Below, in pieces: positions 1-64,000 of a stretch of 64,000 nucleotides of DNA. This DNA comes from Sanderia malayensis (lineage: Eukaryota > Cnidaria > Scyphozoa > Semaeostomeae > Pelagiidae). Each line of letters begins with the position of its first letter. The stretch's first letter is position 1. The translations under genes were made by a program, and so were the position numbers. A model generated the notes under the pieces. The model saw nothing but the letters and a program-made list of their open reading frames with translations. It made no database searches and was not told the DNA's origin. The stretch lies in the NCBI GenBank assembly GCA_013076295.1, contig RQOL01000532.1, forward strand, positions 3,534,001 to 3,598,000. The letters are read 5' to 3'.

Positions 1-1878
1 TTCAAGGGTATACTTGACTGATGCCCAACATTCTGTGTTGAATTCTGGACCTGAAAGTGCAGACAAGCAATAAACACCATTTAGCTTCTATTTGAGCAAG
101 GGTCATTTTAGCTAAACCAACCAACAGCCAGTTTGCAGAGTATGGCCGATTTCGACAAGATCTCGGGTGTGCCAACAGGCCTATAACGCGGGTGTGGGTG
201 CGCCAAAATCCCAGATATTGGTTGGGTGCGCCAATCAGGTGCGCTATTCCAACTATTTTCCAGATGTTAAGGTGCATTTAGGCCATTTTGTAAAAGAATC
301 CGGGTTCTGTCAGCCCTCCGTGAGTTTGTTTAAGAATCCAGGAGCGTTTCTGATACGATTATGATGCCAGCATTACTGTTAAATGGGTGTTTCCCAGTAA
401 TTAAAAGGGTGTGGTTTTCAAAAAAATTTTGTCCAGGGGCACCTCCGGCACTGATTTTGGGTGCGCCACTGCCATACTCTGCAAACTGGACCAACAGGTG
501 TAATGCCTTCAATGTTAACTGGATAACTGGTTGCTCTATCCATTCAAAACTAAAGCATAACACAAAACACGGCAAATAAGGAGATTTTAAGGTGAACCAA
601 ATTGTTTTGATCAACATACCATCTCCTATTTCATACATCTTATCTTCAAAATCTGTCTTGGTATAGCCGAGAAGGAGCCGTATTGGCTGGGCAAGCTGCA
701 AAAAAACATTCACAGATTTTATTCTGTAATGTTCCCCAAAAAGGGAGGGAATATGGGGGAGGAACACACGACAGGCTGGGGTGCTATTATGTGCTGAACA
801 AAATCAAATGATAAGATATTATTCACAGAGCATTGAAAAAATCAAATATAATACCACTAATACCATACACAACAAACCAAAATGCTCCAAAAAATAAAAA
901 ATAGTATATTCATGGGTTGAGCTAAATGTAGTTTATATCTTCGCCTGTCCCTTCTACCTGACCTGCATTTCAACTGTAGCTGGTGTACGCCCACTTTCAA
1001 TGGCCTAAGTCAACATCTAAATTACAAACTCTACACCATGCAAATGCAAGATCTTTGGAGCATTAAAAGTGTTATTAGAAAGGTTTTATGCATTGCTCAC
1101 CCCTCTAATTTTCCAATATCCCAGAGTAGGTGCCATTCTTCTGTTTTTAAAAGCTGCAACGAACGGTTTTGGTGAACAAACGGACCACAATCTTATCTTC
1201 TCGGCAGAAAAAAGCAGGAAGAGAATGAAGCAAATCAAATAGAGCACCAGTTGACCACGTGGTATCCAGGTATCCTAATCCGATTGTTTTCATTCTGATT
1301 ATTGACCAATTAAGTGCGCGCAGTGGAATCTGGGACCTTGAAAGATTATAAAAAAGGGACTTAAAACGTGGACCCTTTGACCATGGAACGATGAGAGCTT
1401 TGCGCCCTGTTAACAGTTTATGAAAGCGTGAAAAAACACAGGAGTATCTGGTATATTACATTTGATACAAAAACCTGAATAGATGATGAATAAATACAAG
1501 AAATACAAAACAAAATCACAAAAATTTATACTCAAATTATATTTATCAAAAAGCAACAAATTTCCTGTTGAATTAAATCAAACATTTAGCTCCAGCATCA
1601 AGAAATCAGCTTGCATAAAATCTATATTACATCATTTAAGAAAAGACTTTATACGTTAAAATTTAACAATTGGCATACTATCTACAAACCTCAGTGATTT
1701 TTCTATTATCAGTTCAAAAAGCAATTTCTGATAGCAGTTTTACTTTGTGTATTATGCGAGAATAAAATAGGCACAGAAAATTGGATTTCATTGAAATCGA
1801 AATCAAACGAAATTTCTACTATAACTACCATCATTCTATCAAAGATGGGGTCAAAAATGCCTTCTTCGCTTCTTCAAT
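1..1878. other. Non-coding stretch left of the receptor gene
   Basis: I see no exon I can support here. The open frames are short, have no recognisable motif and lack paired splice sites. An inverted pair of about 19 bases (around 131-150 and 474-493, sharing the core cagtttgcagagtatgg) and several copies of 'gggtgcgcca' suggest an old transposable-element remnant at 120-500. The part nearest 1878 is probably 3' untranslated sequence of the minus-strand receptor gene. Confidence 0.5.
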
Positions 1879-4800
1879 TCAAATTTCACATTCGTCATTT
1901 TCAAACTCGAGATTGGCCATCCCACGAGTGTCGTTATCGAGTTCACGATAAAGAGGTTCGTGAGTGACAGGCGGCTGTTGTCCTCCTTCACAGCGGAGAG
2001 ATGAAGCGTCGGACAGTTTCTCGTAGAGTGCATCGTTATTCTGCACCGCGTTTGGGGTGGTGGCTTGGTAAGCGTCCGGCACTACGGTTTGGTAGACCGG
2101 TAATTGGTGTGGTGCGGATTCAACTTCTGGGGTTCGGCTATAACGACTTGGAGGTGGAACCGGGCGCTTTCTGCCTCTTGGGGGCTTTGCAGTGTCCAGT
2201 GGTTGATAGTGGACTGGTTCAGGCTGATTGACGCGACTCAAAGGTTGATAATGGCCATCAGTCTCTTGATAAACTGAAGCTTCAGTGTCTACCTCCTTGT
2301 AGATCGGCTGTTCGGTATCTACCTCTTTGTAGATCGGCTGTTCAGTGTCTACCTCCTTGTAGATCGGTTGCTCAGTGTCTACCTCCTTGTAGATCGGTTG
2401 CTCGGTATCTACCTCCTTGTAGACTGGTTGTTCGGTATCTACCTCCTTGTAGATCGGATCAGATGTCTGTAACAAAGCAAGGACCATCGCGATCAAGCAC
2501 CCGTCCGATTTAACAATATCAAGTCAAAAGCAATTTGAAACTCAACTAAATACGGGGGGTTATGAAACCATGCTTTCAAATCGATTCTTTCAATAATCCC
2601 ATTAATACAACCCCCGGGAAACTTCTATGAAAAATAGAAGATTTATCGACGCTCCAGGGGGGTTGCGCATTAATTGATTACCTCGTAACGTGTTTTCGAG
2701 GGTTCTGCGTTTTCGTAGTTACGTGAAAACCTTGGCCTTCCTGTCGTCGCATTGCACACCAGTTGTTCCTCGTACATTGGATTGCCTGCAATATAAACAA
2801 AAACAAACAATAAATTTCATTTCTCTCTTCCATTGTTACTTTCTATTGTCCTATTGTTCCTTTCTATTGTCATATTACTTCTTCCTATTGTAGTATAGTG
2901 TCCCATCTTTCCCTCTATTGTCCTACTGCTCTTTTCCATTGTCCTATTGTTACTGCACCATTGTCTTTATTACGCAGTTCAAGTTGAACTCTTTGCAATC
3001 CTTTGGCATTCTAGGACAGCTTCGCTTGTCCATATGGATTACTGTCAAGTCAAATACTCGCCTAAACTTTGCTTTACAGAATCATTACTGGTGTCCGCCA
3101 CACTGATCCTTCCATTCAGGTAACCATTAGCTGTCAGTTTTAGTGTCAAAGTCTCCTGAAAAGGAGAAAGAATTCCAATGAAGAATACTTTAGCTGTTAA
3201 CCTATACAGCAAATTTTCTGACTTTCAAAGCCAATTATTCCTTTTTAGTGACGTCACCGATCACGCGATACTAAAGCGAAATTTTTTGGCCCATCTCGGA
3301 TTCTGAATCTCCATGCTTAAAAGTATATAAATCCAGTGAGATCATTTAAGTTAGGTGAAAAATCAGATTGCTACAGCCATTGCCCTGCCTATGGTGCAAA
3401 CAATATTAAACATACATTTTAAAATTTGAGAATAAACTTAAAAGGTGGGGGGAGATTTTCAACTAAAACGTTGTGTCAAAACACATTGCTTCCTATTTCT
3501 GGTAAAATTCGTGTCGCATGAAGCTGTAACGAAACTTTACCAAAAACAAGACGTGGGCGTTGACATGAAAGAGCATTGAAAATGAAAACACATCGAAATG
3601 AAAATGATAATACCCCTCTTTCTTTCTGCTGTATTGGTATATATTGCTGTAGATAATGTTCAAAGAATGGGGAATTTTATTTTCTATTAATTAGTCCACC
3701 AGGCCACGTTTGATAAATGCCAAAACAATATCAGTTTTTCATACGAAACTGACATTTTTGTGACATGACCTGGGTGAATAGCACATGGTAGATTTCGATT
3801 CATTTCGCTTTAATAAACTGTTTTGCTTATCCTCGCCTGTTAACAACGCCTCTGAATGTGAAAATATGTACCCTTTCCCCAGTTAATGGCGAGGCTTATC
3901 TGAATTAAATATCGTGAAATTGATTTGTTATTGTCTGCTAGAAAGTAAAAAACGTTTACCTTTCTTTTCGCATTGGTGGTGGTCTTTGCACTGAAATAAA
4001 GAGTCAACTTCGAATTAACATTATTAACATTCTTAATATGCAAACTCCAGACCATGTCTGTAGTGAAAGGGTACAAAATGAAGAGGGAAAAATCCTGATT
4101 ATGTCTTTATTTATGTCGAACAAAACAATTTTTGTGATTTGGTAGGAAACAAAAACAGAGAGATACCGGATAGAGCGAGCAGAGCGGCAAAGATATCGTT
4201 ACCACTGCACGTTAAAAAACAAAGTTAGAGAAAATTCTTACCGTCTTTTTCGCATGTAAACAATTATTAAAATGAACACAACGGCAGCAATACCAAGGCC
4301 GACAACTATTCCAGCAATAGTTGCAGCGTTTGATGATTTTCCTTTGTTCTCTCCAGAACTTGGGTCCGAATATACTGGTTTGGTGGGCGTGGTATTAGGA
4401 ACAACAACCTGAAAACGAAAATAACAAGGATGAAGCTGTTGTTATTACACCTTTACATTACTATTACGAATGCAGAACATAATTTTCAACAAATAGGCCC
4501 AAAATTTTATAAAATCAATCGCTGCTCAATAGCAATTGTAACAATTATCACATTGTCAGCTAAACTATTATGTATTTGACATTGTAATATTTTGATATCA
4601 AAAATACTTCTCACCATAATGAACTAAATTCTTAGTCCCTCGATCCCTGGCATATTACATTTTACCAACTGTTTAACAAGCCCCATTTGAGACAGGGGTG
4701 GTTTCTTATAAAGGTTAGCCATCTCACGATTGCATTGTGTGAAGTCTATATTAATTTAGGAATGAGGGCTTGGCAATCACAACAAAAACAACCATGCATC

Positions 4801-6702
4801 AGTAATATCAGTGGTACAAGTTAAAATTAAAACAACAAATTACCACTGATGACGATGCTTTGCTTGTCGGTGTTGCTTTTGCAAAATGAGAAAAAAAACT
4901 GGACGAGGAAGATGGTCCTGGGTATCTTGTTGTGGACGAAATGGCAGAAGCAACACTGCTTGTTTCCTTGGAAATTATCACCGAAGATTGTCTGCTTATG
5001 CTGCTCGGCATTGGTGAAGTAAAACTGGTTTTGAGAAGGTAAGAGGTTGTGTGTTGGGTAGAAATTATTTTGGACTTTGAAGAAGGGTAACAGACTGTTG
5101 ATGTTTTTTGTAAGCTGTATGAATATTTTGATGAAGTTGATGGGGTTGTTTTGGAACGATGGGCCCATCTTGTTGTCGGTGTTGCATATGTTGTTTTTAA
5201 TACCTTTGTTGTGCTTTTCTGCTTCATTGTTGATGGTGATGATGACAGAGAAGGGTTGACAGTTGTTGTTGGTCTTGCATTCGGATCGGGTAATGGATCT
5301 GAAGCAAGAATTTTATGTAGACTAAAAAATAGCATTAGTAAGAAAGATTCACAATCTTGATGTGCTGCATACATTGAGCTTATTGCATTGTTTATTGCAC
5401 TGTCTATTTACTTTTTGTAAGTCTCTGTCAATATTGATTGAGGTATTGAAAAATATAAAAATGTGTAGTGGTTGAAGTAATTACAAGATTTATGCTTACA
5501 AGTTCTGCTCCCAGTAAATTTGAGAAGTAAACAGTGATCCTGATAATTTCCCTTGCACTTGCCACTATTGTGCAATTTGCAAGCTTCTACTTTAAATTTG
5601 AAAAGTAAGCCTTTGTACTTCATGGCTGATAAAGATGAATCTGATGCTGTCCACTAAAAACAAAATGAAAAATAGATTTAGAAAGTTCATCTGTAATATG
5701 GATAGCAAATAACCTCTAAGGTCACAATTTTCACAATTCTGAGTCATGGTGAAAAATTTAGGAAGGCTTGCCATGTTCAATTACTTGTCAAAGAACTGCT
5801 CAGGGTGAAATTTTTGAGGTTTTTTGTTGTAATTTCTTGTCAGAAATAATGTAATGCATTCAACACACATTCAACTATCAACTTCCTTTATTATAACTAT
5901 ATCTGCAATAGAAAAACTTGAATTTGCTCCACAAACCTTCAAAACTCCGGTTGAAGATAAAGTGAACAAATTTGATTCTTCTGGATGCTGCCATGTTATA
6001 TTCCAATACCAAAGTTCTTTTTTCTCATACTTATTATAAAAATTTGTTGAATGTTTCACTTGACCAATAATCTGATTGCTAGATAAGACATTGGGGTCAA
6101 TTCTTTTTACATACGATTCTCCAGAAATGTAAAACTCACATCCTGATAAAAAAATAAGACATTCATATTACAAGTTTTCTTTTCAGTGTCTCTTCAAATT
6201 TGTTTATGGCAGAAGTTGATACGTGTTGGGCTAGGGCAATGAATGTATAATAATAACAATAATAATTCATCATATTTAAACAAAACATAGAAGATATAAA
6301 CACCGGAAGGACTCGCATCAATAATCAAAATAGTAGAACTGAAAACTTTAATAAAACTTTAAAAAATTAAACATATATCGATAACGTACCTTCATCGCGG
6401 CTATACTTGCCATAATTATGCATGCACTTTGGAGTACGGGTGGTACCATCAACCATGAAAGTGTTACCCCAATCACATTGACAATTAGTTCCATTATCTT
6501 GAGAACTGCCTTGAATCCCACCACAGTTTGTTACCCTTATGACTCCACTTGGTAAATCTATTCTTTTAGAGAAGATATCTCCATAATAGCCATCATTAGG
6601 CCTGTCAATTATGAACCCATCAGCAAACCCAAATTGACCGAAAACCAATACAAAAACCAGTAAAAGCATAATGTATTCACTTACATCATCTTCAATATTC
6701 AT
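1879..6702 (-). CDS. Type I membrane receptor-like protein with multi-tyrosine tail
   Basis: Nine phase-consistent exons: 6702-6390, 6142-5937, 5653-5500, 5298-4844, 4408-4242, 3990-3960, 3155-3125, 2785-2682 and 2466-1879, giving about 682 residues. The ATG at 6702 is followed by a hydrophobic signal peptide (residues ~11-27). The ectodomain (to ~224) carries nine cysteines. Residues ~225-376 are a Ser/Thr/Pro-rich mucin-like stalk, and ~405-428 form a membrane span followed by RKRR. The cytoplasmic tail has 17 tyrosines: MYEE, NYENA (a YxN Grb2-type site), six YKEV repeats at 493, 503, 513, 523, 533 and 543, two YQPL, then LYEKL and LYREL near the C-terminus. It also has RKRPVPP, an RxxPxxP SH3-type ligand. 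The layout suggests a surface receptor or scaffold that recruits SH2/SH3 proteins after tyrosine phosphorylation. That role is inferred. I do not recognise the ectodomain family. Confidence 0.8.
2281..2460 (-). repeat. Six 30-bp coding tandem repeats (YKEVDTEQPI units)
   Basis: Six units of exactly 30 bp lie inside the last exon of the receptor gene, recognisable on the plus strand by 'tctacctc' at 2288, 2318, 2348, 2378, 2408 and 2438. Each encodes ten residues centred on YKEV. The units differ only at a few bases, mostly silent, and one has Val for Ile before the Tyr. A seventh degenerate unit follows as SVYQET. Near-identity at DNA level points to recent expansion or homogenisation. Confidence 0.95.
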
Positions 6703-7435
6703 TCAACCAAACTGTTAAACATTGATTGCTTATTTCATGCAATAATGAGTTGGAGTTCGGTTTGTTTCGCAATTTCGAAATCGAAAGTTACTTCGCTCCT
6801 TTTAATCCTGATCCTGAATTATCTTTCTTTTTTCATTTCCGCATTGTTTCTTATAACCTCGTTGTGAAGACGAGTATCAATTACGTCATGACCTTTCCAG
6901 AAGCATGAAGATCGTGCTCGCTCTTTGTGTCAAGCACACATCATGCAAAAAACGTTATTGCAAATCTCAATAAAAACATCTAAAAATTTCTTTTTCCTGG
7001 TGCAATGATACAATTGAAATATCTGAAGATTATAATAAGTTATATGCATAGTCAAAAGTTAAATCTAACTGATTGCAAATGTAATGTGCAAATATGTTGA
7101 GCCAAACTTTGTATAACAAAATCATAACGTAGTCTTTTGAATTGTTTTACGGTGAAAATGACCATATATATTCAATGACATGTATTGTACTTCTTTTCAA
7201 CGCACTTTACAACGGATACTTTAATCATATTGTACATAAATAAAACATGATCTTATTCCAAAAATAATGATGCTCAAATATCAAGATAAAAAGTTTTAAA
7301 AACAAATTTAAGATAAATAGAAATAAAAATAGATATAAATACAAAAATTCTTTACAAACAATTCAATTTAATAAAATACTCATCATAATACAGTTTGTAA
7401 GAGTGGAAATAATTACAATTACCAAGAACTCGTTA
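6703..7435. other. Intergenic, receptor promoter side
   Basis: AT-rich sequence between the receptor start codon and the stop codon of the short filamin-like gene. The receptor promoter and 5' untranslated region should lie just above 6702, and the 3' untranslated region of the filamin-like gene just below 7436. I see no coding signal. Confidence 0.5.
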
Positions 7436-9708
7436 TCAACGAACATTAACTTTAAATGGACTTCCTGGAACATGTTTCCCGCCCCACATAACAGTCAATT
7501 CGTAGACGCCATCTTTCTCGATACAATACTGTACATCATAAACACAGTTTCCCATGTGCTTGGAAACGACCTCGGTCGCACTGACGTCCGGATCATCGAA
7601 TCCGACCATTAACGAACCGAGTCCGGCATTACATGCATCCACGATGAAGTTACTTATCACTCCGGCTTTCGCTTCTTGTAGACCCTTTCCGTGGCAGGAA
7701 CAAAATCCGGTCGCTTCATCAGCAATGCTCAATTGATTACCGTTCATATCAGCCACCCGGATTTGATATGGACTGCCTTTGACTGGAACACCTTCGTAGT
7801 TTATCGACACCAAATAGCTACCGGGTATTTTTGCTCTGTAGTGTATTTGAATTTGGTTCATTCCGCCTTCTATTCGTTGAGAGTCGATTTGGCCCGGACC
7901 GTGAAACTGTACAGTCAGATGGTTCGGAATGCCGGTCGGAATGTCGATTACTATTTTTCCGGGTTTGTCAACCTGAACATCGGATAAACTCGACGCGACA
8001 TTGATGGTCGGAAATTTCTGCGTTGCTTCAGTTGCCATGTTTTGCATTGTGAGGTGAAATTCTTCAGACTTTCCAGAGACCGGATCTGTTTGGATTTTCA
8101 CCGTGTGTCCGCCAATATCCTTTGGAAAAAACCGGATCTCATACAAATTCTTCTCCCGGACTACGAAAGAGTGCGGTACGCAGCTTTCATTCGGACCTAG
8201 CACTTCTGTGTTGACTGTTGATGCAAGATCCATTCCTAGCCACACTAATAAATTTACCGATCCGGGCTCTGTGGGTGCTTCAATATTTCCCTTTGATCTT
8301 CTCCGATTTTTCACAATCAACCGGTACGGACTGCCTGATATTTTCTGTCCTCGATAATTGATGTGAATTCGATAGCACCCTGGTCTGCTCGGAACGTAAA
8401 GAAAATCAATAGAATCGTAGAAGTTTTTGAAAACTTTTGTATTCGAGAGATAGCTGCCTTCAAATGCAACAGCCAAGTCCTCAAACTTGAAATTTTGCGT
8501 TCCTTTCACGCTGAACATACCGGTTTCGCCGACCTGACAGTGTTCTAGCCCGGTTCCGTAGACCTTCGGTTCTTCGTCTGCCTGAGACTCGACCCGGACT
8601 TTAAACGGGCACCCGGCAATGCACTTACCGGTTACTGGATTGACAACGTTGACAAGATACGTTCCGATTTCATTTCTCGGGAACTGTACCGCAAATGTAC
8701 CGTTAGTGTTCCGCGTGAGCGAAGTCGTGAATATATCACCGGACGGGCTTGTAACATAGCCTTGTAAATATCCGGTCATTCCGTTAGCAGTTCCATTCCA
8801 AGTTTCACCGCGAGACCTTTTCTTCTCTCTATCGACGCTATTAATATCTCCATTGACGACTCGAGAAGAATTGCCACTACTAGGCTCTTTACCTCCATTG
8901 TTCTGTTTCTTGCTGTTGCTTTCATTCTTCGTCGATTCTGTCTTCGGTGACTCGAGGCTCGTGATTTTTGCGCCGAAAGGGCTGCCGGGAATGTGCTTGC
9001 TGTCGTATTTGATCTCTATTGAGTAGTCTCCAGGCAACGCTACACGGAACTCCACTGTATACAGCGTGTCGTCATCCTGGTCATGGTAAACAATGTCGGC
9101 CTGGGACGGACCTTTGACAAGGATGTCAAAGTCTCCGTAGCCCGCTTTTCTCGCATCGAGGGTGAAAAAACATGGCTGATTCGTGTGGCCAGACTCCAGA
9201 CCTACGTGAAGTACATAAAGGTGAAAACATCTATGTATATCCAATTAATACCGACTGGACACTTTTTCCAGCAGCTACACCGGGCCTCGGGCTTCATAAA
9301 TTACTGCACTTCCTCGATTAAGCACCCATCCTAAAATAAACGCCCCATTTAAGTAGGTGCTCCCCTCTATTAAGCGCTCTTCTTAAAAGTGCTAAGTTAC
9401 TCATAGCCCTGACTGCTCAAGCAAGTTATGTCATCGGGAGAACTGAAAAGTCAAACAAGGTTGGCGAATGCTTTTACAGCAACCTCCTGATGCAGCAGGG
9501 CCTGCAGTTAGTTATTTTTTAGTTTTTTCAAGGCTCGTTGATATCACAGTATGACTGAAAGGAAAACAGAAAGCTTGAAATTGTTCTAAACTGGAAAAAT
9601 AAGAATCGACTTTCCCACCTTTTCCTTTAGCTTTAACCCTGAATGGATTGGGCTGCCCATATATCGAAGCTTCTTCGTTTGAAAGCGATGATAATGAAGA
9701 GCCAAGAT
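7436..9708 (-). CDS. Short filamin-repeat protein or alternative filamin C-terminus (5' end unresolved)
   Basis: Exon 9201-7436 (stop TGA at 7436-7438) and an upstream exon 9708-9619 join in phase 1. Together they encode about 618 residues. The large exon holds six Ig-like filamin repeats: one opening GLESG and ending GSPF, a diverged one after a hydrophilic Ser/Asn/Lys-rich insert (around 8830-8960), three more, and a last one opening KGLQEAKAG and ending WGGKHVPGSPF. That last repeat matches the C-terminal dimerisation-type repeat of the full filamin next door ([11 protein letters not shown]). The upstream exon encodes NPFRVKAKGKG, a normal repeat linker, but it starts in phase 1, so at least one more exon is missing. 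It may be an independent short filamin, a tandem partial duplicate, or an alternative 3' end spliced from the large gene. I found no convincing first exon between 9.7 and 12.3 kb. Confidence 0.7.
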
Positions 9709-12309
9709 CTGGTAACGAGGCTGAAAAATGGAATCAAAGTATATTACGCACACATATGTGCAAGTGGGATTTTCGGTACGAGGCAAAACTATCTATCAAT
9801 CAAGTCATTTATTTATCATTGAGCAATCGAGGCAATATTGTGCGCTACAAAAATCAATACCAATAATATTGATAACATTTCAAGCTTTATTCTAATGCGT
9901 ACAAATGATATTGGCTGTGATTCAGATCAAATCAAGATCATTGCTTGCAAGACAAAGCTATTCATGCGAAGACCTCGCCTAGAAATTATTCGATACCACT
10001 GACTTTGCGTGGCATATACTTACTGTTTGGGTTCAAAAATGTGACTGCATCCATTGCAATAATACCGTTCACCAGACAGATGTGTTTTTTCAGCAATATA
10101 AACAAGTTGAAGTGTGTATCTTCAGCGATCTGTCTCGTCCACTACTCCTCTAGTACACTTTGTTTCTCTTCTGTAATCAGTTTTTAAGATAAATCAAAAT
10201 CAAGATGCAGGAATGTGTCAGACATATGCAAACAAAACGTAATGTGCGGGACACTTTCCAGCGTTGCAAGTTTGTGTAGTGTACAACAAATAATAGCTGA
10301 GAAATCAACTTTTGTGTAAACGTTGATTTCTAGCTAATGCGAGAAAATCTCGACTGTATTTGGCACAGTGGACAAACGTAATGAGGCCTCGACAGAGGCA
10401 AATTAAAATAGTGAATGTAAATATGATAACATTCATGTCTGCACAATTCAAGTCGTTACGGAAAGTTGTTTACGAAAACAAATGCAAACAAGAATATTTA
10501 CTGGTGATAATGTTCTCGAAATTTCTGTGCCAATGACACAGATGTTTTCGTAGAGAATGGTTAGACGTCGTTGTAATTAATGTCCGGTGTATTTACTTTA
10601 CACATGATCCGATAAAGGTAGAATTTGCGGCTTGCGATGATAACATAACTAAGAGAAAATATTTACTTTTACAACAAACCTTGTATGTGATATTATCAGT
10701 TGAAAAACAGGGCCCAGGACAGTTGAAGAGTGTATAACTTCAAGCAATTACACACTAATACGCATTAATACGCTTTGATGTTTCTGAAAATTTCAATGCG
10801 CATTGTACTTCTCTTTATTTATAAAAATTTCTTCGAAATAATGATGCCCAGTTTTTTTGTTCTTTGCTGTCCAATCCAATCTAAAAAGAAAAAAGACGAA
10901 GTTTCTGAACTTAGGCAATCGCTGAAACATAGGAAAATATACCACATAGCAAATTTAAACAGAACTTACATGATAATCAAATTTATTCGCCAAGCAAAAC
11001 AATTTCGCTCGCCACCACTCCGCTATGCACACAACATAAAGATCGTTAGACGGCAACTATATCTGCTTTCACGGAGCACACGTTTAATTAGACTTATATA
11101 TTTTGAATTTGCGTGTACCTGGGTTTGGTTGTTTGCTCTTACAACAACCCAAACCACAGTTAAAACGAGATCGAAGTTGTTAGGCACAGTACGGCCTTGT
11201 ATGACAAGTCGTGCATGTATTGATACCACTGCTGGGCCTACTTATTCAGTTGTTTATGTCAAGGCAGGCCAACTACTAAAGACATAATTGCTCGCCATAT
11301 CTCAATGAATGGATGCAAACAATATGAACACAAAATCTCCATTGAAATTCCTGATGTCTACAAATAATCAACTGATTCCATGCAGTTTTGTCTATGCGAA
11401 TTAATGACGATAAATCGCATTGAGGCCATTATTGAAATATTTGATTGATTATGTGCTGGAAGTTATTTAAGTGACTATTCATTAAGAAGTATGGAATGTC
11501 GCATGATTTTTAGCAGAACAGAAGCAATTGTTGATGCTCCATGTGAGCTCTTCCTCTAAGAAATGCATATTCTTTGCCTGAGCTAATAAACTTCCCCGAG
11601 AAAAGTTATTATTCGATTCAAATTAAAGATAAATTTTGCTTTACAACACAATGGAATGTGTTCTTTTTGCTTTACAATAAGAAGTATAAGATAGAATATA
11701 TGATGACGCGGTCGCGGAGCTTCGTGGCTAAATTCAAATCGAGGCTAACCTCAAATCGAGGTAACGCAAATATGGTTGCTAACAAGAGATCGAGAAAAAC
11801 TTTAAAACATCATTCACGCCATTCAATACCAGCAGTTAATTTTATTATGATTTCTTGCACTATCTAAGTTAGGTACGAATCTAGTGAGCTACACGAAATT
11901 GTTCCAAACCATCTTCAAATAGCAGAGTCAAAAATTCCGTAAGAAACTACGAGTTATAGCTAGCAATCATTAGCATAAATTGATGAAAAATTTTAATCTA
12001 AATAATTGAATCGCAAAACCTTAGAAAATGACCTTCGCTCGTTGCATTCATGTTAATAGTAGGTCGTAGTATGAAAAGTGAAAAATTACTTCTGTAAAGT
12101 TATTTAATCTACGAAAAAAGGGCAAAATACTGTGATTACCAAACTATGATATTAAAAAACAACAATAATAATAATATTATAATAATAATGACAATAATTA
12201 AATTAGAAGCAAAAATAACCAAAGCGGAATGTCATTGCTGGAAATTCAGCGCCTAGGTAGATTTTAAAGAAAAGTCGTTTTGATAGAGTCGCAATGTCTC
12301 TTTCTGTTT
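9709..12309. other. Gap between the two filamin-type genes
   Basis: No supported exon. This interval should contain either the missing 5' exon and promoter of the short filamin-like gene or only a long intron. A plus-strand open frame at 10775-11287 has no motif and no splice context. An (AAT)-rich run lies near 12160-12200. Confidence 0.4.
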
Positions 12310-13902
12310 CTAGACAGTGATGTGAAATGGCGAGCCGGGAATATCGAAACCGCCCCATAACACCCTCAAAATGTAGTTATCTTTCTGCTCTAGAATATAG
12401 TCCACAGTATAAATATTGTTGCCCGTGTGTTTAACAATGATCTCTTTGGCTGGTACAATGGGTCCTTCCACTCCGACCATGATCGAGCCTCGTCCGGCGC
12501 CACTGGCATTGACTGTAAACGAGGCTACCTCGTTCACGTTCGCATGACGCAAACCGGCTCCCTTGGATGTGCACTTGCTAGCGTCGGGAATGTCGGCGGC
12601 CAGAAGGGAATCCTCCGAAGAGACGATCTTGACATTGAATGGACTGCCGGGGATGTTCTCGTCTGCAAAGCGAATGCCGATCACGTAATTACCCGTCAAC
12701 GTGGGCTTGTACGTGACCGAGTAGGTACCATCGGCTTGTTCCACGCAATTCATCTTCACCTTGGCAGGGCCATCAATGGAGAGGGCAAGAGCTCCCGTTC
12801 CAGCATTCAGTGCATCAACCGTAAATGCGGCCTCCTGGTTCACGACTCCTGCCTTCAACCCTTGACCGTAGGCACGTACTTTGCCTGGGTACACATCGCC
12901 ACCGGCAACTTTGACGATGAACGCACTACCGGGGATGTGGTGACCATCAAGGAAGACACTGACGCGGTGGTCGCCAAGCTCTTTGGGTACGAATTTCACG
13001 GCGAAGTTCTCCTTCTCGACCTCCACGACGGAGCAGTCAAGTTCAGCGCCGGATGGCGAGACAACAGATGCACTTACTTTGCCATCTTTGCCTTTCATCT
13101 GCACGGCAAAGCTCGCCTGCTGGCCAGGTCGGAGTACTTGCTCCTTGAATTTGGACATACTCATCGCTTCAACTTCATCAGCTGACACCACTGACACGGT
13201 GAATGGACTCTCGCTGATCGGTTCGTCTGCAAATCGGATATGAATCGTGTACTCTCCGGCTTCGACAGGGTACCAAGTGATGTCACAAGTACCATCGCCA
13301 TTGTCGTTACACTGGATCTCGGCTTTGGCGGGGCCTTCCACGGCCACAGCAAGTCCACCTGGTCCAGCATCTCGGGTGTTGACAGTGAATCTGCATGGTT
13401 GTCCTGCCACACCCGATTCCAATCCGGGTCCATTGGCTGTGCATGCCTTGGCTCCACCAGAAGGTGCGTCCACATACACCTTGAACGGGCTACCAGGAAT
13501 ATGTCTGTTCCTATGTTTGACGTTGACCTTGTGCTCTCCAGTTTCTCTTGGGATAAACCTGATTGTGTACTGGTCTTTTCCTGCTTCTATGACATCAGCA
13601 GGGTCCTCCACTCCAGATGGTCGGGTCACAGTGGCGTTCAGGTCACCAGAACCTGTAAACTTGATCACGAAGTCCTGTGGTGCCTTTGTGCTTGGGAATG
13701 AGTGGTAGTCCATGTCTGGAGCGTTTTGTGCCAAGTAATCGTCAACTGGAACGCCAACGTCGTCATCAACTGGCCTTCGACCTTTGACATCAGTGACCAC
13801 GGGCTTGAACGGACTGCCAGGAATGTGTTCATCTGCGTACGTTACGTTGACGTTGTACGTGCCGGGCTCATCTGGAGTAAAATCAACGGTGCAAGTTCCA
13901 TC
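12310..13902 (-). other. FLN: Filamin C-terminal repeats and dimerisation-type repeat
   Basis: A single last exon of 531 codons including TAG at 12310-12312. It holds the end of repeat 30 and repeats 31-35. The last repeat has [12 protein letters not shown] at its start and [15 protein letters not shown] at the C-terminus, matching the position of the homodimerising last repeat of filamins. A low-complexity linker with [12 protein letters not shown] precedes repeat 31. Confidence 0.9.
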
Positions 13903-16900
13903 CTGATAAAGATAAGTCACTAGATTAAGCAATGCACAATGTCCTTAACTCCTTTTACCTTACACCACCATACACAACTTCGAAATCTATAACCAAGCAG
14001 GCTAAAACCGGTCTATTGGGCTATGCGTAATACCGTAAATCCTCGAATAAGCCCCCGGGGGCTTATTTGCAAAAATGAATTTTTGAGTGGGGGCTTATTC
14101 GAGGGGGGGGGGGCTTATTTGCAAAAATGATTTTAGGTGGGGCTTAATCGAGGAGGGGGCTTATTCGAGCGTGGGGGCTTATTCGAGGATTTACGGTATG
14201 TCACAGTAAGGGTTGCAAGGTATACTCGTCTTGCAATGAAAATACAAACATAAAAACGATGCATACCTCATTATCAACACAGTTGATTTCAACCTTCGAT
14301 GGGCCTTCAATGGACAGACCAAGGCCTCCATAGCCTGCATCGCGTGTGTCGACAATGAATTGCATTTTCGTGTTGACAGGTCCGCCATCAAGCCCTTTGC
14401 CGTATGCTCGAACCTTGGATGCGTCCGGTTTGGTGGCTGGCAGATCCTCTGGTTTCACGATCACTTCGTACGGACTGTTCTGCACATGGCGACCATTCTT
14501 CTTGATGTTCAGCAAATGCTTTCCGACTTCTTTGGGCATGAACGAGACGACGATGGTTCTGTTGTTGGGACCAGCCTTCAGATCGACTGGCTCTTCGCTT
14601 CCAGAAGGAGATGTCACAGTGGCCTTTAGGAAAGGAAGGTCTTCTGGTACTCTGATTCCGGGTATTTCTAATCCGATGGCACATGGTTGTCCGGGCTTTC
14701 GTGGCTTGGCATCTTTGACCATGACTTCAATGGGACTTCCTTTCACATGTCTGCGATCTTTCTTGATGTTGATCAGATGTTTTCCGGGCTGGTCTGGAAC
14801 AAACTTAACTGACAGAGTATTGTCCGGTCCTGCCTTTGGTTCCAATGGATCTACACTGCCATCCGGCCTTTCAAGTGTGCATTTCAAGTACTTCAAATCT
14901 TCCGGTATGCGTAGATCTGGTAATTCAACTGCTACGTCACAAGGACTTCCAACAGTTGGGGCTCTGTCTGGTTCTGGTTCCATCTCAACCATTACCAGGA
15001 ACGGGCTTCCGTTGACATTTCGTCGGTTCTTCTTCACTGTGATGTAATGCTCTCCTGGCTCGGTTGGGACGAATGATAGATTCAAAGAGTTGTCATCATT
15101 GGCTTTGACTTCAAGAGGTTCCTCTTTGCCGGTTGGTCTCTTGAGAGATGCGGTGAGATCTTTCAGATCACGTGGCAAGCTGATGCCATCAATGTCGAGA
15201 TTGACGTCACACTGCTTTCCTACAGTTGGTGCCTTCGAAAAAGAATTGTCAAGTTTGAGACAAGTGTCTGCCATGGGAAAAACACGTCTAACTATTAGGT
15301 CAGCAAGTGCACAATGTGTACTGTGGAAAAAGTTTCAATGAATCAAAGGAAATTAATACGGGGTGACGCCTATAAACGGCATTTGGCTGATGCAGAACTT
15401 ATTAAATATTCTCAGAAAAACATGATAAATTGAGCAATGGTTAAATTTCAAAATTAGATTTTAAACTTAAACTGGAAAAAGATACAGAACAGAAATGTTA
15501 GAGAAATCTTACAGGTAATAGGAAAACAAAACAAAAAAGGAAAAGCTGAAATGACCAAGAAAGAAATGAAAACAGCAAAATGAATCGGGCATCCAAGAGA
15601 TAAAACAAGCAGGTGTAAATTAAAGTAAGAATTCGAGATACAAGAAACAGTATACGTGTTGAAACGAAGGTCGAAAGAGAGTTAGACGACGTCAAAATCA
15701 TGCAAACCCACCTTGGATTTCTCTTCATCTTCAACAATGATCGTGATTGGGCTTTGTTTAATGGGGCGGCCATTCTTCTCGATGTCAATCAAGTGTTTGC
15801 CCGTTTCTGTCGGCGTGAAATTCATCGATAAAGAATTGTCTGGGCCAACGCTCAGGTTCAGAGGCTCCTTCTTGCCAGTCGGTCGGGTCAATTTCGCCTT
15901 CAAATACGGAAGATCTTTGGGCAAATTGATGTCGGGCAGAACCAAGTTCACATCGCACGGACTGCCAACAGCCGGTGACTTCTTTGGTTCGACTCCTTCG
16001 ACAACAACCTTGAATGGACTACCGGGAACCTGAAGGAATGAAGACAAGAGAATTACCAAAAATAAATTAGAAGCCCAAGATATAATATCATTTGCAGTCA
16101 GCAAAACAAGGGATTATAGCTATTTACAGACAATACCATATATACAATATGCGTTGGTGGTTAAATAAATGGCAAACATTTGATATATTTTAGGCTCACT
16201 ATTTGAATTTATCAAGCAATAGACTGCTTTGTTCGCAAAACATTACCCCGCAACTCCGGCAGAAAATATACCGAAAATTGACACACTATTGTCTACCTAT
16301 GGTCTGCACAAAAATATACGGTATTAAAAAGAAGATATAGCATAACAAGGTGACACTGGACACTCAAGAGACACTTACCTCTTTGTTGTGCTTCTTGAGG
16401 TGAAGAAGGTGGTCTCCGGATTCCTTTGGAGTAAAAGCAACAGAAAGGGTGCTATTTGGTCCTTCTTTCACATCCAATGGCTCAGTTTCCCCAGATGGCC
16501 TGGCCAACACGGCACTCAGGTATGGCAGATCCTCTGGTATCTTGATGCCAGGAATCTTCAAGTTGGCATCATGTGGGCTTCCCACGGAGGGCTTCTCTTC
16601 TGGGAAATCATCAAGGAAGTCTGGAAGAGATTCTTGGGTATCTTCCGTTGCTGGCACGATATCCTCTGATATAGGCTGATCTTCAATAATCACTGAAAAG
16701 GGGCTGCCCTTGACATGTCGCTTGTCTTTCTTAACACTGACCAAGTGCTCGCCCGGTTCTTCTGGGACGAATTTCACGCTCAGAGAGTTGTCTGGCTTTA
16801 AGCCAATATCAATCGGCTCTTCTCTTGTTTTCGACGGTCTCTTCAAGCTTGCAGTCAATCGATCCAAATCTTCAGGTAACTTCAAATCGGGGATATCCAA

Positions 16901-19900
16901 GCCAAGATCACATTCGTCTCCGACTTTAGGCTTCTTTGCCCCATCATCAACGACCATAATTTCAATCGGGCTTCCCTCAACTGGCCGTCCATCCTTTGTG
17001 ATGTCAATGACGTGCTTGCCAGGTTCTTTAGGTACAAAGCTCATGCCAAGAGTGTTGTCGGGATTGGCTGTTAGCTCAATGGGCTCCTTCTTACCATTTG
17101 GTCTCGTCAGCGTACCCTTGAGCTTCTTCAGGTCTTCGGGTAGGTTCAAGCTTGGCAGATCCATGTTGATGTCGCATGGGTTTCCAACAGTTGGAGCCTT
17201 GCTAGCCTCGGCATCTTCGACCATGACATTGAATGGACTACCCTTGACAGGCTTGCCAGATTTCTTGACATGAATCTTATGTAGACCAGGCTCTTTTGGC
17301 GTGAAAGAGACAGCAAGGCTGTTGTCTGGGTTGGCTTTGACAGGCACCTTTTCTCGCTTTCCGTTCGGACGCTCGAGAATGGCAGTCATTAACGGCAAAT
17401 CGTCAGGCAAGTTGACATCAGGCAGCTCTAGATTAACATCACATGGATTACCAACAGTTGGGTTCTTGGCTTCTGGGGCTTCATCTACCATGATCTCGAT
17501 TGGGCTGTCTTTAATTGGTCTTCGCTTCTTCTTTATGTGAATTTTGTGTAAGCCGGGTTCTTCTGGAACAAATGAGATACCGATTGTGTTATCTGGGTTG
17601 GCTCTGATGTCAACTGGTTCACGCTTTCCACTTGGCCTTTCAAGAACTGCACTCAAATCAGGAAGATCGTCTGGCAATGTAACATCAGGGAAGTCAAGAT
17701 TCACATCACATGGATTGCCAACACATGGTCCCTTCTTTGGCGCATCTTCAACCATGATCTTAAACGGACTGCCAGGAACCTATAAACAAAATGGGCATAA
17801 TTAATAAACAGTTACGCAGTTGCTTTGACATATAGTAAAATGCTTTCGGCTAAAAATAAGGACCCAAGGTTAAGCGGTGTTGCAGAACACCACTCATTGA
17901 TAACGATTAGATGAAAAGCAAACAAAATTTGTCATAAACATCACAGAATAGCGTTATAAAACTGAGAAAAATAACCAATTTGACCGTTACAAAAATCTAA
18001 ATCAAATAAACGTACCTCTTTGCGATTCTTCTTGATATGGAGAAGATGCTCTCCCGGCTCTTTTGGAGTGAATGCAACAGAAAGAGTCTCATTCGGTCCT
18101 TCCTTCAAATCGACAGGTTCAGTTTCACCCGATGGCCTGGCCAACACACCCTTCAAATATGGCAGATCATCTGGTATCTTGATGCCAGGTATCTTCAAGT
18201 TGGCATCATGTGGGCTTCCCACGGAGGGCTTCTCTTCTGGGAAATCATCAAGGAAGTCTGGAAGAGATTCTTGGGTGCGCTCTGTTTCTGGTACGATATC
18301 TTCCGAGACAGGCTCGTCGCCAACCATGACATTGAATGGACTACCCTTGACAGGCTTGCCAGATTTCTTGACGTGAATCTTATGTAGACCAGTCTCTTCT
18401 GGCGTGAAAGAGACGGCAAGGCTGTTGTCTGGGTTGGCTTTGACAGGCACCTTTTCTCGCTTTCCGGTCGGACGCTCCAGAATGGCAGTCATAAACGGCA
18501 AATCATCTGGCAAGTTGATATCAGGCAACTCCAGATTAACATCACATGGGTTGCCAACAGTTGGATTCTTGGCTTCTGGGGCTTCATCTACCATGATCTC
18601 GATTGGGCTGTCTTTAATTGGTCTTCGCTTCTTCTTTATGTGAATTTTGTGTAAACCAGGTTCTTCTGGAACAAATGAAATACCAATTGTGTTATCTGGG
18701 TTGGCTCTGATGTCAACTGGTTCGCGCTTTCCACTTGGCCTTTCAAGAACTGCACTCAAATCAGGCAGATCGTCTGGCAATGTAACATCAGGGAAGTCAA
18801 GATTCACATCACATTGATTGCCAACAGTGGGGTTCTTTGACTCCTTTGGTGCTTCTCCAACCATGACCTTGAACGGACTACCCCTGACTGGCTTTCTCTT
18901 CTTCTTGATGTGTATCAGATGAAGACCGGGTTCCTTGGGTACAAACGAAACAGACAATGTGTTGTCCGGATTGGCACCAACTTCGCATGGCTCTTTCTCT
19001 CCATTCGGTCTCTCCAGCACGGCAGACAAATCCTTCAGGTCATCTGGCAACTTCACATCAGGCAAATCAAGGTTAACGTCACACGGGCTGCCTACAATAG
19101 CAGAAGGAGGGCCTTCCACTTCATCACCGGGTACCATGATGACATACGGGCTGTCCTCAACGTGCTTCTTATTCTTCTTGATATTGATGATGTGTTTACC
19201 GGGCTCTTCGGGTACAAACGTTACCGAAATCACACCATCGGGAGTGACATCGATGTCCAATGGCTCTTTTTTACCATTCGGTCTTATGAGAGATCCTTTG
19301 AGCTTCTTCACGTCCTTCCTGTCGACATCGGCAAGCTCGAGAGGAATCTTGCATGGTTTGCCTACCTCTGGTTTGTCGCGGACGAGCAGCGGTACTGGAC
19401 TTCCTTTGACTTCCTTGCCTCGTTTCTTCAGGTGAAGATCGTTCTTGCCAGCTTCCACGGGGGTGAAATTGGCCCTCAGTGTGTCATTAGGTCCCTTACT
19501 CAGGTCCACAGGCTCATCGTCTTTAGTCGGAGATGCCAAAACACCTGAAAGAACTGGTAGCTCGCTTGGTACGCGTACGTCATCGGGAGCCATGTTAAGC
19601 TGGGCTTCTTTACCAACTTCCAGGATTGGTTCCTCGTCAACAACTTTGACTTTCAACGGAGCTCCTGGGATATCTTGTCCTGCGAAGCTTATGAATATGT
19701 CGTAAGTTCCTGAAACAATAAGAAATGCATATAATAAATTTGTATTCAAATATATTTAAATCCGACCATCGTTGACATTTGTCACCTTTTTACACAACAA
19801 CACGGCAAATACCGTAGCATTTCGAATAAACACAGGGGCGTATATTAAATACTTTGAATTTTAGAACGGGCCTATATAATAAAGAGCGTGTAATAGAAAT

Positions 19901-22900
19901 AGGCGCCTATTCAAAACATTATGGTGACATGCAGCAAGCAAGATGCTGGAAAAACTAACTAAGCATCATAAATAAATCACTTCTAACGGATGACAAAAAT
20001 AAACAGAACTGCAACAAACCTGGTTCTTTTGGGATGTAAACAGCAGTGCAAGTTCCATCTCCATTATCAACGCACTCAACGTCAGCTTTGCTTGGTCCTT
20101 CGACTGCAAGTGACAGATTTCCGGGTCCAGCACCCTTGGTATCGATGATAAAAGCGTTTGGTTTGTTCACGTAACCTTTCTTCAATCCTACGAATAAAAG
20201 TTCAATATAACATTAAGCCTAGATTACAACGGAAACTATAAATCACCGCGTACCTATAAACCCAGCGCTATTCTCTGCTAAATGGAGGTTGATTAAATGG
20301 AGGTTGATTACAATGGCCCTAATCCTCCCTATACAAAGCCAATGTTATGTCATGTGTCCGTTACAGTTAAGTATTCGCAAAGCAAGGTTCTATTGTAGAT
20401 GGCCTTGCCTAATTGAAATAGAATCATTTGGATCTAACATTGAATAAACTATCTGAACTGACACAGGATAGAAAGAGCTGGCGTGGCATTGTGCGACGCG
20501 TCGTGCAGTATTAACTGCGTGTGACGTCTTAATAATAATAATATATATTTAGATTTATCCTGGATTTATGCCTGTCTAAATGCCATCCATCTGCATCTAT
20601 TTTCAACCACATCCAAACATGGCCTGGTTTTTAATTCTTAAATACGTACCTGGTCCGAAGACTTTGACTTTCCTTGGTCCGGGTTTTACCACCTTGAATT
20701 TGAATGGACTGCCTGGAACTGGTACGCTGTCGTAAGTGACGTCGAGGGTGTGTAGGCCAAGTTCCCGCGGCGTGTAGTCAATGTCGTATGTTCCATCGTT
20801 GTTGCTTGTGGTTTTGACTTTGTCCTTTTCGCCCGACGGTGTGGTGACGACTCCCTCCAGCTGACCTGAAATGCAAGCATTGCATTGCTAGTACTCTTGC
20901 ACTACACCCGTGTTCAGACAATTTTAGGCAGTGATAAGCAATATGTAATCACAAATGTACAGGGGGTAAGCTCGTTTAAAGAAACAATGTAGCAGATCAA
21001 GAGCAGTGTGTGAAGTAATGTGCCACCGAGTGGCTCATAGCACATTATACTAACAGCGTTCTGTCTTTCCACGCTCCCCCGCAAAAGCATTCACCAGAAA
21101 CTCGAGTCACGTTTGAGATCAATGCTTAATTATAGGGTAAACCCTAGGTTCAATTCAAGGTAACATCAAATCTTACCTGGTTCGAGTTCAGAGCAATCCA
21201 GTACAGATTCGACAGGTTGATCAATGACGGGCTCATCTGCCAACATCTTTGCGAGGTCATCTGTGTTAATTGGGCTCGTGTCTGGTCCATCAATGGCATT
21301 GGGCTTGAATGGTGAGCCGTTAACAGGTTGTCCACCAAAGTTGACGTCAACGGTGTGCTCTCCAGGCTCCTCTGGCGTCCAGTTGCATGCGTAGACATTG
21401 TTGTCGACTTCTTCCACGGTGCAGGGCAACTCGTCGCCGTGTGGGTTGCAAACCTTTGGTGTTACCTTGCCTGTTGTGAATAAAAAACTATTTATTAATG
21501 CGAAATGAATTAACAGGGAGTGAGGATTCCTGAGAATATAACAGACATCACACAATGAAAGGTTATTCAGTAGTGTATTGAAATGATGCAAGCTTGCATG
21601 GTCTACAATCGCCCCACAGTCATTGAAGTAAATGAACCATAGTATATGTTGCTATAAATTCATAGCTATTCGCCGCAAAGCAATGTAAATGCATTATGCA
21701 AAAATTCATTTAAATACTATAGTTCATTTAGTTCGATCATTTAGCTGAATTATCTGGTTCGTTCGATCAAATATGAATTACCACATGTCACATTGCCCGA
21801 CGATCTCCTGAACATCAAGTCAACATCAAATCAAGTGATTCAGTAATAATAACAACAACAACAACCTCGCACGTGTATTACACACATTCGCATTATCAAT
21901 ATAAGATGACAGAGCACCCGTGTTTGCAACGACATAACACATTGAAATCCATGGCAGTTAGCCAAGTAAAACCGGGTGTAGAAACATCACGTTCACTTAC
22001 CTTTTCCTGCCTTCCTTGCATCGACTTCAAATGGCGATGGCTTTCCAACGAGCGGGTTTTTCACTCCGGGTCCGGAAACTTTGCATTTCGAAGCATCTCC
22101 GGTCGGATTGGCATTGATTCGGAATGGCGATTGCGGGACGCTCTCTCCTCCGTACTTTACACCGATGGTGTAGCGACCTGAAAACAAAGACACATTCGCA
22201 TACAAAATGCTGGATTGTCTCAGAATAAAACAAGGTACTCGGTACACACTGAATACCGAGCTTGGTTTTTGGTTTATACTGTAATCAACTACTCAACGCA
22301 TGTAACTACTGCTAACTTTTATTTCTGGTTTTCGTCTTTGTGCGAGTTCCCTTCATTGCAAATTATCCATGTTTCACTGCAGTCACGAAGTAGCAAGCAC
22401 AGTACAGTTTTCTATATAGCATCAAACCAATGAAATTGCAGCAGTAACCTTTGAAGACCTTCACACAACGCGTTGGACTATCCGAGTAACATTACTAAGC
22501 GAGCAACTCAAATTAACTGCTACTGGTGAAACTACAGCATGAAACACTACCAGTTCCAATTGAACTGCATACAGCTCTTGTATACACAATACTTTTCCAT
22601 TCAAACACACAGACCAATCATATTCTGGAACCTCATGCATTATTAACGAAACCAACAAATGACTCTCGAGTACAAGAATAGGCCCATTCACAACCCACAT
22701 TATCTGTCCAGGTCTATAAGCTATTGTCTACAGAATAAAGTGCCTATTCAACAACCACTGAATTTAGACAATTTTAACAATAGATGCAATAGGTGAGACA
22801 ACCACCACGCTTCTAGATGCTTGACAAATTGCAACAGATAATATACCATAAACAATTATAGCATGTTGTTATTATCAAGTACAACTTACCATCCTTATCT

Positions 22901-23187
22901 GGAACATATTTGACAGTAAATGTACCATCTCCGTTGTCGGTGACATCCGGTTTTCTTGGCTTTCTATCCGGTCCGGTGATTTCAACATCAAGCGGAGCCT
23001 TGCCTGCTTTTGAAGCATCCACGAGGAACTCCTGTGGGAAGCTGGCAAGCACGTTCTTGTTCAATCCATCGCCACTGCACTTGACTTGGCTCGCGTCAAC
23101 CGGAACGCTGGCAGGAACGATGAAAGGACTGTTCGGAACATTCTCTTCTGCGAATTTCACGATGATTTCATGATCGCCTAAAAGAAG

Positions 23188-23236
<49 letters not shown>

Positions 23237-26200
23237 AATTTATTTATAGTTGGCTGGGAATATAGCAAATGCTGATAGAGGCCAACTCTACTCTACCCTA
23301 CCCTACTAAGACAGAGATTTAAACTTGATGGTTAACCAAAGATTAAAGATGGCTTGTCATTGATTAATCATCGATCATTGATTAATCATTAATCAATGAT
23401 TTATCATTAATCATTGATTCATCATTAATCAATGATTGCAGATAATTATGACTTACCTTCTTCGATTGGAACGTAGTTGACAGTGCAAGTTCCATCTCCG
23501 TTGTCAGTGCAATCAATTTTGGCTTCTGCTGGTCCTTCGATCGCAAGGCCCAGATTGCCTGCACCTGCATCCTTGGTGTCAATGAAGAACTGGTTTGGCT
23601 TGTTCACATTGGCATGGTCCAGGCCTGGCCCGTACACTTTCACTTTGCTTGCATCCGGCTGCAGACGGAACAGAGTAGGGTGGTAAACAAAGGGAAGTCA
23701 AATAAAACATGGAAATAAAATTCAATTGAAAATAGGAAAAGAAGGTCACCTTAGGCACGGCGTTGACGGTGAATGCGCTTCCGGGGATATCCTTTCCACC
23801 GAATTTCACCTGAACCTTGTGTGGGCCGACCACGTCGGGGACCCAGGTGAGAGTGAATGTTCCGTCCCTGTTGTCCTTGACGAGCACATCTGAGTGTGAG
23901 CCGTCTGGGTTTTCCACTGAAGCTGACAGTTTGCCAGGGCCTAGATGAAATGAAATGTGGTGTATTGAATTATGGTATAAAATATAACAAAAAAATGAGA
24001 AATTGGAGAAAATGGTGAAGATAATGAAGAAAGCGTGACCGTGGATAAAAATAAAGAAGACTTAAAAAAGATGATAATAAAGAACAAAGATGCAGATAAA
24101 TCAAGAAATGGAGAAACGAGAAAGAAGATGGAAAAAAGAAGGTAAAAAAGAATCAAGAAATCAGAGAAGAAGATGGAAAAAAGACGAAGAAACAAAAAAA
24201 GGAAAAAAATGTTTTGAAAAGTCCAAAAACAAAATTATAAGAGATGAAAGAACACCAAGACAACAAAAACTGAAATGAAATAGTAAGCATGAGACATCCA
24301 GCCAAAGAATCTCCTTCAACTCAAATACAAAAATGCATCAAGCAAAAGACATGAACAACTGGAGTACCTGCACCATCTTCGCATTCAACAGTGAAAGGCG
24401 ATTCTTCCCCGACAAACGCTTCTTCCAATCCAGGACCGTATGCTCTGCATTTGGAGGAATCGACTCCTGGCTCTACACTGACCTTGAATGGACTGTCGGG
24501 AACTGCATCGCCAGCGAATTTCACACTGACCGAATAGTTGCCTTTCTTCGGTGGAACATAAGTGACAATGTAAGTGTTTGGTCTGTCACCTTCTTTCACA
24601 TCGATGTTATCTACCTTGGGCATTCTTCGGCCTGCAAAAGAAACGCCAGATGTGGAACTTTTGAAGAAACTACAAGATCAAACTGCAATAACATGCATTT
24701 CTTATGCGAAACAGTTGCAAGCAAACATGACAACCAAGGGCTGCGCGAAAAATCACTAACTGTATTAAACAAACAATTCAATACCTATATTGTATGACAT
24801 GCTATCTAGATAAAGAGAAACTAAATAAAAACATATTTCGCAGAAAAACTTACTTTCTGGTTCAATGCTGATATCAACGTTGCCTTCTCCTGCTTCCGAT
24901 GCATCAACTTCAAAGTAAGTGGGTTCTTCCGCTCTCACACCCGTAGGTTCGATTCCAGGTCCGCTCACCTTCACTTTGCTGGCATCGGCTGCTGGTTCGA
25001 TCTTCACTTTGAAAGGACTCTTCGGTATTGGTTTGCCACCAAACGTGACTTTGACAGTGTGCTCACCTATACAGCAACAAAAAACAACAAATAAATTATA
25101 TATTAGAGCAAATAGTATGCAGGCATTGTTACAATATAAACAAGCTATACATTACGTAAATGCTAATACACACACATCTATACTTGAGAATAGATTTGCG
25201 TGCAATTTTTATGCATTCAATATTAGACTATTGTATAGCATCCTATTTCATCTCGTGGCATGAACAACTACCATATCTCAAACAAACTGCATAGTTTTCA
25301 AGGAGGTTTTTGACCTCTAAGACAGTTAGCATTTGTAACTTAGAAATTTGCATTAAAGGTTTACAGTGCAGTACGTAGAGATGATACAATGGTTACTACT
25401 AGAGCAAATACAAATCAAATACTAGAGCAATTGGCCACTGAAATAGCCAATGTACAATATAACTCGAGATCTTGCATGCGAACACACACGTAGCACGTAA
25501 ATCAATACACGTAACACGTAAATCGTCACACGTAACACGTAAATCTTCACACATAGCAGGTAAATACCAAGATGTATTAGCTGCGCTATATCTTCTCATG
25601 ATCATACCTACTTAAGCTTGAATTTATATCAACAACAAGAAAATCATTAACGTACCGGGTTTCTCTGGTGTGTAGAAAACTTCATCTAGCCCAGGTTCCA
25701 GTTCCTCCATCTCTACATTGACCGGGTTACCAACATCGTCTGTCACCTCGACATGAAGTGGTGCTTTTCCAGCCTTTCGGCTGTCGACTGTAATCGGCAA
25801 ACGACGTCCAGCCTTGCAGCCTGGTTCCAGGCCAGGGCCAGTAGCTTTGACCTGCAGCGAAAAACAACGGAATTTAAAGATGCTGAACTGAAGTGGCTGG
25901 ACTGACGAACTGGTGGTCTAGAATCTGAGTTATGCATTCAAATGGACAATAGTCATTTTTGCAAGGACCATGGGAATCGGAAAGAGAATCGGATAGGGCC
26001 TTTAAACTCATGGGATGCTGAATTTATAAGACTGCAAAGTGGATAAGACTACTGAATAGATAAGACTGAATGATGGATAAGATTGAATGATAGATAAGAG
26101 TACATGGATAAGACTAGAATGGATAGAACAACTGGATGGACGGGATAAGACAATTGGATGGATGCGATAAGACAAAAATAGATAAAATTATTGGATGAAT

Positions 26201-29200
26201 AACACTGTATCATAGATAGTATTGCATGGATAAGGCTAGAATGGATAAAACAACTGGATGAATAAGACTGTCGGGTAGATACTAGATAATGTTGCAATCA
26301 ATGCAGAAAGCTTACCTTTGAGGCATCGAAGTCGGAGCTGACAAGAGCCTTGAAGGGACTTCCGGGCACGTGTTCGTCAGCAAACAAGACATTGATGTAA
26401 TAGTCGCCATCCTCAACGGGCAAATATTCCACACTGCACGTTCCATCACCATGATCGTCACACTTGATCTCGGCCTCCTTGGGTCCTTCAATTGTCAATC
26501 CAATTCCACCTTCTCCGGCCCGGCTTGCGTCGATATCAAAGTGAGCAGGCTTGTTGGTCTTTCCTCCTTTCAAACCGGATCCGGTCACTTTGACCTTGGT
26601 CGGGTCGCAGTAGGGTGTTATGGGTACCTATATGAGTATGCAACAGAACAACAGGCGTCATGCTTCGCTATAAGTATGCAACACAACAACACAACGTTTC
26701 ACAAAAATAGACGCATACGGCGTTAGCATTTAACGCACACGGCGTTAACATATATGGAGGATAGCTTTACCAGCCACTACAAGAATCATGAATGCACAAT
26801 GCTGCTTGAAAAAGGTCTCTATCTTAAGGCTGCTGTGGCAACTACGTAACTAGTTTACACGTAACTAGTTTACACGCAATTACCTGAATTGGACTCTTTG
26901 GTATGTCTGTGCCAGCAAACGTGATAGTGATGGTGTAGGTTCCTGGTTTGATTGGCATATAGGAGACGGAATAGGTGTCGTCCTTGTTGTCCTTCATTTT
27001 CACTTCGGCTGGATTGCCATCTTCGTCTGTGCATGTGACTTCGACTTTTCCTGCACCGCCTGCCTTGTGCGTAAAGACAGTGAATTCCGCTGGTCGGCCT
27101 AAAAATAACACATGAAATAATAAGATCAGAATCGCTCGATTGCTATTGGCAACTTGGTACAGAACAAGTATACACGATAATGACAACAATATGCAAACAT
27201 GCAAAGAATATATATTTGGGAATCATTTGAGGTTCGTCTACACTTAAAAAGATATCACACCACTTAGATAAATTACACGTCCTGTAGGTGTCACAACACT
27301 TTGGCCTCCTGCATAACTTCAGGTATGGGATTCAAGCACCCTTATTCTAAACTAACACCCTCTTCTCATTCCGTGACATCGATCTTGAAACTCTGTTCTC
27401 GTTCACATCTACAAAGCACTGACATTCAAAGATCGGCCAACAATTCGATTACAGTAAACACCCGCGTATAAGAACCTGTGAATTCTGCAACCAGCCTATT
27501 GTTCAAATACAATACCCTATCGTCTTTTCTATTGTTTTGAGCAAGAATTTCGGCCTGGAAGGTTCTTAATTCACTGGTTCTTATATACAGGTGTTTACTG
27601 CATGGCACAAACAGAAAAATAAACAATAAACAATAAAAAATAAACAAACAGACTCACCAGTCATGCAGCCTGGCTTCAGGCCAGGTCCTTCAGCATAGAC
27701 CTTTGCTGCGTTTCCTTTGGCTACGATTCTTGCCTTGAATGGACTGGTGGGGATGTCCACTTCTTCACACATCACGTGAATCGTGTACTCTCCGGGTTCT
27801 TCTGGGAAGTACTTCACAGTGACCTGGTGCGGTCCGGTCTCTTCTACCTCGACGGGCGCATTTCCTGGGCCCTCCACTGCAAACGTCAGACTGTCAAGCT
27901 TGGTATTCTTAGCATCGACGTAAAATTCTGCCGGCGTGCCTTCAACACCTGATTGAAATAAAAATTGCGGATAAAGGCATAATTTCAACCACATAAACCC
28001 CCGTCAAAGGGCTTTACAACCAAATGAAAATGACACTATCTCTCCCGGGGGTGGTACCAATAATCTTAACAATGCATACATGTTCTGAACACACACATCG
28101 CAGAATCGTTTAACTGCCTTATTTATAATTCTTCCATAATCGCCAAGCGAGACAATTCACAGCAATACACCCTGTTAATTATAGAAATTTAGCAGCATCT
28201 GGAAATAATGAACCGGATTTGAAATGATCTAACCGTCCGGCCCGTTCTCGTTAATAAAAATCTGTTAAAAGTCTGTTATAGCGCAATTCCATTGACCCGG
28301 AATGAAATAGTCTACACGGTCGCAGAATGAAATAGTCTACACGGTCGCAGAATGAAATAGTCTACACGGTCGCAGAATGAAATAGTCTACACGGTCGCAG
28401 AATGAAATAGTCTACAGGATCGCAGAATGGAATAGTCTACACGATACAAATATACCACGTACCTTTCTCCAGGCCGGGTCCCCAAGCTCTGATCTTGCTG
28501 AGATCAGCACTAGAAGAAACGGTAACTTTGACGGGACACTTGGGTACCGAAACCTTGTCGTAGGTGACCTTGATAATGTATGTACCGGGTCGTGTTGGCT
28601 TGTAGGTGCAAGTGTACGTTCCATCACCATTGTCTTCGACGTCGCACGAGACGTCTCCCTTACCGGGTCCTTCTATTCCAATGTCCAGGTTGCCCGGTCC
28701 GACTTCGGTGCAATCAACAGTGAACTTGGCTGGTTTGCCTGTTTTGAGACCGTGCTCCAGCCCTGGTAGGATGAAAAGCAGATATAATACCATTAATGCC
28801 TATTCAATAGCGTGTAATAACAGTGTAGAGTTCTTATAGTAGGCTGAACCAACACAACGCATTGAACACAACCATCTGCATTGCATCTGGATGCATCTCG
28901 ATCAAAAAATGGACAGAAGATAATCGTACAAAGTAACACACTATAACATGACGTCATACAATCCGTACAATTACAAAGTGACACACTATAACATGACGTC
29001 ATAATGCGGATAACCAATCACAATCTAGCAACATCACTGCAAAGGGGCCGAATGAATCAAGCTCGCCAAATCTTTTGAACCCCAACCGCATCCTCCCCCC
29101 TGTGGTAAACTGCTACTGTGCGCATAGACTCACCTGGTCCATATATCTTCACCCTTGCGGCCGCATTGTCCACATTGACTCTGAATGGACTCTTGGCGAT

Positions 29201-32200
29201 TTCCGAGTCACCGTACTTAATGCAGATGACGTATTTGCCAACGTACTGTGGAAAGTACTGACAGGAGTAGACTGAATTTCCAGAGTCTTCGATTTTAACC
29301 TCGGTCTTCTTGTTTCCTTTCGGATCGATGATATCGATGTGCACATTGCCGTGTCCGGCTCCAGTCGCAACGACTTCGAAATTCGCCCAGCGGTTTACGC
29401 TAACGCCGTACGGCTCGAGACCGGGGCCGCGGGCGTGCACCTTGGACGAGTCGAGGTCAGAGCTGACCTTCACACGGAATGGACTGTTCGGAATGTGGTG
29501 ACCTCCGATTCTGATATGAACATCGTATGTACCTGAAGGGCAAAGAGCATGCGTCACAACTACTGATAAAAGCTGTGTGATGAAAGTGTACACAAAGGGT
29601 TGACAAGCGATTCAATCCGAGACTTCATGCAAAGAATCTTATTGTGGACGAGTTGCTGAATCTGAATGTGCGGCGGAACCAAGTCGCGATATAAATAAGC
29701 AGACATTATAAAAGACACTCGAACTTGCTATTCAATATGAAACAAGCAAGTGAACCTGAATCTTGATATTAGCAAGTGAATCTTCGTCACTTCAAGCTTC
29801 AATCTCAGTCTGAATAACATACCTGGTTTTTCTGGCAAGTACGTGCAGGTGTAAGTGTTGTCATGGTTATCAGTGATGTCACAGTCCAACTGCTTCCTTC
29901 CGGGACCCAACACGTGCACATTGACCTTTCCTTTCGATGATCCGGTCGCTTCAACGAAAAACTCAGCCGGATTATTGGCAACAAGGCCTTCCGGTTCGAT
30001 ACCCGGGCCCCAGGCACGGCACTTGGATGCATCGGTCATCTTCTGCTTGATCGGTGCACCTGGCTTGCATTTGGCTTCTGGGAAGTAGGACACGTACGTC
30101 ATAACACTGAGTTCGTCGACATTCGGATTCGTGATCTCTTCGGGTGTGATAATCTGCGGAACGAGGAAAATAAATATTGGATCCGCAAGAACGTGGACGG
30201 GGAGCGGAGGTAAAAATTGTCTAAGACACAGAACAGAAACAAAACAAGGCCAAAACAAACACAGTAACATGACATGCGCACTAACCTGTGGAACACCGAG
30301 CCAGTCTTCGGCTCTCTTCATAGCCTCGGTTGCATTGTCGAGCTTGTTATTAGGATCCATGTCCTCCCATTCGGGAAAGAGGCCGGGAGCGGCGGCATCT
30401 ACCAAACTGGCCAATGCAATACCGTCATTCCAATCGGTGGTGAAATTTCTCACCTTGACCTGTGCGAAGAGACGAAAGCGGCTGCGTCAGAAGATGAATC
30501 TATGTCAGACAACACAATAGTTAACAGTCTACGCCCCAAGCAATCCTAAAGTCCACAGATTGAAATCGTCTTGATGCGGCTGTGGTGGAATCCCGACAAA
30601 AATACCATGAACGGGGCAAAATACCACAGCTCCTAAATCATACATAACGAAGCTAGTTAAATCAGAAAATCAGACGCTCATTTCCTTACACTAAGAAGTT
30701 CGTTACAAAGAGAAATTGGCCATGTAAAAATGTCAGCAGTTCAGTCGTTACTGCATATCTAGGGTTGCCATTAATACTACATGTCAGGCATGTAGCTGCA
30801 GGGGCACGGGGGGCTGTGTCCCTAAACAAAAATTCTGAGTAAAGTTTACCCCCCCCCTCTGGTTACAGTTACCATTTACAAGTAAAGAGAATAACGCCCT
30901 TTTCAATCAAAAAACACGTCATCCACTTATCTCTCTCTCCCCTCCTTTACTCGCATTTGTCCACCCCACTTTATATCCATAGCTACGTGTCTATGTAATC
31001 ACATGAATAGTGTGACGATGATATGAAAAATCAATGTGTTCCTCCTACCTCTGGAGGCAATTTGCTCTTGACCCATCCCATCAGAGCTTGTTTTGGTGTG
31101 ATGTTCTTATCAACTTCGCCATCATCAACATCCATCATCGGCATACTGATTTGGTATTTCAAAATCAACGTCCATATCAAACCGAGAATCAACTTCAGGT
31201 TTCCCTTCACGATATCCCCGGCATCTACGTGGAAAAGAACAACAAAAACATGAATATGTGCTTAGGCCAAAAAAAAACCAACACCTTGTTCATTTCCAGC
31301 CAGCCACCCCTTTAGTTGGCCAGTAAGTTAACGAATTGATAATGTCCTCTTCGGCCACACTATACTATATGTTACTACACTATTACTGTAACGAATAGAG
31401 CAAGCTGTTGTTACTTTAGACCAATTTTCAAATCAAATGGCTTTAAAAGCTGTTACGGTGACTGTAAGCTCCTACCTCCACCAGGCTTGGCAAGATCTTA
31501 GATACAGCACTGGAACATTGATTCTACCTGTCTGTTCAATCATCTATTTCTTAACTATATAATGGCATATGCTACGTAAATATAACACGTTTTGCATCAA
31601 GTAAATATCGGAGAAATGTGCGGCTATGAGTCTGTGCTGGAAAGTGTTGGCAAAGTAAATATTGCAATAATGGCGCTAAATACTGCAAGTTTACAAGTGA
31701 AAACGTAAGTATTTGACAGCAAAATCTTGGCTGGAATCTCCCGCACTTGGCTGGAATCTCCTGCACTACGTAATTTAAAGCGGCATTGCAAAATACAGTA
31801 GCTATATTTCATTCAACATCCCATTAGCCTATAATTTTATAACAAACCAATCAAAAACAGGGGATTCGCATGGCGCAATAAAGATTCCGTGACGCGATTG
31901 GTTAATTCTGAGCCAATCGCGAACGAGCAAAATCACCAATCCCATAAGTGTACCAAAAGCGGGTTCCACTGTGGCACAACCGCAGACATAATGTACATAT
32001 TTCAAGGTGTGGTATGGATACTGGCTAGACAGTTTGACCTTGGTGCTAACTGCGCAGGTCTAAAGTGTTGCCAAGAGATTTAGCATGGGAGCAAAGCCAA
32101 CGACAAATCCAATAAAAACATGGGCCTAAAACAACGGGGCTTTGCGGTAATACAGCGATAATCAACGATTAAAGATCTGGTTGTGATGCCAAGCGATTTG

Positions 32201-35200
32201 CCATGGAGATATTGAATGACCCGACGCCTCGCCCGAACGCCATTTTGACCGAATTGAATCAAACAATCGAAACCCATAAACGCATTAGGATGAGAATGGA
32301 ATGGAGGCCGCGATTTGTCACGTCGGGAGTGACACTCCTTTGTGTTCGACGGCTAATTGGATACAATCCGGATTAGGGACAATGCGCGCGCATAAACACA
32401 AACAGCATGACCGTATATGGAAGAAGAGTGAAATCGACATGACATTGCTAAGCCGATCATAGCACAGTGGACATGATTAAACGGTGAATGCCTCGAGGAA
32501 ACATAACAATACGAGTCAAACAGTGATAGCAGTAGTTAACAAAACATATCACTGACACTGTGATTAGCAGTGAGTCTGATAATTGTTGAAAATATATTGG
32601 GAAACTTGCAGCGTGCATTCCTTCAGATGGGTGTGTCAAAGCCATATCATATGCTTCAAATTCAGCCAGCATCGACCTTGGCATGTGATAAAATCATTCT
32701 ACATTCACGTTTCGGTGGCATGGGGTGGGGGTAATAATTAGGTTTGCCTGTCACCCCTCGCAACAGATTAAAAATCCCGGCTTCTATTGAAAGAGATAAG
32801 AATAATATTGTTTGCCAGGGCTCAATATTCTTAAATTCGATTTTGAGCCTAAAATTGTTAGAAATAAGTTGTTCTTAATGGACTCTTGTTTCGTTTAGCG
32901 AGAGAGCTCAAGCTCAAATGAAAAATATCTTAGTCCCAATAGTGCTCGTGCCCAGCTTTGCTCTTAGAATTTCAGCCTCGATATTACCTTAAACTACATT
33001 TATACGAGGCTGGGTGTTTTGATTGGAGGTCTATAATGCGTAATAAGTGGTAAGAGAAAATTTAAAAACGCCTTAAACCACTTAATTCAGTGCATTGAAC
33101 CATAGTCTATCTGCACTGAACCAAAGGCTTCCTTTGATAGACTATGACTGAAGTAATGCAAATATACATCTGTAAATTGGCGATTAATTCGGATGAAAAC
33201 ATTTCTTCTGAAATTGTGCGAAGCAGATTAGGCAGAAGAGTTCTTGAATACAAAGAATGCGGGTCAGCAATTGTTAACCAATCAAAAACAGCCAAGTGGT
33301 TGGGGATTGTGGAAAGATTTAAGTGGCAAGGAAATGACTATATCGTCAAAATTTCACGAATTTCAAGATAATCTAGTAATTTTATCTCTGGCATTCCGAT
33401 GGCGAAATCCACGCGTCTCATAATATCGACTGCTTTGTTTTAACTTAATCGTACAAAAATACAAAATAAAGTATAATAATTGATGGCATTATTCCTGAAT
33501 AATCATGTATAATTCTCAAAGGAAACTTATTCAAATTTATAAACTATTAAACCGTTAATGAAAACATCGAATCTAAAAACAATGCCCCAAAGTCTCGGGA
33601 CAAAACCTTTGTTACAAAATGCAATCGCTAAAACTCAAGAAATTGTTCTCAGAAAAGCTGCTTTTTTAGCTTTATAATAAAATGTTTACCAAATTAATCG
33701 TGTTTGCAGTTTGCATTCATTTCAATTCATTCCAAAGCTCAAAACAATACATATTTATCATAGGGACCAAGGAATTTTGTCTTTCTAAAATGTGAACAAT
33801 TTTGCCACACCTACAAAGTGAGTATAAAACAACTCTTGCACGGTCATTTGATTTGCCTCATAAACTTCTCTCGTAACCACCAGAAACCTGTTATACTAGT
33901 AACTAATTTACAACTCTCCTTTTATGTACAAGCCACAAATAAATACATTCCTCAGCATCAGTTAATAAACCCATTAAACAGCAGACATGGTTGATTGTGT
34001 AGGGGGGGGGGCAAATTGCAATCCCTTTCCCCTCAATATAATCTGTCAAATAATTTTTCTACAAAAATTCTATGCCTGTACTGTAAAACATAAAACAATG
34101 TTTTGAAAAGTGCTCTTGAAAAGGCTAGCGGACTCCAACGAAACATAAAGAAAGTTGGGATTACAATTATGTAGTTTTCAGAAGAATATTCTTCGGAGAA
34201 TATTCTTTGCAGTGCTCGGAATAAGTGTCCACAATTGTCTGGGTTTATTTAACCGCATTATGAAGGGGTTGCCTTGACATTAATGACACATGTGAGCTGC
34301 AACTGGTATCAAAACAACTATAATGCCCAGGCCTAGCAATATACTCAAATCCACATGTATCATCTCGTAAACAAATGCACAAAACTAAACAAGTTAACCA
34401 GAGAAAACAATAAACTGTACACAAAGATTCTCAAACCACGCGCCTTTTTATAATAAACAAAAACATGGCCAAAAATTAAAAAAACTTTAGTACTTGGCTC
34501 AAGAAAAATTAAGAAACTTTAAAATTTCCATATACTGAAAAAAGAGTTTAATGAATTTAGGTCAGGCACTGCATGCTCTCAGTAAAGGTAAACATGAAGA
34601 ATTTGTTTAATTTTTGGTTGTAATTTTCGATTTTGATCCGCAAGGGCTTTTCCCACGGCGATCTGGATTTATATCCATCCTAAAATACTCAACTTCAAAA
34701 CAATAAGGTAATTCTAGATCCCAAAGATAAGAAACTTTTAGCACCAAGTGTTGATTCAAGTTTCTCATAAAAATCGTGTATGTACACAAATAACAGGCCT
34801 GTCTGGTTATGCTATAAGTAAATGCCAGTGTTTACATATCGAAATTATCAATGTAAACATGACATTGGTGATCAGATGTGAATCGTTCGTAGTTTATCAA
34901 ATACGCCACCAACCAACCCATCCGTTTTATAAATTTATTTGACCACAATTATCGTTTGTGTTGGATATTTTTTGCATAGACTTCATCCATCATCGTCGCA
35001 CGCAGGAAGTGGTAATGATCTCTCTCGTGACGATTAAATGATGATGATGCATTTGTCAACATGGTGTAAACATTCAAAACATTCATATTCAATGCCAACG
35101 TAGAAAAAATAAATAAATTCATGATCTTTCTACCAGCCAAATATGTCCGTCTGAGCGAAATCAATAAATATATATCGATATTTGAACACTGACCAGACCA

Positions 35201-36503
35201 GCTTTGGTGAGAAAATTCCAGAATAGTGCCCCACCCACATTTTCGTGTCTGAAAATATTCAACTCCTTCGCGAAAGCATTTCAGTTTGAGTAATCGAAGT
35301 TCATAGATATTAACTTCAAACGAATTTTTCGCATGGTTTAACTTTATTCACTGAGAGCTGTGGCCAAGTAAAAAGGTGCAAATTGCATCACAAAAGGCCC
35401 GTTTTAACGATAGTAAACACTGCAGCTAGTCTGTTAACATTAGGCCTGCTAAGGCAAGCACGGAAGAACACTTTCAGACAGACAGATAGTAGCGGTTCAC
35501 AGCCAAAGCACAACCAATCAACAACAATTATCAGATATTCCAAACTTACCAATGCTGACAAGCTTGATGTCTTCTTCATGTTCAATAAAGTGGAGAGCAA
35601 TAGCCACATTTTCTCGTTTCTGTGGAGCGAATGTCGGTTTCTTGGAGTATCTTGTAATTCGCTTATGCGACAGGACTTGCAGTAGGTTGATAAGCTTCAG
35701 GCCGTCGCACAAGTCAGTCTGCAGGCTGTAAATGAACTGGTTTACACATTTTAAATGTTCATTGCACCATCTGGTAAACGTGTTCTGCTGAATCTTCTTC
35801 CATTCAGCATCGGGTGCTGTTGGATCGTCCGGCATCCTAAGGTCGGGCTGAAAACGGATTGATAAAGTTCAGGTTAAAACTCGCCGTTCTCTCTCCTCAC
35901 TGTGTTACTGTATAGCATGTACAAATAGTATATACAATACAATTGCATGTGCACTCGTCTTACCACCTCGTCTCCTCAAAATATGCCAATATATAATGTG
36001 CAGCAAAAACGTACGGTCAGACAAGCAGGCGGAAACACTACCTAAGAAAATCGCCCTTAATGACTAACTGACCACAGGGGATACTCTCGTTGCGGTGTAA
36101 AACTTACGTCTCTATGCAATTACTGTGTTCAGTCACCTATTAAAAATGATATTAATCGCTACCGTGAAATGGTCGTGTACTGTATACACTGGCTGTGCTC
36201 TGTGAACAGAAACTGATTTCACAGCTCTCTCCTGACAAAACTAAAATTCAAAACTCAAAATGGCACAGCGCACAGCATACAATGTAATGTTTTCAAAACA
36301 CAAAGCAATGTATTGGTTTCTCATGAGCAATGTGCTGGTTTCCGAAGAATAGGGTTTCTAACGCACATTGCTCTATCTTGTCATAACAAATTCACGCAAA
36401 AGCGAGTACACAACAGCCCCGTGTGATGTTGAGAAAACACCGAACTTCTGCGGTTAATTAATGGGTCAGAAATCACTAGAGAGTCCTGTCCACTTACCTC
36501 CAT
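12310..36503 (-). CDS. FLN: Filamin, giant form with about 35 Ig-like repeats
   Basis: Twenty-five exons with consistent phases: 36503-36498, 35847-35550, 31224-31049, 30459-30286, 30153-29823, 29532-29134, 28762-28463, 27948-27658, 27098-26884, 26627-26316, 25851-25656, 25066-24854, 24631-24368, 23940-23750, 23658-23457, 23177-22890, 22177-22001, 21470-21177, 20865-20650, 20187-20020, 19709-18016, 17779-16379, 16029-15712, 15232-14267 and 13902-12310. They total 3,560 residues plus TAG, against about 2,650 in human FLNA. The start (GCCATGG context) has an in-frame stop 11 codons upstream. The N-terminus is a tandem CH-domain actin-binding region. The rest is Ig-like filamin repeats ending in a dimerisation-type repeat. 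Filamins crosslink actin and bind membrane receptors. Assignment is secure. Exon 1 encodes only ME, and intron 2 is 4.3 kb. Confidence 0.95.
14031..14198. mobile_element. Mariner-type MITE in filamin intron 24
   Basis: A 168-bp element with about 22-bp terminal inverted repeats, starting TACCGTAAATCCTCGAAT and ending with the complement. The interior is made of repeated 'gggggcttattcgag' and 'ttatttgcaaaaatga' pieces. Both ends carry TA, as expected from TA target duplication by Tc1/mariner-type transposases. It has no coding capacity. Similar 'cgaataa/gcccc' fragments at about 9300-9370, 19800-19915 and 57690-57770 may be decayed relatives. Confidence 0.75.
17212..17715 (-). repeat. Internal duplication in filamin exon 22 (copy of 18320-18815)
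   Basis: Two Ig repeats here are almost identical in protein, with only a few substitutions, and very similar in DNA to two repeats in exon 21. Both copies include the strings [20 protein letters not shown] and [11 protein letters not shown]. This indicates recent tandem duplication or gene conversion between the exons. Confidence 0.9.
18320..18815 (-). repeat. Internal duplication in filamin exon 21 (copy of 17212-17715)
   Basis: Partner of the near-identical pair in exon 22. The following repeat, with the acidic [10 protein letters not shown] spacer, is also duplicated (about 18020-18310 here, 16388-16670 in exon 22). The duplicated module therefore has three repeats plus the spacer, but exon 22 has two extra repeats inserted inside it. 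Confidence 0.85.
23188..23235. repeat. (AAT)n microsatellite in a filamin intron
   Basis: An uninterrupted run of about 15 AAT units in the intron just upstream, in gene orientation, of exon 16. Confidence 0.95.
28301..28446. repeat. 25-bp tandem repeat in filamin intron 7
   Basis: Units of exactly 25 bp (opening 'aatgaaatagtctacac') start at 28301, 28326, 28351, 28376, 28401 and 28426. The last is partial and mutated. The array ends about 17 bp from the splice donor of exon 7 (28463), so it sits inside the 5' part of the intron. Confidence 0.95.
30045..36503 (-). other. FLN: Filamin actin-binding domain (CH1-CH2)
   Basis: Exon 2 carries the CH1 signature [17 protein letters not shown] and [15 protein letters not shown]. 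Exon 3 carries [15 protein letters not shown] and the CH1-CH2 linker to [14 protein letters not shown]. Exon 4 carries CH2 ([13 protein letters not shown] and AEDWLGVPQ). Exon 5 completes CH2 with [19 protein letters not shown]. These are the hallmark strings of the filamin/alpha-actinin class of actin-binding domain. The domain is followed directly by Ig repeat 1 ([12 protein letters not shown]) with only a short linker. Confidence 0.95.
31225..35549. other. Long filamin intron 2
   Basis: A 4.3 kb intron separating the two CH1 exons. I see no exon or complete element in it. A short G-run lies near 34000 and the sequence is otherwise AT-rich. Its position near the 5' end makes it a likely site for enhancers, but nothing specific is visible. 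Confidence 0.5.
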
Positions 36504-39500
36504 GGCTACGGTGAAGCCCTTGACAGTCGTTAATCAACCCCAGGCGAAAATTTTGGTGAATTCTCGAGAACAGCTTATAACAAAAAACAACGGACTCTCC
36601 CCTCTTTCTCAATCAACAGAAAATGCCTGTCTGTGTCAACTCGGCTTCTGCACAACAGCAGACTGCTCCCCAAGACGGCTCGATGATTAAACTCTCCAAA
36701 ATTTCATGCTTCACAAAACTGGGGGTTCCCGGTGCTCGATCTGGCGAGAACAATCGTGCTTCCCTGGGTGTGTATCCTTGTTTTCATGAATCAGTTTTGT
36801 TCGTTCATTGACCAACGTTACGGGGAATCCGATTAAGCAACTCACACACCTCCGACAGCACGACCGTAAAAGGCAATAGGGCGGGGAAGTCAATGAATGC
36901 ATGATCGGTTCTCCGACTGGCAGCATTGTCAGACACATTTAGGCCGGTATACGCGTTGAAAACCAACGAATCGCTCCGTGGTTGTGTCCTACAGACTCTC
37001 ACCAACACATTTGTGCACTGTACGTCGAGACATTTACCGCGAAATTTGCCCAGAACACAATTTCGCAATGCAGATGGTGACTGGACTGTTCACTCAGAAC
37101 ACTCGACAGACCACAGGCCCGGGGAATCGCCCTTAATAAGCTTTTGTACACACATAACAAAAGATTATACACAAGATCATGTCCCATATACACATCTTTG
37201 TTAGGGAGTTTTCAATCTGCACACCGACCCAAGACAATACTGATACAGCATTTACTGAGTTTTATTGAAAGCAAACAAGCCAAAAATGTCTGAACTAGGC
37301 ATTAATGCTCATTACAAAGCATGCCTATTGATGGGAGCAACACAGTCGTATTCACCAAGTGAAATAAAATAAAAGATGGGGGGTAAGATTATATCGTTAA
37401 AATTCTAATTTACCCACGTGGGTGGTGGTTTGATTTTTGGTTTGCTATTGTGTTATTGTAAAATTGAAATTGTTTGGTCGAGATTTGTCTCTGGTTGACA
37501 GCGGTGATGAAGTCAGTGCACATGCGCACATCAATTTTAACATCTGAATGTTAAATTAGCCATGCGTGGCGGACACATCTTCGGGAGGGAGTGAATTGGA
37601 TCTGCTCAGAACAGAATGAAATTCATACGAAAAACAAAGAGAGAAGAAGAGAAGTTAAAAATAATGTCAGGTGAAACCTAACTCCAAATACAGTGGAAAA
37701 CCTCTAAGCAGTGAACAAATAATTTTGTCTCAAAATTCTTCAATATTGGTCAACATTGCAAAAGCAACTATGCAACAGGCACACCTATCACCAACGGACA
37801 AAATCGTATCTACCCAAAAAACGCCATAATGTTTTTTTCTCCTTCAGCTATAAATTAATAAATACATTCATCATTGCTCATGTCCGTTGGTTATTTTCTT
37901 TATTGACGTAACAAGTCAACTATAAGTTACCACGGATTCATGGAAATAACAACAAAGGGATAATTACAGGTTAAATTCTATCGTATCAAATAAATGAATG
38001 CGAGCAGAATGTTAATTCAATGGGGGCCACATCCTCAGAAAGAAAACCAAAACGAAAAATGTTTGAAAGAAGGGCAGAGGTATTGTTGACAAATTGTCAC
38101 ATTAAAAAACACCCTTGTGATTCATATGGTAGATTTTTCATATCCTGAGATTGGACCAGACAATAACAGCATGATGTCACAATGAGAACGGTGAAAGGAA
38201 CAGGAAAACACCCATATTGGATTGGATCGAATTAAGATTTCCAGCATCTACATATCACCACGACCTGGTTGGTGCGAGAAAGCGACTCGAATTCGAAAAA
38301 TTATATTCGTTCAGCTCGCGCCAAGGGAAACTCGATGATTTTGTTAATTTCATTAAACTTTACCACAATTTTTGTACAGACAAAGGCGTAAGCACGCACT
38401 GTGATAACACTTTTGGAAACAGATTTTATGAACATCTTGTGAAAACAAAACAAAGGAAGCTGGGGATTTTCGGGGCAGGGCGTCAGATCGAGAAGGGAAG
38501 ACCTTGAGAAGGATTGATAACTCTCTCCTGTGCAATTGACAACTGACCAACATAATAAGCAACGAAAAATGGGATTACTCGAATAATTCCGGTAATTTTC
38601 ATAAATTATACTTGGCACAAAGTGTCATATTAACCGCATTGAATCCAAAAGAGATGGATCGAAATCGCCACTCCCTCATCTTGGCCATCCACGGAAATTT
38701 CAAGCATTCCTTTCCAAACTGTTCACTAATGATTTTACAAGGAGAACATACGCACCGGGCGAACAATAAATATTTAACCGTGAAATTGTGTGTCATACCC
38801 TGTGCTGCTCCTGGTCCGCTGGAGAAACAGGCTCCATGGCTCAGAGAAATGGCCGTCTGTGGTACAGCAACCAACAAATGTGGCGGGCCTTTTCTTTGCT
38901 TGTTGTCGATGAAAACAGAGACAGCAAAAAGCAGCTTTAGCAGTGTGCGTTGTTATCTCTAGAGGAAACGCCTTCACCGAGCTGAAGCCTTCTGTGTTGA
39001 AATGTCTGCCCAATATGTGTTTATAAATAGTCGCTCAATTAACCATGAAATGCCCTAACAACAATTCATTCTCCCCTTTTGACTTCGTCACAAATCGAAT
39101 TTCTGTTAATTCAAGCGCTGCTATGACACCTCCATTAGCAACTCTGCCATGTGAAATGCGGAGAACTGCCAGCAATGCAGCTTTTGTTCAAGCACTCAGA
39201 GGGTTTTTGTAGCCTTCATTAACTTAACTAACTTTCATTCACGTACAGCGCCCAAAAGTTGCCGTAAAGCTCCGCTTGACCGGAAGTCGAAATAGCTGTC
39301 TTTTGTCAAAGCTCAGAAGGGATGAAAAGTCATGCACACCGCAGTTTGCCAAAAACAATCAAACCAGCATTAAATTATTTGTTTTTTATTATCAGTTAGA
39401 TTTTCGTGCAGATTATCAAACGCATTGTCTTATAAGGGAAGGAATTTATATACACCCTATTATGCAACGAGAAAAATTCCAGTAAAAATATTAACATGAG

Positions 39501-41891
39501 AAAATTATTGAGCACGTCTTGTGTCTGCATTGAATTTTTGAAATTCGTATTTTTTAAAGAGGGTTTTCGTATGTGGTATTTCGTCGTATTTCGTCGTATT
39601 TCATCGGAATTCTGGGTTCACAATAAATTACGATTATTTTTGATATATGTATGAAAATTGACAAAAATGCACGAACGTTGCCTATCGTAATTAACCCTAA
39701 TTAACCTTAATTATATCGTAATTCATCGCAAGGAATCAAACAATTTTGTTCTGCTGACAAAAATACGACAATTAGGATGAAATACGACGAAATACAATTT
39801 TTGGCTTTCTTCATTTGTCATGAATATGGTGTACCCAGAATTACCACGAAATACGACATACAAAAACCAGCCTCAAGAAACCACTAACAAATAAGTCAAA
39901 ACAGTTAAGAAATTTTTACTGGTAAATGAAAAATCACAAAGAAAGTTTTCAATTTTTATGTATTCTTGTGTGAATACATAAATACTTAAAGTTAAAGATA
40001 ACCATTTGCCGATATCAATGGAGTAGATTAACGTTAATGTGTTATATAAACTATAAATATAAACTACATAATCAATCAATTTTTCCAGCCTGACCTTATT
40101 ATTTAATTTGTTTTCCTACGTTTGCAATAAAATCCGTGCATTTTTCAGATTGTATCCAATTAAGAAACGTTCCAAAAACGTTTGCTGGTAAAATTTCGCC
40201 CAAAATGCCCCAAAATTAAGAAACCTTTACTGGTGAAGCTTTAGCTATGTTTCTTATAAAATAAAAAACGTGAACCATTATACAATTTGATGGTATGTCC
40301 CTTGGATCTCATTAACCTTTCCGTCTTTGTGTTGTACTTGAGCGTCTTTGTCTGCAAGTCCACAGAGCATTAAAATGAATGCATTATAAAGGAAATTTGA
40401 TTATTTTTCATTGTCAGCAAAAGCAGCACTTTAACAACATCAAAACTAACAACATAAACATTTTTGCTTTTTTAAACTACATAGCCATGCATAGATATTC
40501 AAACTTGAATTTACATCTGCTCTCTCGAGTAAATTCTTATACTGGACTTCTAAGTTCATGAAAAATTGAATAATTCCAAACAATTTGATAATTAGGAATC
40601 TCTGGTGGAGAATTTTTTTCTACGACCCTACCTTTTTAATCAGATACGAGTAAGATACGAGTAAAGTGGAAAACAAAAAACACATACCCCACTTCTAAAT
40701 GAGGATTGATACATCTTCAAATTCTATAAGAAATCATGTTTACAGCTCCACTTTGCTACCAACAATTTATATTCGCGTGTTTGGGAAAATCTGATCTGAA
40801 CTACATATTGTTAATATTTTCATCCAAATTCCTTTTCATACACCGTAGATAGGGTTTATTTTTGCAACAGTATTAAAGGGACAATCCTGGGACTTGATTT
40901 TCAATTACTTTATCACAACCATCGGCAAATATTAACATTTTTGCATTATTTTTATTGTTCCAAAGGGTTTCAAATGTCTGCTTGAAGAAGCCGGGACAAG
41001 ACGAAGATAAAGGGCCTTCTAATCGTATTTGCCTTCTGTGTTAAGATTTTGTTTAAGAAAACATTAGTCTATTTAAAAACTGTTTTAACTATAACACATT
41101 CTTCCCAAGATTTCCTTTTCCTTATACCTGAATGAAAAGTCAGTAAACGTCTTGTGACAATTCAAATGTCAACCGAAAACCACAGAGTTGCCGGTTCTGC
41201 AAACGAACAGCCCGACAAAATTCCGGGCAATAGATAAGTATCCGGGCTCGGATCTCGATATCATGTCCGTTTATGGTGAATATGTGTGTGTTTGTCTGTC
41301 CAGTGATCTTCATAATAAGTTAATCGTGCCATGAAAGGGAGTTCCGGTGATATAAGAAGTATCTCTTGAAACGTCGCGCTCATAAACACACCCCACACCT
41401 GTTCACGACATGATAAACTCTGACTATATATATTCATGAACATAAACATGATACATTCTGACTATGACAATCAATGAACAGACAAACATACAAATATTCA
41501 CAATGATAAGAGAGGTATATCTCGAAACTTCGCACTCATAAACACTACTGTTCATGCCATGATAAGCAACATAACTCAAGGACATTCGATATGCAAGAGA
41601 AACCCGAATCTGACAGAGTTTTGTTCCTTGAGACTGGAATTGCGTCAAATTGAAATGCAATAAGCAGCAAATTGGAAATTCTACACAAACTGCCACACCC
41701 TTGGAAACTATACAATTCCAATATATCAAAGGTTAACTTACTCCAAAGCGATATTGATATCTGGATGAAACACTGATCAGAATCAGAATGAAAAGGACAA
41801 GACAAAAGGATTCAGCAACCGAGACAGTCCAAATCTGCTTCTTATCTGGACAGGATTAAGTATCTAAACATAAAAAATTAGATTGCATTAC
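36504..41891. other. Filamin upstream region and intergenic DNA
   Basis: The filamin 5' untranslated region and promoter should start just above 36503. The region 36600-37150 is less AT-rich than its surroundings. No gene is supported from there to 41.9 kb. A pair of related ~60-bp direct repeats ('cataaacac' context) lies near 41370 and 41540. An inverted-repeat element at 39562-39868 is listed separately. Confidence 0.45.
39562..39868. mobile_element. Inverted-repeat element (MITE-like)
   Basis: The left end (39562-39620, containing 'gtggtatttcgtcgtatttc' and 'aattctgggttcac') is matched in reverse complement by the right end (39828-39868, ending 'cgacatacaaaaacc'). Further 'atttcgtcgtattt' copies in both orientations lie inside. 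There is no open frame. The superfamily is uncertain because the flanking target duplication is at most two bases (AG). Confidence 0.6.
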
Positions 41892-42336
41892 CTCTGCATT
41901 ATTAAGTTCTATTGTGTCTGCTCGACCATAGCGACCCGTGAAAGATGATCCTGGAATTTTGTGAACTTTGAAAACGAGGTTGGGAAAGCTTCCAGCCTCG
42001 TTTTCAACATTATTTTCTGTGTCGGACCAAGGTGAGAAACGGCTTTCCCTGTTACATTAAAAAACCAGAAAAGCAATTCAAAAAAGATTGAAATAAACTC
42101 ACGTTACTAAAGTGAAATGATTTTCTGCCATTGCCTGGTGACTTTGGAAGAGGATGATTGATGGCATCGTAATCGAAGTTTCCAGAACGAGGTCTTTGCC
42201 TCCTTTTGCTGCTGGCTTTCCGCAGCGGAGCAGGAATGCCCTCCTGGCTATCACCGTTGTGATACGATGTACTCTCCCCCGCAGAGGCTGCGTATATTTC
42301 CGGGTGGGAGCCAGACAGCCTCTCGGAACGCCTCAT
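41892..42336 (-). CDS. Unrecognised gene, two 5' exons (partial)
   Basis: Exon 42336-42103 starts with ATG, has a splice acceptor and an in-frame stop just upstream, and ends at AAC|GTGAGT. It encodes a basic, Ser/Pro-rich stretch (MRRSERLSGSHPEIY, KASSKRRQRPRS), typical of a disordered cytoplasmic N-terminus. A second exon, 42048-41892, has good borders (ACAG| and GAG|GTAATG) and an open frame containing RFSPWSDTENN and IPGSSFTGRYGRADTIELNN. The two phases do not match directly, so a small exon between them is missing or one border is wrong. I found no further exons downstream toward 37 kb. I do not recognise the family. Confidence 0.4.
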
Positions 42337-45300
42337 GTTTGACTTCTACTCCGCTTTATTCCTAGAAAATAAAATAGTTGGCGGAAAAAGTGAATGACCA
42401 GTGAGAGAACCGAGAACGCAAACAAAAATAATCAACAATTTGAATGTTAAATATTTAATTCTCAAGCGATTTGTTAGCACACGGCATCAACCAATCAACA
42501 TCTTCTTCATATGTTCCACAATAGAATATACATGTCAATTTCAAAAGAAATTCTGCTGAAATTGACATGCACATTATATTGTGGTTATCATTTTACTTGC
42601 TATGCTCGTGAAAAGATATTGAAGGCTTTTGAATTGTAATCATATGGAGGGGAGAATTAATTGAATATGTTGAACGAGGTAAACAAGTGTGTATCACACA
42701 AAAATTGAATAACAACTGGCTCCCATGCAACGACGAAAAGAAGATGGACATGTTTAATTAACTACACTTGAAATCTAAAGCAAATGCTTTACTGCTAATT
42801 TGGATAAATTTATTACTATGAAGGATATTTATGAGTCGACAACAAGGAGCAGGTGGTTCATTGTTACGTTGTTCTTTGTTTTCATCTTCAATATCTATTA
42901 TTGAATATTGAATAACTTCATTGGATAATATTCTTGTCATGGCCTTATCATCCCATGGTTTTATGCATGTTTATGTTGATACGCTTAGTTTTAGGGGGTC
43001 GGTTGGGACACAGAAAGATGTCAACAACATAAAAATGCTATTGACAGCAAATTATATTTCCTTGTCGAAGATAGCTGCTTTTAAAAATAATTATTGATGA
43101 TTGGATAAAGCATTGTTAAAACAGGAATGCTAAATCGCTTTCAGCGAATGAATCCAAGCTAAAAAAAATTAGCTTTGGATGTTTTTAAAACGCGAGTGAT
43201 AAAATCCATTTATACTGCAACTATTGCAGCAGTTGCAGAACACTTTCAACCGAGAAATATTGCCTTTGGGACGGAAATACAGTTTTGTTCCTGCGGGATA
43301 ATTTAATTTGTTTCGTGCATCAGCGAAAAAGATGAATATTCTCTTGAATCATAGCAATTTTGTGTATACCTACTCTACATTTCTTCATTATCCCGCACAA
43401 AAGATTCAGATAATTATATACACAAAGGAAAACTTTAAATTAGCTAGAATATCACATGATGTTAATCCTTCCTGCTTTGTCAGTAAAATTATCTGCATAA
43501 ATTTGCAACGAAGGAAGCCCAGAGTCGAGCTTCCTTGTAAGGGCGTTGGTAAAGGCCGTGAATTGATCTTTGGGCGACTGTTCCAAGCTATACACCCAAA
43601 CTAAATGAATAGACGCATTTTCCAACCAGTTCCATGGATATTTAGTATGTGTGAAAATCATACCGTAATAACAGTGCATATTTGCCTTGCAAACAACGAT
43701 AAAAAATTCTCTTTTCGAGCGGTAAAAATGATAAGGAATTATTCCCAAATAACTTACCCAATGTTTCACTCTTCTTCTTGAACAACTTGCTACTGTATAT
43801 TGAGGATTGTTTTGTGGCAGGGAAGGCTTATTTCTTTGTCCTTCCACAACTACAATAGACGAATATTTGAATATCTCATCTCTAACTGCAGGTACAACAT
43901 TTTACAGGTACAGAAATTGTTCAAGTAACGGCTGGCAGGGGGGTCACTCGGTGATAATTAAACGAAAAACGGAACGTAAAATTGATGGCTGTCGTCAAAT
44001 TTGCTGATTTCTCATTGACGACAAAGTCCTTGCATTGCATAAACTCACACTTATTTCGTTCTCATCGAGATGTTCTTCAAGACTCTGCGATGTTTTTGCA
44101 TTTGCAAGCTTCTTTTTACTCAGTTTGATTTGAGTCATGTAACATGTTGTTGAACAACCTCATGTCAGATGGCTGATCTTGATAATTAATCTCCCAAAGA
44201 GAGTGTAGAAAACAACGACTGTTGATAAAAAAGAGGGTGCTATAGCTCAGTTAATGATTTAATCCCTGCAAATATTTCGAAAAATTTCTCGTGCTTATTT
44301 CATTACGCTTTTACTCAATTTTATTTCATTTGCCGAACCTCGAAAATGCATAGAACTTCGTCCATTATAAAATACAACGGCAGTTCCCAACGCCCTGCAA
44401 AGCACCAATATGCAATAACCCACCATTTTTATACAATAACCTGTTTTCTCGCGAGTACCCCACGCACCCTCCTTTTTGTAAATTAGCTACACATTAAAGG
44501 GACGCGCCAATGATTAAAATAATATAGTCATAAATAACAATAATTCGACATGTTTGGCTTCATCTTGTTTTTGTTACCTTCGCAGGAATGAATGAAGACA
44601 CCTGTGCATATCTTATTGTCGTCAAACAAGTCAAACAAAGCACGGCCATCTTGATTGATAACTTGGATTATTGCACACAGAGGGGCTCAACAGGGCAAGC
44701 AAAATTAACCTTATTATCCGGGTGACCAGAAGGTAGGGTTCCGCATTTTTCTTTATTTTTATTATTACTGTATTTTTTATAGTTATAGAAAGAGGCGGTA
44801 GCCAAGGTGTCTAAGCTTCAGTACCCGGAGTTACTAAATATTAGTTGTCCAATCTCACTAACAACCCTGTGGCAATCATTAAAAAGTGTTTTAGTACAAT
44901 ATCAAAAGGGTCTTTCATTGTTCCTTCAATGTACTAGAGGTTTATTCATATGTTCCTTGTCTGTGTACTTATCCTTTGTTTCATAGGTTGTCTTGAAGAA
45001 ACAAAACAGCCTATTAAAGAAGGGACAATGCACAGAGCAAAACAAAACCATACATTCATACACGTTGTTTTATTTGAAAGTTATTTTCAAACAGTATTTA
45101 ATCTTAGAAATTTCACCATTTTATTATTAAAGCTTTCTTAAGGCTTTCTTAAAAACAATTGAAAAGTTTCACGTTATCAAACATGCCCAAGCATGCGGAT
45201 TGACGGAGGTGCACTATGCTATAATTTGAAGAGAGTCTATAATTTTTGTTCAATTATGGATAGACCACAACATGTCGATTTCTCCTTGAAAGTTTGAGTG

Positions 45301-46210
45301 TTTAAAAAGTTAAACTTTTTCAGAAATTTTCTCATTAAAATGACGTTATCAAAAATAGGACCAGAGTTTCTTTTGCTTAGTTGATGTTCATTTCCTTTGA
45401 GAGAACTAGATTGCATGACAGTATTTTATGGGAATAATTCTCGAAATTTACGAAAAACATGACAAACCTAAAAATAAGAAACATTTCAACTTCAGATTCA
45501 AAATTATTTGCAATGAACCCTCACAGAAGGAGCTCAACCTGTTTCTCATACAAGGGTTGTACTACTCTCTTACAAAACACTTTCTTATAAAAAAGATACG
45601 TAAAAGCTACATATTTTGCAATACTGCGAGAAATGTGCTGTAAGAAATATGCTGAACCAACTACATTAACTGCCTTTCCTCCACAAAATGAATTTTCATT
45701 CATCCACATGCGCAGTGCGCACCACAATCCAACATACAACGCCTCATGCATGCTCCTGCGCATCCATGAAGTAGTGAGGAATATGATTCTGTGCGAGTAC
45801 AACCCACCTTTCAGATACTGCCACCCTTTAAAATACATCCATGTATTTTACATAAGATATTCTCAGTCTAATACACCTCTAGCTTCTGAATAGTTAAAGT
45901 TAAAAACTATGAGTTCAGAGAGATTCGAAGCAATACCTCGGATTCTTCAATTAATGATCAAACGCTTGAATAGAATAAACCTATCAATACTAGGTGTAAT
46001 ACTGTACTGTTTTCGTTTGGGTCCTGAAAAAAACTCGTGCGGCTGCATTAAGCTACTTATGTGCTATGAATCGAAATCCTTGTTCAAGGGTGTTGCAAAA
46101 GGTGGAAATCTAAGTATACATAGGTTTATAGGCATCAACGGTGCAATACTTTTAAATTTATTTTATTAATCTCTATGCAATTCACAAGCAATAGAACAAA
46201 ACAAAAAAGA
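42337..46210. other. Gene-poor stretch
   Basis: No confident gene. A short segment 43849-43758 on the minus strand has good splice borders (TTGTAG| and TTGG|GTAAGT) and a 30-codon open frame, so it could be an exon of an upstream transcript. Nothing joins to it. The rest is AT-rich without visible repeats. Confidence 0.4.
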
Positions 46211-48700
46211 AATAAAACAAGCAAATTCTTTGGTGTCAGAGATTTTTATACATAGCCAAGTGAATTACAATTTTAAATCTAAACTTAAAATCTACCATAC
46301 ATGCCCCTTCGATGAGTTTGCAAAATACAATTAATCAGTCTGTTTTATAAGAACCCTTTTCTTACAAAATGGTTTAAAAAGAGGTATAGATTGATGCTCT
46401 TTAGCCCCGTTGCTGAACGCTTGGACCATCTATAGTCGCACATTAGGTTTTAACCAAATGGCCTATAATCGGTCAACATCTTCATTAGATTGATTTGACA
46501 AGCGTAATGAAGGGCTGTGGAAGATTAAACCTTCCCAAAGCCCAATACCATCTTTGGTCACAATTAACCTCCCCACCCACAGCCCCTCATAAATTCAGCA
46601 ACGGGGGTAATAGCGTTAATCTATGCCACTTGTTAAACCACCTTGAATGTTCTGGAATGCCTTTTGAAACAAGGTAGTTAGCTAGATGTTGTTTGAACTT
46701 GATTTCGATGGTTTTATTTGATTAATGTACTTTGCAATGCACATCTAAGGGGCGGCATGAAGATATTTTTATAAATGAAAATAATTAAAGTCCTTTTTTA
46801 TATCTAATTAATCTCTACGTCTCTGACACCGTCCATAAACCTGAAAAAGAAAGAACAATAATTATTAAAGTAAAAGTTCTGGATTAAATGCATCGCACTG
46901 ATGAAGTGAATATTCTTTAGCAGTAATAACTTTTAGTTGGTCAACAATTATTGCTACGTATTTAGCTGTCAAGTAAGAAGACCAAATATTTTCAATACTT
47001 CGCTTACTTGTTATTCTCTTTCGGCCAATGATTTCATTGGCTGAATTTTTGAATTCACGCACTCTTTCTACAAAAAGAAACAAAATATTATCGCTATTGG
47101 CAAAAGTCAATTTATGAATCGGTTTAAAAACAGGGTATGTCTATTTCATAAATAGCGAGAGTTTAAAAGATATCTATAAAACGACACACAATTGAAGTTA
47201 ATTTGCTAGGATTGTTACATACATCCTTATCTTCCATTTGCTGCTCCGAGGCCTCAACTGGAATCTCCTCAAGACAAGGAAAAAAGATGTCCTCGTCTTC
47301 TTCAACGTTCGATGTTAGAAAATTGTGAGTGGATATTCCAATGTCTTTTGTCATAACTTCATCTGTCTGGACTGCTGCTACTTCCACTGCAACATTCATA
47401 GTTGATGTCGCAGTGGAAGACATGGCCACTGCATTCGTCATGACTGCCTTATTTGCAGTCTGTATTTTTTCAGTTTGAGTTATGCAATTTCCAAACTATA
47501 AAAAGAAAATATATGTTTCATGTGTTATGGCATGAATACCTTTTAAATAAATTTCGAGAGTATTTGAATATGCCAAGTTAAACTTTATCTTTCGAAATCG
47601 CACCTTGGTTATCTTTGTTTGCACTCCAACATCTTTCATCTTCTGTGCTATCAAATTATTTTTCATTTTTAAATATAAAACACTGCAAACAGATGCTGTT
47701 GCAGCACCCGCTGCAAAAGCCAGAAAATTTTCTTTTGAAAAAAACATTTTCAACTATCTTTTAATTTCGGCAATCAATATTATTCTCTTCGTGTCTTCTC
47801 AATGTGAAAAAAATTTCTGAAGTGACTTCGAAGATATTGGAGTTGTTTAATCTGACGTCACTTTTAAAAACTAAGTTTGGCACCCGATTGAAAAAAGCGA
47901 AATATTTGATCCACAATCAAGGACAAAAGTCCCTTGGACACCTGAAAAATTCAGATGGAAATGCTATGTTTCTGCACATTTTGCTTCCTGTGAGCATAAT
48001 ATGACCCCCATTCTCCCCTCACCAATGTTTTTCATTATCCAGTCCTTTGTCATAGCCATGCCACGATGCGCAGTGCCACAATATGCCCAATGCGCAGGAG
48101 CAAATATGAACTAAGATATCCAGAATGCCTTGACCCTGAGGTATTAAGGTATTAAAGTCAGGGTTAAGGTTATGGTAAAAGTTTTGGATGCATAGAGGGT
48201 GCGTGCATGCCCAATGCCATATTAACGTAATGCGCAAGAGCATACATGAACTAAAATTTCCGGAATGCCTTGACCCTGGAGTATTAAAATATCAGAGTAA
48301 GGATCAGAGTGAAAAGGTTCTGGAGCTAGAGTTCGAGTTATGGTAAGGACTTTGGATGCTTCAAGGTGGGCTTGTAAGCGCAGTGCCATATTTGGTCTAT
48401 GGCGCACGCCGCACGAGCATACATAAGTTAAAATGTCCAGAATGCTTTGGCACTGGAGTGATAAAGTATTAGAGTTAGAATCCGAGTTAGAATTAGATTC
48501 CGATTTTGGATACCTAACAGGCAATAATTTAATGTGCAGTGATGACCAATTTGTGCAGTGATGAAACAAAAATAATGTGCAGTGATTATTTTGCATTTGT
48601 CCAGAGACCTTAAATTTTCAATCATAAATGAAGTAGGTACTGAAAAAATCAAATTTTGAATTAGACTGAAAAATGATACTAAATTATACTAAATAGGACC
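46211..48700. repeat. Duplicated unit A (about 2.5 kb), partner of 49780-52115
   Basis: This stretch and 49780-52115 align almost end to end with scattered substitutions and small indels. Shared landmarks are 'ggtgtcagag' at the left end, 'gatttgacaagcgtaatgaa' (46490 and 50067), the anchor-protein exons, and 'aaatgaagtaggtactgaaa' at the right end (48625 and 52041). The two units are direct repeats about 3.5 kb apart. Confidence 0.9.
46865..47747 (-). CDS. Small membrane-anchored protein with QT motifs, copy A
   Basis: Exon 1 (47747-47604, 48 codons) encodes MFFSKENFLAFAAGAATAS and continues as a single N-terminal hydrophobic span, then basic KMKNN and VGVQTK. Exon 2 (from 47495) follows in phase 0 and encodes an acidic, Thr-rich region with TQTE, IQTA, VQTD and an EEDEDIFFPCLEEIP stretch. 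A third open segment (47067-46865) is conserved in copy B and in part in copy C (IENIWSSYL, VDQLKVITAKE). The exon 2 to exon 3 joint is not resolved: the obvious donor (GAT|GTATGT, ~47219) gives a short frame. The repeated x-QT-x pattern resembles dynein light chain LC8-binding motifs; that is inference. Family unrecognised. Confidence 0.6.
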
Positions 48701-49480
48701 TTCTGATCAGATTGAGACCATCCCCAGCTTTCTAGCTTGAATATTTCAAAAGTTGGCCAAAGGCGAGCTCTTACGCTAAGTGAAATACGTTACCTATCAT
48801 ACATTAAGCTAGGGTTAGAAAAATCAAATTTGGAAATAGATCGAAATGTCACTCACAAGGAGTCGAATCCTTCTAATTGGGACCTTCTGATCAGTTTGAG
48901 ACCATCCCCAGCCTTCCAGCATAAATATTTCAAAAGTCAGCCCCAGGCGAGCTCTTACCCCAACTGAAATACATTACCAATAATACATTAAGCTAGGGTT
49001 AAAAAAATTAAATTTGTAAATAGATCGAAATTTCACCCACAAGGGGTCGAATCCTACTAATTAGGACCTTCTGATCAGTTTGAGACCATTCCCAGCCTTC
49101 TAGCATGAATATTTCAAAAGTTGGCCAAAGGCGAGCTCTTACGCTAAGTGAAATACGTTACCTATCATACATTAAGCTAGGGTTAAAAAAATCAAATTTG
49201 GAAATAGATCGAAATGTCACTCACAAGGGGTCCAATCCCACTAATTAGGACCTTCTGATCAGTTTAGACCATCCCCAGCCTTCTAGCATGAATATTTCAA
49301 AAGTTGGCCAAAGGCGAGCTCTTACCCTAAGTGAAATTCATTACCTATCATACATAAAGCTGGGGGAAAAAATCAAATTTGGAAATAGATCGAAATGTCA
49401 CTCACCAGGGGTCGAATCCTAAATGGGTCCTACTGATCACGTTGAGACAATTTCCGGCTCTCTAGGAGTAATGTTTCAGA
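48650..49480. repeat. ~183-bp satellite, about 4.5 units
   Basis: The marker 'tagatcgaaat' occurs at 48837, 49021, 49205 and 49386 (spacing 184, 184, 181), with a more diverged first unit at about 48660. Each unit also holds 'accttctgatcag', 'tgagaccatccccagcctt' and 'ggcgagctcttac'. It lies exactly between duplicated units A and B. Single diverged copies recur at 52070-52200 and 54370-54690, next to unit B and copy C. Confidence 0.9.
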
Positions 49481-49779
49481 TTTTAATGGTCCCAGATTGC
49501 CCGCGGATTGCTATTTAACATTACCTAAGGTAAAAATCTTGAATCAGATGACGATTAAGCATCTAGTTCTTGGATTGGGGGGCCACAACTTTTAAAAATG
49601 TTCCAATTTTTTTTATATTTTAGCTTAGCATAGGTTCATACACGGGTCAAAATATATCCAGTCTCTGTAGCAAAATTACATGGAGAGCAAACCTTGAGTC
49701 TAGTGACCTTAACATTGCCTTAGACAAAATTCTACAGTTAAATGACGACCAAGCATCTAGTTCTTCAGACATCACACAT

Positions 49780-52115
49780 AAAATAAACAATGTATTTGGT
49801 GTCAGAGTTTTTATACATGAGCCAAATGAATTACAATTTTAAAACAAAACTTAAAATCTACCATACATGCCCCTTCAACGAGCTTTGCAAAGTACGTTTA
49901 ATCTATTTGTTTTGGAGGACCCTTTCCTTAAATCAGCTTAACAAAATGGTTTAACAAGAGGTATAGATTGATGCTCTTTAGCCCCGTTGCTGAACGCTTG
50001 GACCATCTATAGTCGCACATTTGGTTTTCACCAAATGGCCTATAATCGGTCAACATCTTCATTAGATTGATTTGACAAGCGTAATGAAGGGCTGTAGAAG
50101 ATTAAACCTTCCCAAAGCCCAATACCATCTTTGGGCACAATTAACCTCCCCACCCACAGCCCCTCATAAATTCAGCAACGGGGGTAATAGCGTTAATCTA
50201 TGCCACTTGTTAAACCACCTTGAATGTTCTGGAATACATTTTCAAACAAGGTAGTTAGCTAGATGTTGTTTCAATTTTATTTCGATGGTTTTATTTGATT
50301 AATGTACTTTGCAATGCACATCCAAGGGGCGGCATGAAGATATTTTTATAAATGAAAATAATTAAAGTCCTTTTTTATATCTAATTAATCTCTACGTCTC
50401 TGACACCGTCCATAAATCTGAAAAAGAAAGATGAATAAATATTAAAGTAAAATTCGTGGATTAAATGCATTGCGCTAAAAAAGTGAATGTTCTTTAGCAG
50501 TAATAACTTTCAGTTGGTCAACAATTATTGCTACGCATTTAGCCATTAAGTAAGAAGACCAAATGTTTTCAATGCTTTGCTTACTTGTTATTTTCTTTCG
50601 GCCAATGATTTCATTGGCTGGATTCTTGGATTCAAGTATTCTTTCTACAAAAAGAAACAAAATATTATCGTTATTGCCTGAAGTCAATTTATGAATCGAT
50701 TAGCAAGGGTTAAAAGACATTTAGAAAGAACAATTTATTTTAATTTGCTAGGAGTGTTACATACATCTTTATTTTTTATGAGCTTTTCAGAAGCTTCAAC
50801 TGGAAGCTCTTCCACACAAGGGAAAAATATGTCATCATCGTCTTCATCGATTGATGTTTCAATTTTGTCAGTTGATGTGCCAATCTCCTTGGTTATTATT
50901 TCGTCCGTTTGAAGTGCTGCCACTTCCACTGCAACATTTATAGTTGATGTTGCAGTGGAAGACATGGCCACTGCATTTGTCATTACTGCCTGATTTGCAG
51001 TCTGCATTCTTTCAGTTTGAGTTAAGCAATTTCCAAACTAAAAAAAGAAAATAGATGTTTCATGTGTTATAGAATTAATAACTTTTAAATAAATTTCGAG
51101 AGTATTTGAATATGCCAAGTTAAACTTTATCTTTCGAAATCGCACCTTGGTTATCTTTGTTTGCACTCCAACATCTTTCATCTTCTGTGCTATCAAATTA
51201 TTTTTCATTTTTAAATATAAAACACTGCAAACAGATGCTGTTGCAGCACCCGCGGCAAAAGCAAGAAAATGTTCTTTTGAAAAAAACATGTTTCACTCTC
51301 TCTTAATTTCGGCAATCAATATTATTCTCTTTGTGTCTTCCCAATGTGAAAAAAGTTTCTGAAGTGATTTAGACGATATTGGAGCTTTTTAATCTGACGT
51401 CATAATTAAAAGACTAAGTTTGGCCTCGGATCCAAATAAAACGAAATATTTGATCCACAATCAAGGACAAAAGTCCATTGGACACCTGAAAAATTCAGAT
51501 TCAAATGCTATGCTTCTGTAGATTTTACTTCCTGTGAGCAGAATACCATCCCCGTTCTCTCCCAACCAATGTCTTTTCATTACCCAGTTCTTTGTCATAG
51601 CCATGCCATGATGCGCAGTGCCACATAAAGCTCAATGCGGAAGAGCAAATATTAACTAAGATATCCAGAATGCCTTGGCCCTGCAGTATTAAGGTATCAG
51701 AGTTAGGATCAGAGTAAAAAGGTTCTGGAGTTAGAGTTCGAGTTATGGTAAGGATTTTGGTTGCCTCAAGGTGGGCTTGTAAGCGCAGTGCCATATTTGG
51801 TCTATGGCGCACGAGCATACATAAGTTAAAATATTCAAAATGCTTTGGCACTGTAGAGTTAGAATCCGAGTTAGAATAAAGTATTAAAGTTAAAATCTGA
51901 GTTCGAATTAGATTACGATTTGGGATGCCTAACAGGGAATAATTTAATGTGCAGTGATGACCAATTTGTGCAGTGATGAAACAAAAATAATGTGCAGTGA
52001 TTATTTTACATTTGTGCAGAGACCTTAGACTTTCAATCATAAATGAAGTAGGTACTGAAAAAGTCAAATTTTAAATTAGACCGAAAAATGATGCTAAATT
52101 ATAATAAATAGGTCC
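49780..52115. repeat. Duplicated unit B (about 2.3 kb), partner of 46211-48700
   Basis: Second copy of the segment carrying the small anchor-protein gene. It matches unit A across exons, introns and flanking non-coding sequence, so the duplication copied genomic DNA and not a transcript. Confidence 0.9.
50475..51289 (-). CDS. Small membrane-anchored protein with QT motifs, copy B
   Basis: Exon 1 (51289-51146) encodes MFFSKEHFLAFAAGAATAS, the hydrophobic span and VGVQTK. Exon 2 (from 51037) follows in phase 0 with TQTE, MQTA, LQTD and a DEDDDDIFFPCVEELP stretch. The third open segment (50644-50475) ends earlier than in copy A because a HQ-coding spot has become a stop. Substitutions relative to copy A leave the hydrophobic span, the QT motifs and the IFFPC motif intact, which suggests a protein under constraint. 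The same unresolved exon 2-3 joint applies. Confidence 0.6.
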
Positions 52116-53189
52116 TACTCCTACTGGTCATGTAGGGATAAATCCCGGCTCTGTAGGAGTAATGATACAAGTTCTAATGGACCAATATTGCCCGCGGAAA
52201 GCAATTTAAAGACGCCATTACCCCAAATATGCCCCTGCCAAGTACAAATACGCACGCTACTGCCCATGCTGACCACCTTTCTCTTCCGCACAGGCTAACC
52301 CTAACCCTAACTGTAACCCTAAGCCAATAACGCAGCCATCAAAGACACCATTACGTCATGTATGCTCCTACGCAGTACCAATACTCACGCTACTGCGCAT
52401 TCTAACCACCTTTCTCCTCCGCATAGGCTATCCCTAACCCTAACCTGAATTTCCCAAAGCAAATTACTATGAGAAGTTTTGAAAAATATCAAGACACACT
52501 GAAATTAAAAGCCTTTACATGGGCTTTCCAGAAATTCAGTCTTTATTTTGAGCAACAAATGCATGTAAATTCATGATTAAGAATAAAATACCAATTTGAA
52601 GACTAGTATTTATCAAAATGCTTGAATCTTAATTGCACAACAAGTTGTAAATGCAAAACTTCAATTTTGGGGAGTACAACAACTAATTATATCCCTTGAA
52701 CATTGGATTGCTCTATGATTTATCTGATAGATTAATTATGTCCCGTAAATTTTACCTTGATATTATACCTAAAATGATATATAGAAATAACATTACTGAA
52801 ATGATATTACTACACAATTTCAAATCAATAACCCTTAATACTAACAACAAATCAGATCATTTGTATCATGCAATGTGCGATTGCTTTTATTGGGCCTAGG
52901 CGCTGCAGAGAAACCGAGGCAAATTTGGAAGTATCTCGGAGTGAAAAAGAGAAACGTAGCTACCACCTTTTTAGATATTTTTCCTGTCATTGTCGAAAAG
53001 TTTTTAAATTTCTTGTTAGGGTCTCAGAAGCGAGGCAAAGTAATAAGTTCTGTTAGTATCTCAGTACAAAATTCAGCAACAACTTCTTGAAAATCCCACA
53101 ACAACATAAAACTAACACTAAGGCCAATGCCTCAGCCATCAAAGACACCATTACGTCATATATGCTCCTGCGCAGTACCAATGTGTGCG

Positions 53190-53865
53190 CATAGAGATAG
53201 GATATATACTAAACATAGTCTCACTACATAATCCCCTTGCTTCCCTGTGCTCTATTTCATATCGCTGCGGGAAAGGGTCTTATAATATTACACGAAAAAA
53301 CTTGGACTTGAGTTAGGCCAGTTTTTGGCGTGGGTGGAAACGAGGTTTGGGTGATCCCCTCTGAATTTCTCCCGATTTTTGAATTTGTTGTGGAAAGATG
53401 GAGAACTGTATCATAAAAGAAATTGAAGTAATTGTCTTTAGCAATGTTTTAAACGAACAAGATACATTTGTTTGTGCACCAACAGGTTCGGGGAAGACGC
53501 TATGCTTTGTTTTTTTGTCAGAAGCTTCACATTTGACAGGATACTTGAGATTTAATACAACAACAACGGGCCTAATTCTTGCTCTTATATCACTTTAGTC
53601 CTTTCTCCATTATCCGGCTTAATAGTGGAGCAAACAAAGAGATTGAGAAACTATGGCGTCCATGCAACGTTTGTTTGGGAATGACAAAATGATTTTCAAA
53701 TTATGCGAGAAATTAAAAAGGTTCCTTTGAAGGTTGTGTTAATCACCACGCCCGAGGCTGGGCTGCCTTTCCTTGTGGAGCCAAAGTGGCTGGCTAAAAC
53801 TGTTTTGCTCAAAACCATATCAAAATAAAGTTAAAACATACTTTAGTATATATCCTATCTCTATG
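53190..53865. mobile_element. hAT-like element, 676 bp, with captured helicase fragment
   Basis: Perfect 24-bp terminal inverted repeats (53190-53213 and 53842-53865, starting CATAGAGATAGG) are flanked on both sides by the 8-bp direct repeat TGTGTGCG (53182-53189 and 53866-53873). The uninterrupted satellite units contain this 8-mer once, so it is a true target-site duplication. An 8-bp duplication with TIRs starting CA fits the hAT superfamily. There is no transposase, so it is non-autonomous. The interior is a broken helicase sequence. Confidence 0.9.
53398..53835 (+). pseudogene. Broken RecQ/DEAD-type helicase fragment inside the hAT-like element
   Basis: A 66-codon open frame from ATG at 53398 carries APTGSGKT, a Walker A motif of the superfamily 2 helicase type. 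After a frameshift near 53590 another frame continues with LSPLSGLIVEQ, resembling RecQ motif Ia (VSPLxSLxxDQ), then meets a stop. A third piece contains TTPE, another helicase-core motif. The fragment covers only the first part of the helicase core, with at least one frameshift and one stop, so it is not functional. It appears to be captured cargo. Confidence 0.75.
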
Positions 53866-54349
53866 TGTGTGCGTTACTGCGCATGCTGACCACTTTTCTC
53901 CTCCGCACGGGCTAACCTTAACCCTAACCCTAAGCCAATAACGCAGCCATCAAAGACACCATTACGTAATACATGCTCCTGCGCAGTACCAATGTGTGCG
54001 TTACTGCGCATTCTGACCACTTTTCTCCTCCGCACAGGCTAACCTTAACCCTAACCCTAACCCTAACCCTAACGCTAAGGCCAATGACTCAGCCATCACA
54101 GACACAATTACGTCATATATGCTCCTGCGCAGTACCGATGTGTATGTTACTGCGCATTCTGACTACCTTTCTCCTCCGCACACCCTAACCCTAACCCTAA
54201 GGCCAATGCCTCCGCCATCAACGACACCATTACGTCATATATGCTCTTGCGCAGTACCAATATTTACGCTACTGCGCATTCTGACGACCTTTCTCCCCCG
54301 CAATGGCTAACCCTAACCCTAACCGTACCCTTAAGCCCTTAAAAACATT

Positions 54350-54700
54350 CCATCATACATGAAGTAGGTACAGAAAAGATAAAGTTTTGAAATAGACTTA
54401 AAAATGCCTCGCAAGGAGTCGAATTATACTAAATACGTCCTGCTGATCACGTTGAGACAATTCCCAGTTCTCTAGGGGCAATGGTTCGTGGACCCAGATT
54501 TTCCGCGGATGCCTATTTAAACTTTCTATCATACATGAAGTAGGTACTGAAATAATTAAATTTTGAAATAGACCGAAAAATGATTCACAAGGAGTCGAAT
54601 TATATTAAATAGGTCCTACTGATCACGTTGAGACAATTCCCGCTCTCCAGGAGTAATGGTTCCTGGTCCCAGATTTTCTGCGGCTAGCTATTTCTTGTAC
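54350..54700. repeat. Diverged copies of the 183-bp satellite family
   Basis: Two units ('gaagtaggtac', 'gagtcgaattatac', 'ctgatcacgttgagacaatt', 'agattttc') at about 54355-54520 and 54533-54690. They are related to 52070-52200 and more distantly to the 48.65-49.48 kb array. They lead directly into the homology with the anchor-protein unit at 54690. Confidence 0.7.
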
Positions 54701-54959
54701 TTTGCAATGCACATCTAAGGGGCGGCATGGTGATATTTTTATAGATCAAAATAATTAAAGTTCTTTTATATCTAATTAATCCCTACGTCTCTGACACCAT
54801 CCATAAAACTAAAAGAGAAAGAACAATAATTATTAAAGTAAAAGTTATGGATTAAATGCATCGCACTGAAGAAGTGAATGTTCTTTAGCAGTAATAACTT
54901 TCAGTTGGTCATCAAATAATGCTACGCTTTTAGCTATCAAGTAAGAAGACCATGTACAT

Positions 54960-55471
54960 CTACATCTGCCAGGCTTCAAAAATGAGAATCTCCTCAACAC
55001 AAGGGAAGAAGATGTCCTCATCTTCTTTATCAATAGATGTTGCAAGGTTCTCAGTGGATATTCCAATATCCTTTTTAATGATGTCATCCGTTTGCGCTTC
55101 GGATGTGGCTGAAGCAACATCGATTGTTGATGTTGCAGTGGAAGACATCTCCACTGCAACTGTTATCACTGCTTTACTTGCAGTCTGTGGTTCCTCAGTT
55201 TGCGCTGAGCGATTTCGAAACTATAAAATGAAAATACATGTTTCATGTGTTATAGCATGAATAACTTTTATATAAATTGCTAGAGTATTTGAATTTGCCA
55301 AGCTGAACTTTAGCTTCAAAATCGCACCTTTGTGATTTTGGTTTGCACCCCAATCTCCTTCATTCTATGCGATATTATGTTGTTTTTTACTTTTAAATAA
55401 AGTATGCTGCAGATAGATGCCGTCGCAGCGCCAGCGGCAAAAACCCAAAGATTTTCTTTGGAAAACAACAT
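54960..55471 (-). CDS. Small membrane-anchored protein, copy C (C-terminus altered by deletion)
   Basis: Exon 1 (55471-55328) encodes MLFSKENLWVFAAGAATAS, the hydrophobic span and IGVQTK. Exon 2 (55220-54960) follows in phase 0 with AQTE, PQTA, AQTD, KDIGIST and EDIFFPCVEEI. It then runs into ILIFEAWQM and a stop at 54960-54962. In copies A and B the protein continues with PVEASE here. The sequence just below 54960 matches the end of exon 3 of the other copies (WSSYL, DQLKVITAKE) but is joined out of frame. A deletion has therefore removed the end of exon 2, an intron and the start of exon 3. It could be a shortened gene or a recent pseudogene. The QT motifs survive. Confidence 0.55.
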
Positions 55472-55815
55472 GCTTAAATCTCGTTGACTATCGGCAATCA
55501 AATTTTATTCACTTTGCGTTTCATTTAAAATTCAAAATAAAAATAGAATAGAAAATGAATTGTCAAGATAAAGACCGAATGTTCAGAGAAAGTATACAAC
55601 GATTTGCGCCTTTCGTTTTCACAATAAGCTTAGTATCCAGGCCCCTGCTTTCCCGAATCCCCGTGGCAGAGTTACAGAACGAATATTCTACTAACTAGTG
55701 CCGCCGAGAGGAATACGATTGCGAATATTCGTCTATCTGAACGGTCTCTCCTCGTTGTCTTGTCCTTTCTTGATTTCACAGTTCCTCGTAGATTTTGGCT
55801 ACAGTGACTACAATA
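55472..55815. promoter_or_regulatory. Head-to-head intergenic region between copy C and PSMA5
   Basis: Only 344 bp separate the divergent start codons, so both promoters (and both 5' untranslated regions) must share this interval. I see no TATA box at a convincing position on the PSMA5 side. The role is inferred from geometry alone. Confidence 0.45.
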
Positions 55816-58800
55816 ATGTTTTTGACAAGAACAGAATATGACAGGTAAAGCTTTTATTAAATAGTTTTGCATTTCAAAGATAATTTTCTTTATAATGACC
55901 TGCACTAAAGAATATGGGACATTTGGAATAGAAATGCTGACACTTTAAACCAATTCAACATCCCTACAGTTTTGCACTTCAAACTGAAGGGATTCTATGT
56001 TGACAAACCTCTAATGATAAGAAACTATTATTTGTTTCGAGATTTCCATCGGAAACATGAAAGTTTGTTATATTTTAGGAGTGTCAATTTGTTTTCACCC
56101 GAAGGAAGACTTTTTCAAGTTGAATATGCCATAGAAGCAATTAAGGTATTGTTTCCAGGATTATTTATGGATCATCATTATTATCAAATATTCGATGTAA
56201 AGATAGTATCTATGTCGTATAAAAGCACGGGCATTTTAATTGTATTTAATTTTTCTTGTAGCTTGGGTCAACAGCAATTGGAATACAGACATGCGAGGGT
56301 GTTGTTTTGGCAGTGGAAAGAAGGGTCACGTCTCCTCTTATCATTCCAAGCAGTATAGAAAAAATATACGAAATTGATTCGCAAATAGGTCAGTAAGGCT
56401 ACATTTTTATATATTTTGCATTTATTTTGCATTTAACTCTTACCTCCAACTTAGCCTTAAAAGTAGGTAGTCCTTACCTGAACCTTAAAAGTAACCTTGA
56501 TATAGATAAATCGAACCAAAATCTCACAAACATATTTAACATACATACTCATGCCTTAACATGCATACTTAGCAGCTAGCAGTGTGATACCTTACCAGCA
56601 TTTCAAGGCATTTTGTAAGAATTTTGCATCAGTTTTAAATCACCAATTTTTCTTCATTAAGGCTGTGCAATGAGTGGGTTAATTGCTGACTCAAGAACTA
56701 TGGTGGACAAAGCAAGGGTTGAATCTCAGGTGGGTACAGTGTCCAACTTTTGTGGTGTACCCAAAGTTTTATCACAAAGATATTGTTATACCCAGCTTTT
56801 TTACTTCTGAGAATATTGAATCATCTTGACAGCAAGCATTTGAAATTATATAGATGCACGGTTTTTTTTATAAGAAAGTATTTTTCAACCCAGCTCTCAA
56901 ACTTAGCTATTTCTGAATTTCAGTAGTAATACTTTCTTAAGACTTTCTAAGAATAATTTGACCAGTTTTGTGTTACGGTGCATGCATGAGAAGGCTTGCA
57001 TGCACAAGGCTTGCATTTTATTCACCAAACTAGAGTTTCCTTCTTGCACCCAAACTCACATTTGCCTGGCAGGGTAATTTCTGTTTGAAAACAATAAATT
57101 TTTCAACTGGCTTATGTTTTACAAACCCAGTACTGAACTTTTTTAACTTCTTTATGAGCCAAGCCCTACTTTTTTATGAAACAGCTTTCTTATAAAAAAT
57201 GTGTAAAAGCATTAAAAAATCCCACACTGCATTATTGAAACTGAAGGAAGTTGAAAATTTAGATGCTCAAAATATCAAGGAGATATCACAAGGATAAGTG
57301 TAATGGTAATCGCCATACAAGGTAATGACTAGCTAAGTCTGCATACACCTATCCTATCAGTTGTATTGTTAATTTGTTCACAGAATCATTGGTTTACATA
57401 CAATGAAGCAATGGGTGTTGAAAGTGTCACTCAATCCCTGTCAAATTTGGCATTATCTTTTGGGAAAATGGACGTAACAAAGGGAACCATGGTAAATATA
57501 TTTCTCATTTTATCATTGATGTTTCACATTTGATACATTTTGGAGCTAGTAGGAACTACATTAAATGCTAATGCAAAAAGTTATCATTTTGAAATCCGAA
57601 TTTTTTAGTCAAGAGTGACTTCTTCATTGCTGTCGTTATTTAAATCAATCATCAGTTCTTGTTGTACTGCGATTCAATGTCCTCTGCATTCTAATGAAGC
57701 CCCATGGGGGCTCATTTGAAGGGGTTTATTTGAAGGTGGGGGTGTGGGAGGACTCATTCAAGGCTTTATGCTAACGCATTATGGAATTATTTAATTTTCA
57801 GAGCCGTCCATTTGGCGTTGCACTACTTGTTGGTGGAATTGACGAAAAAGGACCCCAGCTGTAAGTGCTAGCAAAAATGATTGATAATTATCATAAAGTG
57901 ATTTGATGATGATTATGATAACAACTTATTTTGGTTTATTTTGTGTTTGTCAGGTTTCATCTTGATCCATCCGGAACATACCTGCAATATGATGCAAAAG
58001 CCATAGGTAAGACTGGTGTTTGTAGTTTTTTGATGTTTTCCCAGAGCAAAGAGAGGGTCTATGAGAGTCTTGGCACGAAAATGTCCCAGAGAATGTACGA
58101 GAATGATGCAAAACAGTAAAACCTGCCTCTAAAAGTTCGTAGATTATGCATCCCGGCTATTGTTCAAAACAATAGGCTATCGTTTTTCTTTTGCTTTGAA
58201 ATTAATTTTTTGCCTAAAGATTTTTTAAAAAGCAAGTTAATATATGCAGGTTTTTACTGCATATATTAACAGAACATCTAATTTACGTCATACAGCTCAA
58301 CTTTATAAAGCTTAAGGAATCTTTTTTACTTTTGTATGTTTTGCATATCTTTTTTAAGTTAATATATTAATGCATTGAGGCTTTAATGCCAAGTTTTAGA
58401 GAAGATGGTGATTTTTGTATCTTCGTATCTTTTTCAGGCTCAGCGTCTGAAGGCGCACAGTCATCTCTTCAAGAATCCTACCACAAGGTAAACATGTTTG
58501 TCCATAGAGATAGGATATAAAATAATCTAGAGTGCGAACGAGGCCCACACTCCAGACGCCATTTACCCTCCAGAAGTCCTTTTCCACTTGATACATCAAA
58601 GCCCTGTTTTTAAGCACAGGGACACGAAATTTCCGAGAGACACAAAATTTCAGAGAGACACAGAAGGAGTATCGGCCATTAGCCTTCTACTAGATTATCT
58701 TATATCACATCTCTGTGTATTTGTCAGATTGTATGTAGAGGCTAGTGTGGAAAGGGGACGTGAGATCAATCCAGTGAGAGTGTAGAGGGGTGAAGCAAAG

Positions 58801-60709
58801 GAGGAGAGTTTCAAGAGAAACCACTTTTAGAAACTGAATTATGATGTCCAAGCATAGTTGGCATAATTCATGCCTTTGCCAATAATTAAGAACACGTGCG
58901 TTAAGGAATGATATAGTTTTTAGAGATAGAGATTAGTGAACGAATAACACTGAAAAGCGTTGTCTGATCTCTGAATTATATCCACTGACAAGATATTATA
59001 TGAATAAGCACTCGTTTCCTGAAAAAGAGGTTCCAAAGTGTAAGGAGATTGCAGTGAGCGAATGAGAAGAATCCAGGATAGCCCAAAGGGAGAATTAATG
59101 CGAGATTGCATTAATTCTCCCTTTGATCGTATTGAACGAGATTGCAGAAAATGTTCAAGGAGTCGAAGAAGCAGACTAAGGGAGAGGTTGATGGGGAGGC
59201 TAATTGAACCCGCCGATCATGTCTTCAAGTGCAACATTAACATTATGTTCTTCATCCAATGTTTTTCATTGACATTTCTCTTTTCTTCAGTCCATGAGTC
59301 TTCATGAAGCAAGTGTGACAGCACTGACCATTCTAAAACAAGTTATGGAAGAAAAGCTGAACTCAACCAACGTAGAGGTTAGTTTATTATTTCCATGATT
59401 GCACTGCAGCTTTCCTATAATATTACGGCGGACACCTTTTGGGATGAATTTAATACTCGCGTTTGTAATTCTAAGGGTGTCCTTTATGCAGAGGTTGCTT
59501 CCACAAAAATTTGACCATTTATCGGGAATTTTGAGGCGACATTATTTGTCCATTGTACAGAGATGTTTGTTGTTTTTATTTACGAGAAAGTGCTTTATAA
59601 GAAAGTAGTACTCGGCTAATGAATAACTTGAGAGTGTTCGGTAATGGATAATGGAAACATGTTGCTTTGAGCTCAAGTCCAGCTGTTCAGCGGTTTTGCT
59701 CTGATCAATTTCGCACGCAGTTTAATTGATCTTTATCATCCCATCCTTATTGTCCAGCCTTGCTACACAATGCCCAGGCTCATCAGGCTTCACCGCTGCG
59801 GAGGAGACCACGGCAACCATAGCGAACATGTTGTTGTTGTTGTGAGCTATGCTGCGACTGGGAAGCAAGTCCGGTTGTTATCACTAAAACGCGGACCGGC
59901 GGACCGTTGCTTCTTGTGCACGCCGCTTTCACGTGTTAAAAGTTTGGGGTTAGACCTCAAGCGGATTTAACGATAACGTTTCTAACCAATCGCGTAAAAC
60001 AATCTGCGAATATTTCAACGAATTTAAGTCTTTTATGCTACATAATAAAAGGGATCAGATGTTATTGGATATATTATCATAATTTATGCCAATGCTCTTT
60101 GCCCCTAATATTTGCTGATTATTTTGATTGAAACTTGTTTTGTTTTCAATGATTGGCTCCAACTGCGGCCTCTTAGACATTCGACCAACCGCATCTTTTT
60201 GCATTTATCTGCATTCTGAAACCTCCTACAATAATCATTTCAACCACAAATAATGTCTACCGATTGTGTCTCAGCCACAACACGTCTTTTTGTTGTTTGC
60301 TCACTGCTGCATCAGGTATGCGCTCAGCTGCGCAGCGTATTCAGAATAGCTCTACCCCGCAGTGTCGCCTTGTGTTTCGTGCAAAATTCGCAATGCGATT
60401 TGTACAACGTAGTGGCTTTTTGTTCTCTTTGTATACTTGATGCGACTTTTCTCAATGGTGTATCTATTCAAGTTAGCACTGGGATATACACAGCTTTTTA
60501 ACCGCCATGGGTCTCAGCTGTGGCGATATCCCTGCAACACGTAGGGATATCGCTGCTGCGTGCTGCAGATCACTTCTTTGCATCTTTACAAATATAAATA
60601 AACATTTCTTTTTTCTACTCCACAGCTCTGCACCGTCACCGTGGCTGACAAGTTCAAGATGTTCTCGAAGGAGGAAATCGAGAATGTCATAAAAGAGATC
60701 AAGGCATAA
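55816..60709 (+). CDS. PSMA5: 20S proteasome subunit alpha type-5
   Basis: Ten phase-consistent exons: 55816-55844, 56079-56145, 56262-56388, 56662-56729, 57384-57491, 57802-57860, 57954-58006, 58438-58487, 59291-59377 and 60626-60709. They encode 243 residues plus TAA, close to 241 in human. The start reads [10 protein letters not shown]. The alpha-subunit N-terminal signature [18 protein letters not shown] is intact, followed by [41 protein letters not shown] and EGAQSSLQE. The protein forms part of the outer ring of the proteasome core and is not itself proteolytic. Compared with the family, the acidic loop before SRPFG ([10 protein letters not shown]) and the C-terminal strand (LCTVTV) are diverged. 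Introns 8 and 9 are the longest. Intron 8 contains a MITE and a perfect hairpin. Confidence 0.97.
58503..58717. mobile_element. 215-bp hAT-like MITE in PSMA5 intron 8
   Basis: The left end starts CATAGAGATAGGATATA, the same first 17 bases as the element at 53190. The right end (to 58717) is its imperfect inverted complement over about 28 bases. Flanks are tgtttgtc (58495-58502) and tatttgtc (58718-58725), an 8-bp target duplication with one mismatch. There is no coding capacity. It is an older, shorter relative of the helicase-carrying element. Confidence 0.75.
59084..59125. repeat. Perfect 18-bp hairpin in PSMA5 intron 8
   Basis: Arms 59084-59101 and 59108-59125 are exact reverse complements around the 6-base loop 'gagatt'. 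The word 'gagattgca' also occurs just outside (59045-59053, 59139-59147), so the hairpin may be the core of a small repetitive element. Confidence 0.85.
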
Positions 60710-60950
60710 AGACACGACTAACGCGATTAACACGATTATGCTATACAGACAAGGTTTGACAACAAGGTGGCAAGTACGCGACTTACGCTTTTAGATATAC
60801 CATTTTGTTAAATGTCTTAGTTGGACGAAACTCTTACGTGGTATAAGAAGCTGTTTGTGAGCTATCAAAAACCAACTGTTTTACAATGTAGTTCATGTGT
60901 TGATGAATTGGATTTCTCTGAGGTTATTATTTTTTTATTTGTTTCCACTG

Positions 60951-61118
60951 TACCAGTTATAGCTCAGAAATGAATTTTTCCGTCTCCTTAAATACCAGTT
61001 ATGGCTCAGCAATGAGTTTGCCTGTCTCCTTAAATACCAGTTATGGCTCAGCAATGCGTTTGTCTATCTCCTTGAATACCAGCTATGGCTCAGGAATGAA
61101 TTTGTTCGTCTCCTTGAT
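60951..61118. repeat. 42-bp tandem repeat, four units
   Basis: Units start at 60951, 60993, 61035 and 61077 with 'taccag(t/c)tat(g/a)gctcag' and end with 'ctcctt(a/g)'. Because 42 is divisible by three the array stays open in one plus-strand frame (repeating NTSYGSAM), but nothing suggests it is translated. It lies 240 bp past the PSMA5 stop codon. Confidence 0.95.
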
Positions 61119-61239
61119 AACTTCACTGCTTCATGTTTGGCGATTCTCCTGCGAAGTTTTGAGCCATCACTCTTAAAAATGCATGCAGCTAATTTACTGG
61201 GATATTTTTAACTGTTCCACTGCATATGACTGCACCGTG

Positions 61240-61625
61240 GAGTGCATTATGCTGAGCTGGGCATAATCTGCAAACGATACTTGCGTTATTTGAAGCAATT
61301 TCACTGCACTACTTGCAGCTATAACTGTGCATTACATAGACCTGGTCTTCTGCAAGCTATACAGCTATTCCTTTTGCGATATTTGAAGCAATTTCATTGC
61401 ACTACTTGCAGCTATAAAGCTGGTCTTCTGCAAGCGATGCAGCTATTCTTTTGCGCTGCTCGAAGCAATTTCACTGCACAACGTACAGCTAAAACTGTAC
61501 ATTACATAGAGCTTGGTCTTCTGCAAGCTATACAGCTATTCTTTTGCAATGTTTGAAGCAATTTCACTGCACTACTTGCAGCTATAAAGCTGGTCTTTTA
61601 CAAGCTATACAGCTATTCTCTTGTT
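61240..61625. repeat. Composite tandem repeat, units of 77-93 bp
   Basis: 'gaagcaatttca' recurs at 61292, 61385, 61462 and 61555, with 'cttgcagctat', 'gctggtctt' and 'caagctatacagctattc' between. Unit length alternates (93, 77, 93) because some units carry an extra 'ctgtacattacataga'-type piece. Non-coding. Confidence 0.85.
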
Positions 61626-62182
61626 TTCAAAGCCCATCCAGTGCAGAAAGCAAGAATGAACGGATGGTTTGGTACCTCAATCTTGATCAGAGAGTTGTGG
61701 CTCAAGGCGCAGTCCATACTTATAGTATAGTTAGCGCATTTTCCTATCATCATCATTATTATTATGAAAAAACTCTCGTAATGTAGGAATGCAACAGAAA
61801 CGACAAAAAGAATTTTGGTAACATTTCTCATTGACTAAAAACCTTAAATAACAGTACCATTGAGCCAAAAGCTTGAGAAGTAGCAAAAATAATACCTATA
61901 AAACTACAAATTTTATCAAAATGCCCTTGTATACTTATTGCACATGCATAGAGAAAATAAAGACCATTATTATAGAGGTTTGCCACATAAAATTGACTGT
62001 TATTGCCATGTCATAACATCACAGCTACAATGGTGCTGATAGGTAATAGCTTGCTTTATATTACTAACTATTTAATAACAGTAATGAGGATAAAATAAAA
62101 TAAATGTCCCATGTGAAATGTTTCAAAATTGGTTGGAATTAGTGCGAAAAATTAAGCATAATGTTATTGTTGTTGTTGTTAT

Positions 62183-64000
62183 TTATTGATCTTCTTCAGC
62201 GTTGGCCTCATCTGTCACCTTGTCAACGAGGTAATCAATGATTCCTTGATCAAGTTCTTGTTCTTTGTTGCAACCTTCAGCATCATCACAACAATTCTCT
62301 TGCTCTTCTTCGTCCTTGTCGGCTTCTTTGATCTCGATCAGTCTGGATTCACCATGTTTCAACAGGAAGAATTGCATGTCGGACAGGCCATTCTTTCTCA
62401 GGTTTTCTTGAAGGCGTTGTGGGGGCTCCAGGTAGAACTGCAAACAAAGGCACGAAATTGCATTAATCATAAATAACTTTATCAATTAATGATATTGTTA
62501 ATCCCTTTTTTAATGTTCCACTCAAAAAAGGGATTCCAATATGCAAACAGTTCCAGATATTTTCTTCTCGAGATGCTGTCAAAGATCTTTAGTGCTATAT
62601 GCAACAAACAGATTCAATTTCAAGCTAAAACATTGTTAAGCCATTCCACTTGTCACTTTGTAATGATCAACATATATTTTGTCTTCATTGAGCCATCAAA
62701 GCCACCATTATAATGAATCTCATAACAAAGAATGTTGATTCGAAGATAGACCTATCCCCACATGTCACTTTTGCATGTCTGCATTAATTGCTATTTATAC
62801 AGATGTGAGCAATGCATGCTTACCTCATTACTGAAGTTGAATGTTCCCCATGAGATAGCCAAAGAGCACATGGCCAACAGATCTTGATGAATCTTCACAG
62901 CTTCCTCTGGGGTAGAATTTCCATAGGAAAACTTGAAATCGGGTGAATAGCCACCAATTGGAAGAGCAGCCATGTGGAATGGGCCGTATTTGCGGCCGAT
63001 GGACTTGAACACTTCACAGTAGCCAGTGGCACCAACAAAGAACAGCTTGTACCTTGGAGACATGATCACCCAGCTGCCCCAGAGAGAAGCATTGTCGTCA
63101 TCTGTGCTCCTGCTGTGATAGTTCTGCGAGGGGCAGAAGACAAGCTTGAATTGGGTAACTGCAGTGTCTTCTTCATTGTCAATCTTTGAGTAGTCAATGA
63201 AGTCGACAATATCTTCCTTCCACCAGTCCATCTCAACTGTGTTCACACAACCAGCCTTCTTCATCCACTCTTCCACGCCCGCTGGCACGTACCACAGAAG
63301 CATCTCACCAAATCTCTCGTTCAAAGCTCTGACAGACGGCAAATCCAAGTGGTCAAAATGAGTGTTGCTGATCAACACGGCATCAATTCTGGGCAATTTT
63401 TCAACATCATAGACAGGTGGTCTGTAACGCTTCTCAGAGCTTGGATGGTAGTATCTCGTGCCAAGGTTGCTGAAGTTTGGATTGGTCAAAATGTTGACTT
63501 TGTCCAACTGGAAGAGGACAGAAGCGTGGCCAAGCCATGTCACCCGGATGCCATTCTCTGGTGGATTCTCAATGCGGTTTGGGTCAGGTTTCATCAGTTG
63601 CATCAATGGCTCGTCATTCAATTTCTGGTGGAAAAAGATTTAAATTGTAATTACATTGCAATAATATTCACAAACAACAGTGTCCAGCCAGTAACCACAA
63701 ACAATTTTGAGACAATCCACACTTCATGTACACTCTCAAATATTCTCAGTTTGCCCTATATGAGTTTAATCAACTAATTCAATTAAAAGGTATGGTTTAT
63801 CCACAACTTTAGTACAAGATAACAAGATAATAAGTTTAAGTATCACAATAACATTGCATGCCAGTCAATAGTGATCAAATGTTTGACAGCACACCCAACA
63901 AGTTTATCAACAGAATTTGCATACCTCTTCACTTGGAACTTTACTGTTGTCTGTAGTAAAAGCATACTTGAAGTTAGTCCAGCCAGTTGGGGGCACCTTG
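62183..64000 (-). CDS. NAPE-PLD family protein, apparent pseudoenzyme (5' end outside window)
   Basis: Three visible exons: >64000-63925, 63624-62824 and 62437-62183 (stop TAA). They give 376 or more residues of a metallo-beta-lactamase-fold protein closest to N-acyl-phosphatidylethanolamine phospholipase D. Family strings are WLGHASVLFQLD, DHLDLPSV, LWGSW, GPFHMAALPIGGY, PEEAVKIH, WGTF, YLEPP and LKHGESR. Key residues are changed. The HxHxDH zinc motif reads NTHFDH, so the first His is Asn. The later ligand positions read QNYH where QHW is usual, GATGYC where GDTGYC is usual, and ISWGTF where IHWGTF is usual. The catalytic-His position before PEEA is Asn. By human numbering from memory these are H185N, H253N, D284A, H343S and H321N. 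H187, D189 and H190 remain. The C-terminus is extended by a Glu/Asp-rich tail of roughly 50 residues. Hydrolase activity is therefore unlikely. Confidence 0.88.

Follow-up and report, generated by a model that had tools for sequence, protein, structure and literature searches.

The minus strand of the window analyzed here (64,000 nucleotides of Sanderia malayensis DNA) encodes a protein that is otherwise unknown but is probably a signaling receptor built along familiar lines. Our favored explanation, which we hold with moderate confidence, is that of an ITAM-type orphan receptor that also carries a multisite docking array and works like Draper/Megf10 or like immunoreceptor tails. It builds on features that we observed directly: the gene structure, the topology as read from the sequence, the motifs, a silent-site bias in the repeats of the tail, and the presence of partner-type genes in the same genome.

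Splicing of the window yielded an unbroken frame for a protein of 694 aa, with nine exons and eight introns that are all GT-AG (Table 1). P0001, a gene model of 624 aa made independently and available in EukProt, was recovered letter for letter when the window was spliced as ten exons. The two versions differ in two splice choices and are otherwise identical. In P0001, an intron (5203-4967) inside the Ser/Thr exon 4 removes 79 stalk residues (44% Ser/Thr), and exon 7 ends at 3062 with a GC donor, which adds 9 residues. The true exon count may be ten, or the two versions may be isoforms. An earlier note on this DNA had proposed a nine-exon gene; nine GT-AG exons in an open frame were indeed found, but the number itself is uncertain, as P0001 has ten. 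The same note held that the signal-peptide, membrane, and tyrosine-repeat exons belong together, and P0001 bears this out by connecting the signal peptide, membrane span, and tail in one protein. It had also listed a signal peptide, a Cys-containing ectodomain, a Ser/Thr stalk, one span, and a tail. We found all of these on the minus strand, in agreement with P0001; the tail, given there as 254 residues with 17 tyrosines, instead comprises 267 aa after the span (276 in P0001) and contains 18 tyrosines. Translation looks better started at methionine 12 than at methionine 1, because the former has an A at −3 and the latter a T.

Table 1. Features of the receptor gene, by position in the window
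Feature	Position	Strand	Content	Remark
Exon 1	6390..6702	(-)	Start codon(s), signal peptide, first Cys-rich ectodomain part	Also in P0001
Signal peptide	6669-6622	(-)	Residues 12-27	Within exon 1
Exon 2	5937..6142	(-)	Ectodomain	GT-AG, in frame; in P0001 comparison
Exon 3	5500..5653	(-)	Ectodomain, Cys 198, 206, 214	Splicing and P0001
Exon 4	4844..5298	(-)	Ser/Thr-rich stalk	Divided in P0001: 5298-5204 and 4966-4844
Exon 5	4242..4408	(-)	End of stalk and membrane span	Splicing and P0001
Membrane span	4321-4256	(-)	Residues 406-427; contains GxxxG	Exon 5
Exon 6	3960..3990	(-)	Basic juxtamembrane segment	Splicing and P0001
Exon 7	3089..3155	(-)	Carries YLN site	Runs to 3062 in P0001
YLN site	3122-3114	(-)		Exon 7
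Exon 8	2682..2785	(-)	Carries NPMY and YEN	Splicing and P0001
NPMY (NPxY site)	2783-2772	(-)	Residues 466-469	Exon 8
YEN site	2717-2709	(-)		Exon 8
Exon 9	1879..2466	(-)	Bulk of tail, through stop codon	Splicing and P0001
Six 30-nt units	2281..2460	(-)	[DQ]P[IV]YKEVDTE, residues 502-561	Tyr spacing 10
ITAM, textbook consensus	2197..2259	(-)	Residues 569-589, D-x2-Y572-x2-L-x10-Y586-x2-L	
RKRPVPP	2152..2172	(-)	R-x-x-P-x-x-P, SH3-ligand-like	Not above chance
Half-ITAM DALYEKL (Y647)	2014..2034	(-)	D/E-x-x-Y-x-x-L	
Half-ITAM EPLYREL (Y672)	1939..1959	(-)	D/E-x-x-Y-x-x-L	

The sequence supports the topology of a single-span type I cell-surface receptor, in which a predicted Cys-containing ectodomain of ∼200 residues, assignable to no recognized family, would sit on a Ser/Thr-rich stalk. 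That the ectodomain belongs to no known family had been suggested before, and searches of proteins, Pfam, PDB, and the species' own genome found no relative of it. Neither a Pfam search with the 224-aa N-terminal part nor a PDB sequence search with the ectodomain gave a match up to E 5. For the whole protein, Pfam returned three matches (seven for P0001), all below the cut-offs and none to EMI or EGF-like domains; no Ig match was obtained for the protein, and the span region had subthreshold matches to the ErbB and syndecan spans. An AlphaFold model built with no alignment had a mean pLDDT of 37.9, too poor to exclude a divergent Ig fold. Its best-scored parts were the helix of the span (block means of 74) and that of the signal peptide (up to 68), and the tail was of low confidence.

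Searches of 5.8 billion proteins, in which 7,989 candidates were scored for the whole protein (those with the most shared words), 228 for the ectodomain, and 4,986 for the tail, returned P0001 and P0002 alone. The latter (E 0.4) was judged from its sequence to be a low-complexity resemblance. No second species with the ectodomain or the tail was found among these scored candidates; because the searches depend on 5-residue words in common, they could overlook a strongly diverged relative. In the species' own genome, where 3 candidates were scored, the gene's own three exons were the sole matches at E ≤ 10. Other tail matches in this genome were rejected: two were minisatellite DNA with several stop codons (L002 and L003), and three weak ones (L038 to L040; E 0.66 to 8.8) had no tyrosine tail in the reading frames inspected.

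Does the tail carry a recognizable ITAM? The ITAM consensus and the ITIM consensus (S/I/V/L-x-Y-x-x-I/V/L) were taken from excerpts of PMC7242328. The pattern of an ITAM-bearing receptor, YxxI/L-x(6-12)-YxxI/L, occurs in the tail as Y572QPL-x10-Y586QPL with D569. With the acidic residue at −3 required, this one ITAM compares with expectations of 0.008 for the full tail (P 0.008) and 0.003 once the array is taken out (P 0.003; 20,000 shuffles each); without that requirement the P values weaken to 0.042 and 0.023. All of these P values are modest and were computed after inspection of the sequence, and short motifs can arise by chance. The pair of YQPL sites may have come from a small duplication. 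Downstream of the ITAM lie two half-sites of the form D/E-x-x-Y-x-x-L, and the three half-ITAMs found in the tail exceed shuffled expectation (P 0.001 for the whole tail, 0.0002 with the array removed; 20,000 shuffles). Counts of R-x-x-P-x-x-P, YxN, NPxY, and ITIM were not above shuffles. The ITIM consensus has one site, Y586, which lies inside the ITAM (P 0.41). ITSMs have the form T-x-Y-x-x-V/I, and the tail contains none.

All of the motifs named in the earlier note (six YKEV, two YQPL, LYEKL, LYREL, YxN, and RxxPxxP) are present in the tail. Its statement that the tail has no textbook ITAM, ITIM, or ITSM holds for the YKEV pairs but fails for Y572/Y586, a consensus ITAM. It had also overlooked the ITIM match, NPMY, and the two half-ITAMs. 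The sequence, together with the second gene model, supports its proposal of a multisite phosphotyrosine tail on a type I receptor, with the docking being predicted.

The six YKEV units form five exact Yxx[ILV]-x6-Yxx[ILV] pairs, versus a mean of 0.02 in 2,000 shuffles, because their coding DNA is a 30-bp tandem repeat (89% matches). When the six repeats were compared, six of eight variable columns fell at third codon positions (pN/pS 0.084), a modest bias: if most changes are transitions, about one-third would be silent, and P for six of eight is then about 0.02. Repeat homogenization is a further caveat. The units stand in a Pro-Ile/Val-Tyr context that is EPIYA-like without matching EPIYA: there are no exact E-P-I-Y-A sites, the P-Φ-Y core alone is shared, and position +1 is Lys, not Ala. 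YKEV matches no known ITAM, ITIM, or strict EPIYA site. We did not find a second such array elsewhere in the genome. The YKEV pattern had eight genomic matches, six of them the array itself, and an isolated match is uninformative because a reversed control gave 18; the two outside the array (L041 and L048) showed no tyrosine tail in the frames inspected.

By sequence matches, the genome holds Syk-type, Shark-like, Csk-like, SHP2-like, and Src/Abl-type genes. A Syk-family tandem SH2 kinase is thus available: two adjacent SH2 domains at C571:2364500-2365284 best matched the SYK tandem SH2 in PDB (E 7e-49), and kinase exons follow on the same strand after ∼1.7 kb. The Shark-like gene has an SH2 domain continuing into ankyrin repeats, as in Shark. 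An SH3/SH2 pair best matched Csk (E 9e-16; next Grb2, 3e-13), an SH2 pair best matched SHP2 (E 7.5e-33), and contig C777 has three SH2 pairs, each followed by phosphatase exons.

From these features we infer how the receptor would work, including phosphorylation, every binding step, the partners, the ligand, the cell type, and the role, which may be in recognition or immunity. Clustering driven by a ligand would expose the tail, which is probably disordered, to a Src-family kinase. Once phosphorylated, Y572 and Y586 would act as an ITAM and recruit the Syk-type (or Shark-like) kinase via its pair of SH2 domains. Together with the remaining P-Φ-Y sites, the six P-[IV]-Y-K-E-V units could provide a high-valency SH2 platform for, e.g., Csk- and SHP2-type enzymes, whose recruitment would determine the gain and the shut-off. 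Docking of the PTB and Grb2 types might be added by NPMY and the two YxN sites.

Several known systems resemble this arrangement in part. Draper, Megf10, and CED-1 are single-span receptors whose tails carry an NPxY and, in Draper and Megf10, an ITAM; once a Src-family kinase has phosphorylated them, they are read by Shark or Syk (excerpts of PMC8092387). The tail described here likewise has an NPxY and an ITAM, in a genome with both kinase types, but no EMI or EGF-like domain was found (Pfam), and the six-unit array and Ser/Thr stalk set it apart. ITAM geometry is shared with CD3 gamma/delta, in which the YQPL half-site also occurs, whereas no Ig domain was found here; when the ITAM region was compared with PDB sequences up to E 10, CD3 was not matched, and the one match obtained was judged to be chance. 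Alr proteins are Ig-like. Botryllus fester co-receptors, with Ig and sushi ectodomains, and Hydractinia Alr are invertebrate receptors with a hemITAM, ITIM, or "core" Y-x-x-I/L/V in their tails (excerpts of PMC12065747). Here, Pfam detected no Ig domain, and one copy was found in the genome. EPIYA-type proteins (Pragmin, p140Cap, and bacterial effectors) use P-Φ-Y docking for SH2 proteins, with repeated, disordered sites in the bacterial ones (parts of PMC3593179 and PMC3561454). The present tail has repeated P-Φ-Y sites too, but without an exact EPIYA and on an apparent host membrane receptor.

Outside vertebrates, ITAM/ITIM-type signaling is described for allorecognition receptors (Ig type in Botryllus; PMC12065747, in part) and Draper-type engulfment receptors (PMC8092387, in part). 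If our favored explanation is true, the joining of yet another, unrelated ectodomain to an ITAM tail in a genome with Syk- and Shark-like kinases would support repeated convergence of unrelated receptors on this pathway. With its six-fold P-Φ-Y-K-E-V array, the tail would make multivalent SH2 docking cleanly testable and would provide a natural array from a host for comparison with bacterial EPIYA repeats. The tandem EPIYA architecture is known mainly from bacterial effectors. By title, none of the literature matches listed concerned receptor-borne EPIYA or YKEV arrays. A bolder idea, possible but doubtful, is that a receptor that is lineage-specific and whose extracellular fold is new independently gained a complete ITAM and a tandem EPIYA-like array, thus joining the Syk-activating and Csk/SHP2-recruiting halves of an immune-type switch on one tail, as the host-side counterpart of that architecture.

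Could the tyrosine motifs be mainly endocytic sorting signals? YxxΦ and NPxY are both such signals; YKEV, YQPL, YEKL, and YREL would serve AP-2 and NPMY PTB-type clathrin adaptors, and the protein would be a scavenger or uptake receptor that recycles constitutively and is not coupled to kinases. Of the 18 tyrosines in the tail, 11 fit YxxΦ (Φ = L/I/M/F/V), versus about 3.0 expected, an NPxY is present, and uptake is compatible with a stalked ectodomain. We nevertheless consider this unlikely: six identical copies are hard to account for, since one or two sorting signals are normally enough, and the acidic −3 residue at three of four YxxL sites and the P-Φ-Y context favor kinases and SH2 domains.

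The tail might instead be inhibitory or tuning, with the array mainly recruiting Csk or SHP2 via EPIYA-like P-Φ-Y-x-x-V to damp Src-family signaling and the ITAM-like pair being incidental. Phosphorylated EPIYA and EPLYA sites bind Csk or SHP2 (parts of PMC3593179 and PMC3561454), 8 of the 18 tail tyrosines lie in [DEQN]-P-[ILVM]-Y, Y586 fits an ITIM, and Csk- and SHP2-type genes are in the genome. The lack of a strict EPIYA, with Lys in place of Ala, makes this quite unlikely, as does the fact that the ITAM and half-ITAM matches, but not the single ITIM, rise above shuffles. Finally, the array could have expanded neutrally as a minisatellite within a disordered tail, with no signaling role of its own. 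It is a tandem repeat, the window has many other such arrays (33 rows, some of which overlap), and no relatives were found to demonstrate conservation. We regard this as highly improbable, as all six copies keep the frame and YKEVDTE but differ at silent sites, and the P-Φ-Y context recurs at three tyrosines outside the array (P-[ILVM]-Y outside the repeats, 0.18 expected; P 0.0004).

On the basis of consensus splice sites, the receptor was assembled as a single gene of nine exons and eight GT-AG introns, giving 694 codons without a stop. One true match was found among public predicted proteins, the 624-residue EukProt model gene6246-6965_t (P0001). Ten-exon splicing of the window reproduces P0001 letter for letter; the model was thus derived from this genome or from one virtually identical to it. 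In P0001, an extra intron within the Ser/Thr exon removes 79 residues relative to our version, and a GC donor on exon 7 adds nine. Both differences keep the frame, and each may mark an isoform or stem from a choice made in prediction.

Coordinates of the receptor, its neighbors, and selected gene clusters (residues follow the nine-exon version)
Feature	Location	Strand	Remark
Receptor gene	6702-1879	minus	
Intron of P0001	4967-5203	minus	79 in-frame Ser/Thr-rich codons; possible stalk-length isoform
Signal sequence	residues 12-27		hydrophobic
Ectodomain	residues 28-224		
Ser/Thr stalk	residues 229-400		S/T 42%
Membrane span	residues ~406-427		
Filamin gene	7436-30486	minus	upstream of receptor
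Filamin frame with CH domain	29728-30486	minus	
Similar filamin frames	16364-17779 and 17941-19755		
Telomere-like repeat	53912-54322		internal
Metallo-beta-lactamase superfamily protein	62791-63639	minus	Pfam Lactamase_B_2
Two neighboring Csk-like genes	C616:1643070-1651272		
Three SHP2-like genes	C777:330220-366424		

The ectodomain holds 8 of the 12 cysteines of the protein and two N-glycosylation sequons. It is followed by the long stalk and by a single, strongly hydrophobic span that contains GxxxG, lacks charged residues, and runs into basic residues. Searches with the ectodomain revealed no Pfam domain and no match among PDB sequences (both up to E 5), none in the rest of the genome at E ≤ 10 (the three candidates scored were its own exons), and P0001 alone among 5.8 billion proteins (228 candidates scored). 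At the sensitivity of these searches, the predicted ectodomain is an orphan, and it may be a divergent form of a known fold. Modeled by AlphaFold without an alignment, just 19 of 624 residues reached pLDDT 70; the best blocks were the helices of the span (74) and of the signal sequence (up to 68).

Does the tail, with 18 tyrosines in 267 residues, carry a recognized signaling motif? The earlier note had seen no textbook ITAM, but one is present, D569-G-H-Y572-Q-P-L-x10-Y586-Q-P-L, by the consensus printed in PMC7242328 (YxxI/L-x(6-12)-YxxI/L). In 20,000 composition-preserving shuffles, used for both ITAM and half-site P values, this pattern gave P = 0.042 for the whole tail and 0.023 with the six tandem YKEV units (the array) removed. 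When the acidic residue at −3, an extension of the consensus, was included, the whole tail was expected to hold 0.008 matches (P = 0.008), and the tail without the array 0.003 (P = 0.003). Half-sites of the form D/E-x-x-Y-x-x-L/I occur three times (572, 647, and 672; P = 0.001, or 0.0002 without the array). The same pattern matches twice in the ectodomain (Y40 and Y150), where docking is impossible, a reminder of how short the motif is. YxN (two), NPxY (one), ITIM (one), and R-x-x-P-x-x-P (one) were not individually above chance in the tail.

Each 30-nucleotide unit of the array encodes [DQ]P[IV]YKEVDTE. Six of the eight variable columns are third codon positions, all differences inside YKEVDTE are silent, and mean pN/pS among the units is 0.084. 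This silent-site pattern is modest evidence favoring constraint, because repeats also homogenize and most changes are transitions. The P-Φ-Y context recurs outside the array as NPMY, LPVY, and EPLY (three versus 0.18 expected; P = 0.0004).

We propose that receptor clustering would lead to tail phosphorylation by a Src-type kinase, that Syk or Shark would dock at 572/586, and that the array would act as a multivalent docking platform for SH2 enzymes, all binding steps being putative. The main rival explanation is that the YxxΦ and NPxY motifs serve endocytic sorting, for which a kinase is not needed; sorting and kinase signaling can coexist in one tail. In its prospective mode of action, the protein looks like an ITAM receptor. 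As described in PMC8092387, the Draper/Megf10 tail carries an ITAM and an NPxY, written by Src-family kinases and read by Shark or Syk. The tail here has the same layout, with the array added to it. Judged by its predicted ectodomain, the receptor is not a member of the Draper family; it may or may not be of the Ig type. For the array, PMC3593179 and PMC3561454 describe phosphorylated EPIYA-type sites of Pragmin and p140Cap that bind Csk, and bacterial effectors in which such copies, repeated in disordered regions, give promiscuous SH2 binding. Invertebrate ITIM/hemITAM receptors are already in print for Botryllus and Hydractinia (PMC12065747), as is Syk for sponge and Hydra (PMC2820527), so the proposed manner of signaling is not new as a kind. 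The interest of the receptor lies in its orphan ectodomain and array.

Each enzyme kind required by the signaling model has a likely gene, seen as partial pieces, in the 184-Mb assembly (918 contigs) that includes the window. Among 50 SH2 matches listed, two adjacent ones on contig C571 have the SYK tandem SH2 as best PDB match (E 7e-49) and ZAP-70 next. The SYK alignment spans both domains and the linker, each domain keeps the arginine of the F-L-x-R-type strand, and tyrosine-kinase exons lie ~1.7 to 2.2 kb beyond on the same strand. On contig C655, an SH2 exon is continuous with ankyrin repeats, and downstream of these lie another SH2 match and exons for a kinase; the SH2 part matches ZAP-70 among 60 of 593 matches listed. 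The gene is likely Shark-like, a name resting on the Shark layout (SH2, ankyrin repeats, SH2, and kinase). Csk-like SH3/SH2 pieces, SHP2-like SH2 pairs, and Src- and Abl-like SH2-kinase exons (named by reading) were also found. In the SHP2-like cluster, each SH2 exon pair is followed by tyrosine-phosphatase exons. The Csk-like gene pair is present again on contig C248, possibly as the other haplotype.

The filamin gene, with a CH domain and many filamin repeats that reach down to 7436, ends in its own stop codon ~730 bp before exon 1 of the receptor, and the link between the two is proximity only. Long stretches of two of its frames are nearly identical, which suggests that an unusual type of repeat was recently duplicated within the gene. 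Elsewhere in the window, CTAACC (TTAGGG-type) stretches lie within 122- to 146-bp tandem repeats, and the metallo-beta-lactamase superfamily protein is NAPE-PLD-like by reading. Two further matches of the receptor tail, on contigs C829 and C648, fall in a ~30-bp minisatellite with closely similar flanks, which by reading resemble an organic-ion transporter; these are either haplotype copies or a duplication.
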